A stretch of DNA of 64,000 bases from assembly GCF_019175365.1 (NCBI RefSeq), contig NZ_CP059572.1, positions 2,108,001 to 2,172,000 on the forward strand. Reading direction: 5' to 3'. Of the stretch, positions 1 to 64,000 are shown piece after piece. Both the position numbers and the translations under genes were made by a program. The notes beneath the pieces are model-generated. The model made no database searches. It saw nothing but the letters and a program-made list of their open reading frames with translations, and was not told where the DNA came from. The DNA comes from Actinomadura graeca (GTDB lineage: Bacteria; Actinomycetota; Actinomycetes; Streptosporangiales; Streptosporangiaceae). Position 1 is the stretch's first letter. Each line of letters begins with the position of its first letter.

Positions 1-445
1 TCGCCTCGTACAGCGGGTAGGCGAGGCGGTCGTTGGGGGCGAAGGCCTGGAGGCTGGGGTGGAACTTGAAGCCGCGCACCCCGTACTCCTCCACCAGGCG
101 GCGGGCTTCGCGCACCCCGGCGCGGCCCTTGTGGGGGTCGATGCTGGCGAAGGGGATGAGTACGTCGGGGTGGGCGGCGCAGCCTTCGGCGACCTCTTCG
201 TTGGCGATCCGCGGGTGCCCCGTGGCGTGCTCGGCGTCGACGGTGAACACCACCGCGGCCATCCGGCGCTCGCGGTAGTAGGCGGCCATCTCCTCAATGG
301 TGGGCCGGCGGTGCCCGTGGGCTTTGAAGTACTCCTCGGAGGCACTGAACAGCTCGGGGCTCAGCGCCCCGTGACCGTCCTTGGAGATTTCCGCGTGCGT
401 GTGCACGTCGATCGCGACGAGTTCGTCCGGGTCCAGCGATGGCAT
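1..445 (-). CDS. Amidohydrolase family 2 protein, C-terminus beyond left edge
   Basis: About 148 N-terminal residues are present and the rest lies off the window. The start ATG follows a GGAAGG ribosome-binding site. The protein opens with VAIDVHTHAEIS, whose HTH (His15, His17) is the metal-binding HxH of the amidohydrolase-2/ACMSD-like TIM barrel. A later FTVDAEHATGHP and PFASIDPHKG are also typical of the family, whose members are hydrolases or non-oxidative decarboxylases. It starts 53 bases after the acetoacetyl-CoA synthetase stop on the same strand, so it is probably the next gene of that operon. Its substrate cannot be told; hydrolysis or decarboxylation of an intermediate of the same pathway is an inference. 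Confidence 0.85.
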   Translation of the reverse strand, partial: MPSLDPDELVAIDVHTHAEISKDGHGALSPELFSASEEYFKAHGHRRPTIEEMAAYYRERRMAAVVFTVDAEHATGHPRIANEEVAEGCAAHPDVLIPFASIDPHKGRAGVREARRLVEEYGVRGFKFHPSLQAFAPNDRLAYPLYEA

Positions 446-498
446 CGTTGTCTTGCCTTCCGTTGTTGAGTGGGGACGGGGCTTCCGTTGCCGACGGG

Positions 499-2544
499 TC
501 AGCGCACGCGGGTTCTGGGACGGCCCTCGGTACGGAACCGCTGTGCCTGGTCCACGTACCAGTCGACCACTTCGGGGTTGGCCAGGGAGCCGCGGTTGAC
601 GGCGGTGGCCGGGTCGTGTCCGGTGAAGAGCTTTTTGATCGGGACCTCGATCTTCTTCAACGCGTGGGTGACCGGGACGGCGGGCGCGGCGATGATGTCG
701 TCCGGGACGTGCCGGTGTGAGGTGTGCTCCCGGATCGTGGTGTTGATCTTGGTTTTGAGCTCATCGGTGAGCTCGTCGTCGAGGACCACGAAGAGCGGCA
801 TCCAGTAGCCGCCGTCCGGTTGTTCCAGTCCGAGGACCAGGGCGTCGCGGACCTCGGGCACGTGCCGCAGCGCGGCGTAGATGTCGCCGCTGCCGAGGCG
901 GACCCCGAGCCGGTTGAGGGTGGCGTCCGACCGCCCGTGCACGATGAACTCGCCCTCGGGGGTCTCGGTGATCCAGTCGCCCTGAGTCCAGGCGCCCGGG
1001 AACTTCTCGAAGTACGAGCCGCGGTACTTGGCGCCGTCCTCGTCCCCCCAGAAGGACACCGGCATCGACGGCATGGGACGGGTGATGACCATCTCCCCGA
1101 CCTCGCCGACGACCCGCTCCCCGGCCTCGGACCGGGCCTCGACCGCCACGCCGAGCAGTGGCCCCTGGAGCCGGCCCAGGTGCACCGGCTCCAGGGGGTT
1201 CGAGCCGATGAATCCGCTGCAGATGTCGGTACCGCCCGTGTCGGAGCCGAGGTGGACGTCTCGCTTGACCTGTTCGTGCACCCAGCGCCAGGTCGAGTCC
1301 GGTAGGGGGGATCCGGTGGAAAGGATGGAGCGGAGCAGGGACAGGTCCCACTCCGTGCCGGGTTCCAGGCCGGACCTCTCCACCAGCGACAGGTAGGCGG
1401 CGCCAGTGGCGAACATGGTGGCGCCGGTCAGCGCGATGACCTCGAACTGCCGGTCCTTGCGCCGGTGGGTGGGCGACCCGGCGTAGGTGACCACGGAGGC
1501 GCCCGACATGAGGGTGTTGACCAGGGTGTTCCAGACCATCCACGAGGTGTTCGCGGCGACGTAGTAGCGGTCGCCCGGACCCATGTCCTGGTTCAGAGCG
1601 GTCCCCTTGAGGGCCTCCAGGGTCATGCCGCCGTGTCCGTGGACGATCCCCTTGGGCGAGCCGGTGGTACCGGAGGAGAACAGGATCCAGAGCGGGTGGT
1701 CGAAGGGCACCCTCAGGCAGGCGGGCTCGACGTCGTCCGCCACCAGCGCGGCGAAGTCCAGGCGGCCGGAGGCCACCGGCCCGGCTCCCGGTTCCGGGGC
1801 CGGGTCCAGGTGACGGACGAGGATGGTGTGCCGCAGCCCCGGCAGGCCGGCTTCCACCTCGGCCAGATGGTCCAGCCGGTGGACGTCCTTGCCGTTGAAC
1901 CGGTAGCCGTCCACACCGATCAGGATCTTCGGTTCGAGCTGGAGCAAACGGTCCAGGGTGGACGGGGCGGACAGATCAGGCGAGTTGATCGTCCAGACCG
2001 CGCCGATGCTCGCGGCGGCCAGCAGCCCGATGACGGCCTCGGGCAGATTCGGCAGCACGGCCGCCACCCGGTCCCCCGGTTCGACGCCCAGACGCTTCAG
2101 GTGCGCCGCGAGCGACGTCACCTGGGCCGCGAGCTGCCGCCAGGTGAGCGCCGAGGCGGCGTTGTCCTCGTCCACGGTCAGCACCGCGGTGGTCTCCGCG
2201 AGCCGCGGATCCCGCGCATGGCGCAGGACGTTCTCGGCGAAATTCAGCCTGGCGTGCGGGTACCAGACCGCTCCGGGCATGCGCTCCTCGGCCAGTGCGG
2301 GCCCCTGGAAGCCCTCGCCCACCACGCCGAAGTACTGCCGCACCGCGTCCCAGAAGTCCGCCGGTTCGCGCACCGACCACCGCCAGACCTCGCGGTAGTC
2401 CGCCGGCCGAACGTTCCGGTGCCGGGTCACCCAGGCCATGAAGTCCCACAGGCGGGACGCCCTCCGCTGTTCCTCAGTGGGCAGCCACGTCAGCTGCCGG
2501 CCGTCCGCCATACCGTCATGCACCGCGCCGTTGCGGGTCGACAT
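499..2544 (-). CDS. Acetoacetyl-CoA synthetase (acetoacetate-CoA ligase)
   Basis: A 681-residue ANL-superfamily ligase, about the usual length for acetoacetyl-CoA synthetases. The N-terminal acyl-CoA-synthetase cap is followed by the AMP-binding loop SSGTTGSPKGIVHGHGG near residues 290-306; the IVHGHGG ending is typical of acetoacetyl-CoA synthetases. SGTDIC-like GSDTGGTDIC, the ATLNRLGVRLGSGDIY segment and a C-terminal ALKKIEVPIKK with the catalytic lysine follow. The reaction is acetoacetate + ATP + CoA to acetoacetyl-CoA + AMP + PPi, in the cytoplasm; other 3-oxo acids are possible. The ATG at 2544 is chosen because GAAAGAGGTGG lies just upstream; a longer frame exists but runs into the HAD gene. 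Being last but one in a carboxylase operon implies that the operon makes a 3-oxo acid. Confidence 0.9.
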   Translation of the reverse strand: MSTRNGAVHDGMADGRQLTWLPTEEQRRASRLWDFMAWVTRHRNVRPADYREVWRWSVREPADFWDAVRQYFGVVGEGFQGPALAEERMPGAVWYPHARLNFAENVLRHARDPRLAETTAVLTVDEDNAASALTWRQLAAQVTSLAAHLKRLGVEPGDRVAAVLPNLPEAVIGLLAAASIGAVWTINSPDLSAPSTLDRLLQLEPKILIGVDGYRFNGKDVHRLDHLAEVEAGLPGLRHTILVRHLDPAPEPGAGPVASGRLDFAALVADDVEPACLRVPFDHPLWILFSSGTTGSPKGIVHGHGGMTLEALKGTALNQDMGPGDRYYVAANTSWMVWNTLVNTLMSGASVVTYAGSPTHRRKDRQFEVIALTGATMFATGAAYLSLVERSGLEPGTEWDLSLLRSILSTGSPLPDSTWRWVHEQVKRDVHLGSDTGGTDICSGFIGSNPLEPVHLGRLQGPLLGVAVEARSEAGERVVGEVGEMVITRPMPSMPVSFWGDEDGAKYRGSYFEKFPGAWTQGDWITETPEGEFIVHGRSDATLNRLGVRLGSGDIYAALRHVPEVRDALVLGLEQPDGGYWMPLFVVLDDELTDELKTKINTTIREHTSHRHVPDDIIAAPAVPVTHALKKIEVPIKKLFTGHDPATAVNRGSLANPEVVDWYVDQAQRFRTEGRPRTRVR

Positions 2545-2596
2545 CGTCGCCACCTCTTTCTCCTGCCGATCCCCTGTCCCAGCTCGTCCTCTGTAC

Positions 2597-3523
2597 CTAC
2601 TGCGTCTGCGCCGACGGCGGCGCCGCGTCCTGCGACGCGAGCGAGAGCAGCTCCAGCACCTCGGGCAGGCCGTCGGCCACGAAGTCCGGGCGCCGGTCGG
2701 CCGGTGCCGCCTCGGCGTCGGCGGCGGAGCTCGTGCCGGTGGTGACCAGACATCCCAGGGCACCGGCCGTCCGTGCCATCGCACACTCCAGGTCGAGGTC
2801 GTCGCCGACGATGAGCATCTGCTCCGGCCTGACCCGCAGCCGCCGGGTCAGCAGCTCCAGGGCCTCCCGCGACGGCTTCCCGAGCACGTGGTAGGGACGG
2901 CCGGTGACATGGCTGAGGCCGCTGGCGATGAAGCCGGACACCCCCACGTTGAAGCGGCGCTCGGAGGCGAAGGAGGGGGCGTCGGAGGTGCAGTAGATCG
3001 GTGCTCCGGCCAGGACGGCCTCGGCGGCCACCTGGAGCTTCTCCCGGCCGAACTGTGTGTCCCAGCCGATGACCACGGCGGCGGCGTCCGCCGGTTCCCC
3101 GGCGAGGGCCCGGTCCAGGTCCACCAGGGGGAGCCCGTGCCGCAGGAACTCCTCCTGGACGCCGGGGCCGCCGAAGATCAGGACGGGCCGCCCCGGATAC
3201 AGGGTCCGCATCGTCTCCGCAGCCACCACGGCGGGGGTGAGCACCTCCTCGTCCCGCACATCCAGGCCGAGGGAGCGCAGGGTCTCGGCGATCCGGGCGG
3301 GGGTCTGCATGGAGCCGTTGGTGAACACGGCCATGCTCCGCCCGGTGGCACGCACCAGGTCGATGGCCTCCCGGGCGCCGGGGAGGGCTCTGCCGCCGTG
3401 GCCACTGGGACCGTCGGAGAGCACCAGGCAGCCGTCGATGTCGAACATCACGCCGCGGACCTCGGCAAGCCTGGCGAGCTCCTTTCGCCGCTGCTCCCGG
3501 TGCGCCGTGCCCGCCGCGCTCAC
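2597..3523 (-). CDS. HAD-IIA (NagD-like) phosphatase
   Basis: A 308-residue haloacid-dehalogenase hydrolase. Motif I is VMFDIDGCL (Asp28, Asp30), followed by the NagD-type VFTNGS motif and GKPSREALELL with the conserved lysine, then the acidic motif IVGDDLDLE. The GTG start overlaps the carboxyltransferase stop as GTGA, which fixes the start and shows translational coupling. HAD-IIA enzymes dephosphorylate small phosphate esters such as p-nitrophenyl phosphate and nucleotide or sugar phosphates. In an operon that begins with a substrate-phosphorylating enzyme, this protein may remove phosphate from a pathway intermediate or a side product; that role is inferred. Confidence 0.85.
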   Translation of the reverse strand: MSAAGTAHREQRRKELARLAEVRGVMFDIDGCLVLSDGPSGHGGRALPGAREAIDLVRATGRSMAVFTNGSMQTPARIAETLRSLGLDVRDEEVLTPAVVAAETMRTLYPGRPVLIFGGPGVQEEFLRHGLPLVDLDRALAGEPADAAAVVIGWDTQFGREKLQVAAEAVLAGAPIYCTSDAPSFASERRFNVGVSGFIASGLSHVTGRPYHVLGKPSREALELLTRRLRVRPEQMLIVGDDLDLECAMARTAGALGCLVTTGTSSAADAEAAPADRRPDFVADGLPEVLELLSLASQDAAPPSAQTQ

Positions 3524-5106
3524 CGGGCGTCTCCGGTCTCGGTGCGGCGCAGTTCTATCCGCTCCGCGCCGCGGGTCACGGAGAGGTACGTCCATCTGGG
3601 CAGCCGGTGGGCGGCGCGGATGAAGTCGGCGACGCCGGTCACCGGGGCGGTGCCGCGGCCGGCGTCGGACGGGGACCAGCGCGGGGCGGGCCCCGCGGCG
3701 AGCATGGTGTCCACCTGATCCTGCGGGAGCACCAGGCGCAGCAGCAGCTCCTCCTCGGGCAGCTCGCGGGCGAACCGGCGCGCGTATTCCTCGTGCAGCT
3801 CGGCCAGGGACTTCTCGGCCGGGGTCACGGCGAGCTCACGGGCCCGGGACAGCGCGGCCACCTTCTCCAGGACCTCCGGCGCGATCTCCCCCTGGGGGGT
3901 GCCGAAGTTTCCGAGGACGAAGCGCACCACCTCGTCGGGGATGCGGCTGTAGCGTTCCTGGCCGGACCCGGCCGCCAGCACGTTCATCAGCGCCTGGCTG
4001 CCCACGAACTGGCTGAAGGGCGTGACCATGATCGGGTACCCGAGCTCCGCGCGGACACGTCCGGCCTCCTCGATGACGGCGGGCAGCGTGTCCAGCATGC
4101 GCAGCTCGCCGAGCTGGCGCTTGAGGGTGGAGATCATCCCGCCGGGGACCTGGTGCACGTGGAAGCTCAGGTCGTACTCGGTGGGCGCACCGGCCGGCAG
4201 GCCCTGGGAGTCGGCGACGGTGTGGAGGATCTCCGCGGCAGCGGCGGCCGCCTCGCGATCCGCCTGCACCGGGATGCCGAGGGCGTCGAGGTTGCCCAGC
4301 AGATTCTCCAGGCTGGGCTGGGCGGTGCCGTTGGAGAGCGGACCGAGCCCGGTGTGCAGCACGTCCACCCCCAGCTCGGCGGCCACCAGGTACAGGTGCG
4401 AGGCGGCGCCGGTGGTGCAGTGGCTGTGCAGCTCCAGGGGCTTGGCACCGGCGGCCTGGCGGATACCGGGGATCAGCTGCCGGGTGCGCTCCACGGTGAG
4501 CAGCCCGCCGGGGTCCTTGACGTAGAGGGAGTCCACGTACGGGCTGGCGTGGTACGCCCGGATGTTGCGGCTGTAGCTCTCGTCGGTGTGGACGGGGCTC
4601 TCGGTGAACGTCACCGCCGCCACCACCTGCTCGATCCCCTCCTCCTTGGCCCACTGGGCCACCCGGAGCAGGGAGTCGGCGTCGTTCATCGGCTCGGCGA
4701 TCTGCAGCCGGCGCAGCCCGTGCCCGGCCATCAGCCGCAGCGCCATCCGCATCACGGTCTCCGAAGCCCTCTCCCAGGACATGAAGCGCATGCCCGTGGT
4801 GATGGCAGACAGCGGGGTGGCGGGCATGACGGCGCGCATCCGGGAGATGCGCTCCCACGGGTTCTCCCGGTGCCACTTCACGCCCATGGCGAGGTTGGTC
4901 GAGCTGGTGAAGTCGATCGCCTCGTAGCCCACCCGGTCCAGCAGCGGTCCCACGGCCTCGACCATGCCGGTGGTGAGCCCGGTGGCGCCCCACAGGCTCT
5001 GGTTGCCGTCCCGCAGGCTGGTGTCCACCAGGCGGATCGTCTTCTGCCGCCCGTCGGACCCGGTGCGGGCCCCCGCCGCGGCCGGCTCGGTCGCGAGCGT
5101 GGTCAT
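3520..5106 (-). CDS. Pyruvate-carboxylase/5S-type carboxyltransferase subunit
   Basis: A 528-residue HMGL-like TIM-barrel carboxyltransferase related to pyruvate carboxylase, oxaloacetate decarboxylase alpha and transcarboxylase 5S. Visible motifs are TSLRDGNQSLWG (family: RDAHQS), SLYVKDPGGLL (family: KDMAGLL, with the metal-site lysine at about 197), LELHSHCTTG (metal histidines) and HVHQVPGGMISTL, then TPFSQFVGSQA. These conserved sites deviate from the pyruvate-specific consensus (DGN for DAH, DPGG for DMAG), which fits a different acceptor. It moves CO2 from carboxybiotin to an enolisable substrate. ATG overlaps the biotin carboxylase stop as ATGA. There is no fused biotin domain; that is the separate BCCP gene two genes upstream. 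Confidence 0.9.
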   Translation of the reverse strand: MTTLATEPAAAGARTGSDGRQKTIRLVDTSLRDGNQSLWGATGLTTGMVEAVGPLLDRVGYEAIDFTSSTNLAMGVKWHRENPWERISRMRAVMPATPLSAITTGMRFMSWERASETVMRMALRLMAGHGLRRLQIAEPMNDADSLLRVAQWAKEEGIEQVVAAVTFTESPVHTDESYSRNIRAYHASPYVDSLYVKDPGGLLTVERTRQLIPGIRQAAGAKPLELHSHCTTGAASHLYLVAAELGVDVLHTGLGPLSNGTAQPSLENLLGNLDALGIPVQADREAAAAAAEILHTVADSQGLPAGAPTEYDLSFHVHQVPGGMISTLKRQLGELRMLDTLPAVIEEAGRVRAELGYPIMVTPFSQFVGSQALMNVLAAGSGQERYSRIPDEVVRFVLGNFGTPQGEIAPEVLEKVAALSRARELAVTPAEKSLAELHEEYARRFARELPEEELLLRLVLPQDQVDTMLAAGPAPRWSPSDAGRGTAPVTGVADFIRAAHRLPRWTYLSVTRGAERIELRRTETGDAR

Positions 5107-6512
5107 CGGACGGCCTCCTTTCGCCGGTTCTGCCGCTGTTCCCAGGCCGGGCCGAACCACGAGGTGCTCACTCCGCCGTGGATGAAGTCGGGGTGGGAGA
5201 GGACGAACCGATGCAGTGGCAATGTCGTCCTGACGCCGTCGAGTACGACGGACTGCGCGGCGGAGCGCACCGCCGCCACCGCGGCGGGGCGGCTGTGAGC
5301 ACGGACGATCAGCTTGGCCATCAGGCTGTCGTAGAACGGCGGGAAGGGGTAGCCGTCCTCGATGTGGGTGTCCACGCGGATCCCCGGCCCGGCAGGCCAC
5401 CGCACGCGGTCGACGACTCCGGGGGTGGGCCGGAAGTCGTTGTCCGGGTCCTCCGCGTTGATCCGCAGTTCGATCGCGGTGGCCGGGGGGACCGGCGGCA
5501 CGTCGGGCAGCTGCGGGTCCCGGCCCAGGGCCAGGCGCAGCTGGGCCGCCACCAGGTCGATTCCGTAGGCCTCCTCGGTCACGGGGTGCTCCACCTGGAT
5601 GCGGGCGTTCATCTCCAGGAAGACCACGTCCTCGGACTCGGTGTCCACCAGGAACTCGACGGTTCCGGCGCCGCGGTACCGCAGGGCCCGTACCAGTGCT
5701 CGGGAGGAGTCGTGCAGCACGGCGCGCCGGGCTTCGGAGATTCCCGGTGCGGGGCATTCCTCGATGAGCTTCTGGTGCCGGCGCTGCACCGAGCAGTCCC
5801 GGTCCCCGAAGACCTGCGCGCCGCCCCTGCCGTCGCCGAAGACCTGCACCTCCACGTGGCGGGCCGCCGGGTAGAAGCGCTCCAGGTAGAGCGCGCCGTT
5901 GCCGAAGGCCGCCTGCGCCTCGGCCGCGGCCTGCGGTGCCAGCCGGGCGAGCTCCTCGGCGTCGGTCACCAGGCGGATGCCGCGGCCGCCGCCGCCGTGG
6001 ACGGCCTTGATCAGCAGCGGGTAGCCGATGGTCCCGGCGAGCGGGACCACGGCGTGCACGTCGTCGACCTCGACGGCGGGGGCCACCGGGACACCGGCCG
6101 CCACGGCTGCTTTCCGCGCGCTGCTCTTGTCCCCGACCGCGCGGAGCGTCTCCGGCCGCGGGCCGGCGAAGGCGATGTTCTCGGCGGCGAGCAGTTCGGC
6201 CAACTCGGGCTGTTCACTCAGGAAGCCGTACCCGGGGTGGACGACGTCGGCGCCCGCATGCACGGCGGCCTGGGCGATGTACTCCGGCCGCAGGTAGGAC
6301 CGTCCGGCCTGCGGCGGGCCGATGACGATGACGTCATCGGCCAGCCGTGCCGCCCGGGAGCCGGTGTCGGCCGCGCTGGCGGCCAGGACCGGGCCGGCCC
6401 CGATGCGCCGGGCGGCGGCGATGATCCGCACTGCGATCTCCCCGCGGTTGGCGACGAGTACCACGGGGGCCTTGCGGGTCCCGGGGGTCGTACGGGCGGT
6501 GGCGTTGCTCAT
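5103..6512 (-). CDS. Biotin carboxylase subunit (ATP-grasp)
   Basis: A 469-residue stand-alone biotin carboxylase, near the standard 450-residue length. It begins after a short tail with LVANRGEIAVRII. The ATP-grasp glycine loop GGGGRGIRLV is at residues 173-182. HVEVQVFGD, CSVQRRHQKLIEECPAP and FLEMNARIQVEHPVTE (near 298-313) are all present, so the active site looks intact. It carboxylates the biotin carried by the BCCP encoded just upstream, using ATP and bicarbonate. The start overlaps the BCCP stop as ATGA, and the stop overlaps the carboxyltransferase start in the same way, so the three subunits are translationally coupled. Confidence 0.95.
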   Translation of the reverse strand: MSNATARTTPGTRKAPVVLVANRGEIAVRIIAAARRIGAGPVLAASAADTGSRAARLADDVIVIGPPQAGRSYLRPEYIAQAAVHAGADVVHPGYGFLSEQPELAELLAAENIAFAGPRPETLRAVGDKSSARKAAVAAGVPVAPAVEVDDVHAVVPLAGTIGYPLLIKAVHGGGGRGIRLVTDAEELARLAPQAAAEAQAAFGNGALYLERFYPAARHVEVQVFGDGRGGAQVFGDRDCSVQRRHQKLIEECPAPGISEARRAVLHDSSRALVRALRYRGAGTVEFLVDTESEDVVFLEMNARIQVEHPVTEEAYGIDLVAAQLRLALGRDPQLPDVPPVPPATAIELRINAEDPDNDFRPTPGVVDRVRWPAGPGIRVDTHIEDGYPFPPFYDSLMAKLIVRAHSRPAAVAAVRSAAQSVVLDGVRTTLPLHRFVLSHPDFIHGGVSTSWFGPAWEQRQNRRKEAVR

Positions 6513-7063
6513 GACGCGCCCGCCTCGGCGACGACGGCGAGGGGCTGGCCGAACTCGACCTGCTCGTTGTCCTTGACCAGGAAGTCGGTGAGCGTGCCGG
6601 CGACCCCGGCGGTGACCGGGTTCATCAGCTTCATCACCTCGATGATGCCGATGGTGGTGTCCGGCTCGACGGTGGCGCCCGGCGCCACGAAGGGCGGTGC
6701 GCCGGGAGAGGGCGAGCGGAAGAAGACGCCGATCATGGGGGCGGGGATGGTCGTGCCCTCCACGGCCGGGACGGCGGGGGCCCGGACAGCGGTGGCCGGG
6801 ACAGCGGGGGCCGGTGCGGCTGCGGGCTCCGGTGCCGGGGCGGCGTGCTGTGCCACCGGGGCGGCGTTCGCCGGGGCCGGAGCGGCGGCCTGGACCGGCT
6901 GGGCGAGCGGGGCCGGCTGCTGCAGCTGCGGGGGCTCGGCCGAACGGGACATCCGCACCCGGACGTCGCCGAACTCGACGACGGCGGACTCGTAGGAGCC
7001 CTCGTCCAGCAGCGCCACGAGGTCCAGGATGTCCTGCCAGCTCGGGGTGGTCTCGGTGCTCAT
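6509..7063 (-). CDS. Biotin carboxyl carrier protein
   Basis: A 184-residue carrier. Residues 1-40 form an AccB-like N-terminal segment (DILDLVALLDEGSY), residues 41-105 are an Ala/Pro-rich flexible linker, and residues 106-182 are the biotinyl-lipoyl domain. The biotinylation motif is IIEVMKLMNPV with Lys145 as the biotin lysine; it reads VMKLM where the usual motif is AMKM. It shuttles carboxybiotin between the biotin carboxylase and the carboxyltransferase. It overlaps by four bases (ATGA) with the PEP-synthase-like ATP-binding gene upstream, tying the carboxylase to the phosphotransferase. Confidence 0.95.
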   Translation of the reverse strand: MSTETTPSWQDILDLVALLDEGSYESAVVEFGDVRVRMSRSAEPPQLQQPAPLAQPVQAAAPAPANAAPVAQHAAPAPEPAAAPAPAVPATAVRAPAVPAVEGTTIPAPMIGVFFRSPSPGAPPFVAPGATVEPDTTIGIIEVMKLMNPVTAGVAGTLTDFLVKDNEQVEFGQPLAVVAEAGAS

Positions 7064-8160
7064 CGGGTTTCTCCCTTGACCGCGGCAGCGACGAAGCCGA
7101 GCAGGTCGGTCGTGGCCTTGGTGGTGTTCCTGCTCTTCTGCTTGCGCTTCCGCCAGTTCGTCTCCGCCCGGGATTGCAGCAGCATGACCCGGGGAACGCC
7201 ATCGGCGTCCCGCTCAAGCGCCCACTCGATGTCCTGCGGGCAGCCGTAGTGCCTCTCCACGCGCAGCGCGATCTCCGCCAGCCGCATCAGCTCGCTCTCG
7301 CTCAAGCAGGGGACGTCACGGCGGGACTCCTCCACGTCGCGCCGGATCACGCCGGTGCCGTCCGGAGCGGGCACGTACTCGTGCTGCTTGGAGGCGATCC
7401 GGCGGCTGGTGACGGAGGGGCCGGCCTTGGTCAGCCAGTACTCGTCGGGGGTCACCTCGCCCGAGACCACGGCCTGGCCGAGCCCCCAGCTGGCGTTGAC
7501 GGCGATGACCGAGCGGTCGCCGGTGCGGGGGCTCACCGTGAAGGTGACCCCGGCGACGTCCGCGCCGGCCATCAGCTGCACCGCGACCGAGATCTTCGAC
7601 GCCTCGGTGGCGTCCGTGTCCGACATGCCGGAGCGGTAGGCGATCGCCTGGGGCGTGTAGAGGCTCGCCCAGCACTCGCGCACTTTGGCGAGCACGGCGT
7701 CCGCGCCCACCACCCACAGGTAGGTCTCCTGCTGTCCGGCGAAGCTGGCGGCGTCGCCGTCCTCATCGACGGAGGACGAGCGGACGGCGACCGGGCCGCG
7801 GTCGGGGTCGCCCGCACCGCGGCGCTGGGCGGTCTCCCGGGCGAGTTCCAGATAGGCCCCGCGGATCTCCTCCTCGACGGCGGCCGGCAGTTCGCGGCCC
7901 AGGATCAGCGCGGTGGCCCGCTCATGGGCGGCCTGGAGGGACTGCGGGCTGGCCGGGTCGGCGCCGCGTACCAGGCGCTTGAGCTCCTCGCGCAGGTCCG
8001 AGGCGTCCCGGAAGTCCTCGTACGCGTCCACGGTGATGGCGAACCCGTCCGGGACGGGCAGGCGGGCCTGGAACATCTCGCCGAGGCCGGCGCACTTGCC
8101 GCCCACCAGGGACCGGTCCGCCGAGCCGAGCTCGTGAAATCTTCTCGTGTAGGTTCCCAC
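7060..8160 (-). CDS. PEP-synthase-like ATP-binding subunit (phenylphosphate-synthase-beta-like)
   Basis: A 366-residue protein holding only the pyruvate-phosphate dikinase ATP-binding (PPDK_N) domain. Visible are LVGGKCAGLGEM near 18-29, VAVRSSSVDEDGDAASFAGQQETYL at about 124-147, GVTFTVSPRTGD, NASWGLGQAVVSGEVTPDEY, and the terminal QDIEWALERD with MLLQSRAET. No phosphohistidine or PEP/pyruvate-binding domain is attached. Its partner in the previous gene has the histidine domain. The GTG start is preceded by AAGGACG. The layout matches the 40-kDa subunit of phenylphosphate synthase of Thauera, which takes the beta-phosphoryl group of ATP; the substrate here is unknown. Confidence 0.88.
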   Translation of the reverse strand: MGTYTRRFHELGSADRSLVGGKCAGLGEMFQARLPVPDGFAITVDAYEDFRDASDLREELKRLVRGADPASPQSLQAAHERATALILGRELPAAVEEEIRGAYLELARETAQRRGAGDPDRGPVAVRSSSVDEDGDAASFAGQQETYLWVVGADAVLAKVRECWASLYTPQAIAYRSGMSDTDATEASKISVAVQLMAGADVAGVTFTVSPRTGDRSVIAVNASWGLGQAVVSGEVTPDEYWLTKAGPSVTSRRIASKQHEYVPAPDGTGVIRRDVEESRRDVPCLSESELMRLAEIALRVERHYGCPQDIEWALERDADGVPRVMLLQSRAETNWRKRKQKSRNTTKATTDLLGFVAAAVKGETR

Positions 8161-8273
8161 GTGTTCGTCCTTGTCAGCTGGGTCAGCCCCATTCGGGTGG
8201 GTGCCGCAGAGGCGGAGGGCGGTGCCGGGCCATCGCGGCTGTCCGGCGGGTGCGGCGGGTACGCGGGTGCGCG

Positions 8274-10163
8274 TCACGAGACGTCGGCGGCCTCGTCCAG
8301 GATGGTGACGGTGCCGGTGTCGCCGTCGACCCGGATCAGCTGGCCGGTCTTGATGGTCGAGGTGCCGAAGCCGGTACCGACGACGGCGGGCAGTTCGTAC
8401 TCGCGCGAGACGATCGCGGCGTGGCACATGATGCCGCCGATGTCGCTCACGGCCCCGCGGATCCGGCCGAACACCGGGGTCCAGCTCGGGCTGGTCACCG
8501 GGGCCACCAGGATCTCGCCGTCCTGGACGGCGTCGAGCTCGCTCGGGCGCAGCACGAGGCGGGCGCGGCCCTCGGCGACGCCGGGCGAGCCGGCGAAGCC
8601 GGAGAGGGTGGTGCCGTTCGCGCCGTCGCCCTGGGCGGCCAGCCAGCGCTCCACGGTCTCCGGGGTGATGCCCCAGAGCATGATGGTCAGCGGCTCGCTG
8701 ATCTCCTCCGGAACCGGTCCCAGGGCCGGCGGCGGGTTCCAGCCGCTCAGCGCGGCGTAGATCTCCTTGCGCCGCCTGATGACCTCCGGCCAGTGGTGGC
8801 CGCCCTGCGGATCGCCCCCGGCGCCCCAGGCCATCTGCAGGTCGACGACCGCCTCCTCGACCTCGGCGCGGCGCAGGAAGAAGATGTCCTCCACGTCCTC
8901 CCAGAAGCCCCACTTCTGCAGCAGTGCGCTGAACTCGCGCACCTTGTTCCAGAAGTTGGTGAGGAACCAGTGCTCCACGTAGAAGTTGTGGTTCTCCACG
9001 TAGGGGAACACCAGCCGTGCCAGGCCGAGCGCCTCGTCGAAGCCGGGGAGGTCCTCTTCGTCCAGGAGTGAGCGGTACTGGTCCACCAGGGCGTCGCGCT
9101 CCGCCTGGAGCTTCTCCAACGGGCGGACGAGGTCGTCGCCCTCGCGCAGGCGGTCGATGTAGTCCCCGATGGCCTGGATGGGCAGGGTCAGGTCGTCGAT
9201 CCAGCTGCGGTGCGAGTGGTACATACCCGAGCCGTAGGAGAAGTGGAACCAGGGGTCCTTGCTCTCCTCAAGGGCGGCCAGCCACCGGCGCCCGGCGCCG
9301 GTCCCGCCGAGGCCGGTGATCAGCTCCTCCCCGGTGGTGGCGGCGCGGACGGCATCGCCCACGCCGAGCTCCTCGGCCTTGCGGGCGAGGGCACGCAGCT
9401 CGTCGTCGGGGCGGAAGAGCAGCACGTCGATGCCGCTGACCATCCGTGAGATCGTCTGATCGTCGATCTCGGGGAAGTGCTCCTTGCACAGAGTGAGGAA
9501 CCGCAGGTAGGCGGCGTAGCCCAGGTTCAGGAACTCCGAGTGCAGGGTCCAGATACGGTCACCGTGCTCAAGCAGCCGGTGGTAGGCGGCGAGCAGCTGG
9601 TTGCCCTGGCTGGGTCCACGCTCCTCCAGCACGCGCTCGATCGGCTCGAACTCCGACAGCGGAGGGACCTCAAGGTCGTGGACGGTGCGGATGGCGTCCG
9701 TGACACGGTCCTGCCATTCCGCGTACAGGGTCTCCCAGTTCCGAAAGTAGTGGCCGGCGCGCTTGGCGAACTCCTCCGCCCGGCGGGCCTGCTCCTCCTC
9801 GTCCGGGCTGGGGATGGTGGACATGTAGGTGTAGCCGTTGACGACCCTCACGTCCAGGCCCTTGGCCGGCGGCAGGACGAACACGCGGGTGTTGGTGACG
9901 CCGGTGCCGGTGAAGGCGCCGTCGACGATCAGCTGGTCGAAGGGGTAGGAGACCTCCGGGAAGTGCAGCGAGTTGCGGAACCAGGTCTTCGCTGAGTCCT
10001 CCGCGCGCCGGGCGTACAGGAACCGGTTGTGGTAGGCGTACATCTCCTCCCAGCCCTCGGCCCCTTCCGGAGTGGAGATCTCGTAGGGGTCCGGGAAGCC
10101 GCGGCCGGGAGTGGGCTGCGCGGAAGGAGGAGTCTGGCTCCGTTCGCCGTCTGCAGTGGTCAC
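8274..10163 (-). CDS. PEP-utilising phosphohistidine subunit (phenylphosphate-synthase-alpha-like)
   Basis: A 629-residue (about 70 kDa) protein. The last 90 residues are a swivelling phosphohistidine domain with AVSDIGGIMCHAAIVSREY, His581 being the expected phosphorylated histidine. The preceding 500 residues form a helical substrate domain rich in aromatic residues (YHNRFLYARR, WFHFSYGSGMYHSH, ENHNFYVEHWFLTNFWN). There is no C-terminal PEP/pyruvate TIM barrel. This is the architecture of phenylphosphate synthase subunit 1 and resembles rifampin phosphotransferase more than PEP synthase. The GTG start is chosen because AAGGAG lies seven bases upstream; an ATG at 10211 has no such site. It is the first gene of the operon, 113 bases before its ATP-binding partner. 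Confidence 0.88.
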   Translation of the reverse strand: MTTADGERSQTPPSAQPTPGRGFPDPYEISTPEGAEGWEEMYAYHNRFLYARRAEDSAKTWFRNSLHFPEVSYPFDQLIVDGAFTGTGVTNTRVFVLPPAKGLDVRVVNGYTYMSTIPSPDEEEQARRAEEFAKRAGHYFRNWETLYAEWQDRVTDAIRTVHDLEVPPLSEFEPIERVLEERGPSQGNQLLAAYHRLLEHGDRIWTLHSEFLNLGYAAYLRFLTLCKEHFPEIDDQTISRMVSGIDVLLFRPDDELRALARKAEELGVGDAVRAATTGEELITGLGGTGAGRRWLAALEESKDPWFHFSYGSGMYHSHRSWIDDLTLPIQAIGDYIDRLREGDDLVRPLEKLQAERDALVDQYRSLLDEEDLPGFDEALGLARLVFPYVENHNFYVEHWFLTNFWNKVREFSALLQKWGFWEDVEDIFFLRRAEVEEAVVDLQMAWGAGGDPQGGHHWPEVIRRRKEIYAALSGWNPPPALGPVPEEISEPLTIMLWGITPETVERWLAAQGDGANGTTLSGFAGSPGVAEGRARLVLRPSELDAVQDGEILVAPVTSPSWTPVFGRIRGAVSDIGGIMCHAAIVSREYELPAVVGTGFGTSTIKTGQLIRVDGDTGTVTILDEAADVS

Positions 10164-10241
10164 TGGCTGCTCCTTCACGTCCACCGGAGGCTTGCACGTA
10201 GGAGTCACCATGGGGCCTGTGGCTCAGATCGCCAAGCAAGC

Positions 10242-10330
10242 TTTCCACTGAGTAAAAAACAACAGACCCCGAGTCCGCGATCCTGCACTTCGGAACGTGA
10301 TCATCAGCCGGACGTTTTCATTCAGTGAAG
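10242..10330. promoter_or_regulatory. Two related dyad sites in the divergent IclR/operon promoter region
   Basis: The 275-base divergent gap (10164-10438) is locally AT-rich. It holds two imperfect inverted repeats with a shared core: TTTCCACTGAGTAAA at 10242-10256 (opposite strand TTTACTCAGTGGAAA) and TTTTCATTCAGTGAAG at 10315-10330. Both read TTnAyTCAGTGrAA when the first is taken on the minus strand. The length and symmetry fit an IclR-type operator, and the position fits control of both the carboxylase operon and the IclR pair. No -10/-35 box was assigned. Confidence 0.45.
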
Positions 10331-10438
10331 TGCTGATTAGGCTGGCCTCCGCGTCGCCCGGACGCCGCACACAGTCACGACGAAGCCACCGCACGGAGCC
10401 ATCACAGCCACCACAGGAACGACCCGCCAGGAGAAGCG

Positions 10439-11266
10439 ATGGCAGCAGCAGAGAACGGCAACCCCGGCAAGTCGGTGATCCACCGGGCCTTCGCCGTCCT
10501 GATGTCCTTCGACGTCGCCCACCGGTACCTGACGCTGTCTCAGCTGTCGCGCCGCAGCGGTCTTCCCGTGGCCACCACCTTCCGGCTGCTCAACCACCTT
10601 GAGGTGATCGACGCCGTCGAGCGCGACACGGCGGGGCGGTACAGCATCGGCCCCAGGGTCTGGGAGCTCGGCATCCTGGCCCCCACCCATGACGTGACTG
10701 GCAAGGGCACCCGTCCGCTGCTGGTCCGGCTGGCGGCCAGGACCGGCATGATGGTGCGGGTCTTCGCTTACAAGAGCCACAATGCGCTGTGTTTGGAGGA
10801 GGTCCTGGCCAACGGCGCCAGCTCCTCCGGCGGCGGGCCGGGGCTGACCCTGCCCTTGGCCGACTCGGCCGCCGGCCGGGTCCTCCTCGTCCGCATGGCA
10901 CCCGCGGCCAGGAAGTCACTGCCGTTGACCCGGGCGCAGTTCGACGAGGTGGAGGAGGCCATCGCCGCGTACGGGCGACAGGGCTGGGTCCGGCTTGCCC
11001 GCTCCGACGGACAGGCCGAATACGCCGTCGCCGTCGACGCCGAGGGCCGCCCGCCCATGGCACTCTCCGTCAGTCCCCCGCCGACCCGGGCGGCGGGGGC
11101 CAAGGCCGATCCCTTGCCGGCCTCCGCAGTCAAGAGCCTGGTATCGGAGCTCCACAGCGTGGCCCATGCCCTCGCCACCGCTCTGGCCAGACCTGCCGAT
11201 CCTCCGGGACACGCGAGCCCACCACCGTACGACAGCGAGGAGGACACCATCGACCATGAGCAGTGA
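10439..11266 (+). CDS. IclR-family transcriptional regulator (first of a pair)
   Basis: A 275-residue protein. An N-terminal winged helix spans about 12-70 (VIHRAFAVLMSFD, LTLSQLSRRSGLPVATTFRLLNHLE) and an IclR effector domain spans about 85-250. The ATG follows CAGGAGAAGCG. The tail after residue 250 is Pro- and Asp-rich and runs over the start of the second regulator by 11 bases. It is divergent from the phosphotransferase-carboxylase operon, so it is the likely regulator of it. The effector domain is less typical than that of its neighbour (short, with a GGGPGLTLPLADSAAGR segment). Confidence 0.88.
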   Translation: MAAAENGNPGKSVIHRAFAVLMSFDVAHRYLTLSQLSRRSGLPVATTFRLLNHLEVIDAVERDTAGRYSIGPRVWELGILAPTHDVTGKGTRPLLVRLAARTGMMVRVFAYKSHNALCLEEVLANGASSSGGGPGLTLPLADSAAGRVLLVRMAPAARKSLPLTRAQFDEVEEAIAAYGRQGWVRLARSDGQAEYAVAVDAEGRPPMALSVSPPPTRAAGAKADPLPASAVKSLVSELHSVAHALATALARPADPPGHASPPPYDSEEDTIDHEQ

Positions 11267-12056
11267 GCCGTCCAAGAGCCCCCCGAAGTCTGTCACCGCC
11301 AGGGCACTCGCCGTGCTGGCGGCGTTCGACGTCGAGCATCCACTGCTCACGCTCAGCCAGCTCGCCCGGCGCTCGGGACTGCCGGTGGCCACCGTGTACC
11401 GGCTCGCCGGCGAGTTGGAGGACGGCGGCTTCCTCGACCGGAACAGCTCCGGCCGGTACGGGCTCGGCGTGCGGCTGTGGGAGATGGGCGTGCTCACGCC
11501 CATCCACGGCCGGCTGCGCGAGACGGCCCTGCCCTTCCTGCTCAACCTCCAGTACGACTGCCGCGAGACCGTGCAGCTCGCCGTATGCGACGGCGCGGCC
11601 GCCATCTACATCGAGAAGCTCACCTCCGAGCTGTCGGTCCCCGTGGAGAGCCGCATCGGCGCCCGGATCCCCCTCCACGCGACCGGCATCGGCAAGGCGC
11701 TGCTGGCGTTCAGGCCCGAGGCATTCACCGAGGCGATCCTGGCCATGCCCCTGAAGCGGTTCTCACCGGAGACGATCACGGACCGCCGGGTGCTGACCCG
11801 CCAGCTCGCGCAGATCAGGCAGCAGGGCTACGCCCAGAGCCACCAGGAGTACCACCTGGGCTCCACCTCCATCGCCGCGCCGGTCCTGGTCGGCGGGACC
11901 GTCAAGGCCGCCATCGGCATCGTCAGCTACGCGCTGCGCGAGGATCTGGACCAGTTCGCGCCCGTCTTGCTGCACGCGGCGGAGGGCCTGGCCAAGCGGC
12001 TGGCGGAGACGGAGGGCACTGCCTACCCGAGCCTGAGCGGCCTGGACCAGGAGTGA
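11256..12056 (+). CDS. IclR-family transcriptional regulator (second of a pair)
   Basis: A 266-residue IclR protein with helix-turn-helix LTLSQLARRSGLPVATVYRLAGELE near 33-57 and a canonical effector domain (ETVQLAVCDGAAAIYIEKL, IPLHATGIGKALLAF, RRVLTRQLAQIRQQGYAQS). The ATG at 11256 lies inside the end of the first IclR gene, with AGGAGG 13 bases upstream, so the two are co-translated. The helix-turn-helix regions of the pair are clearly alike, suggesting duplication; they may form a heteromer or respond to different ligands of the divergent operon. Confidence 0.9.
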   Translation: MSSEPSKSPPKSVTARALAVLAAFDVEHPLLTLSQLARRSGLPVATVYRLAGELEDGGFLDRNSSGRYGLGVRLWEMGVLTPIHGRLRETALPFLLNLQYDCRETVQLAVCDGAAAIYIEKLTSELSVPVESRIGARIPLHATGIGKALLAFRPEAFTEAILAMPLKRFSPETITDRRVLTRQLAQIRQQGYAQSHQEYHLGSTSIAAPVLVGGTVKAAIGIVSYALREDLDQFAPVLLHAAEGLAKRLAETEGTAYPSLSGLDQE

Positions 12057-12125
12057 AAGATCTCAGGGGCGTTGGTCGTGCGGCTAGCCTAGGGACGCGA
12101 AAGACCGATCGAAGGGGGCAGTCGG

Positions 12126-13568
12126 GTGCCGCATCCCCGGGTCAATTTCGTCGGTGAGGCGGGCTCTGACCTGCATCTTGAGCTGTCGCCCACGGGGCCT
12201 CGCCGGGCGGCGGTGGCGGCGGCGCTGCGGGACGCGGTGCGCAGTGGGCGGCTCGCGCCGGGGACCCGGCTGCCGCCGTACCGCTCACTCGCGGTGGATC
12301 TGGGGGTCGCACGCAACACGGTCGCGGACGCGTATGCCGAGTTGGTCGCCGAAGGCTGGTTGACAGCCCGGCAGGGATCCGGAACCCGGGTCGCTGAGCG
12401 CGTCGCTGCCAGGCCACGGCGTGTTCCCAGGAAGGCCCCTGGGCGTGGGGACGGCGCCGTCCACGATCTGGGGCAGGGGCAGCCGGACGCGACGTCCTTT
12501 CCGCGCGCCGCGTGGGCCGCGGCCGTTCGCCGCGCGGTGACCGCCGCACCACATGACGCCTTCGCCCCCGGCGACCCTCAAGGGCGTCCCGAACTGCGCC
12601 GCGCGCTGGCCGAGTACCTCGCACGGACGCGTGGCGTGTCTGCTTCACCGGACCAGATCGTCGTCTGCGCCGGGTTCGCGCACGGGCTGCGTCTGCTGTT
12701 CGGCGGCGGGGTGCTGTCCGGGCCGCTGGCCGTCGAGCCCTACAGCCTGCCCTTCCACCGCGGCGTCCTGGGCGACGCCGGAGTGCGCACGATCCCGCTG
12801 GGCCTGGACGAACGGGGCGCACGGACCGAGGAACTGGCGTCGCGTCCTGGCACCTCGGGGCGGCACGGAGCACGTGCTGTCCTGCTCACTCCCGCTCATC
12901 AGTTCCCGATCGGCGGCCCGCTGCATCCGGCGCGCCGCGCCGCGGCCGTCGACTGGGCGCGCGGTCGCGGTGGTGTGGTGCTGGAGGACGACTACGACGG
13001 CGAGTTCCGTTATGACCGGGAACCGGTGGGCGCGGTTCAGGGGCTTGATCCCGAGCACGTGGTCTACATCGGCTCGGTCAGCAAGAGCCTGTCCCCGGCG
13101 ATCCGGCTCGGCTGGATGGTTCTGCCGCCGCACCTGGTCGGCCTCGTGCTCGCGGCCAAGGGACTGCGCGAGGCGTGGACGGGCGTCACCGACCAGCTCG
13201 CGCTCGCGGAGTTCATCGCCTCCGGGCACTACGACAAGCACATCCGCCGTATGCGGCAGCGCTATCGCGCCCGCCGCAACCAGCTCGTCGCGACGCTGGC
13301 CGAACGCGCCCCGCACATCGCGGTGACCGGAATCGCGGCCGGGCTGCACGCCGTCCTCCGCCTGCCCCCGGGCACCGAGCCGTCCACTGTGAAGGCGGCC
13401 ACCGGGATGGGCGTGGCCCTCGACGGCCTGGCGGCGTTCCGCCACCCCGACAGCCCCCAACCCCACTGGGACGGGCTGGTCGTCGGGCACGCCACACCGC
13501 CCGAGCACCGCTACCGGCCGGCGCTCGACGCGCTGTGCCGTGCCCTGCCACCACCCCCTGACGCCTGA
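12126..13568 (+). CDS. MocR-type regulator (GntR helix-turn-helix fused to aminotransferase fold)
   Basis: A 480-residue protein. Residues about 15-85 are a GntR winged helix (LRDAVRSGRLAPGTRLPPYRSLAVDLGVARNTV). The rest is a fold-type-I aminotransferase domain with LEDDYDGEFRYDREPVG and the PLP-lysine motif YIGSVSKSLSPAIRLGW. MocR proteins such as PdxR and GabR sense PLP or amino compounds. The GTG start follows AAGGGGGCAG. It lies 69 bases after the IclR pair and converges on the MFS-cupin operon; its target is not evident from the sequence. Confidence 0.92.
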   Translation: MPHPRVNFVGEAGSDLHLELSPTGPRRAAVAAALRDAVRSGRLAPGTRLPPYRSLAVDLGVARNTVADAYAELVAEGWLTARQGSGTRVAERVAARPRRVPRKAPGRGDGAVHDLGQGQPDATSFPRAAWAAAVRRAVTAAPHDAFAPGDPQGRPELRRALAEYLARTRGVSASPDQIVVCAGFAHGLRLLFGGGVLSGPLAVEPYSLPFHRGVLGDAGVRTIPLGLDERGARTEELASRPGTSGRHGARAVLLTPAHQFPIGGPLHPARRAAAVDWARGRGGVVLEDDYDGEFRYDREPVGAVQGLDPEHVVYIGSVSKSLSPAIRLGWMVLPPHLVGLVLAAKGLREAWTGVTDQLALAEFIASGHYDKHIRRMRQRYRARRNQLVATLAERAPHIAVTGIAAGLHAVLRLPPGTEPSTVKAATGMGVALDGLAAFRHPDSPQPHWDGLVVGHATPPEHRYRPALDALCRALPPPPDA

Positions 13569-13605
13569 GCTGCGCGCCGCGCCCGCCGGAAGGAGCCCAG
13601 GACGC

Positions 13606-13643
13606 CGGTGTGGTGCCGCCCGAAAAGGGGCGGCACCACACCG
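13606..13643. terminator. Bidirectional hairpin between convergent MocR and MFS genes
   Basis: A perfect 16-bp stem (left arm starting CGGTGTGGTGCCGCCC, loop GAAAAG) sits between the two convergent stop codons. There is no clear T-run on either side, as is common in actinomycetes. Confidence 0.8.
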
Positions 13644-13655
13644 AATCTGTGCTGG

Positions 13656-15131
13656 TCAGACGTGCACGGCCGGGCGGTCGCCAGCCTGCGCTTCGCCCTC
13701 GGTGACCTGCTCGGTGTTCGGCTTGACGCCGGGTTTGCGCAGGCCGAGCGCGACCAGCGCGGTCGCCGCGATGCCCGCCGCCGCGATCACCATCGCGGTG
13801 CGCAGCCCGTCGGTCGTCGCGGCACGCAGCGCTCGGCCGCCGAGTCCGTCCAGGCCCGCGTTGGCGACCGCCACCAGCAGCGCCAGACCGACCGCGCCGC
13901 CGACCTGCTGGCTGGTGGAGGCGACGCCCGAGGCGATGCCGCGTTCTTCGGCGGCCACCCCGAGCGTGGCGGCGCCGAACATCAGGGTGTACCCGGCGCC
14001 CTGGCCGACCCCGAGGACGACCAGGCCGGGGATCAGCGCGACGTACGAGGCACCGGTCGCCATCGTCGCGGCGACGATCACGGCGCCGAGGCCGCCCACC
14101 GTCAGCGCGGTAACCAGCACCGGCCGGATCCCGTGCCGGGTGGCCAGCCTGCCCGCGGTCTGCGAACCGACCGCGATGGCGGCCATCGGCACCAGGAACG
14201 CCAGCCCGGTGGTCAGCGCGTCGTAGCCGTGCACGCCCTGGAAGTACACGGTCAGGAAGTACAGCAGGGTGCCGAAGGTACCCATGTACAGGAACGTGAC
14301 GGCCGTCCCCACGCTCAGGTTGCGGTTGGTGAACAGGCGCAGCGGCAGCAGCGGATCGGCGCTACGCCGTTCGATCACGACGAACACCGCGAACAGGGCC
14401 GCGCCCGCGAGCGCGGTGGCCAGTACGGCGGGCGACAGCCATCCGGACTCCGGTCCCTGCACCAGGGCGAACACCACGGCCGTGATACCGATCGTCGAGG
14501 TCAGCGCCCCAGCGACGTCCATCGAGCGGCCGTCGGCACGCGACGCGTCCGGTGCGATCGACACGAAGGCGAGCAGCGCGGCGGTACCGGCGAGGGGCAC
14601 GTTGACCAAGAACACCGACTCCCAGCCGAACGCCTCCGTCAGCACGCCCCCGAGCAGTGAGCCGAGGATCATCCCGCTGCCGCCCGCCGTGCCCCACACC
14701 GCGAACGCCCGGTTGCGCTCGCGTCCCTCGGCGAACTTCGTGGAGACCAAAGTGAGCGTCGCGGGGAACAGGAACGCGCCACCGACCCCCTGCGCGGCCC
14801 GGGCCGCGACCAGCACGGCGGCCGACTCGGCCAGACCGCCGAGCAGCGAGGAGACCGCGTACAGCACGAGCCCGACGGCGAACATCCGCCGCGGTCCGAG
14901 CAGGTCACTCGCCCGCCCGCCGAGCAGCAGGAAGCCACCGAACGCGACGGCGTACGCGCTGATCACCCACTGCAGGTGCTGTGCGGAGAAGCCGAGGCCG
15001 GAGCCGATCTCCGGCAGCGCGACGTACACGATGTTGTAGTCGATCGAGATGATCAACTGGGCGAACGCCAGCAACGCCAGGATCGCTCCCGGGCGGCGGC
15101 GCCGGGGCGCCTGGGGCATGGTCGAAGGCAT
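13656..15131 (-). CDS. DHA2-type MFS multidrug/metabolite exporter
   Basis: A 491-residue integral membrane protein with about 14 hydrophobic segments, the DHA2 (14-TMS) pattern. Visible motifs are the family motif GGRASDLLGPRRMFAVG after helix 2 and VLVAARAAQGVGGAFLFPATLTLV in helix 4, both typical of drug:H+ antiporters such as the EmrB/QacA group. The start ATG at 15131 has GGAAAG upstream. A polar C-terminal tail follows. It is 74 bases downstream of a cupin gene on the same strand, probably as one operon. The substrate cannot be read from the sequence. Confidence 0.92.
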   Translation of the reverse strand: MPSTMPQAPRRRRPGAILALLAFAQLIISIDYNIVYVALPEIGSGLGFSAQHLQWVISAYAVAFGGFLLLGGRASDLLGPRRMFAVGLVLYAVSSLLGGLAESAAVLVAARAAQGVGGAFLFPATLTLVSTKFAEGRERNRAFAVWGTAGGSGMILGSLLGGVLTEAFGWESVFLVNVPLAGTAALLAFVSIAPDASRADGRSMDVAGALTSTIGITAVVFALVQGPESGWLSPAVLATALAGAALFAVFVVIERRSADPLLPLRLFTNRNLSVGTAVTFLYMGTFGTLLYFLTVYFQGVHGYDALTTGLAFLVPMAAIAVGSQTAGRLATRHGIRPVLVTALTVGGLGAVIVAATMATGASYVALIPGLVVLGVGQGAGYTLMFGAATLGVAAEERGIASGVASTSQQVGGAVGLALLVAVANAGLDGLGGRALRAATTDGLRTAMVIAAAGIAATALVALGLRKPGVKPNTEQVTEGEAQAGDRPAVHV

Positions 15132-15205
15132 GAGGAGACCGCTTTCCGGAGAAGGTGCCGGGGGGTGGGTGCCGGGCCGCTGGGACACGCGGCCCGGCTG
15201 CGGGT

Positions 15206-15709
15206 TCATCGCTGGGCGAGCGCCTCGGCCCACACGGGGCTGTCGAAGTAGTGGTTGTCGTACTGCTGGGAGCTGTCGCGAATGTCCTGCACCGTGGCCT
15301 CGCCCCGGTAGACGCGCTCCAGCAGCCGGTAGTAGTCGAAGCGGTGCAGGCCGGGGGTGAAGACCACCAGCATCTCGGCCTCAGTACCGGGAGCGGGCGC
15401 GAACGCGTGCGGCACGGTCGGCGGGACGGTGAGGAAATCGCCCCGTCCCAAGGTCACGATCTCCTCGTCCACCAGAATGCGCACCGCACCGTCCAGGACG
15501 AAGAACATCTCGGTGGCCTTGGTGTGGAAGTGCGCGGGAGCGCCCGGCGACCCCTTCTGGAACGTGGCCTTGTTGGCGGTGAGCGCGCCGCCGGTCGCAC
15601 CCGCGTCGGCCAGCAGCGTGATCAGGCTCGTCGCGCCGTCCTGCAGGAACTCGGCGTCCGCGGCGCGGACCAGGACGGGGGCGGTCGGCTGGTTCGAAAC
15701 AGCGTTCAT
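15206..15709 (-). CDS. Small cupin-domain protein
   Basis: A 167-residue single-cupin protein. The first cupin motif is PAHFHTKATEMFFVLDG (two histidines and the glutamate) and the second is VPPTVPHAFAPAPG (histidine), so a metal site looks complete. The ATG follows GGGAGAATC. It precedes the MFS exporter gene. Proteins of this size act as quercetinase-like dioxygenases, isomerases or binding proteins; no specific function is assigned. Confidence 0.88.
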   Translation of the reverse strand: MNAVSNQPTAPVLVRAADAEFLQDGATSLITLLADAGATGGALTANKATFQKGSPGAPAHFHTKATEMFFVLDGAVRILVDEEIVTLGRGDFLTVPPTVPHAFAPAPGTEAEMLVVFTPGLHRFDYYRLLERVYRGEATVQDIRDSSQQYDNHYFDSPVWAEALAQR

Positions 15710-16078
15710 GGATTCTCCCGGGTGTCCGGCCCGGCTTCTCACCAGGCCCTTCTTGCTGACACCGACGAATCTACGGCGCACAAAGACCCATCACATGGTT
15801 CATTCAGCGGCGATATCCATGGGTCAATTTCGCATCCTTGGAGGGCGTTGAACACGGCCATCCCACAGAGATCCGGCGCTCCAAGCCCCGGGTCAGATGG
15901 CGGGCGCGCTAGCCAACTCGACGCAGAAAACGTCAGTTGCAGGGACGGACCGCGGCGAGGCGGTCGTCACGCGCCGATGAGCGGCCGTGCTGCCTAAGAT
16001 CTCGATGCTGCCACCGCGAACTGCTCGACCGCGTCCTGATCTGGAACCAGCGGTACGGCTCGGGCCTTGAGCTGGGCG
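15710..16078. other. Intergenic region between cupin gene and defence operon
   Basis: This 369-base stretch holds no convincing gene. It should contain the promoter of the cupin-MFS operon and the 3' end of the patatin operon. GC content drops in parts (around 15770-15850). Confidence 0.6.
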
Positions 16079-16981
16079 CTACCGGAGATCGAGCAGCTTT
16101 CGCACCTTGTCGAGGTTCATGCGGCCGACCCCGTGTCCCCATTCTTGGAGGGGTCCGCATGCCTGGACATCGTCCAGAGCGATCCTCCTCGTCCGCTCAC
16201 TGTCGAGCCGGAGGTAGGCGTCGCCGAGAAGGAGCCTTACCTGGTGGTCCACCGCTGCGGACGTGCTGCCCTGAAGTAAGGAGAGCGCGTTGATGGCCCA
16301 TTTGAGGCTGCCCATCGACAGCGCCTTGTGGTGACCGGCGATACGCATGGGCTGGCTGGTTGTGCCGACCGAGAGGAGACGGAGGTCGCCGAGGCCCCTG
16401 CCGTTGTACCTGATGGCCTCGATCACGCCGACCATCGCCGGGTTGTTCGCCCAAACGCCGCCGTCCACCAGGCTGTCGGCCTCTCCCATCTGGACGGGAG
16501 CGAGATACGTGGGCGCGGCGGAGGTGGACGCGGCGACCTTCCACACCAACTGATCGCCGCCCCACCGCAGACCCGGTGCGTGGTCGTCCTTCCAGACCCG
16601 GGGCGTGCCGTGTACGAGTTCATAGGCGGTGATGCAGACGGGTTTGGCAAGATCGTTCATGCGCATCTCGCCGAATCGCCGCTGAAGGACCGCGTCCAGG
16701 GCCGTCCGATCGTGCTTGGGGCCGTTGAGCCTGCGGAGCCGCCGCGGCCGGCCGAAGATCGAAGCGCCCGCCTCGCGGTAGAAGTCCAGCATCTCCCTGC
16801 AGGTCCGGCCGGAAGCCAGCCCGAGGGCGATGATCCCTCCGGTTGACGTGCCCACCAGCAGGTCGAACACGTCGACGAACGCGGGGCCCAACGCGCTCTC
16901 GATCTCCGTCAGGACGGCCGCCGTGAAAATTCCCCTGAGTCCTCCGCCGTCCAGGGTCAGAACATGGTACGGCCCGCTCAC
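16079..16981 (-). CDS. Patatin-like phospholipase, CapV-type CBASS effector
   Basis: A 300-residue patatin. The oxyanion motif is LDGGGLRGIF (residues 10-19), the nucleophile elbow is LVGTSTGGI with Ser46, and the catalytic aspartate is in LVDGGVWANNP (Asp173), so the Ser-Asp dyad is intact. In CBASS, CapV phospholipases are switched on by a cyclic dinucleotide and degrade the membrane of the infected cell. The GTG start overlaps the CD-NTase stop as GTGA. No signal peptide is seen, which fits a cytosolic effector. Its close coupling to the nucleotidyltransferase is the main ground for calling it CapV-like. Confidence 0.9.
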   Translation of the reverse strand: MSGPYHVLTLDGGGLRGIFTAAVLTEIESALGPAFVDVFDLLVGTSTGGIIALGLASGRTCREMLDFYREAGASIFGRPRRLRRLNGPKHDRTALDAVLQRRFGEMRMNDLAKPVCITAYELVHGTPRVWKDDHAPGLRWGGDQLVWKVAASTSAAPTYLAPVQMGEADSLVDGGVWANNPAMVGVIEAIRYNGRGLGDLRLLSVGTTSQPMRIAGHHKALSMGSLKWAINALSLLQGSTSAAVDHQVRLLLGDAYLRLDSERTRRIALDDVQACGPLQEWGHGVGRMNLDKVRKLLDLR

Positions 16982-17892
16982 GCCATACCTCCCGGGCCGT
17001 CATGGTCCGTGAGCTGCACGTAAAGTCCGTTGACGAGCAGCCGTGCGTCATCGAGGTTCCATGAGGTCTCTGCGGTACCGCCGAATAAGGAGGTCATCCT
17101 GTTCTGGCAGAGCATGTCCGATCGGCTCATCGGGTTCTCCCACAGCCACACCACCGCATTGCGGTAGGCATCCGGCTCGCGGCAGCCGATATAGCAGAGG
17201 TTGGGGACGTTATAGAAGAGGCACTCCACAAAGTAGGAAGGCGCGCCCTTCTTGACAACGGACGATCGTTCGTCCTCGACGAGCCGGTTACGGGCGTTCT
17301 TGGCGATTCGGACAACGGGTTTGAAGACTCCTCCGCATAACAAATCCTTGATCTCACCGTTATGACGATGTTGCATGGGATAGTTGACGACACGGGTGCG
17401 GCCATTATGAAATTCGATGCCCCCCTCAAAGTACCGATGCAGGTGGTCATGGAACAGGGTATAGAGGTGGAAGTCGAGCGAAATTAGCACATCGGCCTTC
17501 AAGGCGAGGGCCTTGGCGGGGACCTCTACACACTTATTCCTCACCTGCACGCCGAAGAACCGCTCCTGCAGCACCGGAATGACCCTTCCCCGAAACCACT
17601 CCCAGGTGCGGGTCGATGACTCGTGAAGCTTCAGGTACTTCTCCTTCTGCACCGGAGGGAGCCGATCGGTGTTCGCATAGAAGGGGTCCTTGAGAGCGAT
17701 CACGACGTCGACGTCGCTGTCGCCGACAATATTCGTTTTCCCCGCATACGATCCCTGGCAAAATATCTCGTATTCGCAATCTTCAAGAGCCGCTGATGTC
17801 AAGGCTTCTTTGATCGTCTCGTAGGTGTGCGCCGCCTGAAGGAAGTCGCCTCGCTCTGACCATTCCTCCAACTGCTCCCTGGCGAGAACCAC
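16978..17892 (-). CDS. CD-NTase (CBASS cyclic oligonucleotide synthase)
   Basis: A 304-residue nucleotidyltransferase. The active-site motif is CQGSYAGKTNIVGDSDVDVV: GS at 47-48 and the DxD at Asp60/Asp62, with a third carboxylate likely at Asp134 in LKADVLISLD. This is the pol-beta-like arrangement of cGAS/DncV-like enzymes, which make cyclic di- or trinucleotides on phage infection. The GTG start follows GAGGGGG and lies nine bases after the STAND gene stop. Base composition is clearly lower in GC than the flanks, a sign of horizontal transfer. The clade and product nucleotide cannot be settled by eye. Confidence 0.9.
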   Translation of the reverse strand: MVLAREQLEEWSERGDFLQAAHTYETIKEALTSAALEDCEYEIFCQGSYAGKTNIVGDSDVDVVIALKDPFYANTDRLPPVQKEKYLKLHESSTRTWEWFRGRVIPVLQERFFGVQVRNKCVEVPAKALALKADVLISLDFHLYTLFHDHLHRYFEGGIEFHNGRTRVVNYPMQHRHNGEIKDLLCGGVFKPVVRIAKNARNRLVEDERSSVVKKGAPSYFVECLFYNVPNLCYIGCREPDAYRNAVVWLWENPMSRSDMLCQNRMTSLFGGTAETSWNLDDARLLVNGLYVQLTDHDGPGGMA

Positions 17893-17901
17893 CGCGCCCC
17901 C

Positions 17902-19821
17902 TCAGATGATATCGGGCCAATCGTCAATGAGCGGCGGCACCGGGTCAACCGAAACCTCCCGGTCCATCGCGGCTACCACGCCCGCGTCTGGGTTCTCGTC
18001 GAACCCGGAGCTCTCGCTTAGCATCTGTAGGCTCGATTTCGACTGCTCGTTGGGACTCAGAGGCCACACGGCCTCCTCCCAAAGAACCGCCCTGAACTTC
18101 TGATCGAACATGAGGTGCTCGCCTGGGACTTGCCGGGACGGGGCTGACTTCTCTTCGAGGCTCAGCTGCGCCACCTCCTCGTGGACGGAGGCCAAATTCA
18201 GGCTGGTCCGTATCACGCGCGGTTCGCTCTTGAGGGGATGGGTGAGAACTTTTGGGAGGCACGCTCCGATCTCATCGGGCAACGCCCGGGTGGCGACCTC
18301 GGGAGGAAGCCTTCCAGGCTCGACTCTCTGCGCCGCCTGCTCGCCTTTCGCCCAGTCCCTGACCTCCACGAAGCGGTTACTACGCGAACCCTCTATCACG
18401 TCATCCAGTGACCGCTGGCGTTGATGGTCGAGAGCCTGCGCCCGTTCGGCCACAACGTCGGGACAGCGCACCCGCCCGCCGAGATCCCCGACCCAGAGCG
18501 AACGGTCGCCGACCTCGACCCTTTCTACGAGCTTCGCCTCGGCGAGGCGGTCCATTTCCCGCTCGACCTGAGAGGTGCTGAGACCCGAGGCGACCGCGAT
18601 GGCGCGCTGGTCGATCACTCTCTCTTGGAAATGCGCGACGACACCAAGGACCCTGGCCTGAGAGCTCGCAGGCTCGCCCGAAAGCCGGCCATGGAGATCG
18701 AGAAGCGTGTCGACGGCCGAGGTGCCGTCCCTGTCCAGCCGAGCCGCCATCGACCCGACCGCTTCGACTCCATACAGGCTGATCGCCGCACCGGCGAGGA
18801 GGACGGCCCGGGCTACCCCGCGGCACGTCATCAGAATGTGACGCAGGCCGGGTTCGGCGGCTAAGGGCAGCTCCCCACAGACAGAACCAAGCAGTTCCCT
18901 CTGTTGCTCCTCGTCAAGTGGGCCGAGGCGGTTCTCGACAACCCGCCGATTTGTGATCTCGCTCAGTCCGAGCCGCTCCCGGCTCACCAGGATGACACGC
19001 GCCGCTCGTTCGGGGAGGACCTCCTCGATGAGGAAGTCCTCCCTTTCCGGAACGTCGTCCAGCACGTACACCCGATCCGGCGCAGCAGCGGTCACCGCTC
19101 TGAACTCCTCCTTCAGGTCCTCGGGATCATCTGGTAGCTCCGCGGGGGGCACGCCGAGGTTGTGCAGAATCTCCCTCTGCACCTCCTGCACCGGTCTGGG
19201 CAGGCCCAGTCGTCCGTCCGGCAGCCTGCGAGAGAGCCCGACCTCGACGACATGCGCCGCCTGGGGGTCGATCACCCGCCGCGCCAGGGCCCTGGCGAAG
19301 ACGCTTTTGCCGATTCCCCGCTCCCCATTGATCTCGATAATAAGATCGTCGTGGTTCTGGGCCGCCAGATCCCTCAGAAGGTCCTGCCGAAGCAGTGGTG
19401 TCGGCACGGGCTTGCGCCAGGCGAGCACAAGTCCTTCGAGAACCCCGGCGGTGAGGCACGGCGCCAGGTCGGCGAAGGCCGGAACCCCCGGAGTACGCCA
19501 CCCACGGTGAGCCGGTTCGCGCCACTCGCTTCCGTCATCAGCCGTCTCTGTGTCGTTTTCGAGCAACAGCCGGATGAACTGGTAGGAGTAGGTCGGCTCC
19601 TCAAACCTCAGAAATGGCCAGACGCGCGCCATCACGGTTTCGGGGTGGGCTGTCCTGGCTGCCCTCCGCGCCTTGCTGAGAGCCTCCTCGACCAGGGGGT
19701 CCGCCCATGAGATCTCGTCGAGGAAGTCATGAAGCCTTCTCAGCGGCGCCTGTTGCGCGTCGGCCCCTTTCATAATCGGACTGTCAGGGAGACATCGGTC
19801 TCCATCGCGCCCGTCGACCAT
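17902..19821 (-). CDS. STAND-type NTPase in the CBASS operon
   Basis: A 639-residue protein not recognised as a standard CBASS component. Residues 1-150 are a soluble N-terminal region without an identifiable effector fold. Walker A is GERGIGKS at 166-173, and Walker B is VYVLDD at 251-256, followed by a sensor-like ARVILVSRE. A winged-helix-like segment (AVASGLSTSQVEREMDRLAEAKLVERV) comes next, and then about 180 residues of unassigned C-terminus. This is the NB-ARC/STAND order. The ATG at 19821 has GAGAGGGG upstream; earlier in-frame codons run into an older gene remnant. It is nine bases from the CD-NTase gene, so it is probably part of the same defence unit, as a phage sensor or regulator (inference). 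Confidence 0.82.
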   Translation of the reverse strand: MVDGRDGDRCLPDSPIMKGADAQQAPLRRLHDFLDEISWADPLVEEALSKARRAARTAHPETVMARVWPFLRFEEPTYSYQFIRLLLENDTETADDGSEWREPAHRGWRTPGVPAFADLAPCLTAGVLEGLVLAWRKPVPTPLLRQDLLRDLAAQNHDDLIIEINGERGIGKSVFARALARRVIDPQAAHVVEVGLSRRLPDGRLGLPRPVQEVQREILHNLGVPPAELPDDPEDLKEEFRAVTAAAPDRVYVLDDVPEREDFLIEEVLPERAARVILVSRERLGLSEITNRRVVENRLGPLDEEQQRELLGSVCGELPLAAEPGLRHILMTCRGVARAVLLAGAAISLYGVEAVGSMAARLDRDGTSAVDTLLDLHGRLSGEPASSQARVLGVVAHFQERVIDQRAIAVASGLSTSQVEREMDRLAEAKLVERVEVGDRSLWVGDLGGRVRCPDVVAERAQALDHQRQRSLDDVIEGSRSNRFVEVRDWAKGEQAAQRVEPGRLPPEVATRALPDEIGACLPKVLTHPLKSEPRVIRTSLNLASVHEEVAQLSLEEKSAPSRQVPGEHLMFDQKFRAVLWEEAVWPLSPNEQSKSSLQMLSESSGFDENPDAGVVAAMDREVSVDPVPPLIDDWPDII

Positions 19822-20165
19822 CACCGCGCCCCTCTCTACCGGGTGGATGATGCCCGCCACGCGCATCCGCCAGACGGGCCGCCACGGCCAGATCCGGCGG
19901 TGTCTACTCCGCGGAGGCGGGCGAGGCGGGGGCTGGCGTTCGCGCCACCAGATGTGACGCGCCCGGATCTGTCGGTCGCCGCGATCGGGGGGCGACGATC
20001 GAGTCCCGCGGCCCCGCCGGGCCGGCACCGGTGGTGGAACGAACCGGGGCACGGATGAGCATCCGCCGCCGCCGTGAGCGCAAGCCCGAGCACTTCCTGG
20101 CCTCGTCAGAGATGCCCGTATGCGTATGGGGGGCGGGCGTCGGGGAGAGGGGGTGGACGCCCGTC
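19822..20165. other. Non-coding region upstream of the defence operon
   Basis: No gene can be supported in these 344 bases. The region presumably holds the promoter of the STAND-CD-NTase-patatin operon. The open frame on the minus strand continues through it but codes for low-complexity Arg/Pro sequence. Confidence 0.5.
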
Positions 20166-20343
20166 CCCCGCGGGTTATTTTCGGTGATGAGGTCGTGGTA
20201 GCGGCCCATCCAGTAGGGCAGGAGGTAGGACGCTCCGTCGTCTTCGGTGCCGCCTGCGCTGCCCTGGTCGAGCTGTAGGGGTCGTGGTTCCAGTGGCTGA
20301 CCACTCGCTCGTCCACGGGGAGGACCGTTCCACTTCGCAGCAT
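20166..20343 (-). pseudogene. Frameshifted C-terminal remnant of an unidentified gene
   Basis: Two pieces of protein-like sequence follow each other in different minus-strand frames: VDERVVSHWNHDPYSST and then TEDDGASYLLPYWMGRYHDL. A single-base deletion near 20260 would join them. The second piece looks like a conserved enzyme C-terminus, but the family was not recognised. Its neighbours are sugar-transporter remnants, so it may have been a carbohydrate-active enzyme (inference). Confidence 0.5.
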
Positions 20344-20433
20344 GCCCAGCCGCCGCCCTCGACGACACCGTCGAGGGCGCGGCGGCGGTGCTGCTCCAAC
20401 TCCGTGTGGGCGGTCAGCGGGTCCGGCTCAGCG

Positions 20434-20535
20434 ACGGTCGGCTACGGGTCCGCGATGGCCGTGGTGATGACCGCGCTGGTCGTGCTCGCGGGCCTGGTCT
20501 TCATGCGCCTGCGTTCCCGGGCGGGAGGACGGCGG
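20434..20535 (+). pseudogene. Remnant of a MalF-type sugar ABC permease (C-terminus)
   Basis: Only the last membrane helix survives: ATVGYGSAMAVVMTALVVLA followed by LVFMRLRSRAGGRR. The GYGSAMAV start and basic tail are typical of MalF-like permease C-termini. It lies directly before the MalG-type pseudogene, the normal gene order. Confidence 0.6.
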
Positions 20536-20536
20536 C

Positions 20537-21286
20537 ATGAACGGCACCATGACGAGGCCCCGGACGCGCGGCACGGCAGTGACCGCCGCCCCGGCCGTGC
20601 GGGTTCGGCGGATCTCCCGCTCGCTCCTCGGCCTCTGCTTCGGGCTGCTCGCCCTGATCTTCTTCCTCCCGATGATCTGGATGACGCTGTCCGGCTAGAA
20701 ATCGAACTCCGACATCTTCTCCCATCCGTTCGCGCCACCGGGCGACATCGACTTCGGGCAGTGGAAGACCGCCTGGCAGGTCGGCGGACTCGGCCAATAT
20801 GTGGTCAACGGCCTCGTCGTCACCGCGTCCTCGGTACTGGCCATTCTGGTATTGGAATCCGCCGCCGCCTACGCGTTCAGCAGATTCAGGTTCCGCGGTC
20901 GCGGCGCCTTCATGGGCTTGCTGGCGTTGGGACTCCTGCTCCCGTTGCAGTCGTATTTCATCACGCAGAACACGATCTTCACCGACCTCGGTCTCACCGA
21001 CACCCGCTGGGCGCTCATCGTGCCGTACACCGCGATGGGCCTGCCGTTGGCGACGTACCTGCTCAAGGTCTACCTGGACGCGCTGCCGTTCGAGCTCTTC
21101 GAGGCCGCCCGCGTCGACGGCGCCGGCGACCTGCGCGTCTTCCTGATGATCGTGGTCCCGCTCCTGAAACCGGGCCTGGCCACCGTCGCCATCTTCTCCG
21201 CGCTCACCAGCTGGAACGAATTCCTTATCTACGTGGTGTTCAACCGATGGGTGGTGGGCGGCGTCACCGCCGGAAGCCTGAAATGA
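20537..21286 (+). pseudogene. MalG-type sugar ABC permease, broken by amber stop and internal deletion
   Basis: Translation from the ATG gives a cytosolic tail and first helix (LLGLCFGLLALIFFLPMIWM) and then an in-frame TAG at 20696-20698. The frame continues intact through FGQWKTAWQVGGLGQYVVNG, AAAYAFSRFRFRG and the EAA loop FELFEAARVDGAGDLRVF. After SWNEFLIYVVF it jumps to RWVVGGVTAGSLK, so about 40-50 residues holding a helix are missing. Both faults should abolish function. It once worked with the MalF-like protein upstream as the inner-membrane part of a carbohydrate importer. Confidence 0.85.
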
Positions 21287-21319
21287 TCCTCATAGCCCGT
21301 GGGGAACTGGCGAAGACGG

Positions 21320-21988
21320 TCAGGTGAGCCTCTTATAGAGGAGCTTTGTGAAGCCGTCGGGATCGGTGATGATCCGGCTCTGTCTCACCGTCTCGACGTC
21401 CCATGCCTGCATGGCCTCCAGCCGGAGGGTGATGGGCCTGTCGACCTGGATGAAGATGTGGCCGGTGGCGGTGGAGCCGTAGACGGGGTCGTCGGCGAGG
21501 GGACGGCGGCCGGCGCTGATGGCGACCAGCAGGTCGCTCTCCCCGACCGGGGTGTCGGTGGTGACGTTGAACAGGCGGGAGACGATCCACGCGCGGGTGA
21601 GCCGGTCCTGCGCGGTCACGAACTGGCCGCGGACCTGCTGGGTCACCTCGTACACGCCCTGCCCGGCCAAAGTGATCGTGGCGTTGGTGACGGGAGTCCA
21701 CCGGCGGCCGGTGGTCGTCGACAACGCGGTGGTCTCGCCGATCGCGCTGCCGTGGTCGAGCGTCCGGCCGGGCGGGGCCGTGGTCGTGTCGGCCGGGGCC
21801 TGCCCGCCGGGGGCGGGGTCGGCGGTGGCGGGGGCGATCATGGCGGCCAGCAGCGCGGCGATGACGGGCACGAGGGCGAGGCCGCACAGGAGGGCCACCG
21901 CCTCCAGCGCGGACGTGTCGTTGCGCGTGAGCCGTGGCCGGCGGGAGCGGGTGGCGCGCTTGAGGGCGTGGCCGTCGTAGCCGGTCAT
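21320..21988 (-). CDS. Single-pass membrane protein of unknown function
   Basis: A 222-residue protein. An N-terminal basic cytosolic stretch of about 25 residues is followed by one hydrophobic helix (AVALLCGLALVPVIAALLAAM), a Pro/Thr/Ala-rich linker, and then an apparently folded extracytoplasmic domain (TPVTNATITLAGQGVYEVTQ to the C-terminus) rich in Thr and Val. No family was recognised. It is adjacent to decayed genes on one side and an AfsR-like regulator on the other, and its link to either is unknown. Confidence 0.6.
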   Translation of the reverse strand: MTGYDGHALKRATRSRRPRLTRNDTSALEAVALLCGLALVPVIAALLAAMIAPATADPAPGGQAPADTTTAPPGRTLDHGSAIGETTALSTTTGRRWTPVTNATITLAGQGVYEVTQQVRGQFVTAQDRLTRAWIVSRLFNVTTDTPVGESDLLVAISAGRRPLADDPVYGSTATGHIFIQVDRPITLRLEAMQAWDVETVRQSRIITDPDGFTKLLYKRLT

Positions 21989-22384
21989 GGCGTCAGACCG
22001 TGGTGCCCAGATGGCAGGTTCTGATCTCGATCCCGGTCCTTCTCGATGTCAGCATCCGCACGATGACGCTTCCTTCCGTGATCACAGCCACCTTCTGCTG
22101 CTCGTCCTCGTCCCCCCATGCCGCCGGGCCCGCGGCCCGCCGATGCGCGCCGGACGCCTGTGCCCCCGATGCTCAGGCGTTCTCAGCTGCTGGGACGCTT
22201 CCATGCGAGTAGCTTCGCGGGCGCCGTCCATGCCTGGTCCATGCCCGGTCCATAGCGGGGCGGGACGGGATGCTCCGGAGGCCGCGCAGGCGGGCTCGTC
22301 CGTCCGCGGTGGCCGGGCCGCCCGGCGTGCCCGCTGGCGCGTCATCAAAGGCGGACGAACATGACGGAATAAAATGAGATTATC

Positions 22385-22398
22385 AAGAATATATTCTT
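22385..22398. promoter_or_regulatory. Perfect 14-bp palindrome AAGAATATATTCTT
   Basis: A perfect, wholly AT-dominated dyad in a genome of about 70% GC, 222 bases upstream of the AfsR-like start. It may be an operator or part of a promoter; the binding protein is unknown. Confidence 0.4.
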
Positions 22399-22526
22399 CG
22401 CCCGGTTGTGATCTGGGCCACATGTCAGCGGATCTGACCGAGACCCACCGTCACGAGATGACACCAGGCGTGATATCGGACGGCGAAACCGTGCCAAGCA
22501 CACCAAGAATGCTTTCATTGCCCGAT

Positions 22527-22544
22527 GTGACACATATCTGTCAC
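22527..22544. promoter_or_regulatory. Dyad GTGACA-n6-TGTCAC upstream of the AfsR-like gene
   Basis: Perfect 6-bp arms separated by CATATC, centred about 85 bases before the start codon. The position suits an operator overlapping the promoter. The TGTCAC arm could also serve as a -35 element. Confidence 0.45.
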
Positions 22545-22620
22545 AGTATTGTGTTTCGGGGCATTGTCGAGTTGGGTGGCGATCGACCTTGCCCGCCACG
22601 ATGCCGAGAGTTGATGCCGT

Positions 22621-25434
22621 ATGGCCGGAGAATTCAAGATCTTGGGCCCGTTAGAGGTCTGGACCGGCGGCGAGCGGGTGCGCCTGAGCGGGGCCGGGCA
22701 GCAGAGGGTGCTGGCCGCGTTGCTGCTGTCAGCGGGTCATGTGGTGCCGTTGAGCCGTCTGGTGGACGCGGTCTGGCCGCAGGATCCGCCCCCCACCGCG
22801 GAGAAGCGCGTCCGGAATCTGGTCTCCGAGCTGAGGAGGCTGCTCGGCGACGGGGGTTCTGACGGGCCGGTGGCGGCGGGTGCCGGATACCGGCTCGACG
22901 TCGGAGAGGACGCCCTTGACGCCGCCGTCTTCGACCGCCGGGTGAGGCGGGCCCGCCGGCATGCCGCCGAGGGGGAACCGGCGGAGGCGGTGACCGAGTT
23001 CCGCGCGGCCCTGAACCTGTGGCGGGGGCCGGTGCTGGCGGGGCTGGAGTGCCCGGCGTTGCAGCCGCAGGTGACCAGCTGGGAGGAGAGACGGACGGCG
23101 GCGCTGGAGGAGGACATCGATCTGGAGCTGGACCTCGGCCGGCACCACAGCGTGATCAGCGAGCTGACCGAGCAGGTGGCCGCCCACCCGCTGCGGGAAC
23201 GGCTGGCCGGTCAGCTGATGCTCGCCTTGCACCGGGCCGGCCGGCGGGCCGAGGCACTGCGGGTCTTCCACGACACCCGCGGAACGCTGGCGGAGGAACT
23301 GGGCCTGGACCCCGGCGAGCAGCTACAGCGGCTGCACCAGCGGATCCTGGCCAGCGACCCCGGCCTGGCGGCGCCGCCACCGGATCGGCGCAAGCGCGTC
23401 CACCAGCTGCCCCACGACCTCGCCGACTTCACCGGCCGTACCGCCGAGCTGAACCGCCTCGTCTCGGCCCTGCCGGACGAGGGGGAAGAGGCCACGGCGG
23501 TCGTGATCAATTCCATCGACGGGATGGCGGGTATCGGCAAGACCGCCCTGGCCGTGCACGTCGCGCACCGGCTGGCCGGCCGCTTCCCCGACGTGCAGCT
23601 GTTCATCGACCTGCACACGCATACGGCCGGAGAGCAGCTCGGCACCACGTCCGCCGCCCTGGACACGCTCCTGCGCGCGGTGGGCGTGCCGGGCGAGCAG
23701 ATCCCCGACAAGCTGCATCAACGGGCCGGGCTCTGGCGGGCAGAACTGGCCGACCTCAAGGCACTGATCGTGCTGGACAACGCCACCAGCGCCGAAGAGG
23801 TCAGGCCACTGCTGCCCGGCAACCCCGGCAGCCTGGTGCTGATCACGAGCCGCCGCCGCCTCACCGACCTGGAGGCCGCATGCACGCTGTCCCTGGAGGT
23901 GCTGCCGCCCGCCGACGCGGTCGCGCTGTTCACCCGGATCGCCGACGACGCGCGCGCCGTCACCGAACCGCGGTCGGTGCAGGAGGTGGTGCGGTTGTGC
24001 GGCCATCTGCCGTTGGCGGTCCGGATCGCCGCCGCACGGCTGCGCACCCGTCCCACCTGGACCCTCGCCCATCTGATCGAACGCCTCGCCGACCAGCAGC
24101 GGCGGCTGGGCGAGCTGGCCACCGGGGACCGTAGCGTGGCCGCCGCGTTCTCCCTCTCCTACCGGCACCTCACCCCCGTCCAGCAGCGGCTGTTCAGGCT
24201 GCTCAGCCTGCACCGGGGCACCGATTTCGACGCGTACACCGCCGCCGCGGTCGCCGACATCACCGTCCAGGAGGCGGAGTCGCTCCTGGAGGATTTGCTG
24301 GACATCCACCTGTTGCAACAGCACACCGTCGGCCGGTACCGCTTCCACGACCTGCTGCACACCTACGCCGCCCAGCTCGTCCTCGAAGAGGACACCGAGG
24401 CCGACCGGCGCGCCGCCCTGGGCCGCGTCCTCGACCACTACCTCGCATCCCTCCAGGGCGTCTACCGGCTGGAACGGAACGGCTGCACGCTCGTCGACGC
24501 GATGGTGGCCACCCGGTCGGCGGGGATCGCGTTCAGCGACCTGGCCGAGGGACAGACCTGGGTGTCGAACGAGCTGGACGGCATCCTCGGCGCCATCCGC
24601 ATGGCGGCCGCGGACCCCGGCGCGCCGATCGCCGTCGCCGCGGACCTGCTCCTCGCCCTCGACCCGATGGGCGACGTGGCGTTCCTGTGGCCGCGGCTCA
24701 ACGGCCCCGCCGCCGAGGTCGCCGACGCCGCCCGGGCACGCGGCGAGTCCCGCGCCGAGGCGCGGGCGCGGTACATGCTCGGCGGCGGACTCTGGCAGAT
24801 CGACCGCCTCGACGAGGGCGAAGAGCAGATCCGCCGCGGCATCCGGGCCGCCCAGGACGGCGGGGACGAGGCGATCCCGGAGCGGCTGCTCAACGTGTCC
24901 GCCCTGCTCGCCTCCGCCCGGCAGAACTACGAGGAGGCGCTGGAGATCTTCCAGGAGGGCCTGGCAGCCTGCCGGCGTTCCGGCAACTGGTGGTCGGAGC
25001 TGGAGATCCTCAACAACATCGCCGCCCTCCATATCATCGTCGGCGGACGTCCCCAGGAGGCGCTGGCCTGGGTGACGCGGGGGCTGGAGCTGGTGGACCG
25101 GGTCGGAGGGCAGCCCTACGCCTGGCTGTACCTGATGATCAACCGCGGCCGGGCGAGGGTGGCCCTCGGCCGTCCCGCCGAGGCGGTCGAGGACTTCCAC
25201 GCCGCGCTGAAGGCCAGCCGCGCCCGCGCCTTCCCCTTCCAGGAGGCACTGGCCCTCCAGGAACTGATGCAGGCGACCCGGCAACTCGGGCAGCTGGAGC
25301 AGGCCCTCGGACACGCCGAGGCGAGCCTCGCCATCTGGCGGCAACTCGGCCAAGAGGCCAAGCAGACCGAGATCCGCGAAGTCCAAGAGGAAATCCACGC
25401 AGAACTGAACGGCTCCCACCCATTGACAACCTAA
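22621..25434 (+). CDS. AfsR/SARP-type regulator (OmpR-like DNA-binding, BTAD, NB-ARC, TPR)
   Basis: A 937-residue protein in the AfsR layout. Residues 1-95 are an OmpR-type DNA-binding domain (FKILGPLEVWTGGERVRLSG), and about 96-245 are the bacterial transcriptional activation domain (EFRAALNLWRGPVLAGLE, ALRVFHDTRGTLAEELGLDPG). An NB-ARC ATPase follows, with Walker A GMAGIGKTALAVHVA near 302 and Walker B-like LKALIVLDN. A winged-helix region and C-terminal TPR-like helices (about 680-930) end it. Such proteins activate secondary-metabolite or developmental genes, often under Ser/Thr-kinase control. No biosynthetic cluster lies beside it here, so its targets may be distant. Confidence 0.93.
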   Translation: MAGEFKILGPLEVWTGGERVRLSGAGQQRVLAALLLSAGHVVPLSRLVDAVWPQDPPPTAEKRVRNLVSELRRLLGDGGSDGPVAAGAGYRLDVGEDALDAAVFDRRVRRARRHAAEGEPAEAVTEFRAALNLWRGPVLAGLECPALQPQVTSWEERRTAALEEDIDLELDLGRHHSVISELTEQVAAHPLRERLAGQLMLALHRAGRRAEALRVFHDTRGTLAEELGLDPGEQLQRLHQRILASDPGLAAPPPDRRKRVHQLPHDLADFTGRTAELNRLVSALPDEGEEATAVVINSIDGMAGIGKTALAVHVAHRLAGRFPDVQLFIDLHTHTAGEQLGTTSAALDTLLRAVGVPGEQIPDKLHQRAGLWRAELADLKALIVLDNATSAEEVRPLLPGNPGSLVLITSRRRLTDLEAACTLSLEVLPPADAVALFTRIADDARAVTEPRSVQEVVRLCGHLPLAVRIAAARLRTRPTWTLAHLIERLADQQRRLGELATGDRSVAAAFSLSYRHLTPVQQRLFRLLSLHRGTDFDAYTAAAVADITVQEAESLLEDLLDIHLLQQHTVGRYRFHDLLHTYAAQLVLEEDTEADRRAALGRVLDHYLASLQGVYRLERNGCTLVDAMVATRSAGIAFSDLAEGQTWVSNELDGILGAIRMAAADPGAPIAVAADLLLALDPMGDVAFLWPRLNGPAAEVADAARARGESRAEARARYMLGGGLWQIDRLDEGEEQIRRGIRAAQDGGDEAIPERLLNVSALLASARQNYEEALEIFQEGLAACRRSGNWWSELEILNNIAALHIIVGGRPQEALAWVTRGLELVDRVGGQPYAWLYLMINRGRARVALGRPAEAVEDFHAALKASRARAFPFQEALALQELMQATRQLGQLEQALGHAEASLAIWRQLGQEAKQTEIREVQEEIHAELNGSHPLTT

Positions 25435-25442
25435 GAGACAAC

Positions 25443-25476
25443 GGCACGGGCACCGGGGGTTTCCGGTGCCCGTGCC
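25443..25476. terminator. Bidirectional hairpin terminator
   Basis: A perfect 14-bp stem (GGCACGGGCACCGG, loop GGGTTT) lies nine bases after the AfsR-like stop and before the convergent flavin reductase stop. TTGTT follows on the plus strand. Confidence 0.85.
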
Positions 25477-25500
25477 TTGTTGGGGGTGGTCAGTCCTTTC

Positions 25501-25986
25501 TCAGGCCGGTGCCAGTCGGCGGAAGCGGCTGGTGCGGAAGACCAGTGGAGGGGTTTCCGGACTGGCGAGCAGGGCCTGGACCTCCAGCAGCGCGATCACG
25601 TGGTCGCCGGCCGGGATCTCCTCGTGGAGGCGGCAGTCCGGCCAGGCGGTGGAGTCGAGGACGAACACGCCGCCGCCCGGCCGGGCCTCCCAGTCGACGC
25701 CGCTGAAGCGGTCGCCCTCCTTGCGGGAGAGGCGCATGCAAACCTCGTTGTGGTTCTCCGCGAGCACGCTCAGGCCCAGCCGCGGCGCGTGCCGCAGGCG
25801 CGGCCAGGTCTCCGAGGTGTTCTGGACGCAGATCGACACCAGCGGCGGGGCCAGGGACACCGCGGTGAACGAACTCGCCGCCATGCCGTCCGGCGTGCCG
25901 TCGACGAGGGCGCACACCGCCGTCACCCCGGACGGGAAGCACCCGAAGGTGCGGCGGAGCGCGGCGACGTCCTCCATCTCGGCCAC
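25501..25986 (-). CDS. Flavin reductase (HpaC/FMN-reductase family)
   Basis: A 161-residue protein in the usual size range. It has LRRTFGCFPSGVTAVCALVDG, MAASSFTAVSLAPPLVSICVQ and a C-terminal LVFRTSRFRRL, the family pattern of short-chain NAD(P)H:flavin oxidoreductases that feed reduced flavin to two-component monooxygenases. Upstream on the same strand there is only debris of other genes, so its monooxygenase partner may have been lost or may lie elsewhere. Confidence 0.9.
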   Translation of the reverse strand: MAEMEDVAALRRTFGCFPSGVTAVCALVDGTPDGMAASSFTAVSLAPPLVSICVQNTSETWPRLRHAPRLGLSVLAENHNEVCMRLSRKEGDRFSGVDWEARPGGGVFVLDSTAWPDCRLHEEIPAGDHVIALLEVQALLASPETPPLVFRTSRFRRLAPA

Positions 25987-25989
25987 CTG

Positions 25990-26135
25990 CCGTCAGGCCG
26001 TGACCAGCGAGGGGGCCCCTGGCCCGGGTACAGGCCCATCGTCATCAGCCCGGCCATCTCGGCGCAGGCGTACGCATTCGGCGGCATGATCGCCGCGGTC
26101 GTGACGTCGCGCAGCATGCGCTCGTAGCCCCGGGG
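25990..26135 (-). pseudogene. C-terminal fragment of an unidentified enzyme
   Basis: A minus-strand stretch reads YERMLRDVTTAAIMPPNAYA then CAEMAGLMTMGLYPGQG, after which the frame is lost near 26010. The sequence upstream is not protein-like. The family was not recognised; being just before a flavin reductase, it could be the end of its oxygenase partner (inference). Confidence 0.4.
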
Positions 26136-26169
26136 GCGGCGATGGGGCCTGGAGTTCAGGGGCAGGTCC

Positions 26170-26335
26170 GTGGCGGTCGACCGGAGCATGCGCACCAACC
26201 TGCCGCGCGTGTACGCGGCCGGAGACCTGGAAGACGTTGCCGGGACGCTGGGAGCCCATGGGCGATCCGGGCGGCGCGCAGGCGTACGGCGTGATCGGCG
26301 CCGATACTCCGCTGGTCGCGGACCATCCGTCCTGA
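26170..26335 (+). pseudogene. C-terminal remnant of a FAD/NAD(P)-linked oxidoreductase
   Basis: VDRSMRTNLPRVYAAGDLED matches the FAD-binding motif near the C-terminus of pyridine-nucleotide-disulfide reductases (MRT-N-P-VYAAGD). Directly after it, in another frame, MGDPGGAQAYGVIGADTPLV ends at a TGA at 26333-26335. A frameshift and loss of the N-terminus are needed to explain this. Confidence 0.5.
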
Positions 26336-26724
26336 GGCGTGATGACGACGGGCCCGGTCCGTTGCATCCCGGCGGCGTACCGTCCCAAGCTGCCGAACAG
26401 GCCGCATGGCGGTATTCGCGGGGCATGAAAGGGTGCGAACTCGATAAGCACAATCTCAGCCTTGCCAAGCCGCGCCGCTCGCTTTTCGAGTGTCGTTGGT
26501 CACACCCTTACGAGCGGATCTTCAGCGGAAAGACCGCAGGCGGACGAGTCCAGCCGCGTCGGTGTCAGCGCCGCGCAGGGCCCGGGAGATCCGGCACGCC
26601 GCGTCCGCGCTCGCCGCGAGGGCCGACATCGAAGGCCGCTGCCGCGCTGCCGCGCTGCCGCGACCTTGGATCCGCGTGCATCGTCACCTCCACGGTCGCC
26701 GGGCTGCGGGCCGCTGTCGAACAA

Positions 26725-26924
26725 AATCGTATCTGATTCTATGTATTCAATCGTATCTACATGCCTCCAGTCCAGGCTGCGTCCAGGATCACAAAGAAGC
26801 AGGTACGACAGGGCAAATCGTTTGGACGCGAACGGTCGGATCGTTTGGGATCGAACGGTTCGATCGGCCGCATGGGCGGGCGGAGTAAGCTCCCGACGAT
26901 CGAGTAATATTGGAAATCGTATGT
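26725..26924. repeat. Three copies of AATCGTATsT
   Basis: AATCGTATCT occurs at 26725-26734 and 26749-26758, exactly 24 bases apart, and AATCGTATGT occurs at 26915-26924. The spacing and AT content suggest protein-binding sites, possibly for the nearby GntR regulator. Confidence 0.4.
26817..26862. repeat. Imperfect 23-bp tandem duplication
   Basis: Two adjacent 23-base units begin ATCGTTTGG and contain CGAACGGT; they match at 18 of 23 positions. Confidence 0.6.
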
Positions 26925-27277
26925 GAAATCATCTAGGGAGATGTGTGTGATCTTCAGGCTCGCAAGCTCAGGCACATCCCCCGCGAACCCGCCGCCCATG
27001 ACTCTCGGCGACCGCCTCGGCACTGGCGGCGCGGAGGCGCCACCGGTATCCGGGCCGTGTGGACCGATCCTGAGGCGCATCTCGTACAACATGCCAAGGG
27101 TCCGCCACCCGTTCGTGAGCACCTGCGCGACAGGACGACCCCCCTTGTCTCCGTCGTCGGTCACGAAGACGCCGCGAACCGGGCGACAGGGCCCACGGCT
27201 TGTGGCGCTGCCTTGGCCGTGTCGCAGTGGCGATTGACGATGCGACCGGGACGTGAGGCGAAGATGAGGAGAACCGG

Positions 27278-27934
27278 GTGAGTTCCGCGACGAAGCCGGG
27301 CACGATCAAGGAGAGCAAGGCCGAGTTCTGCTATGAGCTGCTGCGGTCGCGCGTCCTGGACGGCACGTACGTTCCTGGATATCGACTGGTCGTCAAGGAA
27401 CTCGCCCGGGAGACCGGGGTCAGCACGATTCCGCTGCGCGAGGCGATGCGCCGGCTCCAGTCCGACGGGCTGGTCGAGGTGGTGCGCAACGTCGGCGCGC
27501 GCGTCGCGGTCTTCGACGCCGAGCAGGCGGAGCACACGCTGCAGATCCTGGCGCGCCTCGAGGGCTACGCCACCGCCGCCGCCGCACCGCACATGACGGC
27601 CGCGCAGATCTCCGCGTCCCGTGAGATCAACGATCGTATGGTGGGGGCGCTGGTGGATTTCGACCCCCCGGCCTTCACCGCGCTGAACCGCGAATTCCAT
27701 TTCTCCATCTACCGGCACTGCCCGGACGCGCGTCTGCGTTCCCTGCTCGAAGAGCAGTGGACCCTCCTGGATCACATGCGCCGCTCGTCCTACACGTACG
27801 TCTCCAGCCGCGCCCGCCGTACGGTGGTCGAGCATTCGCACATCCTCGCGCTCATCTCGGACAAGGCCGATGCCGCCGAGATCGAGCGCTTCGCCTGCGC
27901 ACACACGAATGCCGCCTCCGACGCGCTCCACTGA
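27278..27934 (+). CDS. GntR-family regulator, FCD (FadR) subfamily
   Basis: A 218-residue protein. The N-terminal winged helix (YELLRSRVLDGTYVPGYRLV, LARETGVSTIPLREAMRRLQ) is followed by an all-helical FCD ligand domain with LNREFHFSIYRHC and EHSHILALISDKADAAEIERF, where the metal-binding histidines lie. The GTG start follows GAGGAGAACCGG. FCD regulators sense small carboxylates. No catabolic gene lies immediately beside it; the target is unknown and may have been part of the debris upstream. Confidence 0.9.
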   Translation: MSSATKPGTIKESKAEFCYELLRSRVLDGTYVPGYRLVVKELARETGVSTIPLREAMRRLQSDGLVEVVRNVGARVAVFDAEQAEHTLQILARLEGYATAAAAPHMTAAQISASREINDRMVGALVDFDPPAFTALNREFHFSIYRHCPDARLRSLLEEQWTLLDHMRRSSYTYVSSRARRTVVEHSHILALISDKADAAEIERFACAHTNAASDALH

Positions 27935-28038
27935 GACCCCACCGATCCCGTGTAGACCGCGCGGCACTGGGATATCCGGCTGGTGAGGCTCGCCGATCAC
28001 GTCACCGACGACGTCCATTTAAGGACGACGGCAGAGGC

Positions 28039-29178
28039 TCAGTAGACGTTGACGCCGAAGGCCCTGAGGACGTCGTCGACCGGCTGGAAGAACGACGATC
28101 CACCGCGTGAGCAGTTTCCGCCGACGCCGATCCGCAGGCCGAGCGCGTAGGGGCCGGAGACGTAGGGCGCTCCTGGGGTCTCACCGAGCCTTGCGCAGGT
28201 GGTCGTCCTTGCCAGGCCAGAAAGCGTCCCTTCGTGGAAACGCATGCTCTGATCGCGTGCCGTCACGGTGCCGCACGTGATGCCGGTGATGGGGCTGGTG
28301 CGGCAGATCCGCTGGCCGACCCTCGGGCTGCGCGCCGCCACGACGTCCTGGGATCCCGCGGGCGTCCGCACACTGCCGGGCCTCTCCACACGGGGGCTGA
28401 CATAGCGGACGAGGGCGGTGGTGTTCGTGACCGCGACGACGGTGCCGAGTTCGACGGTCAGGGCCCGATCGGCGTAGATCTTCAGGCCCACCTCGGCGCA
28501 GGCGCCCGTGGTGAGGAAGTAGTAGGTGCCGGACCTGCGGACATTGAAGCCCAGAGTGCAACGGACGCCACCGCGCGCGAAGATCGACTCTCCGCCCTCG
28601 GCGCTCGGAACAGCGACCAGGCCGGGGTTCTCGTCCGTCCCGGCTTCGGGGGCCTGACTCGGCTCGGGTGCCGGGCTCGTCACGGGGCTGGGCGAGGTCT
28701 CGGGCTCGGGCGAGATCACCGGGTGGGGCGTGATCACCGGTTCGGGCGAGTCCACAGGCCGGGGCGAGGTGACCGGTTCAGGCGAGGTCACGGGCCGGGG
28801 CGAGGTCACAGGGCCGGACGGGGCCGCGGGGTCGGGCTTCGTCACGGGAGCGCGGGAGGGCGCAGGCGCGGCGGCGGGTGGCGCCGCGGGATCAGGGGCA
28901 GGCGCGGACCCGCGGCCGGGCGCGGCGGCGGACGACCGGCCTGCGCGAGCACGGGGCGGGTCGACCGGGCGGGCGCGGTCGGTCAAACGGTCACGCATGG
29001 AATCGTAGACGGAGTCGGATTCCTCGGTCGGCACAGGGTCGGGAAGGGCAACGGCCTCGGGGAGCGGAGACCGGCCCGGGCCGGCGGTGGAGTCGGGCGC
29101 CTGGGCGATCATGTAGGGAGCCGTGGCGACAAGGACGGCCGTACCGCTCAAGAGCATGATCAGAGGGAGGGATCTCAC
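28039..29178 (-). CDS. Secreted streptogrisin-like pseudoprotease with Pro-rich linker
   Basis: A 379-residue protein. A signal/anchor helix spans about 5-25. Residues 70-185 are a Pro/Ala/Ser region with repeats such as TSPRPV, TSPEPV and DSPEPV. Residues 195-379 are a chymotrypsin-like S1E domain (CTLGFNVRRSGTYYFLTTGA). The three catalytic positions are changed: the TAGHC motif reads TTGAC (Ala226), the NDYALV motif reads NTTALV (Thr253), and the GDSGG region reads GETPGA (Thr334). It should therefore not cleave peptides and may be a binding or decoy protein. The GTG start follows AGGAG. Disulphide cysteines are retained. Confidence 0.82.
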   Translation of the reverse strand: MRSLPLIMLLSGTAVLVATAPYMIAQAPDSTAGPGRSPLPEAVALPDPVPTEESDSVYDSMRDRLTDRARPVDPPRARAGRSSAAAPGRGSAPAPDPAAPPAAAPAPSRAPVTKPDPAAPSGPVTSPRPVTSPEPVTSPRPVDSPEPVITPHPVISPEPETSPSPVTSPAPEPSQAPEAGTDENPGLVAVPSAEGGESIFARGGVRCTLGFNVRRSGTYYFLTTGACAEVGLKIYADRALTVELGTVVAVTNTTALVRYVSPRVERPGSVRTPAGSQDVVAARSPRVGQRICRTSPITGITCGTVTARDQSMRFHEGTLSGLARTTTCARLGETPGAPYVSGPYALGLRIGVGGNCSRGGSSFFQPVDDVLRAFGVNVY

Positions 29179-29561
29179 AGGAGCTCCTGGGGATGGCGGG
29201 TGGGGGTCGGCCCAGGATGGCGGTTCCCGGAATTGTGCTGAAAGGAGGACGTCCGCTACAAGGGTCAAAACTGCCAAGATCTGTCGTGACCGACTATCAA
29301 ATACAAGGCCAAGACCAGAGCGATCCATGGGCGCCCGGTGACCGGACTTACGGGATCGTCCCTCAACACTTGGCTGCTCAGCCCCAATGCCATCACCAAT
29401 GGTGAGCGCAAGGCGACACCCAGCACGATCGGCCCGGTGGCCTACCCGTTGGCCGAGGCGGTCAACGGGTATGAAGCCGGGGGCGGCGGCAGCGATGAGT
29501 CTGCCGACGTCCACCGGTCTACCTCCCGACCGAGACCAGCCGACTTCATCGGGAGCAAGCC
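29179..29561. promoter_or_regulatory. Divergent intergenic region
   Basis: The 383 bases between the pseudoprotease and the RibD/DHFR-like gene must carry both promoters. No convincing small gene or clear operator was seen. Confidence 0.4.
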
Positions 29562-30206
29562 ATGGGCCTCATCCACATCGCAATGTTCGCAACGCTCGAC
29601 CTCGTCGCACAGGCGCCCGGCGGCCCGGAGGAGGACCCGGACGGGTTCCCGTTCGGCGGCTGGCAGGCTCCTCTGCTGGACGAGTCCACCGGCGCGCAGA
29701 TCGGGGCCGCTTACGAGGGGACCGACGCCCTCCTGCTCGGCCGCCGGACGTATGACATCTTCGCCGCCTACTGGCCGCACCAGGAGGGCGGGCAGGACAA
29801 CGAGTTCGCCGCGCTGTTCAACAGCATCCCGAAGTACGTGGCCTCCCGCGGCAGGGCCGACCTCTCGTGGGCGGGGTCCACGCAGCTCGGCCCGGATCTG
29901 CCTGGAGCGGTGCGCGAGATCCGTGACCGGCACGAGCACATCAAGGTCGTCGGCAGCCTGAACCTGGTACAGACCCTCCTCAGGGAGAGGCTCTTCGACC
30001 GTCTCGACCTCTGGGTGCACCCGATCGTGCTCGGCGTCGGGAAGAAGGTCTTCGATGACGGCGCCGTGCCCACGAACGTCACACTGCTCGAACCGCCCGC
30101 GGCCGGACCGAACGGCACCGTCCATCTGCGCTATGCGCTCGCCGAAGGCACGCCGGGCACAGGGGACATGAGCGCACCCGACCGCGGTATCGGGCGCGAC
30201 GGCTGA
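29562..30206 (+). CDS. RibD/dihydrofolate-reductase-like protein
   Basis: A 214-residue protein of the RibD C-terminal (bifunctional deaminase-reductase) family. LLLGRRTYDIFAAYWP is the characteristic nucleotide-binding segment, followed by KYVASRG and IKVVGSLNLVQTLLRERLFD. The C-terminal WVHPIVLGVGKKVFDDG is also typical. These stand-alone proteins are putative NADPH-dependent reductases whose substrates are mostly unknown. The ATG follows GGGAGCAAGCC. It appears to be monocistronic. Confidence 0.9.
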   Translation: MGLIHIAMFATLDLVAQAPGGPEEDPDGFPFGGWQAPLLDESTGAQIGAAYEGTDALLLGRRTYDIFAAYWPHQEGGQDNEFAALFNSIPKYVASRGRADLSWAGSTQLGPDLPGAVREIRDRHEHIKVVGSLNLVQTLLRERLFDRLDLWVHPIVLGVGKKVFDDGAVPTNVTLLEPPAAGPNGTVHLRYALAEGTPGTGDMSAPDRGIGRDG

Positions 30207-30229
30207 GGACGGCCACGGCCCTTGCCCCT

Positions 30230-30247
30230 GAGCCATTCCATTGGCTC
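30230..30247. terminator. Short hairpin between convergent genes
   Basis: GAGCCA, loop TTCCAT, TGGCTC: a 6-bp stem between the RibD-like stop and the convergent stop at 30265. It is weak for a terminator. Confidence 0.35.
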
Positions 30248-30264
30248 TCCTCGCTGGCCAGAGG

Positions 30265-30771
30265 TCACCATCGCAGGCGCTTCTTCGCCAGGATCCTGTC
30301 CATCAGCTCCGGGTCGGTTCGCCGCGCTTCTTCGGCGAATTTTTCCAGGGGTCTGAGGAGGTAGGAGGGGCCATCACCGCTGAGTTCACGCTGGCGAAGC
30401 ACAAAAGGGGCGATCGAATCCCATGTCCGGACCACTTGACGGTGCGTCCCGGCCAGAATGAAGTCGTCGAAGATCCCCATGTGGTGAAGAATGGCAAGCT
30501 GCTGAAAGAAGTAGACGACGTCATAGAACTTCTCGCGGACGTCGTCGGGGAGGCTGAGAAATCCCATCTGGGGGTCGTTTTCGGCATTGAGCCGGTGATA
30601 AATGTAGAGTAGATTGTCCTGGAACCGCACCGACCGGTACTCGCCAAGTAACTGGAGGTAGGCGGAAGTGAAATTCGCGCGTCTCTGAGCGGTCCATTGC
30701 CCGATCGCCAGGTAGCTCGACACGACCAGCGCGAGAGCGGACAGTGTGATCGCGATCATGTTGGGGATCAA
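30265..30771 (-). CDS. Small membrane-anchored protein, DUF4760-like
   Basis: A 168-residue protein. The N-terminal hydrophobic helix (IAITLSALALVVSSYLAIGQW) is followed by a helical cytosolic domain with FTSAYLQLLGEYRSVRFQDN, FYDVVYFFQQLAILHHMGIF and a C-terminal KFAEEARRTDPELMDRIL. The pattern resembles DUF4760/related small anchored proteins; the function is unknown. Base composition is noticeably lower in GC than its neighbours. Confidence 0.75.
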   Translation of the reverse strand: MIPNMIAITLSALALVVSSYLAIGQWTAQRRANFTSAYLQLLGEYRSVRFQDNLLYIYHRLNAENDPQMGFLSLPDDVREKFYDVVYFFQQLAILHHMGIFDDFILAGTHRQVVRTWDSIAPFVLRQRELSGDGPSYLLRPLEKFAEEARRTDPELMDRILAKKRLRW

Positions 30772-30942
30772 GGCCGTCTCCCGGATCTCTCAAGCCGCGC
30801 GTCAGCAGCCGGTAGGAATGGGACGACCGGTCTTCAGCACCGGTTCCAGAAGCGAATCACCGGCGGACGCGGGCCATGGCGTGAACCCATCCTGGGGGCG
30901 GGCCCGTACTCCTGAGAGTCTCCGATCCGAGAGGGGCTGGGA

Positions 30943-31806
30943 GTGGGCGCTCGCATGCCGGCCGCTGCGGCCGCGCTTGGAATCCTGCTCGGGACGACCG
31001 TCCCGGCGGCTCCGGCCAGAGCGCACGGGGCACTGGAGGACCCGGCGAGCCGAGCGATCAACTGCGAACCGGGCCGCGGCGCCGCCCGGACCGGAGCCGC
31101 CTGCCAGGCCGCCGCGAAGGTGAGCGGCGCGGCACTGGCCGAGTGGGACGAACTGCGCGTGCCGGATGTGGGCGGCCGCGACCGTCAGATGATCCCGGAC
31201 GGCGAACTGTGCAGCGCGGGCCTTGAGCGGTTCCGCGGATTGGATCTGCCGCGCGCGGACTGGCCCGCGACCCGGCTCGCCGCGACCGCGCAGCACACCT
31301 TCCGCTACCGGGTATCGATCCCGCATCAGGGCAGTTTCCGGCTGTACGTCACTCGCGACGATTACCGCCCGACGGCCCCGCTCACCTGGTCGGCTCTGGA
31401 AGCGAAACCATTCCTCCAGGTCAAAGACCCGCCACGCCGAAACGGCGCATACGTCTTCTCCGGACGGCTCCCCCGCGGCAAGACGGGACGCCACCTGATC
31501 TACACGATCTGGCAGACCTCGGACACGCCCGACACCTATTACTCCTGCGCCGACGTCACCTTCACCGGCCGCCGACAGCCCGCGGAACGCACTCCGGCGC
31601 CCGCGCGCGCCGAGAACGGCACCGCGCCGAGCCTGCGGCCACCGGAGACGTCATCGAGCCCGGTGGCCGGCACGTCGGCCACGGAACCCGCCGAAGACAG
31701 CGGGCCGCCCGTCGTGACGTTCGGCATCGCCGGGCTGGTGCTGATCCTCGTCATCGGCGGCGGGGCCGTGGCGATCCGCCGGATACGCGTCCGCCGTCAC
31801 CCTTGA
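30943..31806 (+). CDS. AA10 lytic polysaccharide monooxygenase with C-terminal membrane anchor
   Basis: A 287-residue protein. The signal peptide ends at APARA, leaving His28 (HGALEDPASRAINC) as the mature N-terminus, the first ligand of the copper histidine brace. The catalytic domain runs to about 212 and includes TAQHTFRYRVSIPHQGSF and HLIYTIWQTSDTPDTYYSC, typical of chitin/cellulose-active AA10 enzymes. A Pro/Glu/Thr-rich linker then leads to one C-terminal helix (FGIAGLVLILVIGGGAVAI) and a basic tail. An anchored form is unusual for a family that is mostly secreted freely. The GTG start has GAGGGGCTGGGA upstream and keeps a basic residue in the signal peptide. Confidence 0.88.
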   Translation: MGARMPAAAAALGILLGTTVPAAPARAHGALEDPASRAINCEPGRGAARTGAACQAAAKVSGAALAEWDELRVPDVGGRDRQMIPDGELCSAGLERFRGLDLPRADWPATRLAATAQHTFRYRVSIPHQGSFRLYVTRDDYRPTAPLTWSALEAKPFLQVKDPPRRNGAYVFSGRLPRGKTGRHLIYTIWQTSDTPDTYYSCADVTFTGRRQPAERTPAPARAENGTAPSLRPPETSSSPVAGTSATEPAEDSGPPVVTFGIAGLVLILVIGGGAVAIRRIRVRRHP

Positions 31807-31843
31807 CCTTCCGTTCTCCGTGTGCGGGACACCACGGCCGGGG

Positions 31844-31882
31844 AGCGGGTTCCGGGAAGGAGAGCGTTTCCCGGAACCCGCT
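31844..31882. terminator. Strong bidirectional hairpin
   Basis: A perfect 15-bp stem (AGCGGGTTCCGGGAA) with a 9-base loop lies between the convergent LPMO and anchored-protein genes. Confidence 0.85.
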
Positions 31883-31891
31883 ATGCGGCGG

Positions 31892-32686
31892 CTAGTGGCT
31901 ACCGGCGAAACGGCGTCGCCGCGCGATGACGACACCTCCGGCGATCACCATGCCGCTCGCGCCGAGCGCGAGCAGAACGGGCGCCGCGCCCCTGTCCGGC
32001 GCCTGCTTGCTGACGCCGGTGGAGGGCGAGAAGCCACCGATCTTCCCGGAACGCTGGTACGCGGAGCCGGGAAGCTTGTCGGCGTAGCGGCCGTGCACGA
32101 GCTGCTGGTACGACCCGACCGTGACGCCCTTGGCGACGGACGTCTTGGCGGTTTCGTTCAGCGCCGTCACACGTCCGTCCTTGAGCCGGTACCAGGCGTG
32201 GATCTGCGGCTCGGTGAACACGATGCCGCCGTCCGCCTTGGCCGGGTACACGGCCTCGTCGGAGCCGGACATCATGTTCATGATCGTCCAGCTCGCGCCG
32301 GACTTGGTCAGCCACACCGTCGCGTGCTGCCCGGTCGCCGACTTCGCGCCGACCGCCATGTAGGCGAACCTCGCGGCGGGCGCGTTCGGCGTCCCCTTGA
32401 CGAACTCGGGGTTGAGTGAGTACACGCGGTGGACGTCACCCTCCAGCCGCGGCGCCTTCGCCGCGATCGCGGCCGCGGTGACGGGCTGGTTGATGAGCTG
32501 ACCACGCTGGTGCCGGTCGAGGTGGACGAAGAACCGCCCGAGCCGCTGCTGGGTCGACGCGGCCGAGGCGACCTTCTGCGCGGCGGCCTCGTCCGAGGGC
32601 GGTCCCGCGGCCTGTGCCGCGCTCGCGCCCATGACGACAGTCCCGCCGATCAGGGCCGCTGCGGTGATCTTGGCTGTGGTCCGCAT
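31892..32686 (-). CDS. Cell-surface protein with signal peptide and C-terminal anchor
   Basis: A 264-residue protein. The signal peptide is MRTTAKITAAALIGGTVVMG with cleavage near SAAQAA. A folded domain of unknown family follows (RFAYMAVGAKSATGQHATVW, SGSDEAVYPAKADGG), then a short linker and a C-terminal helix (PVLLALGASGMVIAGGVVIA) with an RRRR stop-transfer tail. No LPXTG sortase motif is visible. The ATG at 32686 is preferred because AAGGTGGG is correctly placed; a GTG at 32695 is too close to it. It follows the secreted cysteine protease by one base, so the two products probably act together on the cell surface. Confidence 0.82.
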   Translation of the reverse strand: MRTTAKITAAALIGGTVVMGASAAQAAGPPSDEAAAQKVASAASTQQRLGRFFVHLDRHQRGQLINQPVTAAAIAAKAPRLEGDVHRVYSLNPEFVKGTPNAPAARFAYMAVGAKSATGQHATVWLTKSGASWTIMNMMSGSDEAVYPAKADGGIVFTEPQIHAWYRLKDGRVTALNETAKTSVAKGVTVGSYQQLVHGRYADKLPGSAYQRSGKIGGFSPSTGVSKQAPDRGAAPVLLALGASGMVIAGGVVIARRRRFAGSH

Positions 32687-32687
32687 G

Positions 32688-33260
32688 TCACGCACCCACC
32701 TTCGACAGGGCCCCGCCCCAGCGGAACTCGCCGTTCCTCGTGTAGCTGCTGTGGCTCATCTCGCCGTACCTGGGGCTGTACGGCCACGGGTCGCCATAGG
32801 AGAGCGTCTGGCCCTGGTAGCCGTAGATCACCTGGGCGTGACCGCCGCCGGCCGTCCAGTAGATGCCGGTCTCGATCGGACGCTTCGCGTCGATCTCGGT
32901 CGCGACGGACTTGTACGCCATCGCTCCGGTGACCTGGCCGGCGGAGAGGCCCAGTGCCCGGAAGGCCACCTGGTCCCACTCCAGCTCACCGCCCTCGTTC
33001 GGGCAGTCGCTGCCCACTGGTGCGTTCCGGGCGAGGTTGCAGAAGTCGTTCTGGCTGACGTTCCCCTTGCCGTGGAACTTGGCGATGGTGAGTCCGCTGG
33101 CGGCCCAGCACCACTGGTCCTGTTCCTGGACCTCCTGGTCGATCTGGAGGATCCCGGCCGAGGCGACTCCGGACGACACCGTGAAGGTGGCGGCGGCCAC
33201 CGCCGCGACACCGGCCGCGAATCGCCGGCGTGTCCGGGCGGGACGGTTAGGCGTTCTCAT
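32688..33260 (-). CDS. Secreted papain-like cysteine protease
   Basis: A 190-residue protein with a Tat-like or basic signal region (RTRRRFAAGVAAVAAATFTV). The catalytic domain has QDQWCWAASG with Gln49 (oxyanion hole) and Cys51, GGGHAQVIYGY with His141, and YGDPWP with Asp157 in the place of the usual Asn/Asp, so a complete triad is visible. The order matches the papain-like/C39-like bacterial family. It is the first gene of a two-gene operon with the anchored surface protein. Whether it cleaves host, competitor or self proteins is not evident. Confidence 0.88.
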   Translation of the reverse strand: MRTPNRPARTRRRFAAGVAAVAAATFTVSSGVASAGILQIDQEVQEQDQWCWAASGLTIAKFHGKGNVSQNDFCNLARNAPVGSDCPNEGGELEWDQVAFRALGLSAGQVTGAMAYKSVATEIDAKRPIETGIYWTAGGGHAQVIYGYQGQTLSYGDPWPYSPRYGEMSHSSYTRNGEFRWGGALSKVGA

Positions 33261-33674
33261 GCGCTTCCGCCTTTCTCCTGGCTTGCGCCGTAGGGCCTCT
33301 CACCTGGGCGCGGGTGCGTCGACGCCCTCTGCCGGGACGGGAGCTGTGGCAGCCGGAGGACGAATCGCACACCGTGCGGGTCCCTTCGGTGGCCGGGGCG
33401 GCGACGTCAGGGCGGGAGCCCCAGGCGAGAGGCCGAAGGAATGCTCATACGGTCTCATTCGGCACAAAACACAGGTAATGCCAGCAGGCGATAACCCATG
33501 GCTATGGCCCCATGTCATCGCAGGTGAGACGGGGTGGCGCCGACGCACCGGGCCCGGGTACGAGGGATGTCCCCACACCGACCCCACCCACCACCGACCT
33601 GCGGCCGAGGCCCGCGGGTGCCGGCGAGCCGCGGGCCCCGGCCGCGATCGGCGAGCACGGCGCCCGCTTGCGCC
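33261..33674. other. Intergenic region with GC-rich hairpin
   Basis: No gene is supported in these 414 bases. It should hold the promoter of the protease operon. A 9-bp perfect hairpin (GGCCCGCGG and its complement, 11-base loop) at 33609-33637 lies just past the NACHT stop and may end that transcript. Confidence 0.5.
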
Positions 33675-35990
33675 TTAGGCGTCCGAAGATCGGTGGGTGG
33701 CGGCGAGATGGTCGTGGAGTTCGGCGTGGCGGAACTGGTAGAGGGGGCCGACCGCGCGCAGCAGGCCGAGGCGGTGACAGTCGTCGAGGAACGGCATCAG
33801 CCTGCGCGGCAGAAGACCGGCGTGGGCCAGCCTCCAGGTCGCGACCAGGTAGGCCGGCCATGCCCGGTGATCGCCGAACCCGAGCCCGACCGTGAGGCCG
33901 ACGCCGAGGCCGAACAGGGGCCCGGCCGTGAGCCCGTACGCGAACGCCCCCGCCGGCCCGAAGACGGGCCCGGCCGTGATCCCGGCCGCCAGTGCGGCCG
34001 CCAGCGCGGTGGTGCTGATGCGGACCAGGCTCAGCGTCCGGTCGGCGCGCCAGTTGCACAGAGGCGTCGTGGCGTGGCCGATCCGCGCCGGCGTCTCCGC
34101 CCAGGCCACCAGCCCGGTCGCGAGGCCGACCGCGAGGCCGATCACGAGCCAGGTCGCAGGCCCATAGCTGAACTCGGTCGAGAGGATGCGCACGACTCCG
34201 CCCACGGGCTTCTCGGCGATCCTGACCGCGAGCCAGCCCATGAGCCCGAGCACGAACCCGATGGTGAGTCCGCCCGCGAGCCCGATCGTGAGCTTGCGCG
34301 CGAGTTCGGCCGGGCGTCGGCGGACGCGCAGGTCGGCGTACCCCGGCGAGTGCCGGGCCCACGACATCGCCCCGAAACCGACGGCGAGCGAGACGGCGAG
34401 TCCGTAGGCGATCCCGTTCGCGAGGGCGAACACGAGCCCGGCCTGGGGCCCGAACGCCATCCCGTTGGCGAGCCCGCCCGCGAGGCCGTTGGTGAGGCCG
34501 ACGGTCAGGGCGGCGACCACGGCGAAGGTGACCGCGGTGGTGCGGGTGATCGCGCGGGTGGCGGCGGCCAGCCGCCACCAGGCGAAGTCACGGGTGCCGC
34601 CGCCGGCTCCCCCGCGGGCCGCGGCGGGCTGGCACGTGAGGTGGTGGGCCAGGTGGCCCAGCCAGCGCCGCACCTGGACGGGATCGTGGCGGTTGCGCGG
34701 CCGGAAGGGACCTGCTCGGACATCACCCGGCGGCCGGGTGGCGATCAGGGCGGGGATGAGCCGGTCGAACAGGTGGGCCCGCAGCGCGGCGGCGGTGGGA
34801 AAGCGCGCGGGATCCGCCAGTTCGCCCGGGTCGGCGCCGGGCGCCGAGTAGACCGAGCGCAGCAGCCATAGCCCGAGTGGAGTGGCGGTGACACCGGCCA
34901 GCGCTCGTGCTGTCCTGCCCGGCGCCGTACCAGGCGTGATCTGATCGGGAGGGGGCGTGCCGCGCAGCTCGGTCAGGACGTGCTGCCAGGCCGGCCCCGG
35001 GGAGGGCGGCAGGCACCGGGTGAGGTGGTCGGCCGCGTCCGCCGGGGACAGCGGGCGTGGTTCCAGGACGGCGGCGGAGGTCACCACGTCTCCGGCAGCG
35101 GCGACCGCGTCGGCGAACTCGGTGGTGCGGCTCGTGAGGATCAGCTGGTCATCACCGCCCAGGGACCGGTTCAGCGCAGTGATCAGCCTGGCCTGGGCAG
35201 GCGGGGGCAGCTCGTCCAGGCCGTCCAGGACGGGCAGGGTGTGCCCGCAGGCGGCCAGGGTCCGCACGACGCCGTCGCCCAGCCCCGGCGAGCGCAGCGC
35301 CGGGTAGTCGCGGGCGAGCCGGTCGGCCAGCCAGTCGTGCAGCCGGGGAAACCGTTCGGTGTCCCAGCCGGCCACCGGGAACAGCACCGGGATCGGCTCG
35401 TCCGCGGCGCGCGTGGCCAGCAGACGCAGGAGCAGCTGCATCGCCAGGGTGGTCTTGCCCGTGCCCGGTGCGCCCAGGATCACCAGGCGGCGCCGTCGGG
35501 TGCGGCGGAACCGGTCGGCCAGTGCGGCGATGTCGGCGCTGGACGCCGTCCACCGCATGTCGTCCGGCCCCTCGGAGGCCGCCGTCTGGATGTTGGCCGG
35601 GTGGTCCATCAGCGCGGTCGCCGCGACCTCGGGGGTGCGCCAGCGCACCGGGATCGGGTCCGGATCGTCCAGCGACCGCAGCCTGGCCTCCTGCTTCCAT
35701 TGCTCGGCCACCACCCCGGCCAGCACGTCCTTGGCCCGCGTCAGCGTGTCCGTGCTCGGTACGGCCCCCGCCTGCCGGGTGGTCCGCCACGCCCACACCA
35801 CCACCCCGACCGCCGCCGGGCCGACGGCTACCAGCAGCCCGGTCAGCTGCGCGGTGTCCGCCGACGCCGGCAGTCCATCCGCGCCGGTCAGCGGAAGCGC
35901 CGTCACCGCGAGCAGGAGCACCAGGCCCGTCACCGCCACCCCGGCCGCTACCCACGGCAAACATTCCCTGACACTCCGCACGCTCGCCAT
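33675..35990 (-). CDS. Membrane NACHT-type STAND NTPase
   Basis: A 771-residue protein. Two N-terminal helices (about 12-32 and 48-68) precede a cytosolic NACHT NTPase with Walker A ILGAPGTGKTT (171-181) and Walker B TLPVLDGLDEL (251-261). A C-terminal membrane region of several helices follows, built of repeated Gly/Leu/Ala motifs such as VGLTNGLAGGLANGMAFG. A short helical tail with FRHAELHDHLAATH ends it. Such proteins are common in actinomycetes and are suspected signalling or defence ATPases. The start ATG has no obvious ribosome-binding site. It lies 67 bases past the flavoprotein gene on the same strand but is unlikely to share its function. Confidence 0.9.
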   Translation of the reverse strand: MASVRSVRECLPWVAAGVAVTGLVLLLAVTALPLTGADGLPASADTAQLTGLLVAVGPAAVGVVVWAWRTTRQAGAVPSTDTLTRAKDVLAGVVAEQWKQEARLRSLDDPDPIPVRWRTPEVAATALMDHPANIQTAASEGPDDMRWTASSADIAALADRFRRTRRRRLVILGAPGTGKTTLAMQLLLRLLATRAADEPIPVLFPVAGWDTERFPRLHDWLADRLARDYPALRSPGLGDGVVRTLAACGHTLPVLDGLDELPPPAQARLITALNRSLGGDDQLILTSRTTEFADAVAAAGDVVTSAAVLEPRPLSPADAADHLTRCLPPSPGPAWQHVLTELRGTPPPDQITPGTAPGRTARALAGVTATPLGLWLLRSVYSAPGADPGELADPARFPTAAALRAHLFDRLIPALIATRPPGDVRAGPFRPRNRHDPVQVRRWLGHLAHHLTCQPAAARGGAGGGTRDFAWWRLAAATRAITRTTAVTFAVVAALTVGLTNGLAGGLANGMAFGPQAGLVFALANGIAYGLAVSLAVGFGAMSWARHSPGYADLRVRRRPAELARKLTIGLAGGLTIGFVLGLMGWLAVRIAEKPVGGVVRILSTEFSYGPATWLVIGLAVGLATGLVAWAETPARIGHATTPLCNWRADRTLSLVRISTTALAAALAAGITAGPVFGPAGAFAYGLTAGPLFGLGVGLTVGLGFGDHRAWPAYLVATWRLAHAGLLPRRLMPFLDDCHRLGLLRAVGPLYQFRHAELHDHLAATHRSSDA

Positions 35991-36057
35991 CTTGGCGTGT
36001 CTCGTCCGGCCGCGCAGGCAACGCCCGAAACCCGGGGCTGCGGCCCCTCGTCCAGTT

Positions 36058-38139
36058 CTACTGGTGCTTAGAGCCCATCTTTCGGGCTACTTGGTGGGCG
36101 TCGAAGATGGTGTCGGCCACGTTGGTGGGGGCGGCACAGTCTCCGACGCGGTGGATTTCGTCGATGCCGTTCGCGCGGAGTTGCGCCGGGTCGAGGGCCA
36201 GGAGTCGTCGGTACAGCATGTCGTCGGACTCTCGCCTGATGACGAGCACGACGCCGTCGGCCGGGACGCCGCGGCGGGCGCCGGACTCTCCTTCCAGGAC
36301 GACCTCGCCGGGGCCCACCTGGACCAGCAGGGTGGCCGCGCTCAGCGTGCCGCCGGCGGCGATCACCTCGGCGCGCAGGGCCGGGCCGACGTTGTCCTGG
36401 TCGGCTTGCGCGGCGACCTGGCCGTGGGGTGTGACGATCTCCACCTCGTGGTCCTTCCGCTGGAGCCATTGGGCGACCGCGATCCCTGTGAGGTCTCCCT
36501 CGCAGTCGTAGACGACGACGCGCTTTCCGGGCAGCGCTTTGCCGTCGAGAAGCTGCTCGGGGGTCGCGACGTTGGCCAGCGACGCGTCCGCTCCGGGGAT
36601 GGGCTCGTTGTCGACGAAGGAGACGCCGATCCTCGACCAGGGGGCGCCGGTCGCGACCACCACGACTTCGGCGCCGTATTCCAGGACGTCGCCGGCGGTC
36701 ATGCGCGTGTTCGGGACGAAGGCGGCGCCGGGGAACTCCTTCAGCAGCGCCTCGCGGTGCTCGACCAGGCGGCCCCATGGGGAGAGGCCCGGAAGGCGGC
36801 GGAACCAGCGCAGGTGGCCGCCGGGTTCGTCGTGCTCGTCGACGAGGTGGACCATGGAGAAGCCGCGCCGCGCGAGGGTCGTGGCGCATTCGAGCCCGGC
36901 GGGTCCGGCGCCGATGACGAGGACGGACGGCTCGGGCTCGGGCCGGGGCGGCAGGCGCTCGGGATGCCAGCCGCGGCGGGACTCCTCGCCCGTCGTGGGG
37001 TTCTGGCTGCAGGCGAGCTGGCCGCGCGCCTGGCTGCGCGCGCAGTGGTTGGCGCCGATGCACTCCCTGACCTGCGCGTGGGCGCCGGTCGCGATCTTGC
37101 GGGGCAGGAAGGGGTCGGCGATGCCCGGCCTGGCGGCGCCGATGAGGTCGAGGTCGCCGGACGCGACGGCCCGGGCCATCAGGTCGGGGTCGGTGAAACG
37201 CCCGGTCCCGACCACCGGTTTGCCGGTGGCCTCGCGCATCCGTCTCGTCCAGGTGAGGGAGAAGCCCTCGGGGAAGAGCCGCGAGGGGGTCAGGTCGTAC
37301 TCGGTCGTGGCGAGCCCGCCCTGCGCGACGTCCCAGACGTCGACCAGGTGGTCGAGCAGCCGGACGACCTCCAGCGCCTCGTCGGCCGGGAGGGCGCCGT
37401 GGCCATGGCCCTCGATCGCGAACCGGACGGCGATGGCGACATCGTCGCCGATCTCGCGGCGGACGCCTTCGAGGATCTCGCGGAGGAACCGGGCGCGGTC
37501 GGCGAGCGGGCCGCCGTAACCGTCGGTCCGGCGGTTGTGGTAGGTCGTCAGGAACTGGACGGGCAGGTAGCCGTGGGCGGCGTGGATGTTCACGATGTCG
37601 AAGCCGGCGTCGCGGGCGCGCCGGGCCGCGGTGATCCAGTCGGCCTGGACGCGCCGGATGTCGTCGGCGTCCATCGTCCGGGGTATCGCCTGGGAGAAGA
37701 ACAGCCCGTTGCCCTGCATCTGGCTCGGCGCCAACGCGGGGAGCCGGTCCTGCTTCGGGTCCGCGGCGGCGCCCAGGTGCACCAGTTCGATCGCGGCGAG
37801 CGCGTGATGCGCGTGCACGGCCTCGACGATCTGGACGAGCGCGCGGGCGTCGTCGTCGCCCATGAGTTCGAGGCCGTCGAGCCAGGCGTTGCGCGAGTGC
37901 GGGTCGAAGGCCACCTCACCGGTGTTGACCACGGCCCAGCCGCCCTCCGCGCGCACCCGCCGGTGGGCGGCCTCCCTGTCGATCTGGTCCATCCTCCAGC
38001 CGGTGGCGTAGGGGGCGGACCAGAACCTGTTCGCGGCGACCTTGGGGCCGATGCGGAGCGGCTGGAACAGCCCGCCGTACCGCTCGTCCTGGGGGACGAT
38101 GTCGCGGACGGATAGGTCGCGCGTCGGTTCCGACACCAT
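36058..38139 (-). CDS. TMADH/2,4-dienoyl-CoA-reductase-like flavoprotein
   Basis: A 693-residue protein. Residues 20-345 form an old-yellow-enzyme FMN barrel (RFWSAPYATGWRM, NIHAAHGYLPVQFLTTYHNR, GGPLADRARFLREI). An iron-sulfur segment lies at 358-380, and then a Rossmann FAD/NAD domain starts at VLVIGAGPAGLE. The layout is that of trimethylamine or histamine dehydrogenases. The cluster motif reads CIGANHC..C (Cys360, Ala363, Cys366, Cys377), so one of the four usual cysteine ligands is replaced by alanine. The ATG follows AAGGAG. It is third in the homogentisate operon, so it may demethylate or reduce an aromatic precursor; that is inferred. Confidence 0.88.
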   Translation of the reverse strand: MVSEPTRDLSVRDIVPQDERYGGLFQPLRIGPKVAANRFWSAPYATGWRMDQIDREAAHRRVRAEGGWAVVNTGEVAFDPHSRNAWLDGLELMGDDDARALVQIVEAVHAHHALAAIELVHLGAAADPKQDRLPALAPSQMQGNGLFFSQAIPRTMDADDIRRVQADWITAARRARDAGFDIVNIHAAHGYLPVQFLTTYHNRRTDGYGGPLADRARFLREILEGVRREIGDDVAIAVRFAIEGHGHGALPADEALEVVRLLDHLVDVWDVAQGGLATTEYDLTPSRLFPEGFSLTWTRRMREATGKPVVGTGRFTDPDLMARAVASGDLDLIGAARPGIADPFLPRKIATGAHAQVRECIGANHCARSQARGQLACSQNPTTGEESRRGWHPERLPPRPEPEPSVLVIGAGPAGLECATTLARRGFSMVHLVDEHDEPGGHLRWFRRLPGLSPWGRLVEHREALLKEFPGAAFVPNTRMTAGDVLEYGAEVVVVATGAPWSRIGVSFVDNEPIPGADASLANVATPEQLLDGKALPGKRVVVYDCEGDLTGIAVAQWLQRKDHEVEIVTPHGQVAAQADQDNVGPALRAEVIAAGGTLSAATLLVQVGPGEVVLEGESGARRGVPADGVVLVIRRESDDMLYRRLLALDPAQLRANGIDEIHRVGDCAAPTNVADTIFDAHQVARKMGSKHQ

Positions 38140-38195
38140 CGTTCTCCTTCTCGGTATCGACGACACGGCGCGGATCGCGTGTGTCCTTGGGCTGT

Positions 38196-39410
38196 TCACG
38201 ACGGGTGCGGGTGCCACCGCGCGGACGGTGCGGGTCTGATCACCGTGCGGGCCTCACCGATGTACCGGTCTCCTATGGGGCGTCGTCCCCCCACAAGAGA
38301 CCGGTCTGGTTCTCCCGGGACGGACGCGCGGACGATCACGACGTCGCCGTCTTCCAGGAAGGTGCGCGTCTCGTCGCCGGAGAGCCGGAAAGGGCGTTCG
38401 CCGCCCCAGGAGATCTCCAGCAACGAGCCCGCCGAGGACGGGTCGTGGGAGGAGATCGTGCCGGTGCCGTAGAGGTCGCCGGTCCGCAGGGACGCGCCGC
38501 CGCGGGTCATGTGGGCCATCTGCTGCGCGGGCGACCAGTACAGGCCCGCCGCCGAGACGCGGCTGATCACCACGCCGTTGAGCTCGACCTCGATCTCGAC
38601 GGCGGGATTGCGCGGTTCGGGCGTGTTCAGGTAGTCCAGCACGGCCGGGCGCTGGACCGGGCCGTCGACCCAGGGCAGGGCGTCCAGCGGTACCACCCAC
38701 GGGCTGATGGTGGTGGCGAAGGATTTCGCGAGGAAGGGGCCCAGCGGCTGGTACTCCCATGCCTGGATGTCCCGTGCGCTCCAGTCGACGAGGACGACGA
38801 CGCCGAAGACGTGGTCGCGGAAGTCCTCGGCCGGTACCGGGACACCTTGCGTCGAGGGCGTGCCGACGACGTAGCCGAGTTCGAGTTCGAAGTCCAGGCG
38901 GGCGCTCGGCCCCACCGTGACGTGCTCGCCGTGGCGTATCTGCCCCTCGGGACGGACGACGTCGGTGCCCGACACGACGACGGTGCCCGCGCGTCCGTGG
39001 TAGCCGGCCGGGAGGTACCGGTAGTTCGGCTTCAGCGGTTCCTCGCCGGGGCGGAGGATGCGCCCGGCGTTCGTCGCGTGCTCGATCCCCGAGAAGAAGT
39101 CGACGAAGTCGGCGACCTCCACGGGCAGCATCATCTGGACGTCGGCGATGCGGTGGACGCCCTCCTGGCCGGGTGAGACCCCGGACGCCGCCCGTTCCTG
39201 AAGGGCCTTCCGCACCTCTTTCCACCGGTGCGGGCCCCGGGCGAGGAAGCGGTTGAGGTCCGGCCGCACGAACTCCTCGGGCGCGCCGACGACGGTGGCC
39301 ACGTCCAGGACGAGCCCGCCGACCGCGACGCCCACGCGGGGGGATCCGCCTTCCGCGCGGAAGACGCCGTACGGCAGGGTCGCGTCGCCGAAGTCCCCGA
39401 CGGTCACCAT
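38196..39410 (-). CDS. Fumarylacetoacetase
   Basis: A 404-residue fumarylacetoacetate hydrolase, near the standard 415-residue length. The N-terminal SH3-like domain begins with TVGDFGDATLPYGVF. The catalytic region has PNYRYLPAGYHGRAGTVVVS, DFELELGYVVG (metal site glutamates), DWSARDIQAWEYQPLGPFLA and GDLYGTGTISS. It cleaves fumarylacetoacetate to fumarate and acetoacetate, the last step of the homogentisate pathway, and lies 46 bases after the homogentisate dioxygenase gene. No maleylacetoacetate isomerase gene is seen here. Confidence 0.95.
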   Translation of the reverse strand: MVTVGDFGDATLPYGVFRAEGGSPRVGVAVGGLVLDVATVVGAPEEFVRPDLNRFLARGPHRWKEVRKALQERAASGVSPGQEGVHRIADVQMMLPVEVADFVDFFSGIEHATNAGRILRPGEEPLKPNYRYLPAGYHGRAGTVVVSGTDVVRPEGQIRHGEHVTVGPSARLDFELELGYVVGTPSTQGVPVPAEDFRDHVFGVVVLVDWSARDIQAWEYQPLGPFLAKSFATTISPWVVPLDALPWVDGPVQRPAVLDYLNTPEPRNPAVEIEVELNGVVISRVSAAGLYWSPAQQMAHMTRGGASLRTGDLYGTGTISSHDPSSAGSLLEISWGGERPFRLSGDETRTFLEDGDVVIVRASVPGEPDRSLVGGRRPIGDRYIGEARTVIRPAPSARWHPHPS

Positions 39411-39456
39411 CGCGCGGGCCCGGCCCGGTCGGAGGAGATCACGTCCAACTCGTCCC

Positions 39457-40797
39457 TCATCGGGTGCCCGCGGGGAAGTGGCGCTGGATCCCGCGCCAGA
39501 CGTCGTCGTAGTCCGGCTGGAGGTTCGCCGCGGCCATGGCCTGCGGGGTGGGCACGATCGGCAGCCTCGTCTCGAACATGAACGCCATCGTGTCGTCCAC
39601 CTTGCGGGGGGCGAGTTCGATGCTGCTCGCCCGCTCGTAGGTCTCCTCGTCCGGCCCGTGGGAGGTGAAGCAGTTGTGGAGGCTCGCGCCGCCCGGGAGG
39701 AAGCCCTCGGCCTTCGCGTCGTAGACGCCCCACAGCAGCCCCATGAACTCGCTCATCACGTTGCGGTGGAACCACGGTGGCCGGAAGGTGTCCTCGCCGA
39801 CGAGCCAGCGCGGGGCGAAGATCACGAAGTCGGCGTTCGCCGTCCCCTCCTGGGCGCTCGGCGATGACAGGACGGTGTAGATCGACGGGTCCGGGTGGTC
39901 GAAGGTGATCGTCCCGATGACCATGAACGTGCGCAGGTCGTACTTGTACGGGGCGTGGTTCCCGTGCCACGCGACCACGTCCAGGGGTGAATGGTCGTAG
40001 TCCGCCGCCCACAGGTTGCCGAGGTATTTCTGGAAGACCACGACCTCGTCGTCGCGGTCCTCGAACGCGGCGACGGGTGAGAGGAAGTCGCGCGGGTTGG
40101 CGAGCCCGTTGGCGCCGATCGGGCCGAGCTCGGGGAGCCGGAGGAGGTCCCCGTAGTTCTCCAGCACGTACCCGCGCGCCGTGCCGTCGGGGAGCCCGAC
40201 CTTGAAGCGGATGCCGCGCGGGATGACGGCAATCTCGCCCTGCCCCACGTCGAGGACGCCGAGCTCGGTGGCGATGCGCAGGCGTCCCGACTCCGGGACG
40301 AGGAGCATCTCGCCGTCGGCGTTGACGAAATATTCGCGGTCCATCGGACGGGTCGCCAGGTACATGTGGATCGCGACGCCGTCCTGGCTCCGGGCGTCGC
40401 CGGTGCCGCCGACGGTGAAGAGCGACTCCACGAAGGTGCGCGGCTCACCGGGGAGGGGGAACGGGTCCCAGCGCAGCCGGTTCGGCTCGGGTGCGGCGTT
40501 GGGGATCGGGCTGGTCATCAGCGTGCCCGCGTCGACGCGCCGGAACCGGGGGTGCTTCGCCGAAGGACGGATCCGGTAGACCCAGGTCCTGCGGTTGGTG
40601 CGGCGCGGCGCCGTGAACGCGGTGCCGCTGATCTGCTCCGCGTAGAGCCCGAGCGGGGCCCGCTGGGGACTGTTCCTGCCGCGGGGCAGTGCTCCCGGAA
40701 CGGCCTCCGTGACGTGCTGGTTTCCGAAGCCCGGCAGGTAGCCCGGGCCGGCCGCCCGCGGTTCCAGGTCCGCCGGGCGCTCTTCGAGGCTCGTCAT
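39457..40797 (-). CDS. hmgA: Homogentisate 1,2-dioxygenase
   Basis: A 446-residue protein of the usual length. It starts with [19 protein letters not shown] and [20 protein letters not shown], the family signature. The iron-site region near the C-terminus has [18 protein letters not shown] (His and Glu ligands) and [20 protein letters not shown] (His). It opens the ring of homogentisate to maleylacetoacetate. The ATG at 40797 has GAGGAG eight bases upstream; a GTG three codons earlier overlaps that site. First gene of the operon, divergent from an IclR regulator. Confidence 0.96.
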
Positions 40798-40844
40798 CCC
40801 CTGCACTCCTCACTCGCCGTCCATTGCCCCAGGCAGAGTAGTTG

Positions 40845-40884
40845 TAGTTCGTTATCCGGTCAATATCGACCGTTAATCGAACTA
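40845..40884. promoter_or_regulatory. Nested 40-bp dyad operator between hmgA and iclR
   Basis: Outer arms TAGTTCG and CGAACTA and inner arms CGGTC and GACCG are arranged symmetrically around AATATC. The left half is TAGTTCGTTATCCGGTC and the right half in reverse complement is TAGTTCGATTAACGGTC. It lies between the divergent starts at 40797 and 40926, the natural site for the IclR regulator, as HmgR does in Pseudomonas. Confidence 0.65.
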
Positions 40885-40925
40885 TCGAGCGAACATCGCG
40901 GTCCGATTACCGGTACGCTGCGTCC

Positions 40926-41639
40926 GTGACTGAGATCGCACAGACCGCGGACCACGCGCTCCGGATCTTGGAGGAGCTCGGAGAGGCCGGTCCCCTGGGC
41001 CCGACCGAGCTGGCCCAGCGCCTGGGACTGAACAGGACCGTGGTCCACCGGCTCCTGAAGACCCTGGCCGCCCGGGGCTTCGTCTCACGGCAGGACAACC
41101 TCTACCGGCCGGGCCCGGCGCTCGCCCGCCTGGCCGAGACGATCCAGCCCGATCTGCGCGCGGTCGCCGGCCCGGTCATGGACAGGGTGGCCGAGGCGTC
41201 CGGCGAGACCGTCGTCCTGCACTCCCTCGACGGGCATGAGGCGGTCGTGCTGGACCAGGCCGTCGCCACCCGCCACGTCGTCCAGGTCAGCCACCGCATC
41301 GGGGCGCGGCACCCGCTCACCGTCGGCGCGAGCGGCCGGGCGATCCTCGCCTTCCTCCCCGCCGACGCCGTGGCGAGGATCCTCAAGGCCGAGGAGGAAC
41401 CGGCGCCGGTCGAGAAGAGCCTGGCCACGGTGCGCAGGCGCGGCTACGCGCAGTCCCATGACGAGCTCCAGCTCGGCGTCCACGGGATCGCGGTGCCGCT
41501 GCGGGCGGCGGACGGCACCGCGTTCGCGAGCCTCGCGATCTTGGTCCCGACCAGCCGCACGCATGACCTCGAACGGCGCGTGCCGCTCCTCACCTCCGCC
41601 GCCCATGACGTGGAGAGCGGCTATCTGACCGCGATATGA
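40926..41639 (+). CDS. IclR-family regulator of the homogentisate operon (HmgR-like role)
   Basis: A 237-residue IclR protein. The winged helix is ADHALRILEELGEAGPLGPT followed by LAQRLGLNRTVVHRLLKTLA, and the effector domain runs from about 75 to 237 (VSHRIGARHPLTVGASGRAI, RRRGYAQSHDELQLGVHG). The GTG start is 128 bases from hmgA in divergent orientation. By analogy with the IclR-type repressor HmgR of Pseudomonas putida, homogentisate is a plausible inducer; that is inference. Confidence 0.92.
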   Translation: MTEIAQTADHALRILEELGEAGPLGPTELAQRLGLNRTVVHRLLKTLAARGFVSRQDNLYRPGPALARLAETIQPDLRAVAGPVMDRVAEASGETVVLHSLDGHEAVVLDQAVATRHVVQVSHRIGARHPLTVGASGRAILAFLPADAVARILKAEEEPAPVEKSLATVRRRGYAQSHDELQLGVHGIAVPLRAADGTAFASLAILVPTSRTHDLERRVPLLTSAAHDVESGYLTAI

Positions 41640-41673
41640 GCGACGTGGCCGCGCACGCCCGCCCGCGTCCCGC

Positions 41674-42891
41674 TCACGTCGTCTCCTCCGCGATCGTCTT
41701 CGCGAGCTTGGCGGCGACGTCACGGCACCGTGCCGCGATGGCGTCCAGGGCTCCGGCGGTGAGCCCGGCGGGGAGCCGGGACACGGCGAGCGCGAAGTTG
41801 GGCACGCCGTCCGGGCCGAAGATCGGGACCTGGATCGAGCTCACCGCGACCGGCCAGTCCGCCGCGCCCCCGAGGACGGCGTAGTCACCGGCGGCGTCGG
41901 ACCACAGCCGCCGCAGCTCGCCCTGCCCCTTCGAGGGGTTCGACACGATCTCGTCGAAGCGCTCGGCCATGGCGGGGCCGAGGCTGACCGCGTAGCCGCG
42001 CTCGCGCGCCTCGGCCAGCATGGTCGAGACGAGGTCGTCGTCGAGGAGCTCGACGTCCCGCCCGGCGCGTCTCCACATCGCGCGCCGCAGATCGTCGCCC
42101 CAGGCCGCGAAGACCACGCCGAGCGGCGCCGCGAAGGGGAAGGTGGTGCCGACGCCGAGCACCTGCGGCTCGTAGGCCCGCAGGTTCGAGGCGTGCAGGA
42201 CGACGATGCGGTCCTGCGCCAGTGAGCACAGCGTGACCAGGGCGGGGATCGACTCGGCCAGCCGCTGGACCTCGCCGCGCATCTGGTCGGCGACCCGCAG
42301 GTGCGAGCCCAGCCGGTCGGCGTCGAAGTCGACGCGGGGCATGGTGAAGGTCCCGTAGCCGCCCTTGAGGAAGAGCATCGGCATCCCGGCCGAGCCGTCC
42401 CCGACCCCGAGGTCCTCGACCGCGGCGAGGACGATGTCGTGGTCGCCCGCCTCGATCGTCCGCGTCCGGCGGCAGGAGAACCAGGCCACCGCGTCCTCGA
42501 GCGCGGGGATCCCGTGCTCGTCGGTGACCCAGCGGCCGACGTCGAACCGGCGCTCCGGGGCGGCCGACGCGAACGATCGGCACAGCTCCTCGTGGCCGGC
42601 GCCGAGCACGCTGACCCGGAACCGGTCACAGCCGGCGACGGCCGTGTAGGAACGGGAGCTCCGCATCGGCATGAACGCCACCAGCGGCGGGTCCATGGAC
42701 ACCGAGGAGAAGGTGCCGACGACCAGCCCCTGGGGACGGCCCGAGTCGTCGAGGGCGGAGACGATGCACACGCCCGTGGGGTACTCCCCCATGACGGTGC
42801 GCCACCATTTCGCCCGCTTCTCGGCGGTGGCCGTGGGGAAGTCGGTGGCCGTCACCCCCGTCGCGACGGCCCCCGCGTCATGGTCCGGCAT
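41674..42891 (-). CDS. Flavin reductase fused to an IclR-type effector domain
   Basis: A 405-residue two-domain protein. Residues 25-195 are a short-chain flavin reductase (WWRTVMGEYPTGVCIVSALD, GLVVGTFSSVSMDPPLVAFM, MLFLKGGYGTFTMPR). Residues about 200-400 match the IclR ligand-binding domain (MRGEVQRLAESIPALVTLCS, AEARERGYAVSLGPA, VAVSSIQVPIFGPDG) but there is no DNA-binding domain. The effector domain may sense the aromatic substrate and gate flavin reduction. The ATG follows GGAGGTGCCGCG. It is 55 bases after the alpha/beta hydrolase gene and probably supplies reduced flavin to the luciferase-like monooxygenase at 46.4 kb. Confidence 0.87.
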   Translation of the reverse strand: MPDHDAGAVATGVTATDFPTATAEKRAKWWRTVMGEYPTGVCIVSALDDSGRPQGLVVGTFSSVSMDPPLVAFMPMRSSRSYTAVAGCDRFRVSVLGAGHEELCRSFASAAPERRFDVGRWVTDEHGIPALEDAVAWFSCRRTRTIEAGDHDIVLAAVEDLGVGDGSAGMPMLFLKGGYGTFTMPRVDFDADRLGSHLRVADQMRGEVQRLAESIPALVTLCSLAQDRIVVLHASNLRAYEPQVLGVGTTFPFAAPLGVVFAAWGDDLRRAMWRRAGRDVELLDDDLVSTMLAEARERGYAVSLGPAMAERFDEIVSNPSKGQGELRRLWSDAAGDYAVLGGAADWPVAVSSIQVPIFGPDGVPNFALAVSRLPAGLTAGALDAIAARCRDVAAKLAKTIAEETT

Positions 42892-42946
42892 CGCGGCACC
42901 TCCTCGTCCAGAACGTCTTCATCGCCGGTCACGGCCCTCGCCCGGG

Positions 42947-43783
42947 TCAGCGGCCCGGGGAGGCCGCGTGCTCCGCGATCAGCGCGGCGATCGCCGCCGG
43001 CTGCTGGACGATGGACACATGCGACGCGGGCTCCCCGCCGGCACCGTCGAGGACGACGAGCCCGGCACCCGGCACCAGTTCGGCGTAGCGCGCCGACAGC
43101 TCACGGGGGATGAAGTTGTCGTCGGCGAAGTGGATCACCCGGGTCGGGGCCTGCACCCGGGCCAGGCGGTGCTCCAGACGCACGTCGTAGCGCGGGTTCC
43201 AGGTCAGGCGCGCGAACGGGATGCTCTCGCCGTACTCGTGGATGTAGTCCTCGACCCCGCCCTCCTGGACGAGGAAGTCGAGGTACTTCTCCGCCACGCC
43301 GCTGAACACGTGATGGTCGGCCTGCTCGGGCGACCAGCGGAACGGGTCGGCCGGCGTACTGTGCGGCGCCCGCAACCCCATCGGGGCCATCAGCGTGAGC
43401 GTCGCGAAGCGCGTCGGATACGTGACGGCCAGGTCGGCCGCGAGCCAGCCCCCCATCGAGTGCCCGACCAGGTGGATCTCCCCGTCGAGCCCGAGGTCGC
43501 GGACGAGCGCGTCGTAGTGCAGCACCAGGTCGTCGAAGGTCCGGATGTGGGACGGAAGGGCCGTGTCACCGAATCCGGGATGCTCGGGCACGACGACGTC
43601 GAAGCTCCGGGCCAGTTCCTCGTAGAGCGGGAGCCACTGCCGCGTGAGACCGGCGCCGTGCAGGTAGAGCAGGACAGGCCCGGAACCCTTGCGGCGGTAG
43701 CCCACCCGCACGCCGTCGACGTCGACCCACTCCGGCTCGGTCCAGTTCGCCCAGGTTCGGACGGCTTCACTCGTCGTCGTCAT
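42947..43783 (-). CDS. Alpha/beta hydrolase (meta-cleavage-product hydrolase type)
   Basis: A 278-residue hydrolase. LLYLHGAGLTRQW forms the oxyanion region, LVGHSMGGWLA carries the nucleophile Ser109, and a C-terminal PASHVSIVQQPAAIA holds the likely catalytic histidine. The length and motifs resemble C-C bond hydrolases of ring-cleavage pathways and related esterases. The ATG follows ACGAGGCTGGC. Its promoter region holds an 18-bp palindrome shared with the luciferase-like gene, so the TetR regulator just upstream is likely to control it. Confidence 0.88.
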   Translation of the reverse strand: MTTTSEAVRTWANWTEPEWVDVDGVRVGYRRKGSGPVLLYLHGAGLTRQWLPLYEELARSFDVVVPEHPGFGDTALPSHIRTFDDLVLHYDALVRDLGLDGEIHLVGHSMGGWLAADLAVTYPTRFATLTLMAPMGLRAPHSTPADPFRWSPEQADHHVFSGVAEKYLDFLVQEGGVEDYIHEYGESIPFARLTWNPRYDVRLEHRLARVQAPTRVIHFADDNFIPRELSARYAELVPGAGLVVLDGAGGEPASHVSIVQQPAAIAALIAEHAASPGR

Positions 43784-43866
43784 GCCAGCCTCGTTTCGGT
43801 CGATGGGCAGCGGGCGCTCTCGCTCGCGATGCGCCTCGGGCGAGGGCGAGCGGACGCAGCGACCAT

Positions 43867-43884
43867 ACATTACAGTTGTGATGT
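43867..43884. promoter_or_regulatory. TetR-type operator ACATTACAGTTGTGATGT
   Basis: An 18-bp imperfect palindrome 83 bases upstream of the alpha/beta hydrolase start. It matches the perfect palindrome at 46357-46374 at 14 of 18 positions. Confidence 0.6.
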
Positions 43885-43953
43885 TCTGGCAAGCGCCTGA
43901 GCCGAAATTCATCGGAACAAGGGTGTCTGACCTGGGCGAACAGGTGGCGAGCC

Positions 43954-44541
43954 CTAGCGCAGGGCGGCCAGCCAGCGGTCGAAGAGGCCGACCACGTCGC
44001 CTTCTTTGAGGCGCACCGGGTGGTACATGGCGTTCACGCACAGGCCGTCGGCGAGCGCGATGCCCTCGACGGCCACCATCTGCGGGTCCAGGTCACGGGA
44101 GATCACGCCGGCGCGCTGGCTCCGTCCCACGGCGGCCGCGATCGCGTCGATCACGATCCGCTGCCCCTTGCGGCCCACCTCGCGCAGGCCGGGGTCGCCC
44201 AGGGCGAGGCCCAGGAAGCTGAACCAGACCTCGGCCTCCGCGCGGACCTCGTCGCTCGACGGCAGCACCTGGTGGAACGCCGTCCGCGCCGCCTCCTCGT
44301 CCCCCGCCGTCTCGGCGACGGCCGCGAGACGGTCCAGCGTCTGCTGCTGGACGAGCTGGAAGGCGTATTCGAGCAGGGCGTTGCGCGAGGCGAAGTAGTA
44401 CTGGACGGCGCCGCTGGTCCAGCCGGCCTCCTGCCCGACGCGGCGCACCGTCAGCGCGCTGACGCCCTGGGACCGGACCACCCGCCACACCGCGCGCCCG
44501 AGCTGCCTGCGGCGGTCGTCGTGATCACTCCTCCTGGCCAT
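43954..44541 (-). CDS. TetR-family regulator
   Basis: A 195-residue protein with a typical N-terminal helix-turn-helix (LTVRRVGQEAGWTSGAVQYYFASRNALLEYAF read as separate pieces, residues about 29-60) and a helical ligand domain of the TetR_C_6 kind. It lies at the centre of the catabolic cluster, divergent from the permease gene and upstream of the alpha/beta hydrolase on the same strand. The repeated 18-bp palindromes nearby are its likely operators. The ligand is probably the cluster's substrate. Confidence 0.9.
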   Translation of the reverse strand: MARRSDHDDRRRQLGRAVWRVVRSQGVSALTVRRVGQEAGWTSGAVQYYFASRNALLEYAFQLVQQQTLDRLAAVAETAGDEEAARTAFHQVLPSSDEVRAEAEVWFSFLGLALGDPGLREVGRKGQRIVIDAIAAAVGRSQRAGVISRDLDPQMVAVEGIALADGLCVNAMYHPVRLKEGDVVGLFDRWLAALR

Positions 44542-44666
44542 GGCCGAATCCTAGGCGCCGCGGGGGCGGCCGGAGCGCACGAGCCCGGCGAAGCGCGCCG
44601 CACCGTCACATTCCGTGCCCGGAACCTGTTGACGAACGGGCCATCGACTTCCACAATGTGTCGAAC

Positions 44667-44686
44667 ATCGCACATGAAAGTGCGAT
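44667..44686. promoter_or_regulatory. Dyad ATCGCAC-n6-GTGCGAT
   Basis: Perfect 7-bp arms between the divergent TetR and permease genes, 75 bases before the permease start. It differs from the 18-bp palindromes, so it may bind another regulator, for example the XRE-cupin protein at 52.6 kb. Confidence 0.45.
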
Positions 44687-44760
44687 AAACGAACACGTCG
44701 GCGAAGGGGGCGTCAGTTCGGGCTGTCCACAGTCGCCAACCCCAGTGCGGAGATCTCCTC

Positions 44761-46203
44761 ATGGACCCGAGTACGACCACCGAAAGCTCCCCTCAACCCA
44801 CCACGTCTTCAGGTTTGCGCGCGAACCGCCTGGGTGTGCCCGCCATCATCTTCTTCGTCGTCGCCGCCGTCGGGCCGATGTCCGGCATGATGGGCGCGTC
44901 GGCACTCGTCTTCGACGCCGCCGGTCCCGGCGCGCCGATGGTGTTCGTGCTGATGACGATCGTCTACGTCCTCTTCGTCATCGGCTACTCGCGGATGAGC
45001 CACTACGTCGCCAACGCCGGCGGCTTCGTGGCCTACATCGCCCGCGCCTTCGGGGAGAAGGCCGGTTCCGCCACCGCGGCGACCTCGGTGCTGATGTACA
45101 CCACCCTGCTGTGCTCGTTCTACGGGATCTTCGGCGTCCTGGCGCAGGGCGCGCTCGCCGACGTCTTCCACTGGAACGTCAAGTGGTACTGGTGCGTCTT
45201 CGTCACCCTCGCGCTGGTGAGCCTCCTGTCCTACAGGGGCGTCGACATCAGCCTGAAGTTCCTGACCGTCCTGCTGGTCCTGGAGATCATCGCGCTCGGC
45301 GCCGTGGCCGTGGCGATCGTGGTGAGCGGCGGCGGCGAATCGGGCAACTCGGTCGCCGGGTTCGCGCCGTCGCACTGGCTCGACGGGAATCTCGGGGTGG
45401 CGATGCTCTGGGCCGCGGGCGTGTACGTCGGCATCGAGGCGACCGTGGTCTTCAGCGAGGAGGCCCGGGACCGCCGGAAGACGATCCCCCGCGCCGCCTA
45501 CGGCGCCGTCATCTCCGTCGGGGTCTTCTACGTCTTCGTGACGTGGGCGCTCTCCAACGCCTTCGGCCTCGGCAACATCGCGCACGTGGCGATGACCGAT
45601 CCCAACGGCTTCATCTTCGAGCAGGCCGAGGACAAGATCGCCCACTTCTGGTCCGTCTGGCTCCAGATCCAGGTCATCACCAGCTTCTTCGCCGTGCTGC
45701 TCGGGCTCCACAACATCCTCGCCCGGTACTTCTTCTCGCTCGGACGGGCCGGCCTGATGCCCTCGGCCCTGGGCCGCACCCATGCCACGACGCAGAACCC
45801 GCACCGGGCGTCGGCCGCGATCAGCGTCATCCTCGGAACGGTCCTGATCCTGTTCACCGTCTGCGGCGCGGACCCGTACCTGGTCATCTACGAGTGGCTC
45901 ATCGGGCTGGGCACGATCGCCCTCCTGGTCATCCTGGCGCTGACGAGCCTGTCCGTGCCGGTCTTCTTCCGGCGCGAGCAGCCGGGCGCGCACGGCCTGT
46001 TCGCCACGGTGATCTCGCCCATCGCCGCCGCGGCCTGCTTCGTGGTGATCACCTACATGGCGATCCGCCACTACGACAGCTTCGTCGGCTCCCAGGACAA
46101 CGCCGCCTGGCTGCTCCTACTGATCCCGGTCGCCGCCGCGACCGGGCTCGGGATCTGCCTCGTACGCCCGCGCGGCGTCGACTTCGCCGCACGCCTGGAC
46201 TGA
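44761..46203 (+). CDS. APC-superfamily amino acid/amine permease
   Basis: A 480-residue inner-membrane transporter with about 12 helices. The first helix has VPAIIFFVVAAVGPMSGMMG and helix 6-7 contain GVYVGIEATVVFSEEARDRR followed by KTIPRAAYGAV, the hallmark of APC transporters. The ATG follows GGAGATCTCCTC. Position next to an amine-oxidase-like flavoprotein, aldehyde dehydrogenase and PuuR-like regulator suggests uptake of an amine or amino acid. Confidence 0.92.
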   Translation: MDPSTTTESSPQPTTSSGLRANRLGVPAIIFFVVAAVGPMSGMMGASALVFDAAGPGAPMVFVLMTIVYVLFVIGYSRMSHYVANAGGFVAYIARAFGEKAGSATAATSVLMYTTLLCSFYGIFGVLAQGALADVFHWNVKWYWCVFVTLALVSLLSYRGVDISLKFLTVLLVLEIIALGAVAVAIVVSGGGESGNSVAGFAPSHWLDGNLGVAMLWAAGVYVGIEATVVFSEEARDRRKTIPRAAYGAVISVGVFYVFVTWALSNAFGLGNIAHVAMTDPNGFIFEQAEDKIAHFWSVWLQIQVITSFFAVLLGLHNILARYFFSLGRAGLMPSALGRTHATTQNPHRASAAISVILGTVLILFTVCGADPYLVIYEWLIGLGTIALLVILALTSLSVPVFFRREQPGAHGLFATVISPIAAAACFVVITYMAIRHYDSFVGSQDNAAWLLLLIPVAAATGLGICLVRPRGVDFAARLD

Positions 46204-46260
46204 TCACCCCACGCCTGGACTGATCACCCCACGCCTGGACTGATCGCCGCACACCTGGAC
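46191..46260 (+). repeat. 20-bp tandem repeat, 3.5 copies, spanning the permease stop codon
   Basis: The unit ACGCCTGGACTGATCACCCC starts at 46191, 46211 and 46231 (last copy with CGCCGC for CACCCC) and ends with a half copy at 46251-46260. The permease stop TGA is part of the first unit. Confidence 0.9.
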
Positions 46261-46356
46261 CGGTCCGCCGCACGGGCGGAGCGAGGTCCGTCCTCCGGCG
46301 GGCCCTGCCGCGCCAGGGCCCGCCGGCCCTCCACCGTCCGTCAGCACGCCAGGAAG

Positions 46357-46374
46357 ACATTACGATCGTAATGT
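46357..46374. promoter_or_regulatory. Perfect 18-bp palindrome ACATTACGATCGTAATGT
   Basis: Perfect dyad 43 bases upstream of the luciferase-like monooxygenase start. A related sequence lies before the alpha/beta hydrolase gene and a core match before the aldehyde dehydrogenase gene. Size and symmetry fit a TetR operator. Confidence 0.7.
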
Positions 46375-46417
46375 TACGCTGTCGGCACGACGGGCCCCAC
46401 CATCGAGGAAGGCAGCC

Positions 46418-47737
46418 ATGTCACTGGAGTTCCATCTCTTCAACTACGGGGCGTACCCCGACATCCCGCTCTACGACGAGGTGGAGAACACCTCGTACAT
46501 CGACCTGCCGAACGAGCTGTTCGACCCGGTGCGGGGCAAGTGGTACCTCGACTCCTACCTCGACACGCTGGTGTTCGGCGAGAAGCTCGGCTTCGACGGC
46601 ATCCACACCACCACCCAGATGGGCGGGCCGGTGGGGATGACTCCGAGCGCGAACCTCACCGCGGCGTACCTGGCGGCGAAGACGGAGCGGATCAAGATCG
46701 GCACGCTCGGGCCGATCCTGAACGTCTTCCAGAACCCGATGCGGGCCGCCGAGGAGATCGCCCTGCTCGACCAGCTCTCCGGCGGACGCCTGATCGTGGG
46801 CCTTCCCATGGGCCACGGGATGAACTACCACAGCGCGGCGACGATGAACCCCGCGTTCGCCCGCGAGCGCTACTGGGAGGGCCACGACCTCATGCGCAAG
46901 GCGTTCATGGACCCGGGGCCTTTCGAATGGCAGGGCGAGCATTTCCATGTGCCCTACGCGAACCTGTGGCCCAAGCCCCTTCAGCAGCCCTATCCGGAAG
47001 TGTGGATCCCCGCCGCCGGGTCGAAGCTCACACTGGAGAAGTGCGCCGAGTTCCATTACACCTATCAGGCGCTCTTCTCCCCGCGCCGGGTGCTCAAGCG
47101 CAACGTCGACACGTTCCGCCGGGCCTCCGAGAAGTTCGGGTACACCCCGGGCCCCGACCAGGTGGCGGCGGTGGTGTTCATCCACGTCGCGGAGACCGAC
47201 GCCCAGGCCCGTCTCGAAGCCGAGCCCCACCTGCTGTTCCTGATGCAGAACATCAACCGGTCACGTCAGCCCGACGCGTTCCCGCCCGGCCACTTCAGCG
47301 TCGAGTCGTTGCGCGGATTCATGACCAAGGGCGGTTACCGCGACCGCGACATCGGCGACATGGCCTTCGAGGAGATGACGGAGGAGGGGTGGGCCATCGT
47401 CGGCTCCCCCCAGACGGTCGTGGACAAGCTCGGCCTGCTCGTCGACGAGCTCGGAGCCGGGAAGCTCATCCACGTCGCCGATTTCGGCGCCATGCCGAAC
47501 TGGCTCATCCGCAAGAGCCTCACGCTGATGTCGGAGGAGGTCATCCCGCATTTCCGGGGCCCCGGCGGCAGGCCCGTGTGGGCCGAGGCCGATCCCCGGA
47601 CGGCCCCCACGCACGCCGAGTACGGCGCGCTGCGCACCGAGACCAAGACCCCTCCGAAGGCCCGGATCCCCGACGTCGGCGTCGTCGACGTGCGCACCGC
47701 CCACGTCGAGGACCTGCGCAAGCCCTTGCGCGCCTAG
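46418..47737 (+). CDS. Luciferase-like (LLM class) flavin-dependent monooxygenase
   Basis: A 439-residue TIM-barrel protein. It begins SLEFHLFNYGAYPDIPLYDE and has GFDGIHTTTQMGGPVGMTPS, RIKIGTLGPILNVFQNPMRA, AEEIALLDQLSGGRLIVGLP and a C-terminal WAIVGSPQTVVDKLGLLVDE, all typical of bacterial-luciferase-like two-component oxygenases. It needs reduced flavin from a reductase, probably the reductase-IclR fusion at 41.7 kb. The ATG follows GAGGAAGG. It is longer than the 340-residue average of the family. Substrate unknown. Confidence 0.9.
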   Translation: MSLEFHLFNYGAYPDIPLYDEVENTSYIDLPNELFDPVRGKWYLDSYLDTLVFGEKLGFDGIHTTTQMGGPVGMTPSANLTAAYLAAKTERIKIGTLGPILNVFQNPMRAAEEIALLDQLSGGRLIVGLPMGHGMNYHSAATMNPAFARERYWEGHDLMRKAFMDPGPFEWQGEHFHVPYANLWPKPLQQPYPEVWIPAAGSKLTLEKCAEFHYTYQALFSPRRVLKRNVDTFRRASEKFGYTPGPDQVAAVVFIHVAETDAQARLEAEPHLLFLMQNINRSRQPDAFPPGHFSVESLRGFMTKGGYRDRDIGDMAFEEMTEEGWAIVGSPQTVVDKLGLLVDELGAGKLIHVADFGAMPNWLIRKSLTLMSEEVIPHFRGPGGRPVWAEADPRTAPTHAEYGALRTETKTPPKARIPDVGVVDVRTAHVEDLRKPLRA

Positions 47738-47777
47738 CGGGACGGCCAGCGGTCGCCATGGCCACGCCGGAACGGCA

Positions 47778-47804
47778 CGGGCCCCGCCGAGGTGGCGGGG
47801 CCCG
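47778..47804. terminator. Bidirectional hairpin between convergent genes
   Basis: A perfect 11-bp stem CGGGCCCCGCC with loop GAGGT lies between the luciferase-like and aldehyde dehydrogenase stops. Confidence 0.85.
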
Positions 47805-47829
47805 CGCGCCGACCGTCCTCGGACGGCGC

Positions 47830-49290
47830 TCAGTAGACGATGTTGACCAGGCGTTCCTCGGTGTTGGCGTGCAGGCCCGCGAGGCCGAGTTCCCGGCCCA
47901 GTCCGCTGGTCTTCATCCCGCCCCACGGGACCCGGGGGTCGGGGGCACCCCAGGAGTTCACCCACACGGCGCCCGCCCGGAGCGCGCGGGAGGCGGTCAT
48001 CGCCTCGCCGATGTCCCGCGACCAGATCACCGCGGCCAGCCCGTACTCCGTGGCGTTGGCGAGCCGGATCGCCTCATCGTCGTCGTCGAACGGGATGATC
48101 GTTCCCACCGGCCCGAAGATCTCCTCCCGGGCGATCCTGAGGTCGTTGGTCCCGACGAACAGCGTCGGCTCGACGAAGTAGCCCGGACGGTCGGGCGCCG
48201 TCCCGCCGGTGACCAGGTCGGCGCCCTGCTCCAGGCCCGCGCCGACGTAGCCCAGGACGCGGTCGCGCTGGGCCGCGTTGATGAGGCTGCCCATGGTCGT
48301 CCGGGCGTCGAACGGATCTCCGAGCCGCTGCCCGCGGGCCTGGGCGGCGAGCGCCTCCGCCACGTCATCGACGCGGCTGCGGTGCACCAGGACGCGGGTC
48401 CCGGCGGCGCAGGTCTGGCCGCTGTTGGCGAAGAGCGACGCGGCCGCGACGGGCGCCAGGGCCTCGACGTCGGCGTCCTTGAAGACGATCTGCGGGGACT
48501 TGCCGCCGAGTTCGAGTGTGACGGGCGTGAAGCGGTCGGCGGCGGCGCGGCCGATGATCCGGCCCACCTCGGGGGACCCGGTGAACGACAGCTTGTCGAT
48601 GCCGGGGTGGCCGGTGATCGCCGTCCCCGTGACGCGGCCCGGGCCGTTGACCACGTTGAGCACGCCCGCGGGGAGCCCGGCGGCCGCCGCGAGCTCGGCC
48701 AGCAGCTGGGAGACCAGAGGCGCGTCCTCGGCGGGCTTGAGCACCACCGTGCAGCCGACGGCGAGCGCCGAGGCCAGCTTCCAGCTGGTGATCATGGTCG
48801 GGGCGTTCCAGGGGGTGATCGCGCCGACGACCCCGACCGGGACGCGCTCGGTGTAGGAGAACCGCGGGCGTCCCATGTGGTCGGGCACGGGGACGGTCGT
48901 CCCGTGCAGCTTGTCGGCCCATCCGGCGAAGTGCCGGAACGTCTGGACCGCCATGTCGACGTCGATGGCCAGGGTGTCGTGGTAGGGCTTGCCGACATCG
49001 AGCGCCTCCAGCCCGGCGAAGCGGCCGGCGTTCTCCTCGATCAGGTCGGCGAGACGGTACAGGATCCTGCCGCGCTCGGCGCCGGGCATCGCGGGCCAGG
49101 GCCCGGAGTCGAAGGCGCGGCGGGCGGCCGCGACGGCGCGGTCCACGTCACCGGCGTCCGCGGCGTGCAGCTCGGTGATGACGGTCCCGTCCGTGGGGTT
49201 CTGCACGGCGAACGCCGCGCCGTTCCCCGGGCGCCATCCGCCGTCGACGAACAGCTCGGTGGCGGGCAGCGTGATGGATGTCGGCTTCAT
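47830..49290 (-). CDS. NAD(P)+-dependent aldehyde dehydrogenase
   Basis: A 486-residue aldehyde dehydrogenase. VGAITPWNAP, LSFTGSPEVGR and the glutamate motif LELGGKSPQIV are followed by the catalytic cysteine in NSGQTCAAGTRV, and later EEIFGPVGTIIPF. All standard active-site residues are present. It oxidises an aldehyde to its acid; the PuuC/BetB-like sequence and neighbours suggest an amine-derived aldehyde. The ATG follows AAGGAAGG. It is divergent from the MoaF-DAO-SDR operon, and the gap has a TetR-like core site. Confidence 0.94.
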   Translation of the reverse strand: MKPTSITLPATELFVDGGWRPGNGAAFAVQNPTDGTVITELHAADAGDVDRAVAAARRAFDSGPWPAMPGAERGRILYRLADLIEENAGRFAGLEALDVGKPYHDTLAIDVDMAVQTFRHFAGWADKLHGTTVPVPDHMGRPRFSYTERVPVGVVGAITPWNAPTMITSWKLASALAVGCTVVLKPAEDAPLVSQLLAELAAAAGLPAGVLNVVNGPGRVTGTAITGHPGIDKLSFTGSPEVGRIIGRAAADRFTPVTLELGGKSPQIVFKDADVEALAPVAAASLFANSGQTCAAGTRVLVHRSRVDDVAEALAAQARGQRLGDPFDARTTMGSLINAAQRDRVLGYVGAGLEQGADLVTGGTAPDRPGYFVEPTLFVGTNDLRIAREEIFGPVGTIIPFDDDDEAIRLANATEYGLAAVIWSRDIGEAMTASRALRAGAVWVNSWGAPDPRVPWGGMKTSGLGRELGLAGLHANTEERLVNIVY

Positions 49291-49354
49291 GCCTCGGCCT
49301 TCCTTCGGCGCCGTGCGACGTGGTCTGCATCACCGGCCTTGTTCACTTGAGGAG

Positions 49355-49364
49355 TACGACCGTA
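49355..49364. promoter_or_regulatory. TACGACCGTA core, possible third TetR site
   Basis: The core TACGAyCGTA of the palindrome at 46357 recurs here between the divergent aldehyde dehydrogenase and MoaF-like genes. Outer positions match less well (11 of 18 overall). Confidence 0.4.
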
Positions 49365-49429
49365 TCATCTAAAGTAACGACTCCGGGAGGGACGCCCCCT
49401 CCCGCCGCCGGACCGAATAGGGGTGCCGC

Positions 49430-50296
49430 ATGGGCTACGAGGACTGGGAATCGCCGGACGACCTGCCGCTTCTCGCAGTCGGCATCAGCCGGCAGACCCA
49501 GTACCGCGCGCCGTTCGTGGACGACCTGTCGGGAAGCGAGCTGACGCTCGTGAACACGGCCGGGGCGCGGGTCTCCTACGTCTTCGACGACGCCCACAGG
49601 CTGCGCCGGACCACCGCGGACACGATCACCGTGGACACGGCCACCGCCGGCACGGCCACCGCCGACACGACCACGGCCTGCGAGTACGACGCGACCGTGG
49701 TGCGCCCGGGGATCTACCTGGTCGACATCATGATCCCCGCCCCCCGTGAGGACGCGGTCGCCGGGCTGCCGGGCGAGGAGACGTGGGCGTTCGACGTCGA
49801 CCGCGGCCTCGTCACGAGCGTCACGTCCTACGTCCACGAGAGGCCGGACGGCTCACGCTGGGTGCGCAGCGTCGACGAGCACTGGTTCCTCGACGGGACC
49901 CCCGGCGGAGCGCATCCCCTCTCGGACGGCATGGTCGGCAAACGCGTGATGTGGCAGTACAGCGACACCGACCGCTACGACCACGTCTACCTGAACGCCC
50001 GCAACTTCGCCTGGCAGTGCGTCTCGGGGATCGAGCAGGGGCTCACCGAACTCGACCGGACCCGCGCCTACGAAGTGGCCCCCGACCTGTACTTCTTCGG
50101 CTGGAGCGAGCACGTCCAGCCCGTCGAGTCCATGCTGTTCGTGGACCTCGCCGAGATGCGCACCCACGGACGCATGTTCGGCTGGGAGGCCCGGACCGGG
50201 GAGATCCTGCACCACCAGTTCGGCGCGGTCGGCGCCCTGCTCAACGTCACCACCTATCCCGAGTCACTGCCGGCCTTCACCGAACCCTCCGGCTGA
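49430..50296 (+). CDS. MoaF-like protein
   Basis: A 288-residue protein of the MoaF family, with a lipocalin-like N-half (LTLVNTAGARVSYVFDDA) and a conserved C-half (MWQYSDTDRYDHVYLNARNF, WQCVSGIEQGLTELD, DLYFFGWSEHVQPVESMLFV). Residues about 62-78 are a low-complexity Thr/Ala insertion made of repeated ACGGCCACC-type codons. MoaF was named from molybdenum-cofactor operons but its function is unclear, and many homologues sit in catabolic clusters like this one. It begins the plus-strand operon with the amine-oxidase-like, SDR and XRE genes. Confidence 0.85.
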   Translation: MGYEDWESPDDLPLLAVGISRQTQYRAPFVDDLSGSELTLVNTAGARVSYVFDDAHRLRRTTADTITVDTATAGTATADTTTACEYDATVVRPGIYLVDIMIPAPREDAVAGLPGEETWAFDVDRGLVTSVTSYVHERPDGSRWVRSVDEHWFLDGTPGGAHPLSDGMVGKRVMWQYSDTDRYDHVYLNARNFAWQCVSGIEQGLTELDRTRAYEVAPDLYFFGWSEHVQPVESMLFVDLAEMRTHGRMFGWEARTGEILHHQFGAVGALLNVTTYPESLPAFTEPSG

Positions 50297-50316
50297 GCCG
50301 GAGGGCGGCCGCACCG

Positions 50317-50336
50317 GCGGGCGCCCTGGCGCCCGC
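50317..50336 (+). terminator. GC-rich hairpin inside the operon
   Basis: A perfect 9-bp stem GCGGGCGCC with a 2-base loop lies between the MoaF-like and flavoprotein genes. With no T-run it is more likely an mRNA stability or attenuation element than a full terminator. Confidence 0.4.
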
Positions 50337-50360
50337 GGAATCCCCATCCAGGAGAGACCC

Positions 50361-51764
50361 ATGGACAAGTCCACCCTGTCGCACTGGTGGCACAAGATGG
50401 AGACCGCTCACGGCGGCCCCATTCCCGAACGCCCTGCCCTCGCCCAGGACGACGAGGCGGACGTGGCCATCGTCGGCGCGGGCTACACCGGCCTCTACAC
50501 GGCCTTGGAACTCCTCAAGTCCGCACCGGAACTGAAGGTCGTCCTGCTGGAGGCCAACGTCGCCGGGTACGGAGCGTCCGGCCGGAACGGCGGCGCCGTG
50601 ATCGCCCAGCTCAACGGCTCGCGCGCGTTCTGGGCAGGGCGCGGCGGACGGCAGGCCGCGATCGACATGGAACGTGCCGTCCAGCAGGCCGTCACGGAGG
50701 TCGGCGAGGTCATCACCTCCGAGGGCATCGAGTGCGGCTACGCGCACAACGGCGTGCTGATGGTCGCCCGCACCGAACTGGAGGCCAGGCGCTTCAAGGC
50801 CGGGGTCGAGGACGACCGCCGGTACGGCTTCGGGCCCGAGGACTCCCGCTACCTCTCCCGGAAGGAGGTCCTGGAGAAGGTCAACGTGGACGGGGCGATC
50901 GGCGCGCGCTGGAGCTCCCACTGCGCCAGCGTCGACGGCGGCCGCCTCGCGCGCGGCCTGGCCGCGGCCGTGGAGCGGCGGGGCGGGGTGATCTACGAGA
51001 ACTCCCCCGTGATCCGCATCGAGCCGGGCAGGGCGATCACGGCGCGCGCCACGGTCCGCGCCGAGTTCGTCGTCCGCGCCACCGAGGCCTACAGCGAGTC
51101 GATCAAGGGGCAGGAGCGCACCGTCGTCCCGATCCACACCTCGATGCTGGCCACCGAGGTCCTCACAAGCGAGCAGATCGCCGAGCTGCGCTGGGGCGGC
51201 CATGAGGCGCTGCTCGCCGAGCACCCCTTCCTCCACCTGCAGTTCACCAGCGACGACCGCATCACCATCGGCGGGGACGACCCGCGCGTGCCCTACCGGT
51301 GGGGTTCGGCGCCCAACCCGGACGGCCCCGCCACGCCGAAGGTCCGCGACCACTACTACGGGCAGCTCATCAAGCTGTTCCCGTTCCTGGACGGCATCAA
51401 GATCGCCGACACCTGGCAGGGCGTCTTCGGCACGACCAAGAACTGGGCCCCCAATGTCAGCCTGGACCGTGCCACCGGCCTCGCCGTCGCGGGCGGCTAC
51501 GTGGGCGAGGGCCTCGCCCCGTCCAACATGGCGGGCCGGACGATGCGCGACCTCATTCTCGGCCGCGACACCGAGATGACCCGCCTGCCCTGGACGAACA
51601 TGGGCAGCCGCAAGTGGGAGCCGGAGCCGCTGCGCTACATCGGCTCCGGTGTCATCTGGGCCGCGCGCGCTCTGGGCGACGCGAAGGAGCACCGCGCCGG
51701 CAAGCCGTCCACGCTCATCTCCATCGGCAACCGCACCGCCGGGTTCACCGGCCACCTCGGCTGA
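50361..51764 (+). CDS. FAD-dependent amine/amino-acid oxidase (DAO family, PuuB-like)
   Basis: A 467-residue flavoprotein. The dinucleotide motif DVAIVGAGYTGLYTALELLK is at about 34-53, followed by VVLLEANVAGYGASGRNGG, a hallmark of gamma-glutamylputrescine oxidase-like DAO enzymes. The C-terminus has WQGVFGTTKNWAPNVSLDRA and GGYVGEGLAPSNMAGRTM. It should oxidise a C-N bond to an imine and then an aldehyde with release of hydrogen peroxide. Co-occurrence with an APC permease, an aldehyde dehydrogenase and a PuuR-like regulator supports amine catabolism. Confidence 0.9.
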   Translation: MDKSTLSHWWHKMETAHGGPIPERPALAQDDEADVAIVGAGYTGLYTALELLKSAPELKVVLLEANVAGYGASGRNGGAVIAQLNGSRAFWAGRGGRQAAIDMERAVQQAVTEVGEVITSEGIECGYAHNGVLMVARTELEARRFKAGVEDDRRYGFGPEDSRYLSRKEVLEKVNVDGAIGARWSSHCASVDGGRLARGLAAAVERRGGVIYENSPVIRIEPGRAITARATVRAEFVVRATEAYSESIKGQERTVVPIHTSMLATEVLTSEQIAELRWGGHEALLAEHPFLHLQFTSDDRITIGGDDPRVPYRWGSAPNPDGPATPKVRDHYYGQLIKLFPFLDGIKIADTWQGVFGTTKNWAPNVSLDRATGLAVAGGYVGEGLAPSNMAGRTMRDLILGRDTEMTRLPWTNMGSRKWEPEPLRYIGSGVIWAARALGDAKEHRAGKPSTLISIGNRTAGFTGHLG

Positions 51765-51774
51765 GAGGCAGGCG

Positions 51775-52554
51775 ATGACAGAGATCCGGTTGCGCAGCGG
51801 CGGCCTCGGGCCGTACGACCTCCGCGGCAAGGTGGCCGTGGTGACGGGGGCGAGCAGCGGCATCGGCGCCGCCACCGCACGGGCCCTGGCACGGGCCGGC
51901 GCACAGGTGGTGGCCGGCTACAACAGCGGCCGGGAGCGCGCGGACGACGTCGTCCGTGCGCTCCCGGGGGACGGCCACCAGGCCCTTCACCTGCCGATCG
52001 AGGACACTCCGGCGCTTGAGGCCGCGGCGGCGGAGGTCTCCGGGCGCTTCGGCGCGGTCCACGTCCTGGTGAACTCGGCCGGTTCGACGGCGAAGGTCGC
52101 CCACGCCGACCTGGAGGCGATGACCGACGAGCTCTTCGACGCGATGCTCCGGACCAACGTGCGCGGCCCTTTCGCCGTCACCCGCACGTTCGTGCCGCTC
52201 CTGCGGGCGAGCGGCGACGCCGTCGTCGTCAACATCTCCTCGATCTCGGGCATGACCGCCTCGGGCAGCAACGTCGGGTACTGCGCGGCGAAGGCGGCCC
52301 TCGACAACCTCACCATGTCGCTGGGGCGCGCGCTCGGGCCCGCGATCCGGTTCGTCGGCGTGGCCCCCGCGGCCGTCGAGACGGACTTCGTCGCCGGACG
52401 GGGCCGTGACGCGATCGCCGCGCAGGCGGCGTCCACGCCGCTGAAGGTGCTGGTCCACCCCGACGACATCGCCGACGCCGTCCTCGGCGTGGTGCGGAAC
52501 ATGCGGGTCGCGACCGGGACCACCTTCGTGGTCGACGGCGGAAAGCACCTGTGA
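51775..52554 (+). CDS. Short-chain dehydrogenase/reductase
   Basis: A 259-residue classical SDR. The NAD(P) motif is VVTGASSGIGAATA, NSAG occurs in LVNSAGSTAKV, the catalytic serine is in NISSISGMTASGSN and the YxxxK motif is YCAAK. The C-terminus FVVDGGKHL is typical. It starts ten bases after the flavoprotein stop (AGAGGCAGG upstream) and presumably reduces or oxidises a carbonyl or alcohol intermediate of the same pathway. Confidence 0.93.
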   Translation: MTEIRLRSGGLGPYDLRGKVAVVTGASSGIGAATARALARAGAQVVAGYNSGRERADDVVRALPGDGHQALHLPIEDTPALEAAAAEVSGRFGAVHVLVNSAGSTAKVAHADLEAMTDELFDAMLRTNVRGPFAVTRTFVPLLRASGDAVVVNISSISGMTASGSNVGYCAAKAALDNLTMSLGRALGPAIRFVGVAPAAVETDFVAGRGRDAIAAQAASTPLKVLVHPDDIADAVLGVVRNMRVATGTTFVVDGGKHL

Positions 52555-52564
52555 GGACGCGATA

Positions 52565-53194
52565 ATGGCGGCCGTGACCGTGCCCGGTGACCGGCGGGCC
52601 GACGCGACGGAGACGGGAGTCCGCGTGGACCAGTTGCAGGCGTTGGCGGAGAACATCCGGGCGCTCCGCGCCACGCACGGGCTCTCGCTGTCGCAGCTGG
52701 CCGAGCGGTCCGGGATCGCCAAGGCGACCCTCTTCAAGATCGATCGCTGCCAGACCAACCCCACGCTCGACACGCTCACCGCGATCGCCGACACCTTCGA
52801 CGTCACCGTGATCGACCTGCTGACCATGGCGCCCTCGCCGGTCGTGGACGTCGTCCACGCCGGTGAGGGGCTGGACCTGTCCGACGACCAGTCCAAGGGC
52901 GAGGTCCTGCGCAGCCAGGTGATCGGCGCCGGGACCCTGGAGATCCACTCCCAGAGGTTCCGGGTGGGCGGCGCGGAGGTCTCCCACTCCCACGGCGCGG
53001 GGACGCGCGAGCACGTGCTCGTCCACGCCGGGACGATCCGGCTCGGGCCGATCGGCCACGAGGTCGACGTCTCGGCGGGCGACTACGTCACCTATCTGGC
53101 CGACTGCCCGCACCGCTGGCAGGCGGTCAGCGACGAGGCGCACGTGTGGATCGTCCACACCTCTCCGCGTGCGGCGGCCTTCATCGACGGCTGA
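52565..53194 (+). CDS. XRE-cupin regulator (PuuR-like)
   Basis: A 209-residue regulator. The XRE helix-turn-helix is at about 25-80 (IRALRATHGLSLSQLAERSG, IAKATLFKIDRCQTNPTLDT). The C-terminal cupin (SHSHGAGTREHVLVHAGTIR, VTYLADCPHRWQAV) is the ligand-sensing part. It starts 10 bases after the SDR stop, closing the operon. PuuR-type proteins repress amine or amino-acid catabolism genes and are released by the substrate, which fits autoregulation of this operon. Confidence 0.92.
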   Translation: MAAVTVPGDRRADATETGVRVDQLQALAENIRALRATHGLSLSQLAERSGIAKATLFKIDRCQTNPTLDTLTAIADTFDVTVIDLLTMAPSPVVDVVHAGEGLDLSDDQSKGEVLRSQVIGAGTLEIHSQRFRVGGAEVSHSHGAGTREHVLVHAGTIRLGPIGHEVDVSAGDYVTYLADCPHRWQAVSDEAHVWIVHTSPRAAAFIDG

Positions 53195-53262
53195 CACCCG
53201 CGCCCGTTCTGTATCCCGCGTGCCTATCTCCCTATGCCGACCCACTTTCGTAGGGAGAGACC

Positions 53263-54333
53263 ATGTGGAACCGGATAACGCAGGCCCTGGCCCTGCTGGC
53301 AACGCCCCTCGCCGTCGCGGCAGCCGTCGCGCCCGCCCAGGCGTCCGCCGCGGCTCCCGTCCACTACCAGCTCACCATGATCAAAGCTCCGGACGGGGCG
53401 TCCGGGAACGTCCCGCGCGCCATCAACGCCGCCGGCCACACCGCCGGTGAAGGCACCTTCCCCGGTCACGGCGCTCAGGCCGCCTACCTCAGCACCGACC
53501 CGAAACAGCTCACCCACCTGCCCGGCATCGTGCCGGGCGACCCGACCCTGGCCGACGCCACGTCGGCGTACGGCCTCAACTCCTCCGACGTCGTCGTCGG
53601 CTCCGCCTACGAGACCCTGCCGGTACGGGAGTCCGCGGTGGTCTGGCGGAACGGGACCCCGACCGATCTTCACATCCTGCCCACCGACGGCCACGTCCAG
53701 GCGCGGGCGGTCAACGACGCCGGCCAGATCGCCGGCACCGGTTTCGACACCGGGAACGCCTGGCTTTACCAGAACGGCAAGACCACCGTGCTCGCGCCGC
53801 TGCCCGGCGGCCACGCCGCCGAGGCGTTCGGCATCACGGCCGACGGCCAGGTCCTCGGACTGTCCTCGACCTCGAACGACACCACCAAGGCCGAGGCCAC
53901 GGTGTGGCGCGATGGCACCCCGTCCGACCTCGGCACCCTGCCCGGCGGCACGTGGTCGGAGGCGCACGCCATGAACTCCGGCGGGATCGCGGTCGGCGCG
54001 GCCGCGGTCGGCGGCGGCGAGTTCGCGCCCCGGCACCCGGCGATGTTCGCGGGCGGCAAGGTGATCGACCTGTGGCCGGACCTCGGCGGCAGCACGTTCG
54101 GCACGGCCCAGGCGATCAACAAGGCCGGGACGATCGTCGGTGACGGCCGCTACGGGTGGGTGTACAGCAACGGCGTCCGCACCGACCTGAACACCCTGAT
54201 CCCCCCGGACACGGGCCTGAAGATCACGGCCGCCTACGGCATCAACGACGCCGGCCAGATCGTCGCGTCCGCCACCACCGCCTCGAACAGGCACCTCTCG
54301 CTCGCCGTCCTGCTCACGCCCGACGCGGGCTGA
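53263..54333 (+). CDS. Secreted HAF-repeat protein
   Basis: A 356-residue exoprotein. The signal peptide (MWNRITQALALLATPLAVAA) ends near QASA. The mature part is made of HAF-type repeats, for example DLGTLPGGTWSEAHAMNSGG and AINKAGTIVGDGRYGW, with recurring A-x-x-IN-x-x-G-x-I-x-G pieces that should form a beta-propeller. The function of HAF proteins is unknown. The ATG follows GTAGGGAGAGACC. Its stop is six bases from the convergent luciferase-like gene. Confidence 0.88.
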   Translation: MWNRITQALALLATPLAVAAAVAPAQASAAAPVHYQLTMIKAPDGASGNVPRAINAAGHTAGEGTFPGHGAQAAYLSTDPKQLTHLPGIVPGDPTLADATSAYGLNSSDVVVGSAYETLPVRESAVVWRNGTPTDLHILPTDGHVQARAVNDAGQIAGTGFDTGNAWLYQNGKTTVLAPLPGGHAAEAFGITADGQVLGLSSTSNDTTKAEATVWRDGTPSDLGTLPGGTWSEAHAMNSGGIAVGAAAVGGGEFAPRHPAMFAGGKVIDLWPDLGGSTFGTAQAINKAGTIVGDGRYGWVYSNGVRTDLNTLIPPDTGLKITAAYGINDAGQIVASATTASNRHLSLAVLLTPDAG

Positions 54334-54339
54334 CGCCGG

Positions 54340-55257
54340 TCAGGCGGCCGCCGGCCGTCCGATGGCGGCGAGCAGCCGCCACTGCCGGGCGGGCACGCCC
54401 GTGAACTGCTCGGCGGGCAGGGCCTGCAAGCAGACATGGTCGGCGCCCGCGGCCAGGTGGGCGGCGATCCGGCCGGCCACCTGGTCCTCGCCGACGGCCA
54501 CCAGCGCGTCCACGAGCCTGTCGCTTCCCCCGGCTTCGAGGTCGGCGTCGGTGAACCCGAGCCGTTGCCAGCTGGCCCGGTAGGCGGGGCCGCCCAGATA
54601 GGAGGCGATATGCTCGCGGGCCCTCGACCGGGCGTCGTCGTGACCGGTGCCGACGACCACCGACTGCTCGACGATGAGCGTCCGGTCGGGGCCGAGCAGC
54701 GCGCGGGCCCGCGCGGTGTGCTCCGGGGGGACGAGGTAGGTGATCGCTCCGTCGGCGCGGTCGCGGGCGAGCTCCAGCGCCCGCGGCCCGAGCGCGGCCA
54801 GCACGCGGGGCGGCCTGCCGGCCTCGGGAAGCCCGAGCATGGCGCGCATGCCGTCCGGCGCGTCGAGGTCATCGAGGTAGGTGCGCAGCGTGGCGAGCGG
54901 CCGCTGGAAGTCCAGTCCGAGCACGCCGTTCACGACCTGGGCGTGGGAGACGCCCAGGCCGAGCGCGAACCGGCCGGGGCGGGCGTCCAGCAGCGCCCGC
55001 GCCGAGGCGCGCAGCCAGTGCGGGTGCCGGCCCCAGATCACCGCGATGCCGGTTCCGACCACGAGCGACCTGGTCGCCGCGAGGAGCCCGGCGGCGGCGA
55101 CGAACGGGTCGTGGACGAGCCCTTCGCTGAGCCACAGCGCGCCGAGTCCCAGCTCCTCCAGCTCGGCGGCCAGCTCGGCGCTCTCACCCGGCGGGTACAG
55201 GTCCAGCCCGGTGGTCCAGAGCCCGGTCGCGGGCAGGCGCAGCGGCAGCGACATCAT
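54340..55257 (-). CDS. F420/flavin-dependent luciferase-like oxidoreductase
   Basis: A 305-residue LLM-class protein with LELGLGALWLSEGLVHDPFV, ATRSLVVGTGIAVIWGRHPH, LDARPGRFALGLGVSHAQVV and VCLQALPAEQFTGVPARQWR. The GLGVSHAQ pattern is common in actinomycete F420-dependent members. The start is uncertain among three nearby ATGs; the one at 55257 has AGGA five bases before it. It is divergent from a TetR gene with a perfect 13-bp inverted repeat between them, so it is probably repressed by that protein. Confidence 0.87.
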   Translation of the reverse strand: MMSLPLRLPATGLWTTGLDLYPPGESAELAAELEELGLGALWLSEGLVHDPFVAAAGLLAATRSLVVGTGIAVIWGRHPHWLRASARALLDARPGRFALGLGVSHAQVVNGVLGLDFQRPLATLRTYLDDLDAPDGMRAMLGLPEAGRPPRVLAALGPRALELARDRADGAITYLVPPEHTARARALLGPDRTLIVEQSVVVGTGHDDARSRAREHIASYLGGPAYRASWQRLGFTDADLEAGGSDRLVDALVAVGEDQVAGRIAAHLAAGADHVCLQALPAEQFTGVPARQWRLLAAIGRPAAA

Positions 55258-55279
55258 GACCATCCTGACGAGTACAATC

Positions 55280-55313
55280 GGAATGCCACTCCGAATATAT
55301 GGAGTGGCATTCC
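55280..55313. promoter_or_regulatory. Perfect 13-bp inverted repeat between LLM and tetR
   Basis: GGAATGCCACTCC, an 8-base AT-rich spacer, then its exact complement. It sits in the 77-base gap between the divergent genes, and the arms hold no other obvious signal. It is an excellent candidate operator for the TetR protein encoded at 55335. Confidence 0.75.
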
Positions 55314-55334
55314 ACTTTCGCAAGGAGCCTGATC

Positions 55335-55919
55335 GTGGACGATCCCGGACCGCGTCCGCCCGGCGGCGTGCGGGCGGACGCACGGCGCAGCCGCGCACGC
55401 CTGCTGGCCGCCGCGCGCACCGCGTTCGCCGCCGACGGGGTCGAGGCGTCGTTCAACGAGATCGCGCGCCGGGCGGGAGTCGGCCCCGCCACCCTGTACC
55501 GGCACTTCCCCCGCCGCGAGGACCTCATCGCCGCGGTGGTCGGCGAGAGCCTCGACGAGGTGACCGCACTGGCCGGGGACCTGCTCACGTGCACCGATCC
55601 GGTCGCCGCGCTACGGCAGTGGATCACCGCGCTGGTGGACCACATCCGCCGGGTCCGGGGTCTCGCCGACGAGATCGCGCGGGCCCTCGCCGTCCCCGAC
55701 AGCACGCTGGGCCGGCACTGCACCGCCACGCTCGCCGCCGCCCGCGCCCTGGTCACCCGCCTCCAGCGGTCCGATCGCCTCCGCCCGGGCCTCACCAGCG
55801 ATGACCTGGTCACGATGGCCACCGCGATCGCCTGGGCCACCGACCACGGCGCCCCCGGCGATCCGGACGCCCGCGCCGATCACCTCATCGACATGCTGCT
55901 CCACGGCGCCGTCCGCTGA
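55335..55919 (+). CDS. TetR-family regulator
   Basis: A 194-residue protein. The helix-turn-helix EASFNEIARRAGVGPATLYR with HFPRREDLIAAVVGESL is at about 35-70, followed by a TetR_C helical domain. The GTG start has AAGGAG seven bases upstream; an in-frame ATG at 55299 lies inside the operator and is rejected. Divergent from the luciferase-like oxidoreductase and probably its repressor. The stop is 18 bases from the convergent glyoxalase-like gene. Confidence 0.92.
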   Translation: MDDPGPRPPGGVRADARRSRARLLAAARTAFAADGVEASFNEIARRAGVGPATLYRHFPRREDLIAAVVGESLDEVTALAGDLLTCTDPVAALRQWITALVDHIRRVRGLADEIARALAVPDSTLGRHCTATLAAARALVTRLQRSDRLRPGLTSDDLVTMATAIAWATDHGAPGDPDARADHLIDMLLHGAVR

Positions 55920-55937
55920 CCCGGCCCGTCGGCGGGC

Positions 55938-56378
55938 TCAGCCGATCTCTTCGGCCAGGGCGACGATGATCCCCGCGGGGCCGCGGAGGTAGCAGAGCCG
56001 GAACATGTTCTCGAACCGCGCGACCTCGCCGAGGAGTTCGGCGCCGTGGGCGCGCAGGCGGGCGATGGTGTCGTCGATGTCGTCGACGGCGAACATGACG
56101 CGATGCAGGCCCAGCGTGTTGGGCGGCGGGACCTTCGGCTCGGCGCTGGACGCCGCCGGGTCGTGGTACTTGGTCAGCTCCAGCTTGCCGTGGCCGTCCG
56201 GGGTCCGCATCATGGCGATCTCACTCCGGACCCCGTCGAGACCGACGGTGAGATCCGCCCAGACGCCTTCGATCCGCCCCCTGCCCTCCAGTTCCATGCC
56301 GAGCTCGGCGAAGAAGGCGACCGCCGCGTCCAGGTCGTCAACGACGATGGCGACGTTGTCCATCCGCTTGATCGTCAT
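55938..56378 (-). CDS. VOC-family (glyoxalase-like) protein
   Basis: A 146-residue vicinal-oxygen-chelate protein with two repeats: MDNVAIVVDDLDAAVAFFAE in the first half and GLHRVMFAVDDIDDTIARLR in the second. A glutamate and histidine that usually bind metal are visible (KLELTKYHDP, LHRVMF). The start at 56378 is uncertain because GGAGG is very close; ATGs at 56390 and 56366 are alternatives. Members include glyoxalases, dioxygenases and antibiotic-binding proteins; the substrate here is unknown. Confidence 0.85.
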   Translation of the reverse strand: MTIKRMDNVAIVVDDLDAAVAFFAELGMELEGRGRIEGVWADLTVGLDGVRSEIAMMRTPDGHGKLELTKYHDPAASSAEPKVPPPNTLGLHRVMFAVDDIDDTIARLRAHGAELLGEVARFENMFRLCYLRGPAGIIVALAEEIG

Positions 56379-56460
56379 GCCTCCGAGCATAGTGAACACG
56401 CCGACGCCGGACGCCGGGCGGGCGTTGTGGGCGGCCCGCCCGGCGTCGTCGTCGTTCAGG

Positions 56461-58266
56461 TCATCGCGTCCCGAGCAGGACGGACGGCGGTACCCGCGTC
56501 GCCAGCGGCGGCAGCTTCGTGCCGGTCCCGGCGGTGCCCGCCTGGGTGGCCATCGCGCTCGCGTCCGCCGGTCCCCTGGTCCCGGGGGCCGGTTCCGTGT
56601 CCCGCTCGAACGGCTGGACGTCGCCGACGCACACCTTGCCCGCGGGCGGCAGCGTCCCGTTGACGAGGTAGCCGTCGACGCCGGTCGTCACGCACGCCGA
56701 GGTGCCGTACGCGGTGTGGCCCCAGCTGTTGCTGGACAGCAGCCGGCTGCCGGGCAGCAGCCTGCTGGACGAGACCGCGTCGTCGTAGTTCGTGGCGGGA
56801 TCGTAGTAGTTGCCGACGAACAGGACGGGAGCGTTCGTCCGGCGGTTGAAGGGGCCGGTGTAGGCGTCCTCGTCGCGGACCTTCCAGGCGTCACCGGCGC
56901 ACTGGACGCTGGCCCAGCCCCACGCGCGGCCGAAGTAGGGGGCCCGCTTGTCGGCCGCCGCCGTCAGCGCGGGCCAGTTTCCCGCCTTCCCGGGGTGCGA
57001 GCCGTCGGTGCAGACGACACTGCTCAGCGCGTCGAGGCCGTTCTCGTAGGGGAAGTCCTTGGCGACGACCTTCTCCGCGGTGTCCTTCCGCCGCTTGACC
57101 TCGGCCCGGCGCTGCGCGATGCGGGCGGCGAGGGCCTTACGCGCCGCGGCCGCCTCCGCCGCCGTCGAGGTGGACGAGGTCGCCTTCCACAGGTCGGTGA
57201 CCATCGCGTCGATGATCTGGTAGCCGTCCGGGGCGTACAGCTCACCGAGGGCGCCGCCGATGAGATCGGCATAGGTGACCTTCACGCCGTCGATGTCGGC
57301 GGGCTTGGCCTTCAGACGCTTGGTGAGGACGTCGAAGTTCTTGACGGGGTCTCCGAATTCCGCGAACAGGCACTTCTTCTTGCCCGCCTTGCCGCAGCGG
57401 ATCAGTATTTCCTTCAGCGCCTTATATGCTCCGTCGGCGGAACGCAGCCGGTCGTCCAGGATCTGGTCGGAGGTCTTGGGCGTGCCGACCCAGGAGACGG
57501 GGTTGAGGACACCGTCGGCGACCACGGCCCGCAGGCGGTCGGGGAACATGTTCGCGTAGTACTGGCCGAGGGCCGTGCCGTAGCTGAAGCCCAAGTAGGA
57601 CAGCTTGGCGTCGCCGACCGCACGGCGCAGGACGTCCATGTCCCGCGCCACTTCGGCGGTCGACATCGCACCGGCCAGCTTCTTCCCGGTCGTCGAGCAG
57701 CCCTTGCCGAGCGCCTTCGCCGACTTGATGTAGGCCGCCTCTTCCTTCGTCCCGACCGGGAACGCAACGCTCAGTCCCGCCAGCGCGAGCGTCTGGTCCC
57801 TGGTGGACGTGAAGCAGGTGACGTTGGAGCTGAACCCGACGCCGCGCGGGTCGAAGCCGACGATGTCGAAACGGTCGAGGACGTCCGCGCCGAGGAATTC
57901 ACGTGACTGGTAGGCCAGGGCGGTGCCCTGGCCTCCTGGCCCGCCCGGGTTGACGAACAGGCTGCCGATCCGCTTCTTGGCGTTCCGCGCCTTCATCCTG
58001 AGGACGGCGATCTCGGTGGTCTTGCCCTTCGGGTCGTCGTAGTCCAAGGGCAGCCGGACGGTCGCGCATTCGGCGTCGCCGTAGCACTTGTACCAGGCGG
58101 GCTTGGGGGTGGGCACACTGTCGACGCGCTTCTGCTCGGCCGGGCTCGTGACATCGCCGGACGGGGCGTGGGGGGTGCCCGGGGCGGCGAAAGCGGTGAC
58201 GGCCGAGGCGGGCACGAGCACCGCGCCGACCAGGCCGGCCGCGAGAATGCTGTGTCTCAGGCGCAT
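56461..58266 (-). CDS. Secreted tripeptidyl-aminopeptidase-like hydrolase
   Basis: A 601-residue alpha/beta hydrolase. The signal peptide (MRLRHSILAAGLVGAVLVPA) ends near FAAPG. LFVNPGGPGGQGTAL forms the oxyanion region (about 103-117), YLGFSYGTALGQYYANM has the nucleophile Ser228, and SNSWGHTAYG near 540 has the catalytic histidine. The C-terminal TAP-like domain is present, followed by a low-complexity tail. The layout matches Streptomyces secreted tripeptidyl aminopeptidases (SlpD/E type). The ATG follows GAAGGGAACCGC. Confidence 0.92.
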   Translation of the reverse strand: MRLRHSILAAGLVGAVLVPASAVTAFAAPGTPHAPSGDVTSPAEQKRVDSVPTPKPAWYKCYGDAECATVRLPLDYDDPKGKTTEIAVLRMKARNAKKRIGSLFVNPGGPGGQGTALAYQSREFLGADVLDRFDIVGFDPRGVGFSSNVTCFTSTRDQTLALAGLSVAFPVGTKEEAAYIKSAKALGKGCSTTGKKLAGAMSTAEVARDMDVLRRAVGDAKLSYLGFSYGTALGQYYANMFPDRLRAVVADGVLNPVSWVGTPKTSDQILDDRLRSADGAYKALKEILIRCGKAGKKKCLFAEFGDPVKNFDVLTKRLKAKPADIDGVKVTYADLIGGALGELYAPDGYQIIDAMVTDLWKATSSTSTAAEAAAARKALAARIAQRRAEVKRRKDTAEKVVAKDFPYENGLDALSSVVCTDGSHPGKAGNWPALTAAADKRAPYFGRAWGWASVQCAGDAWKVRDEDAYTGPFNRRTNAPVLFVGNYYDPATNYDDAVSSSRLLPGSRLLSSNSWGHTAYGTSACVTTGVDGYLVNGTLPPAGKVCVGDVQPFERDTEPAPGTRGPADASAMATQAGTAGTGTKLPPLATRVPPSVLLGTR

Positions 58267-58761
58267 GCGGTTCCCTTCGTGGGGATCGATGCCTTATCCG
58301 CGCAAAGTGCGGATTGGTGCACTGATTCTCGTGTGCACCACTCGGTCCCGTGAACCACCGCCGGGCCGACATCCCCTCCGAAAGATCATGCCGGGGACCG
58401 ATTGACGGCCTCCCGCGGCCTGCCGGACGGCGCGGTGGCCCAGGGATGGCCCAGGGATGGCCCAGGGATGGTCCGTCGAGGACTTCGAGGAGGCGGTTCC
58501 CACGGGGCGCCCTCCCGGCTTGAAGTTTTGACCCCGGGCGCGGGATTGTGGAAACGATCTTCAGTTGAAGTGGGATTTCCAGATTTTCCACTCCGCGGGG
58601 CGAAGGGTTGAGCTGGGATTTTGTAGATCATTCTACGGTTATTCACATCGGCCGTCGAAGGCGGCGGAGATCGAAGCAAATTACCATCCCCGAATCAGAC
58701 ATAGGTCGCGTCCTGTCAGCCCGGGTCGCGGCGACACGGCTCCGCCGAAGCGAGGTCCCCC
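58267..58761. other. Divergent intergenic region with 11-bp tandem repeat
   Basis: No gene is supported. Three exact copies of TGGCCCAGGGA stand at 58436-58468. The part from 58560 to 58690 is AT-rich and probably contains the promoter of the secreted protein at 58762. Confidence 0.6.
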
Positions 58762-59709
58762 GTGAAACGAACCGGCCGTCTGTCCCTGCTGGCCGCCACT
58801 GTCGTCCTGTCGCTGGTGCCCGGTCCCTGGGCCGGGGCTTCGACGACGGCGAGCGGCCAGGCCGCCCCGGCGGCCGCCCCCTTCTGCTACGAGGAGCCCT
58901 CCACCCCCGGGGCCGACATCAGCGACCTCAAGTCGAAGTTCAGTTCCTCGAACTGGATGCCGACGCTCCAGGAGATGTACAAGCGGCGCTGGCCCAGCGG
59001 GGAGAAGCTGGCCATCGCGCAGGCGAACGACAAGTACTGGACGCAGTTCGTCAACACCAAGAGCTTCGACGGTTTCGCCGAGTCGATGATGGTCGCGATC
59101 CACGAAGAGACCCACATGTGGGACCTGGATCCGTCCCGGACCAAGTGGGACGTGCACATGGGCGCCTGGATCAACGCCTCGCAGCAGGCGACCGCCGTCC
59201 CGCTGCAAGGCGGTTTCCCGCGCAAGGAGATCCTGCCGCTCATCACCGACAAGCTGAGCGACAGCATGGACGGCGTCTACCTGCGGGACTCCCAGCAGGG
59301 CACCTACAAGCTCCAGGGCGTGCTGGCCGAGCAGAACGCCGGTCTGACCGGGCTGCCCGCGGTCACCGTGGTGCAGGAGTTCATCAAGGGGGTCGGGGCC
59401 AGCAACGCCCGGGACATCGCGGCCACCAACCTCCGCTACCTGCTGCTCTACCTGCGCGTGGCCAAGGACAAGCACGCCGACTACTGGGCCAAGATCAAGG
59501 CCGAGCCGAAGCTGCGCGAGTTCGTCCTGACCCAGTTCCTGCGGACGGCCTACTGGCTGGAGAAGTCCGCGCCCTACACCGGCAAGGTCGGCGGCCCCGA
59601 CGCCGACAAGATCACCGCGACGAACTACTCCCCGGCGAACATCGCCATCCTTGAGGAGTTCACCGGCGCCACCGTCCGCAAGGACACCAACAAGAACTGC
59701 ACCACCTGA
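58762..59709 (+). CDS. Secreted protein with HExxH motif, putative metallopeptidase-like
   Basis: A 315-residue exported protein. The signal peptide (MKRTGRLSLLAATVVLSLVP) ends near GAS or ASG. HEETH at 114-118 within MVAIHEETHMWD has the zinc-protease HExxH form. No clear third ligand or known metallopeptidase family was recognised; the remaining sequence is largely helical (NLRYLLLYLRVAKDKHADYW). The GTG start follows GAGGTCCCCC. It is divergent from the aminopeptidase-like gene, hinting at joint extracellular protein turnover (inference). Confidence 0.78.
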   Translation: MKRTGRLSLLAATVVLSLVPGPWAGASTTASGQAAPAAAPFCYEEPSTPGADISDLKSKFSSSNWMPTLQEMYKRRWPSGEKLAIAQANDKYWTQFVNTKSFDGFAESMMVAIHEETHMWDLDPSRTKWDVHMGAWINASQQATAVPLQGGFPRKEILPLITDKLSDSMDGVYLRDSQQGTYKLQGVLAEQNAGLTGLPAVTVVQEFIKGVGASNARDIAATNLRYLLLYLRVAKDKHADYWAKIKAEPKLREFVLTQFLRTAYWLEKSAPYTGKVGGPDADKITATNYSPANIAILEEFTGATVRKDTNKNCTT

Positions 59710-59729
59710 CCGGCGACGGAGCGTCTCCC

Positions 59730-59776
59730 GCCCCGGGACGGCCGGGCCGCGCCGGCGGCGTCCGGCCGCCCGGGGC
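59730..59776. terminator. Long GC hairpin between convergent genes
   Basis: GCCCCGGG and CGGCCGG (one-base bulge between them) pair with CCGGCCG and CCCGGGGC across a 16-base loop, between the secreted protein and the aldehyde dehydrogenase. Confidence 0.75.
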
Positions 59777-59779
59777 AGG

Positions 59780-61228
59780 TCACCGCAGCGGCGCGTGGAC
59801 GCTCTTGAGCTGCGTGTAGGAGTGCAGGTCCTCGATGGACTCCTCGCGGCCCAGGCCGGAGTGCTTCCAGCCGCCGAAGGGCGTCCCGGCGAAGTGCCGG
59901 GAGACCTCGTTGATCCAGACGTAGCCGGCTTCGAGCAGGTGGGCGACGCGCAGGGCGCGGCCGACGTCGCGGGTCCAGACGCTGCCGGTGAGGCCGTAGG
60001 GCAGCGCGTTGGCGATCCGTACCGCCTCGTCCTCGTCCTTGTAGCGCAGGACCGACAGGACGGGGCCGAAGATCTCCTCCCGCGCGACGCCGTGTTCCGG
60101 GCGGACGCCGGTCAGGACGGTGGGACGCAGCCAGTGCCCGCGGGCGAACGGCTCGCCGGACGGCCTGGACGCGCCGGTGAGGACCTCCGCCCCGGCCTCG
60201 ACGCCCGCCCGGATGTGGCGGTTCACCGTCTCCAGGTGCGCGGCGGAGATCAGCGCGCCCATCTGCGTGTCCGCGGACAGGGGGTCGCCGACGCGGATGT
60301 CCTCGGTCAGCCCGCGGACGCGGTCGAGGAAGTCCGCGCCGATGGACTCGTGCAGGAGCAGCCGGCTGGTCGAGCCGCACGACTGCCCGGCGCTCCAGTG
60401 GAAGTTCATGCCGCGGACGGCGGCCTCCGCCGCCGCGTCCAGGTCGGCGTCCGGGAAGACGATCATGGCGTTCTTGCCGCCGAGCTCCAGCGTGATGTTC
60501 TTGATCCCGCTCTCGGCCGCCGCGCGGAGCACGGCCTGCCCGGTGCGGACGCTGCCGATGAGCCCGATGCGGTGGACGTCGGGATGCCGGACGAGCTCCT
60601 CGCCCGTCGCGGGCCCGCTCCCGGCGAGGACCGACAGCACGCCGGGCGGCAGCTCCCCGGCGAACAGCGCGCCGAGGCGCAGGGCGGACAGGGGCGCCTG
60701 CGGCGGGGCCTTGAGGACGACCGCGTTCCCCGCGAGCAGCGGCGCGGCGATCTTCGACGCGGCGAACATCACCGGATGGTTGTACGGGACGATCCGCCCG
60801 ACCACGCCGTACGGCTGCCGGACCGTGAAGTGCAGCAGGTCGGCGGTCGAGGGGACGGTGTCCCCGCCCAGGCGCAGCGCCCAGTCGGCGTACATCTCCA
60901 GGGTGTCGACGGCCAGCGCGACGTCGCCCAGCATCGCCGTGCGCGGATGGCCGCAGTCGAGCGCGTCGAGGGTGGCGAGCTCCTCGCCGTGCCCGGCGAC
61001 GATGGCCGCGAGCCTGCGCAGGGTCCGGGCCCGTTCGCGCGGAGCCAGCCGCGCCCAGCCCGGATAGGCCCGCCGGCCGGCGGCGACGGCGGCCCGGACG
61101 TCCGGCGCGCCCGCGTCGGGGACGTCCGCCAGCGGGGTGGCGGACGCGGGGTTCTCGGTCTCGTAGCGGGCACCGGAGGCGGCGTCGGCCAGCCGGCCGC
61201 CGATGAGGAGCTTCGGGTCGCGGGGCAT
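59780..61228 (-). CDS. Aldehyde dehydrogenase
   Basis: A 482-residue aldehyde dehydrogenase with VGRIVPYNHPVMFAASKIAA, IGLIGSVRTGQAVLRAAAE, the glutamate motif LELGGKNAMIV and the catalytic cysteine in SAGQSCGSTSRL. EEIFGPVLSVLRY follows. The usual NAD-binding FTGS reads LIGS. It is last of the minus-strand operon that begins beyond the right edge and starts ten bases after the decarboxylase-like gene, so it probably oxidises an aromatic or ring-fission aldehyde. Confidence 0.92.
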   Translation of the reverse strand: MPRDPKLLIGGRLADAASGARYETENPASATPLADVPDAGAPDVRAAVAAGRRAYPGWARLAPRERARTLRRLAAIVAGHGEELATLDALDCGHPRTAMLGDVALAVDTLEMYADWALRLGGDTVPSTADLLHFTVRQPYGVVGRIVPYNHPVMFAASKIAAPLLAGNAVVLKAPPQAPLSALRLGALFAGELPPGVLSVLAGSGPATGEELVRHPDVHRIGLIGSVRTGQAVLRAAAESGIKNITLELGGKNAMIVFPDADLDAAAEAAVRGMNFHWSAGQSCGSTSRLLLHESIGADFLDRVRGLTEDIRVGDPLSADTQMGALISAAHLETVNRHIRAGVEAGAEVLTGASRPSGEPFARGHWLRPTVLTGVRPEHGVAREEIFGPVLSVLRYKDEDEAVRIANALPYGLTGSVWTRDVGRALRVAHLLEAGYVWINEVSRHFAGTPFGGWKHSGLGREESIEDLHSYTQLKSVHAPLR

Positions 61229-61238
61229 CGTGCCGTCC

Positions 61239-62228
61239 TCAGACGCGGTAGTGATCGTGGACCTCGGGCGCGAACAGGTCCTCGGCCGTCAGCGGGTTCG
61301 TGGTGAGCCCCTGGCGCCGGCACATGCGCAGGAACGCGTCCAGGGTGGTGCGGTTGGGCTCGATGCCGTACGGCCAGAAGTCGCCGCCGAACAGCCGCCG
61401 GACCCGCTCGGTGTGCGCCGCCTGCCACGGGACGGGGATGCGCGACGCGTTCACCTCCGCGGCCCGCTCCAGGCCGCGCCGCTTGGCCTCCTCGAAGGCC
61501 GTCATGAGGTTCATGGCGACCCAGGGGTGCCGGTCGTGCAGGACGGCCCGCAGCACGATCACATGCATGATCGGGAAGACCCCGGTGCGGGCGAAGTAGG
61601 CCCGTTCGACCTCCTCGGGGTCGGTGAACAGGCGGCGGATGCGCCCGGTGTCCCGGAGCGGATGCGCGGCGATCACGGCGTCCACCTCACCGGCGGTCAG
61701 CAGGTCGCCGAGGGTCGTGTCGGGCCGGCGCTCGATCCGGATCCCGGCGGGCGGTTCGAAGGGGATGCCCTCGACGCGTCCGGGTTCGTGGGTCCCGGCC
61801 TGCACCCAGGTGACGTCCTCCAGGCGGACGCCGTGGTCGGACTCCAGCAGGTCCCTGGCGTAGACGGTGGCGGTCTGCGTCCATTCGGGGACGCCGATCC
61901 GGCCGCCGCGCAGCGCGGCGGGGTCGTCGGCCGGCCCGTCCTCCCGGATGAAGATCGCCGAGTGGCGGAACAGGCGCGAGGGGAAGACGGGGATGGCGGT
62001 CAGCGAGTCGTCACCGGACCCCCGCAGCGCGCAGTACTTCGCCATCGACAGCTCCGAGACGTCCCATTCCCGGTGCCGGGCGAACCGGAAGAAGATCTCC
62101 TCCACCGGATGGTTCAGCACGGTGAGCGCCACCCCAGTGACAGGGACGGACCCCGTGCACAGGTCCCTCACATGGTCGTAGTCGTTGACCGCCAGGCTGA
62201 CGTGCACCCGCGGGGCCCAGGCGTCCAC
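61239..62228 (-). CDS. 4,5-dihydroxyphthalate-decarboxylase-like protein (periplasmic-binding-protein fold)
   Basis: A 329-residue protein with VHVSLAVNDYDHVRDL, FFRFARHREWDVSELSMAKY, IPVFPSRLFRHSAIFIREDG, GRIGVPEWTQTATVYARDLL and FWPYGIEPNRTTLDAFLRMC. This is the pattern of Pht5-type 4,5-dihydroxyphthalate decarboxylases, which have a substrate-binding-protein fold but no signal peptide. The GTG start is six bases after the hydrolase stop, with GGGGAG upstream. Closely similar proteins may lack decarboxylase activity, so an aromatic-acid decarboxylase role is likely but unproven. Confidence 0.85.
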   Translation of the reverse strand: MDAWAPRVHVSLAVNDYDHVRDLCTGSVPVTGVALTVLNHPVEEIFFRFARHREWDVSELSMAKYCALRGSGDDSLTAIPVFPSRLFRHSAIFIREDGPADDPAALRGGRIGVPEWTQTATVYARDLLESDHGVRLEDVTWVQAGTHEPGRVEGIPFEPPAGIRIERRPDTTLGDLLTAGEVDAVIAAHPLRDTGRIRRLFTDPEEVERAYFARTGVFPIMHVIVLRAVLHDRHPWVAMNLMTAFEEAKRRGLERAAEVNASRIPVPWQAAHTERVRRLFGGDFWPYGIEPNRTTLDAFLRMCRRQGLTTNPLTAEDLFAPEVHDHYRV

Positions 62229-62233
62229 GGGGG

Positions 62234-63022
62234 CTACTCCCCGCGGGCCAGGAATCCCAGCACGGCGGCGGTGAACCGCTCGGGCTGCTCGATGTTGGAC
62301 AGGTGCGCGGCGTCCAGCATGAGCAGTTCCGCGCCGTGCACCCTCTCGGCGAGTTCCTCGCTGTGCTCGGGACGTGTGGCCGGATCGTGCTCGCCGCCGA
62401 TGACCAGGATCGGCACGCTGACCGTGCCGATCTGCCGCCGGTGGTCGAGGGTGCCGAGCGCCGCGCTGCACCCGTAGTAGCCGTCCTCGGAGTTCGCGCG
62501 GAAGACGCGCTTGAGGTCCTCGATCACGTCCGGGTGGCGGGTGATGAAGGCGGGGGTGAACCAGCGCGGGACGATCTGCTCGACCAGCCCGTCCAGGCCG
62601 AGGTCGCGGATCGCCTCCAGGCGCGGCGCGATGGCCTGCGGCGGGATGAAGATGCCCGCGTTCGCGACGACGGCGCGGCCGAGGCGCCCGGGCTCGTTGA
62701 TCGCGAGCCACTGGCCGACCATGCCGCCCAGCGACAGCCCGCAGTAGTCGGCGGTGGCGACGCCGGCCGCGTCGAACACCGCGAGCGCGTCGCGGGCCAG
62801 CAGCTCGATGTCGTACCCGCCGGCCGACGCCTCGGAGCGGCCGTGGCCCCGCATGTCGTAGCGGATCACCCGGTGCCCCTCGGCGAACGCGTCGAGCTGC
62901 GGATCCCACATGGTGATGTCGGTGCCCAGGGAGTTGGACAGGACGAGCGGCGGCGCGCCGGGATCGCCGTCCTCCCGCACGTAGAGCCGGACGTCCTTGG
63001 TCTGGGCGAAGTACTCTCTCAT
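62234..63022 (-). CDS. 3-oxoadipate enol-lactonase-like alpha/beta hydrolase (PcaD type)
   Basis: A 262-residue hydrolase. LVLSNSLGTDITMWDPQLDA is the signature of PcaD enol-lactonases. DMRGHGRSEA, CGLSLGGMVGQWLA (nucleophile Ser97) and DAAHLSNIEQPERF (catalytic histidine) complete the triad. In the protocatechuate pathway PcaD opens 3-oxoadipate enol-lactone. The ATG overlaps the next upstream stop as ATGA. The neighbouring carboxymuconolactone-decarboxylase-like gene strengthens the lactone idea. Confidence 0.88.
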   Translation of the reverse strand: MREYFAQTKDVRLYVREDGDPGAPPLVLSNSLGTDITMWDPQLDAFAEGHRVIRYDMRGHGRSEASAGGYDIELLARDALAVFDAAGVATADYCGLSLGGMVGQWLAINEPGRLGRAVVANAGIFIPPQAIAPRLEAIRDLGLDGLVEQIVPRWFTPAFITRHPDVIEDLKRVFRANSEDGYYGCSAALGTLDHRRQIGTVSVPILVIGGEHDPATRPEHSEELAERVHGAELLMLDAAHLSNIEQPERFTAAVLGFLARGE

Positions 63023-63585
63023 GGCCGTTCCTCTTCGGTCGGGGCGGACAGCGGCCGGCCCGCGTCGCCCGGCAGCGGCGCGGCGTGGACGGCCAGGAGA
63101 AACGCGACGCCGGAATAGTGGCCCACCAGCACGGTCAGCTCGACCAGGCACCCGGTGCCGATCAGCTCGGCGGCCCGCGCGTGGGTCCGGTCGCCGACCC
63201 GGTGCCGTTCGAGCAGCTCCGTGACGACCTCGGCGACGGCCCGCTCGGCGGCGGTGCCCTCGACCGGCTTGCCCGCCCGGATCAGATCGAGCGTTCGGGG
63301 TGGCAGGCCCGCGGCGAGCGCCGGATCCTCGTGGGCGTACCAGATGAAGTCCGCGCCCCAGAAGCGGGCGGTCACGAGGATCGCCAGCTCACGCAGCCGT
63401 CCGGGCAGCGCGCCCGCCGCGAGCCGCTCGGACATCTCCGCCCACGGCGCGTGCAGCCCAGGCGCGAGGACCAGCGGCAGCCGGGGTCCGTACGGGCCGC
63501 CGAACCGGGCGACGGACGAGTCGTGGATCGCGGCCTGCTCCGGCGACATCCGCTCCGGCAGCGGCAGCCGCGGCCAGCCCGTCAC
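63019..63585 (-). CDS. Carboxymuconolactone decarboxylase-family protein
   Basis: A 188-residue protein of the CMD/AhpD-like fold: LRELAILVTARFWGADFIWY followed by AHEDPALAAG is the family core with the conserved Glu and His. No CxxC peroxidase motif is present, so it is not an AhpD peroxidase. The GTG start overlaps the amidohydrolase stop as GTGA, and the stop overlaps the enol-lactonase start. It is longer than PcaC (about 130 residues). Confidence 0.85.
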   Translation of the reverse strand: MTGWPRLPLPERMSPEQAAIHDSSVARFGGPYGPRLPLVLAPGLHAPWAEMSERLAAGALPGRLRELAILVTARFWGADFIWYAHEDPALAAGLPPRTLDLIRAGKPVEGTAAERAVAEVVTELLERHRVGDRTHARAAELIGTGCLVELTVLVGHYSGVAFLLAVHAAPLPGDAGRPLSAPTEEERP

Positions 63586-64000
63586 GCGGTCCTCCCGAGC
63601 TTGAGCAGGCGGGCCGCGTTGTCCTTGAGGACCAGCGGCCGCACCTCGTCGCGGATCGCGAGCGCGGCGAAGTCGGCGAGCCAGCGGTCGGGGGTGATCA
63701 TCGGATAGTCGGAGCCGAACAGCACCTTGTGCTTCAGCGGGCCGTTGACGTGGCGGACGAGGATCTCCGGAAAGTACTTCGGCGACCAGCCGGACAGGTC
63801 GATGTACACGTTCGGCTTGTGGGTCGCGACCGCCAGCGCCTCGTCCTGCCAGGGGAAGGACGGGTGGGCGATGACGAGGTCCATGCCCGGGAAGTCGGCC
63901 GCGACGTCGTCGAGGAGCATCGGGTCGGAGTACTTCAGCCGGATCCCGCCGCCTCCCGGCAGCCCGGCGCCGATCCCCGTCTGCCCGGAGTGGAAGAGGG
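63582..64000 (-). CDS. Amidohydrolase family 2 protein, N-terminus beyond right edge
   Basis: About 138 C-terminal residues are present; the gene enters from the right edge. MDLVIAHPSFPWQDEALAVA has the family HP metal-site histidine, and VLFGSDYPMITPDRWLADF has the conserved aspartate of GSDYP. The end is KDNAARLLKLGRTA. Members include aromatic-acid decarboxylases and lactonases such as LigI. It heads the visible part of the aromatic operon and could be the hydrolase or decarboxylase step. Confidence 0.9.
   Translation of the reverse strand, partial: LFHSGQTGIGAGLPGGGGIRLKYSDPMLLDDVAADFPGMDLVIAHPSFPWQDEALAVATHKPNVYIDLSGWSPKYFPEILVRHVNGPLKHKVLFGSDYPMITPDRWLADFAALAIRDEVRPLVLKDNAARLLKLGRTA

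Follow-up and report, generated by a model that had tools for sequence, protein, structure and literature searches.

Genes at the locus

The DNA analysed here, called the window, is a stretch of 64,000 nucleotides of Actinomadura graeca which sits within a contig of 8.94 Mb. Eight genes on its minus strand form an operon running from position 10163 down past the left window edge. Neighbouring genes overlap by 4 bases at the first five of the seven junctions and are separated by 52 and 53 bases at the last two, which confirms the description in the initial annotation of eight minus-strand genes mostly coupled by such overlaps. The kinds of gene it had named (a two-subunit phosphotransferase, a biotin carboxyl carrier protein or BCCP, a biotin carboxylase, a 5S-type carboxyltransferase, a HAD phosphatase, a ligase and an amidohydrolase) were borne out by their domains. 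Coordinates follow the start codons chosen in this analysis, and the genes are called by the names of their probable hpe counterparts.

The first gene, hpeH (8274-10163, 629 aa), encodes the substrate-binding and swivel (phospho-His) subunit of a kinase, with PF00391 at the C-terminus and matches over the cut-off to the NCBIfam profiles PRK08296.1-5. Its start is likelier to be the GTG at 10163 than the ATG at 10211, because AAGGAG sits just upstream of the GTG, because at this point the A. macra sequence lines up with the ATG starts of the related loci L007, L009 and L012, and because the catalytic His would then be residue 581, matching HpeH of Rhodococcus rhodochrous GD02. The ATP-grasp subunit of the kinase is encoded by hpeI (7060-8277, 405 aa; PF01326, PPDK_N). 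It is followed by hpeC (6509-7063, 184 aa; PF00364), encoding the BCCP, whose biotin site by motif position (EVMKLM) is Lys145, and by the genes of the two other subunits of HpeCBA. These are the biotin carboxylase (5103-6512, 469 aa, 50.0 kDa; PF00289, PF02786 and PF02785) and a carboxyltransferase of the PYC_OADA/5S type (3520-5106, 528 aa, 57.2 kDa), in which PF02436 was found and PF00682 scored just under its cut-off. The product of hpeD (2597-3523, 308 aa) is a HAD-IIA phosphatase (PF13344/PF13242, with TIGR01460 over the cut-off), and that of hpeE (499-2544, 681 aa) is an AMP-forming 3-oxoacyl-CoA synthetase of the acetoacetate-CoA ligase family, with 715.9 bits for TIGR01217 and 817.1 bits for PRK03584, both over the cut-off. 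The last gene, hpeF, occupies positions 1-445 and continues left of the window; the complete gene is L005:64-945, encoding 293 aa. This Amidohydro_2 hydrolase (PF04909, 5.2e-58) is proposed to be a beta-ketoacyl-CoA hydrolase on account of its position and the 97% identity it shares with its A. macra counterpart. Upstream of the operon and divergent from it, two genes for IclR-family regulators lie on the plus strand, the first at 10439-11266 (PF09339) and the second at 11256-12056 (PF09339 and PF01614).

Relation to known hpe operons

The best PDB match of the HpeI protein was 9goj (E 3.8e-192, residues 37-405). The PDB title of this entry reads 'phosphoenolpyruvate synthase'; the protein in it is the ATP-grasp subunit HpeI from the GD02 hydroxyphenylethanone kinase HpeHI (J. 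Biol. Chem. 2025, PMC12167813). The GD02 operon, hpeHICBADEF, was described as eight catabolic genes with two putative regulators upstream, induced on acetovanillone (AV) and 4-hydroxyacetophenone (HAP), and the activities of its kinase, carboxylase and phosphatase were demonstrated (PNAS 2022, PMC9618137). Compared with that published description, the operon studied here has the same eight functions, the single orientation, the 4-base overlaps and the two upstream regulators, and differs at its last two junctions, which are gaps, whereas seven of the eight GD02 genes were reported to overlap. At the level of sequence, the direct comparison with GD02 was made through 9GOJ, that is, through HpeI. 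All eight Hpe functions were found as co-oriented genes by profile searches and homologue identities. The cluster is almost certainly an hpe operon, serving the catabolism of hydroxyphenylethanones such as HAP and AV. Operons of this kind allow certain soil bacteria to degrade aromatic ketones derived from lignin through phosphorylation, carboxylation and cleavage. Its pathway is already known, and most likely there is no new acetone route at this locus. The suggestion that the route might be new was wrong, as the pathway was characterised in 2022 (PMC9618137) and the kinase HpeHI in 2025 (PMC12167813), and a further study followed in 2026 (PMC13101465).

The nearest relative is Actinomadura macra NBRC 14102. 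Scanning 84,980 species genomes gave 203 confirmed HpeH loci, and among the best 80 of these the top locus was the A. macra contig NZ_BCQT01000001.1, which by BLASTN has 95.4% DNA identity over 12,135 aligned bases covering the operon and both regulators. The whole operon and the two IclR genes recur in A. macra in unchanged order, and only sequence divergence was seen. In the best TBLASTN segments the proteins were 94-97% identical (HpeH 95%, biotin carboxylase 96%, HpeD 97%, HpeE 94%, HpeF 97%, IclR regulators 1 and 2 95% and 97%), except the BCCP, the most divergent at 76%. According to the 2022 account, complete hpe clusters occurred in only four other genomes, A. macra NBRC 14102 among them (PMC9618137).

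The same contig is the stated source of the A. macra operon assayed in RHA1 (AEM 2026, PMC13101465). There the first six hpe genes converted HAP, AV and, weakly, AS to hydroxyphenyl-beta-ketopropionates. Activities on HAP, AV and AS were 2.3, 2.5 and 0.02 U/g for the A. macra genes and 97, 107 and 0.09 U/g for the GD02 genes (Table 4, PMC13101465). On AV in the same host the A. macra version was thus about 43-fold slower than the GD02 version, and the abstract agrees with Table 4; one sentence in the text of that paper reverses the two ratios relative to both.

The kinase places the operon in the same group. With the GTG start, HpeH carries the phospho-His motif T/SxxGGxxxH as SDIGGIMCH, with Cys580 immediately before His581. 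In GD02 HpeH the Cys-His pair is likewise numbered 580/581, the H581Q change abolishes activity, and the residue before the catalytic His is Ser in CreH and PpsA (PMC12167813). Among the best 80 of the 203 loci, Cys precedes the His in the window and in all 20 HpeH proteins linked to a carboxyltransferase gene, 19 of these loci having been read by script and L017 from its protein (SDIGGIMCH). The other 60 loci, those without a carboxyltransferase in the DNA examined, comprise 52 with Ser-His, 3 with Ala-His and 5 with Cys-His; of these five, L014 and L016 come from contigs that break off within the operon, and L028-L030 belong to Chloroflexota metagenome-assembled genomes (MAGs). A tree of 81 HpeH rows, made by a quick maximum-likelihood search with no bootstrap and with GD02 HpeH, CreH and PpsA outside it, paired the window with A. 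macra (support 100). Its branch of 23 rows (SH-aLRT 100) holds all 20 carboxylase-linked loci together with L014 and L016, and the window HpeH falls in this carboxylase-linked kinase clade.

The initial annotation had suggested looking for co-occurrence of these genes in other genomes. Kinase and carboxyltransferase genes stand near each other in 20 of the 80 best HpeH loci, a proportion which argues that their association is not due to chance. By match positions, all eight genes are on one strand in L006, L007, L010 and L024. L007 is a Rhodococcus MAG with 62-87% protein identity to the window, L010 is an Acidimicrobiaceae MAG and L024 is a Blastococcus whose ligase is only 42% identical. The Microbacteriaceae variants L017-L022 have an operon without hpeI, in which the BCCP gene directly follows hpeH; in L017 these are two separate genes. 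When 65 genomes of the genus were surveyed with the carboxyltransferase, two had it at 96-100% (the present genome and one other), one had a relative at 38%, 57 had matches at 24-30% only and 5 had no match. The operon is therefore patchy in its occurrence. Since a clustering of kinase and carboxylase in 52 of 836 cases was reported from another work by PMC13101465, its wider distribution is not new.

Proposed pathway and the carboxylation acceptor

All steps of the pathway in the present genome are assigned by homology. HpeI would bind ATP, and the beta-phosphate would pass to His581 in HpeH; the swivel domain of HpeH would bring this phosphate to the ketone's phenol OH, ATP being converted to AMP and Pi. 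The biotin carboxylase, the BCCP and the 5S-type carboxyltransferase would then add a carboxyl group to the methyl carbon of the aryl-phosphate ketone, with ATP converted to ADP, after which HpeD would take the phosphate off the carboxylated product. The CoA ester of the resulting aryl-3-oxopropionate would be formed by HpeE and cleaved by HpeF, giving acetyl-CoA together with either 4-hydroxybenzoate or vanillate, and these would lead on to protocatechuate. For the characterised enzymes, HpeHI transfers phosphate from ATP to the phenol oxygen with mainly AMP formed (PMC9618137, PMC12167813). HpeCBA carboxylates the phosphorylated ketones with one ATP converted to ADP, its activity on the free ketones being reported as not detectable, and the roles of HpeE and HpeF in GD02 are proposed (PMC9618137). 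The genome also holds pcaG (192.9 bits, over the cut-off, with a weaker adjoining match, at 15.3-16.4 kb), one VanA_C protein (142.9 bits, over the cut-off) and, at 19.6 kb, a gene resembling pobA whose 501.6 bits fall short of the curated cut-off of 538.7, so the products 4-hydroxybenzoate and vanillate may be usable.

Related systems are known in part. CreHI, acting on 4-cresol, and the phenylphosphate synthase PpsAB are two-subunit phenol kinases like HpeHI, with Ser before the catalytic His where Hpe has Cys (PMC12167813). HpeCBA and the phenol-pathway carboxylase are not homologues (PMC9618137). XccABC of Aromatoleum aromaticum EbN1 is described as a three-part 4-hydroxyacetophenone carboxylase homologous to HpeCBA, clustered with hpeHI homologues and belonging to an anaerobic pathway (PMC9618137). 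The Acv pathway of Sphingobium lignivorans SYK-6 has, by the description in PMC13101465, a like kinase, carboxylase and phosphatase; it differs in having six genes only, with the last two steps encoded elsewhere, and in being relatively more active on acetosyringone.

The reactions proposed in the initial annotation were right in outline. The biotin enzyme would carboxylate a ketone methyl group to a 3-oxo acid, as the characterised HpeCBA does, the ligase would make the CoA ester, the step also proposed for HpeE, and phenylphosphate synthase was a fitting parallel to draw, since CreHI, PpsAB and HpeHI are homologues. Activation of the ketone by the phosphotransferase also stood in outline; the enol phosphate did not, as the characterised relatives phosphorylate a phenol hydroxyl. 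By homology, the phosphate would go on the phenol oxygen and not on the ketone enol, and the ketone would be aromatic.

The carboxyltransferase was examined for its acceptor. The metal ligands and the catalytic Thr of pyruvate carboxylase are kept (R32, D33, K197, H227, H229 and T362), in agreement with the fold of this family. The pyruvate-binding Arg shared by pyruvate carboxylase, 5S and the oxaloacetate decarboxylase alpha chain is absent: the residue at this position is Thr104, and it is Thr in all 21 sequences, the window and 20 loci. Arg606 of Lactococcus lactis pyruvate carboxylase binds pyruvate, and a homologue mutated at this Arg is reported to have lost its activity (PMC9581989). 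Arg606 was matched to Thr104 through the alignment of relatives and the spacing to the metal ligands, the L. lactis enzyme itself standing outside the alignment. Arg is found at this position in L104-L106, three relatives from congeners whose frames, at 1123-1190 aa, are as long as a pyruvate carboxylase, and in the aligned 5S, OadA and PC-beta chains. The change of Arg to Thr would fit an acceptor that carries no carboxylate, for example an aryl methyl ketone. Pyruvate as the acceptor was rejected on this change and on the presence of a separate gene of pyruvate-carboxylase size. Membership of the carboxyltransferase in the PYC_OADA family is what could suggest a housekeeping pyruvate carboxylase, or another biotin enzyme using pyruvate, beside an unrelated kinase. 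Against this stand the invariant Thr, the recurrence of kinase and carboxylase genes together in the related loci, and a separate 29% match in an open frame of 1209 aa elsewhere in the genome, so that the probability of such an enzyme here is negligible.

Acetone or butanone had been proposed as the substrate, to be converted through an enol phosphate and carboxylation to acetoacetate or 3-oxopentanoate, with the CoA ester then made by the ligase. The ligase does score over the acetoacetate-CoA ligase cut-offs, and with the pyruvate-binding Arg gone the acceptor is probably without a carboxylate at that site. However, the ligase family name also fits hpeE, an aryl phosphate accounts for a phosphatase that acts after the carboxylation, the A. 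macra genes yield hydroxyphenyl-beta-ketopropionates, and phenols are the substrates of those close homologues for which data exist. Ketone carboxylation with ATP is known from the acetone carboxylase AcxABC, which belongs to an unrelated protein family with hydantoinase-related subunits, and the profile search found no hydantoinase-related domain in the eight operon proteins. The closest characterised homologue of hpeE is acsA2 of Sinorhizobium, at 42% (PMC9618137), and acetone and butanone are not among the substrates named in the available text of the hpe papers. Nothing was found pointing to these ketones, and the closest characterised enzymes use 4-hydroxyacetophenone and acetovanillone. 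The route through an acetone or butanone enol phosphate is extremely improbable and was discarded, since its close relatives of known function use phenols.

The sequence by itself does not reveal the substrate, and the Actinomadura version may work best on a different one. The pathway could be the same with another para-hydroxyphenyl ketone as its true substrate, for example a homologue like hydroxypropiophenone or an acetophenone made by plants or by the organism itself. The slow turnover of AV by the A. macra genes relative to those of GD02 in the same host would agree with this, as would the finding of a 96-100% carboxyltransferase in only two of the 65 genus genomes. On the other hand, the metal-site residues and Thr104 are the same as in the 20 relatives, the A. 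macra genes do convert HAP and AV, and their low activity may stem from expression in a foreign host. A different ketone is very unlikely, and HAP and AV are the substrates favoured in this analysis.

Candidate operator and significance

The DNA separating the operon from the IclR genes holds two operator-like palindromes, TTTCAYTNARTGAAA with two mismatches at 10243-10257 and with one mismatch at 10316-10330; the number of TTTCAYTNARTGAAA matches with up to two mismatches expected in the whole window is 0.02. The consensus was drawn from an alignment of the window with L006, L007, L009 and L012, so that these five are not independent. Among the 18 further loci within L006-L027, a perfect copy was found upstream of hpeH in 12 and weak copies (11 of 15 positions) in L016 and L023, and in L024-L027 none was above background (8-9 of 15). 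A second copy scoring at least 13 was present in 8 of 23 regions, namely the window, L006, L007, L009, L011 and L018-L020. The palindromes probably serve one IclR protein, or both, as operator. A limited literature search found nothing relevant on an hpe IclR operator, and the available text of the hpe papers does not mention one. It is unlikely that two things hold together, namely that TTTCAYTNARTGAAA is the hpe IclR operator and that the Actinomadura type has drifted to a para-hydroxyphenyl ketone other than HAP or AV. Such a drift, if true, would explain the slow AV turnover by the A. macra genes in RHA1.

What looked like a striking new operon for ketone carboxylation is most probably the published pathway for lignin-derived ketones, present in a close relative of A. 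macra. For the field of lignin valorisation this would add another natural hpe operon, relatives of it in other actinobacterial families and a candidate operator, together with two putative markers of the family, the Cys-His pair in HpeH and Thr in place of Arg in the carboxyltransferase.

Regions flanking the hpe operon

The palindrome TTTCAYTNARTGAAA occurs twice in the window, at 10243-10257 and at 10316-10330. It is conserved upstream of hpeH, the gene for the swivel phospho-His kinase subunit, in loci L006-L015 and L017-L022, with one or two copies per locus, and is likely the IclR operator of the hpe operon, as predicted here. To the left of the operon in the same genome (G000:C1:2098001-2107500), a sulfotransferase gene and a GntR/FCD regulator were found, together with a separate row of genes that looks catabolic and encodes acyl-CoA ligase, cyclase-family, Ribonuc_L-PSP and aldehyde dehydrogenase proteins.

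Carboxylase subunits and their relatives

Table 1 of PMC9618137 lists HpeB (49.3 kDa) as the carboxyltransferase and HpeA (57.4 kDa) as the biotin carboxylase. The gene order in the window is BCCP, then biotin carboxylase (50.0 kDa), then carboxyltransferase (57.2 kDa), and the same order is present in L007, a Rhodococcus MAG. Because of the order and masses in the window and the order in L007, the two labels look swapped in that table, a judgement made from these two loci.

A carboxyltransferase relative (38%) was observed in another species of the genus (L107, 3068-12521). The genes around it encode a CoA-transferase of family III, an Amidohydro_2 protein and an isochorismatase, as well as hydantoinase A and two solute-binding proteins; a BCCP match and a 75-residue biotin carboxylase match lie nearby (L103). 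No kinase domain was found in the ten frames scanned, and this gene group perhaps represents another carboxylation pathway.

In Chloroflexota MAGs (L028-L030), a Cys-His type HpeH was accompanied by HpeI, by a phosphatase resembling HpeD and by an IclR gene; no biotin carboxylase was found within the sequence examined around these loci.

Microbacteriaceae operons without hpeI

In Aurantimicrobium and other Microbacteriaceae MAGs (L017-L022), BCCP directly follows hpeH and the operon lacks hpeI. The PF01326 profile gave a single match per genome in all six of these possibly incomplete MAGs, and the lone proteins are about 40-42% identical to the window HpeI. An HpeH paralogue (39-44%) adjoins the PF01326 gene in five of the six (L092-L096; in L096 visible over 55 residues only), while the sequence of the sixth locus, L098, ends early. 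The Microbacteriaceae HpeH may borrow its ATP-grasp subunit from another phenol kinase.
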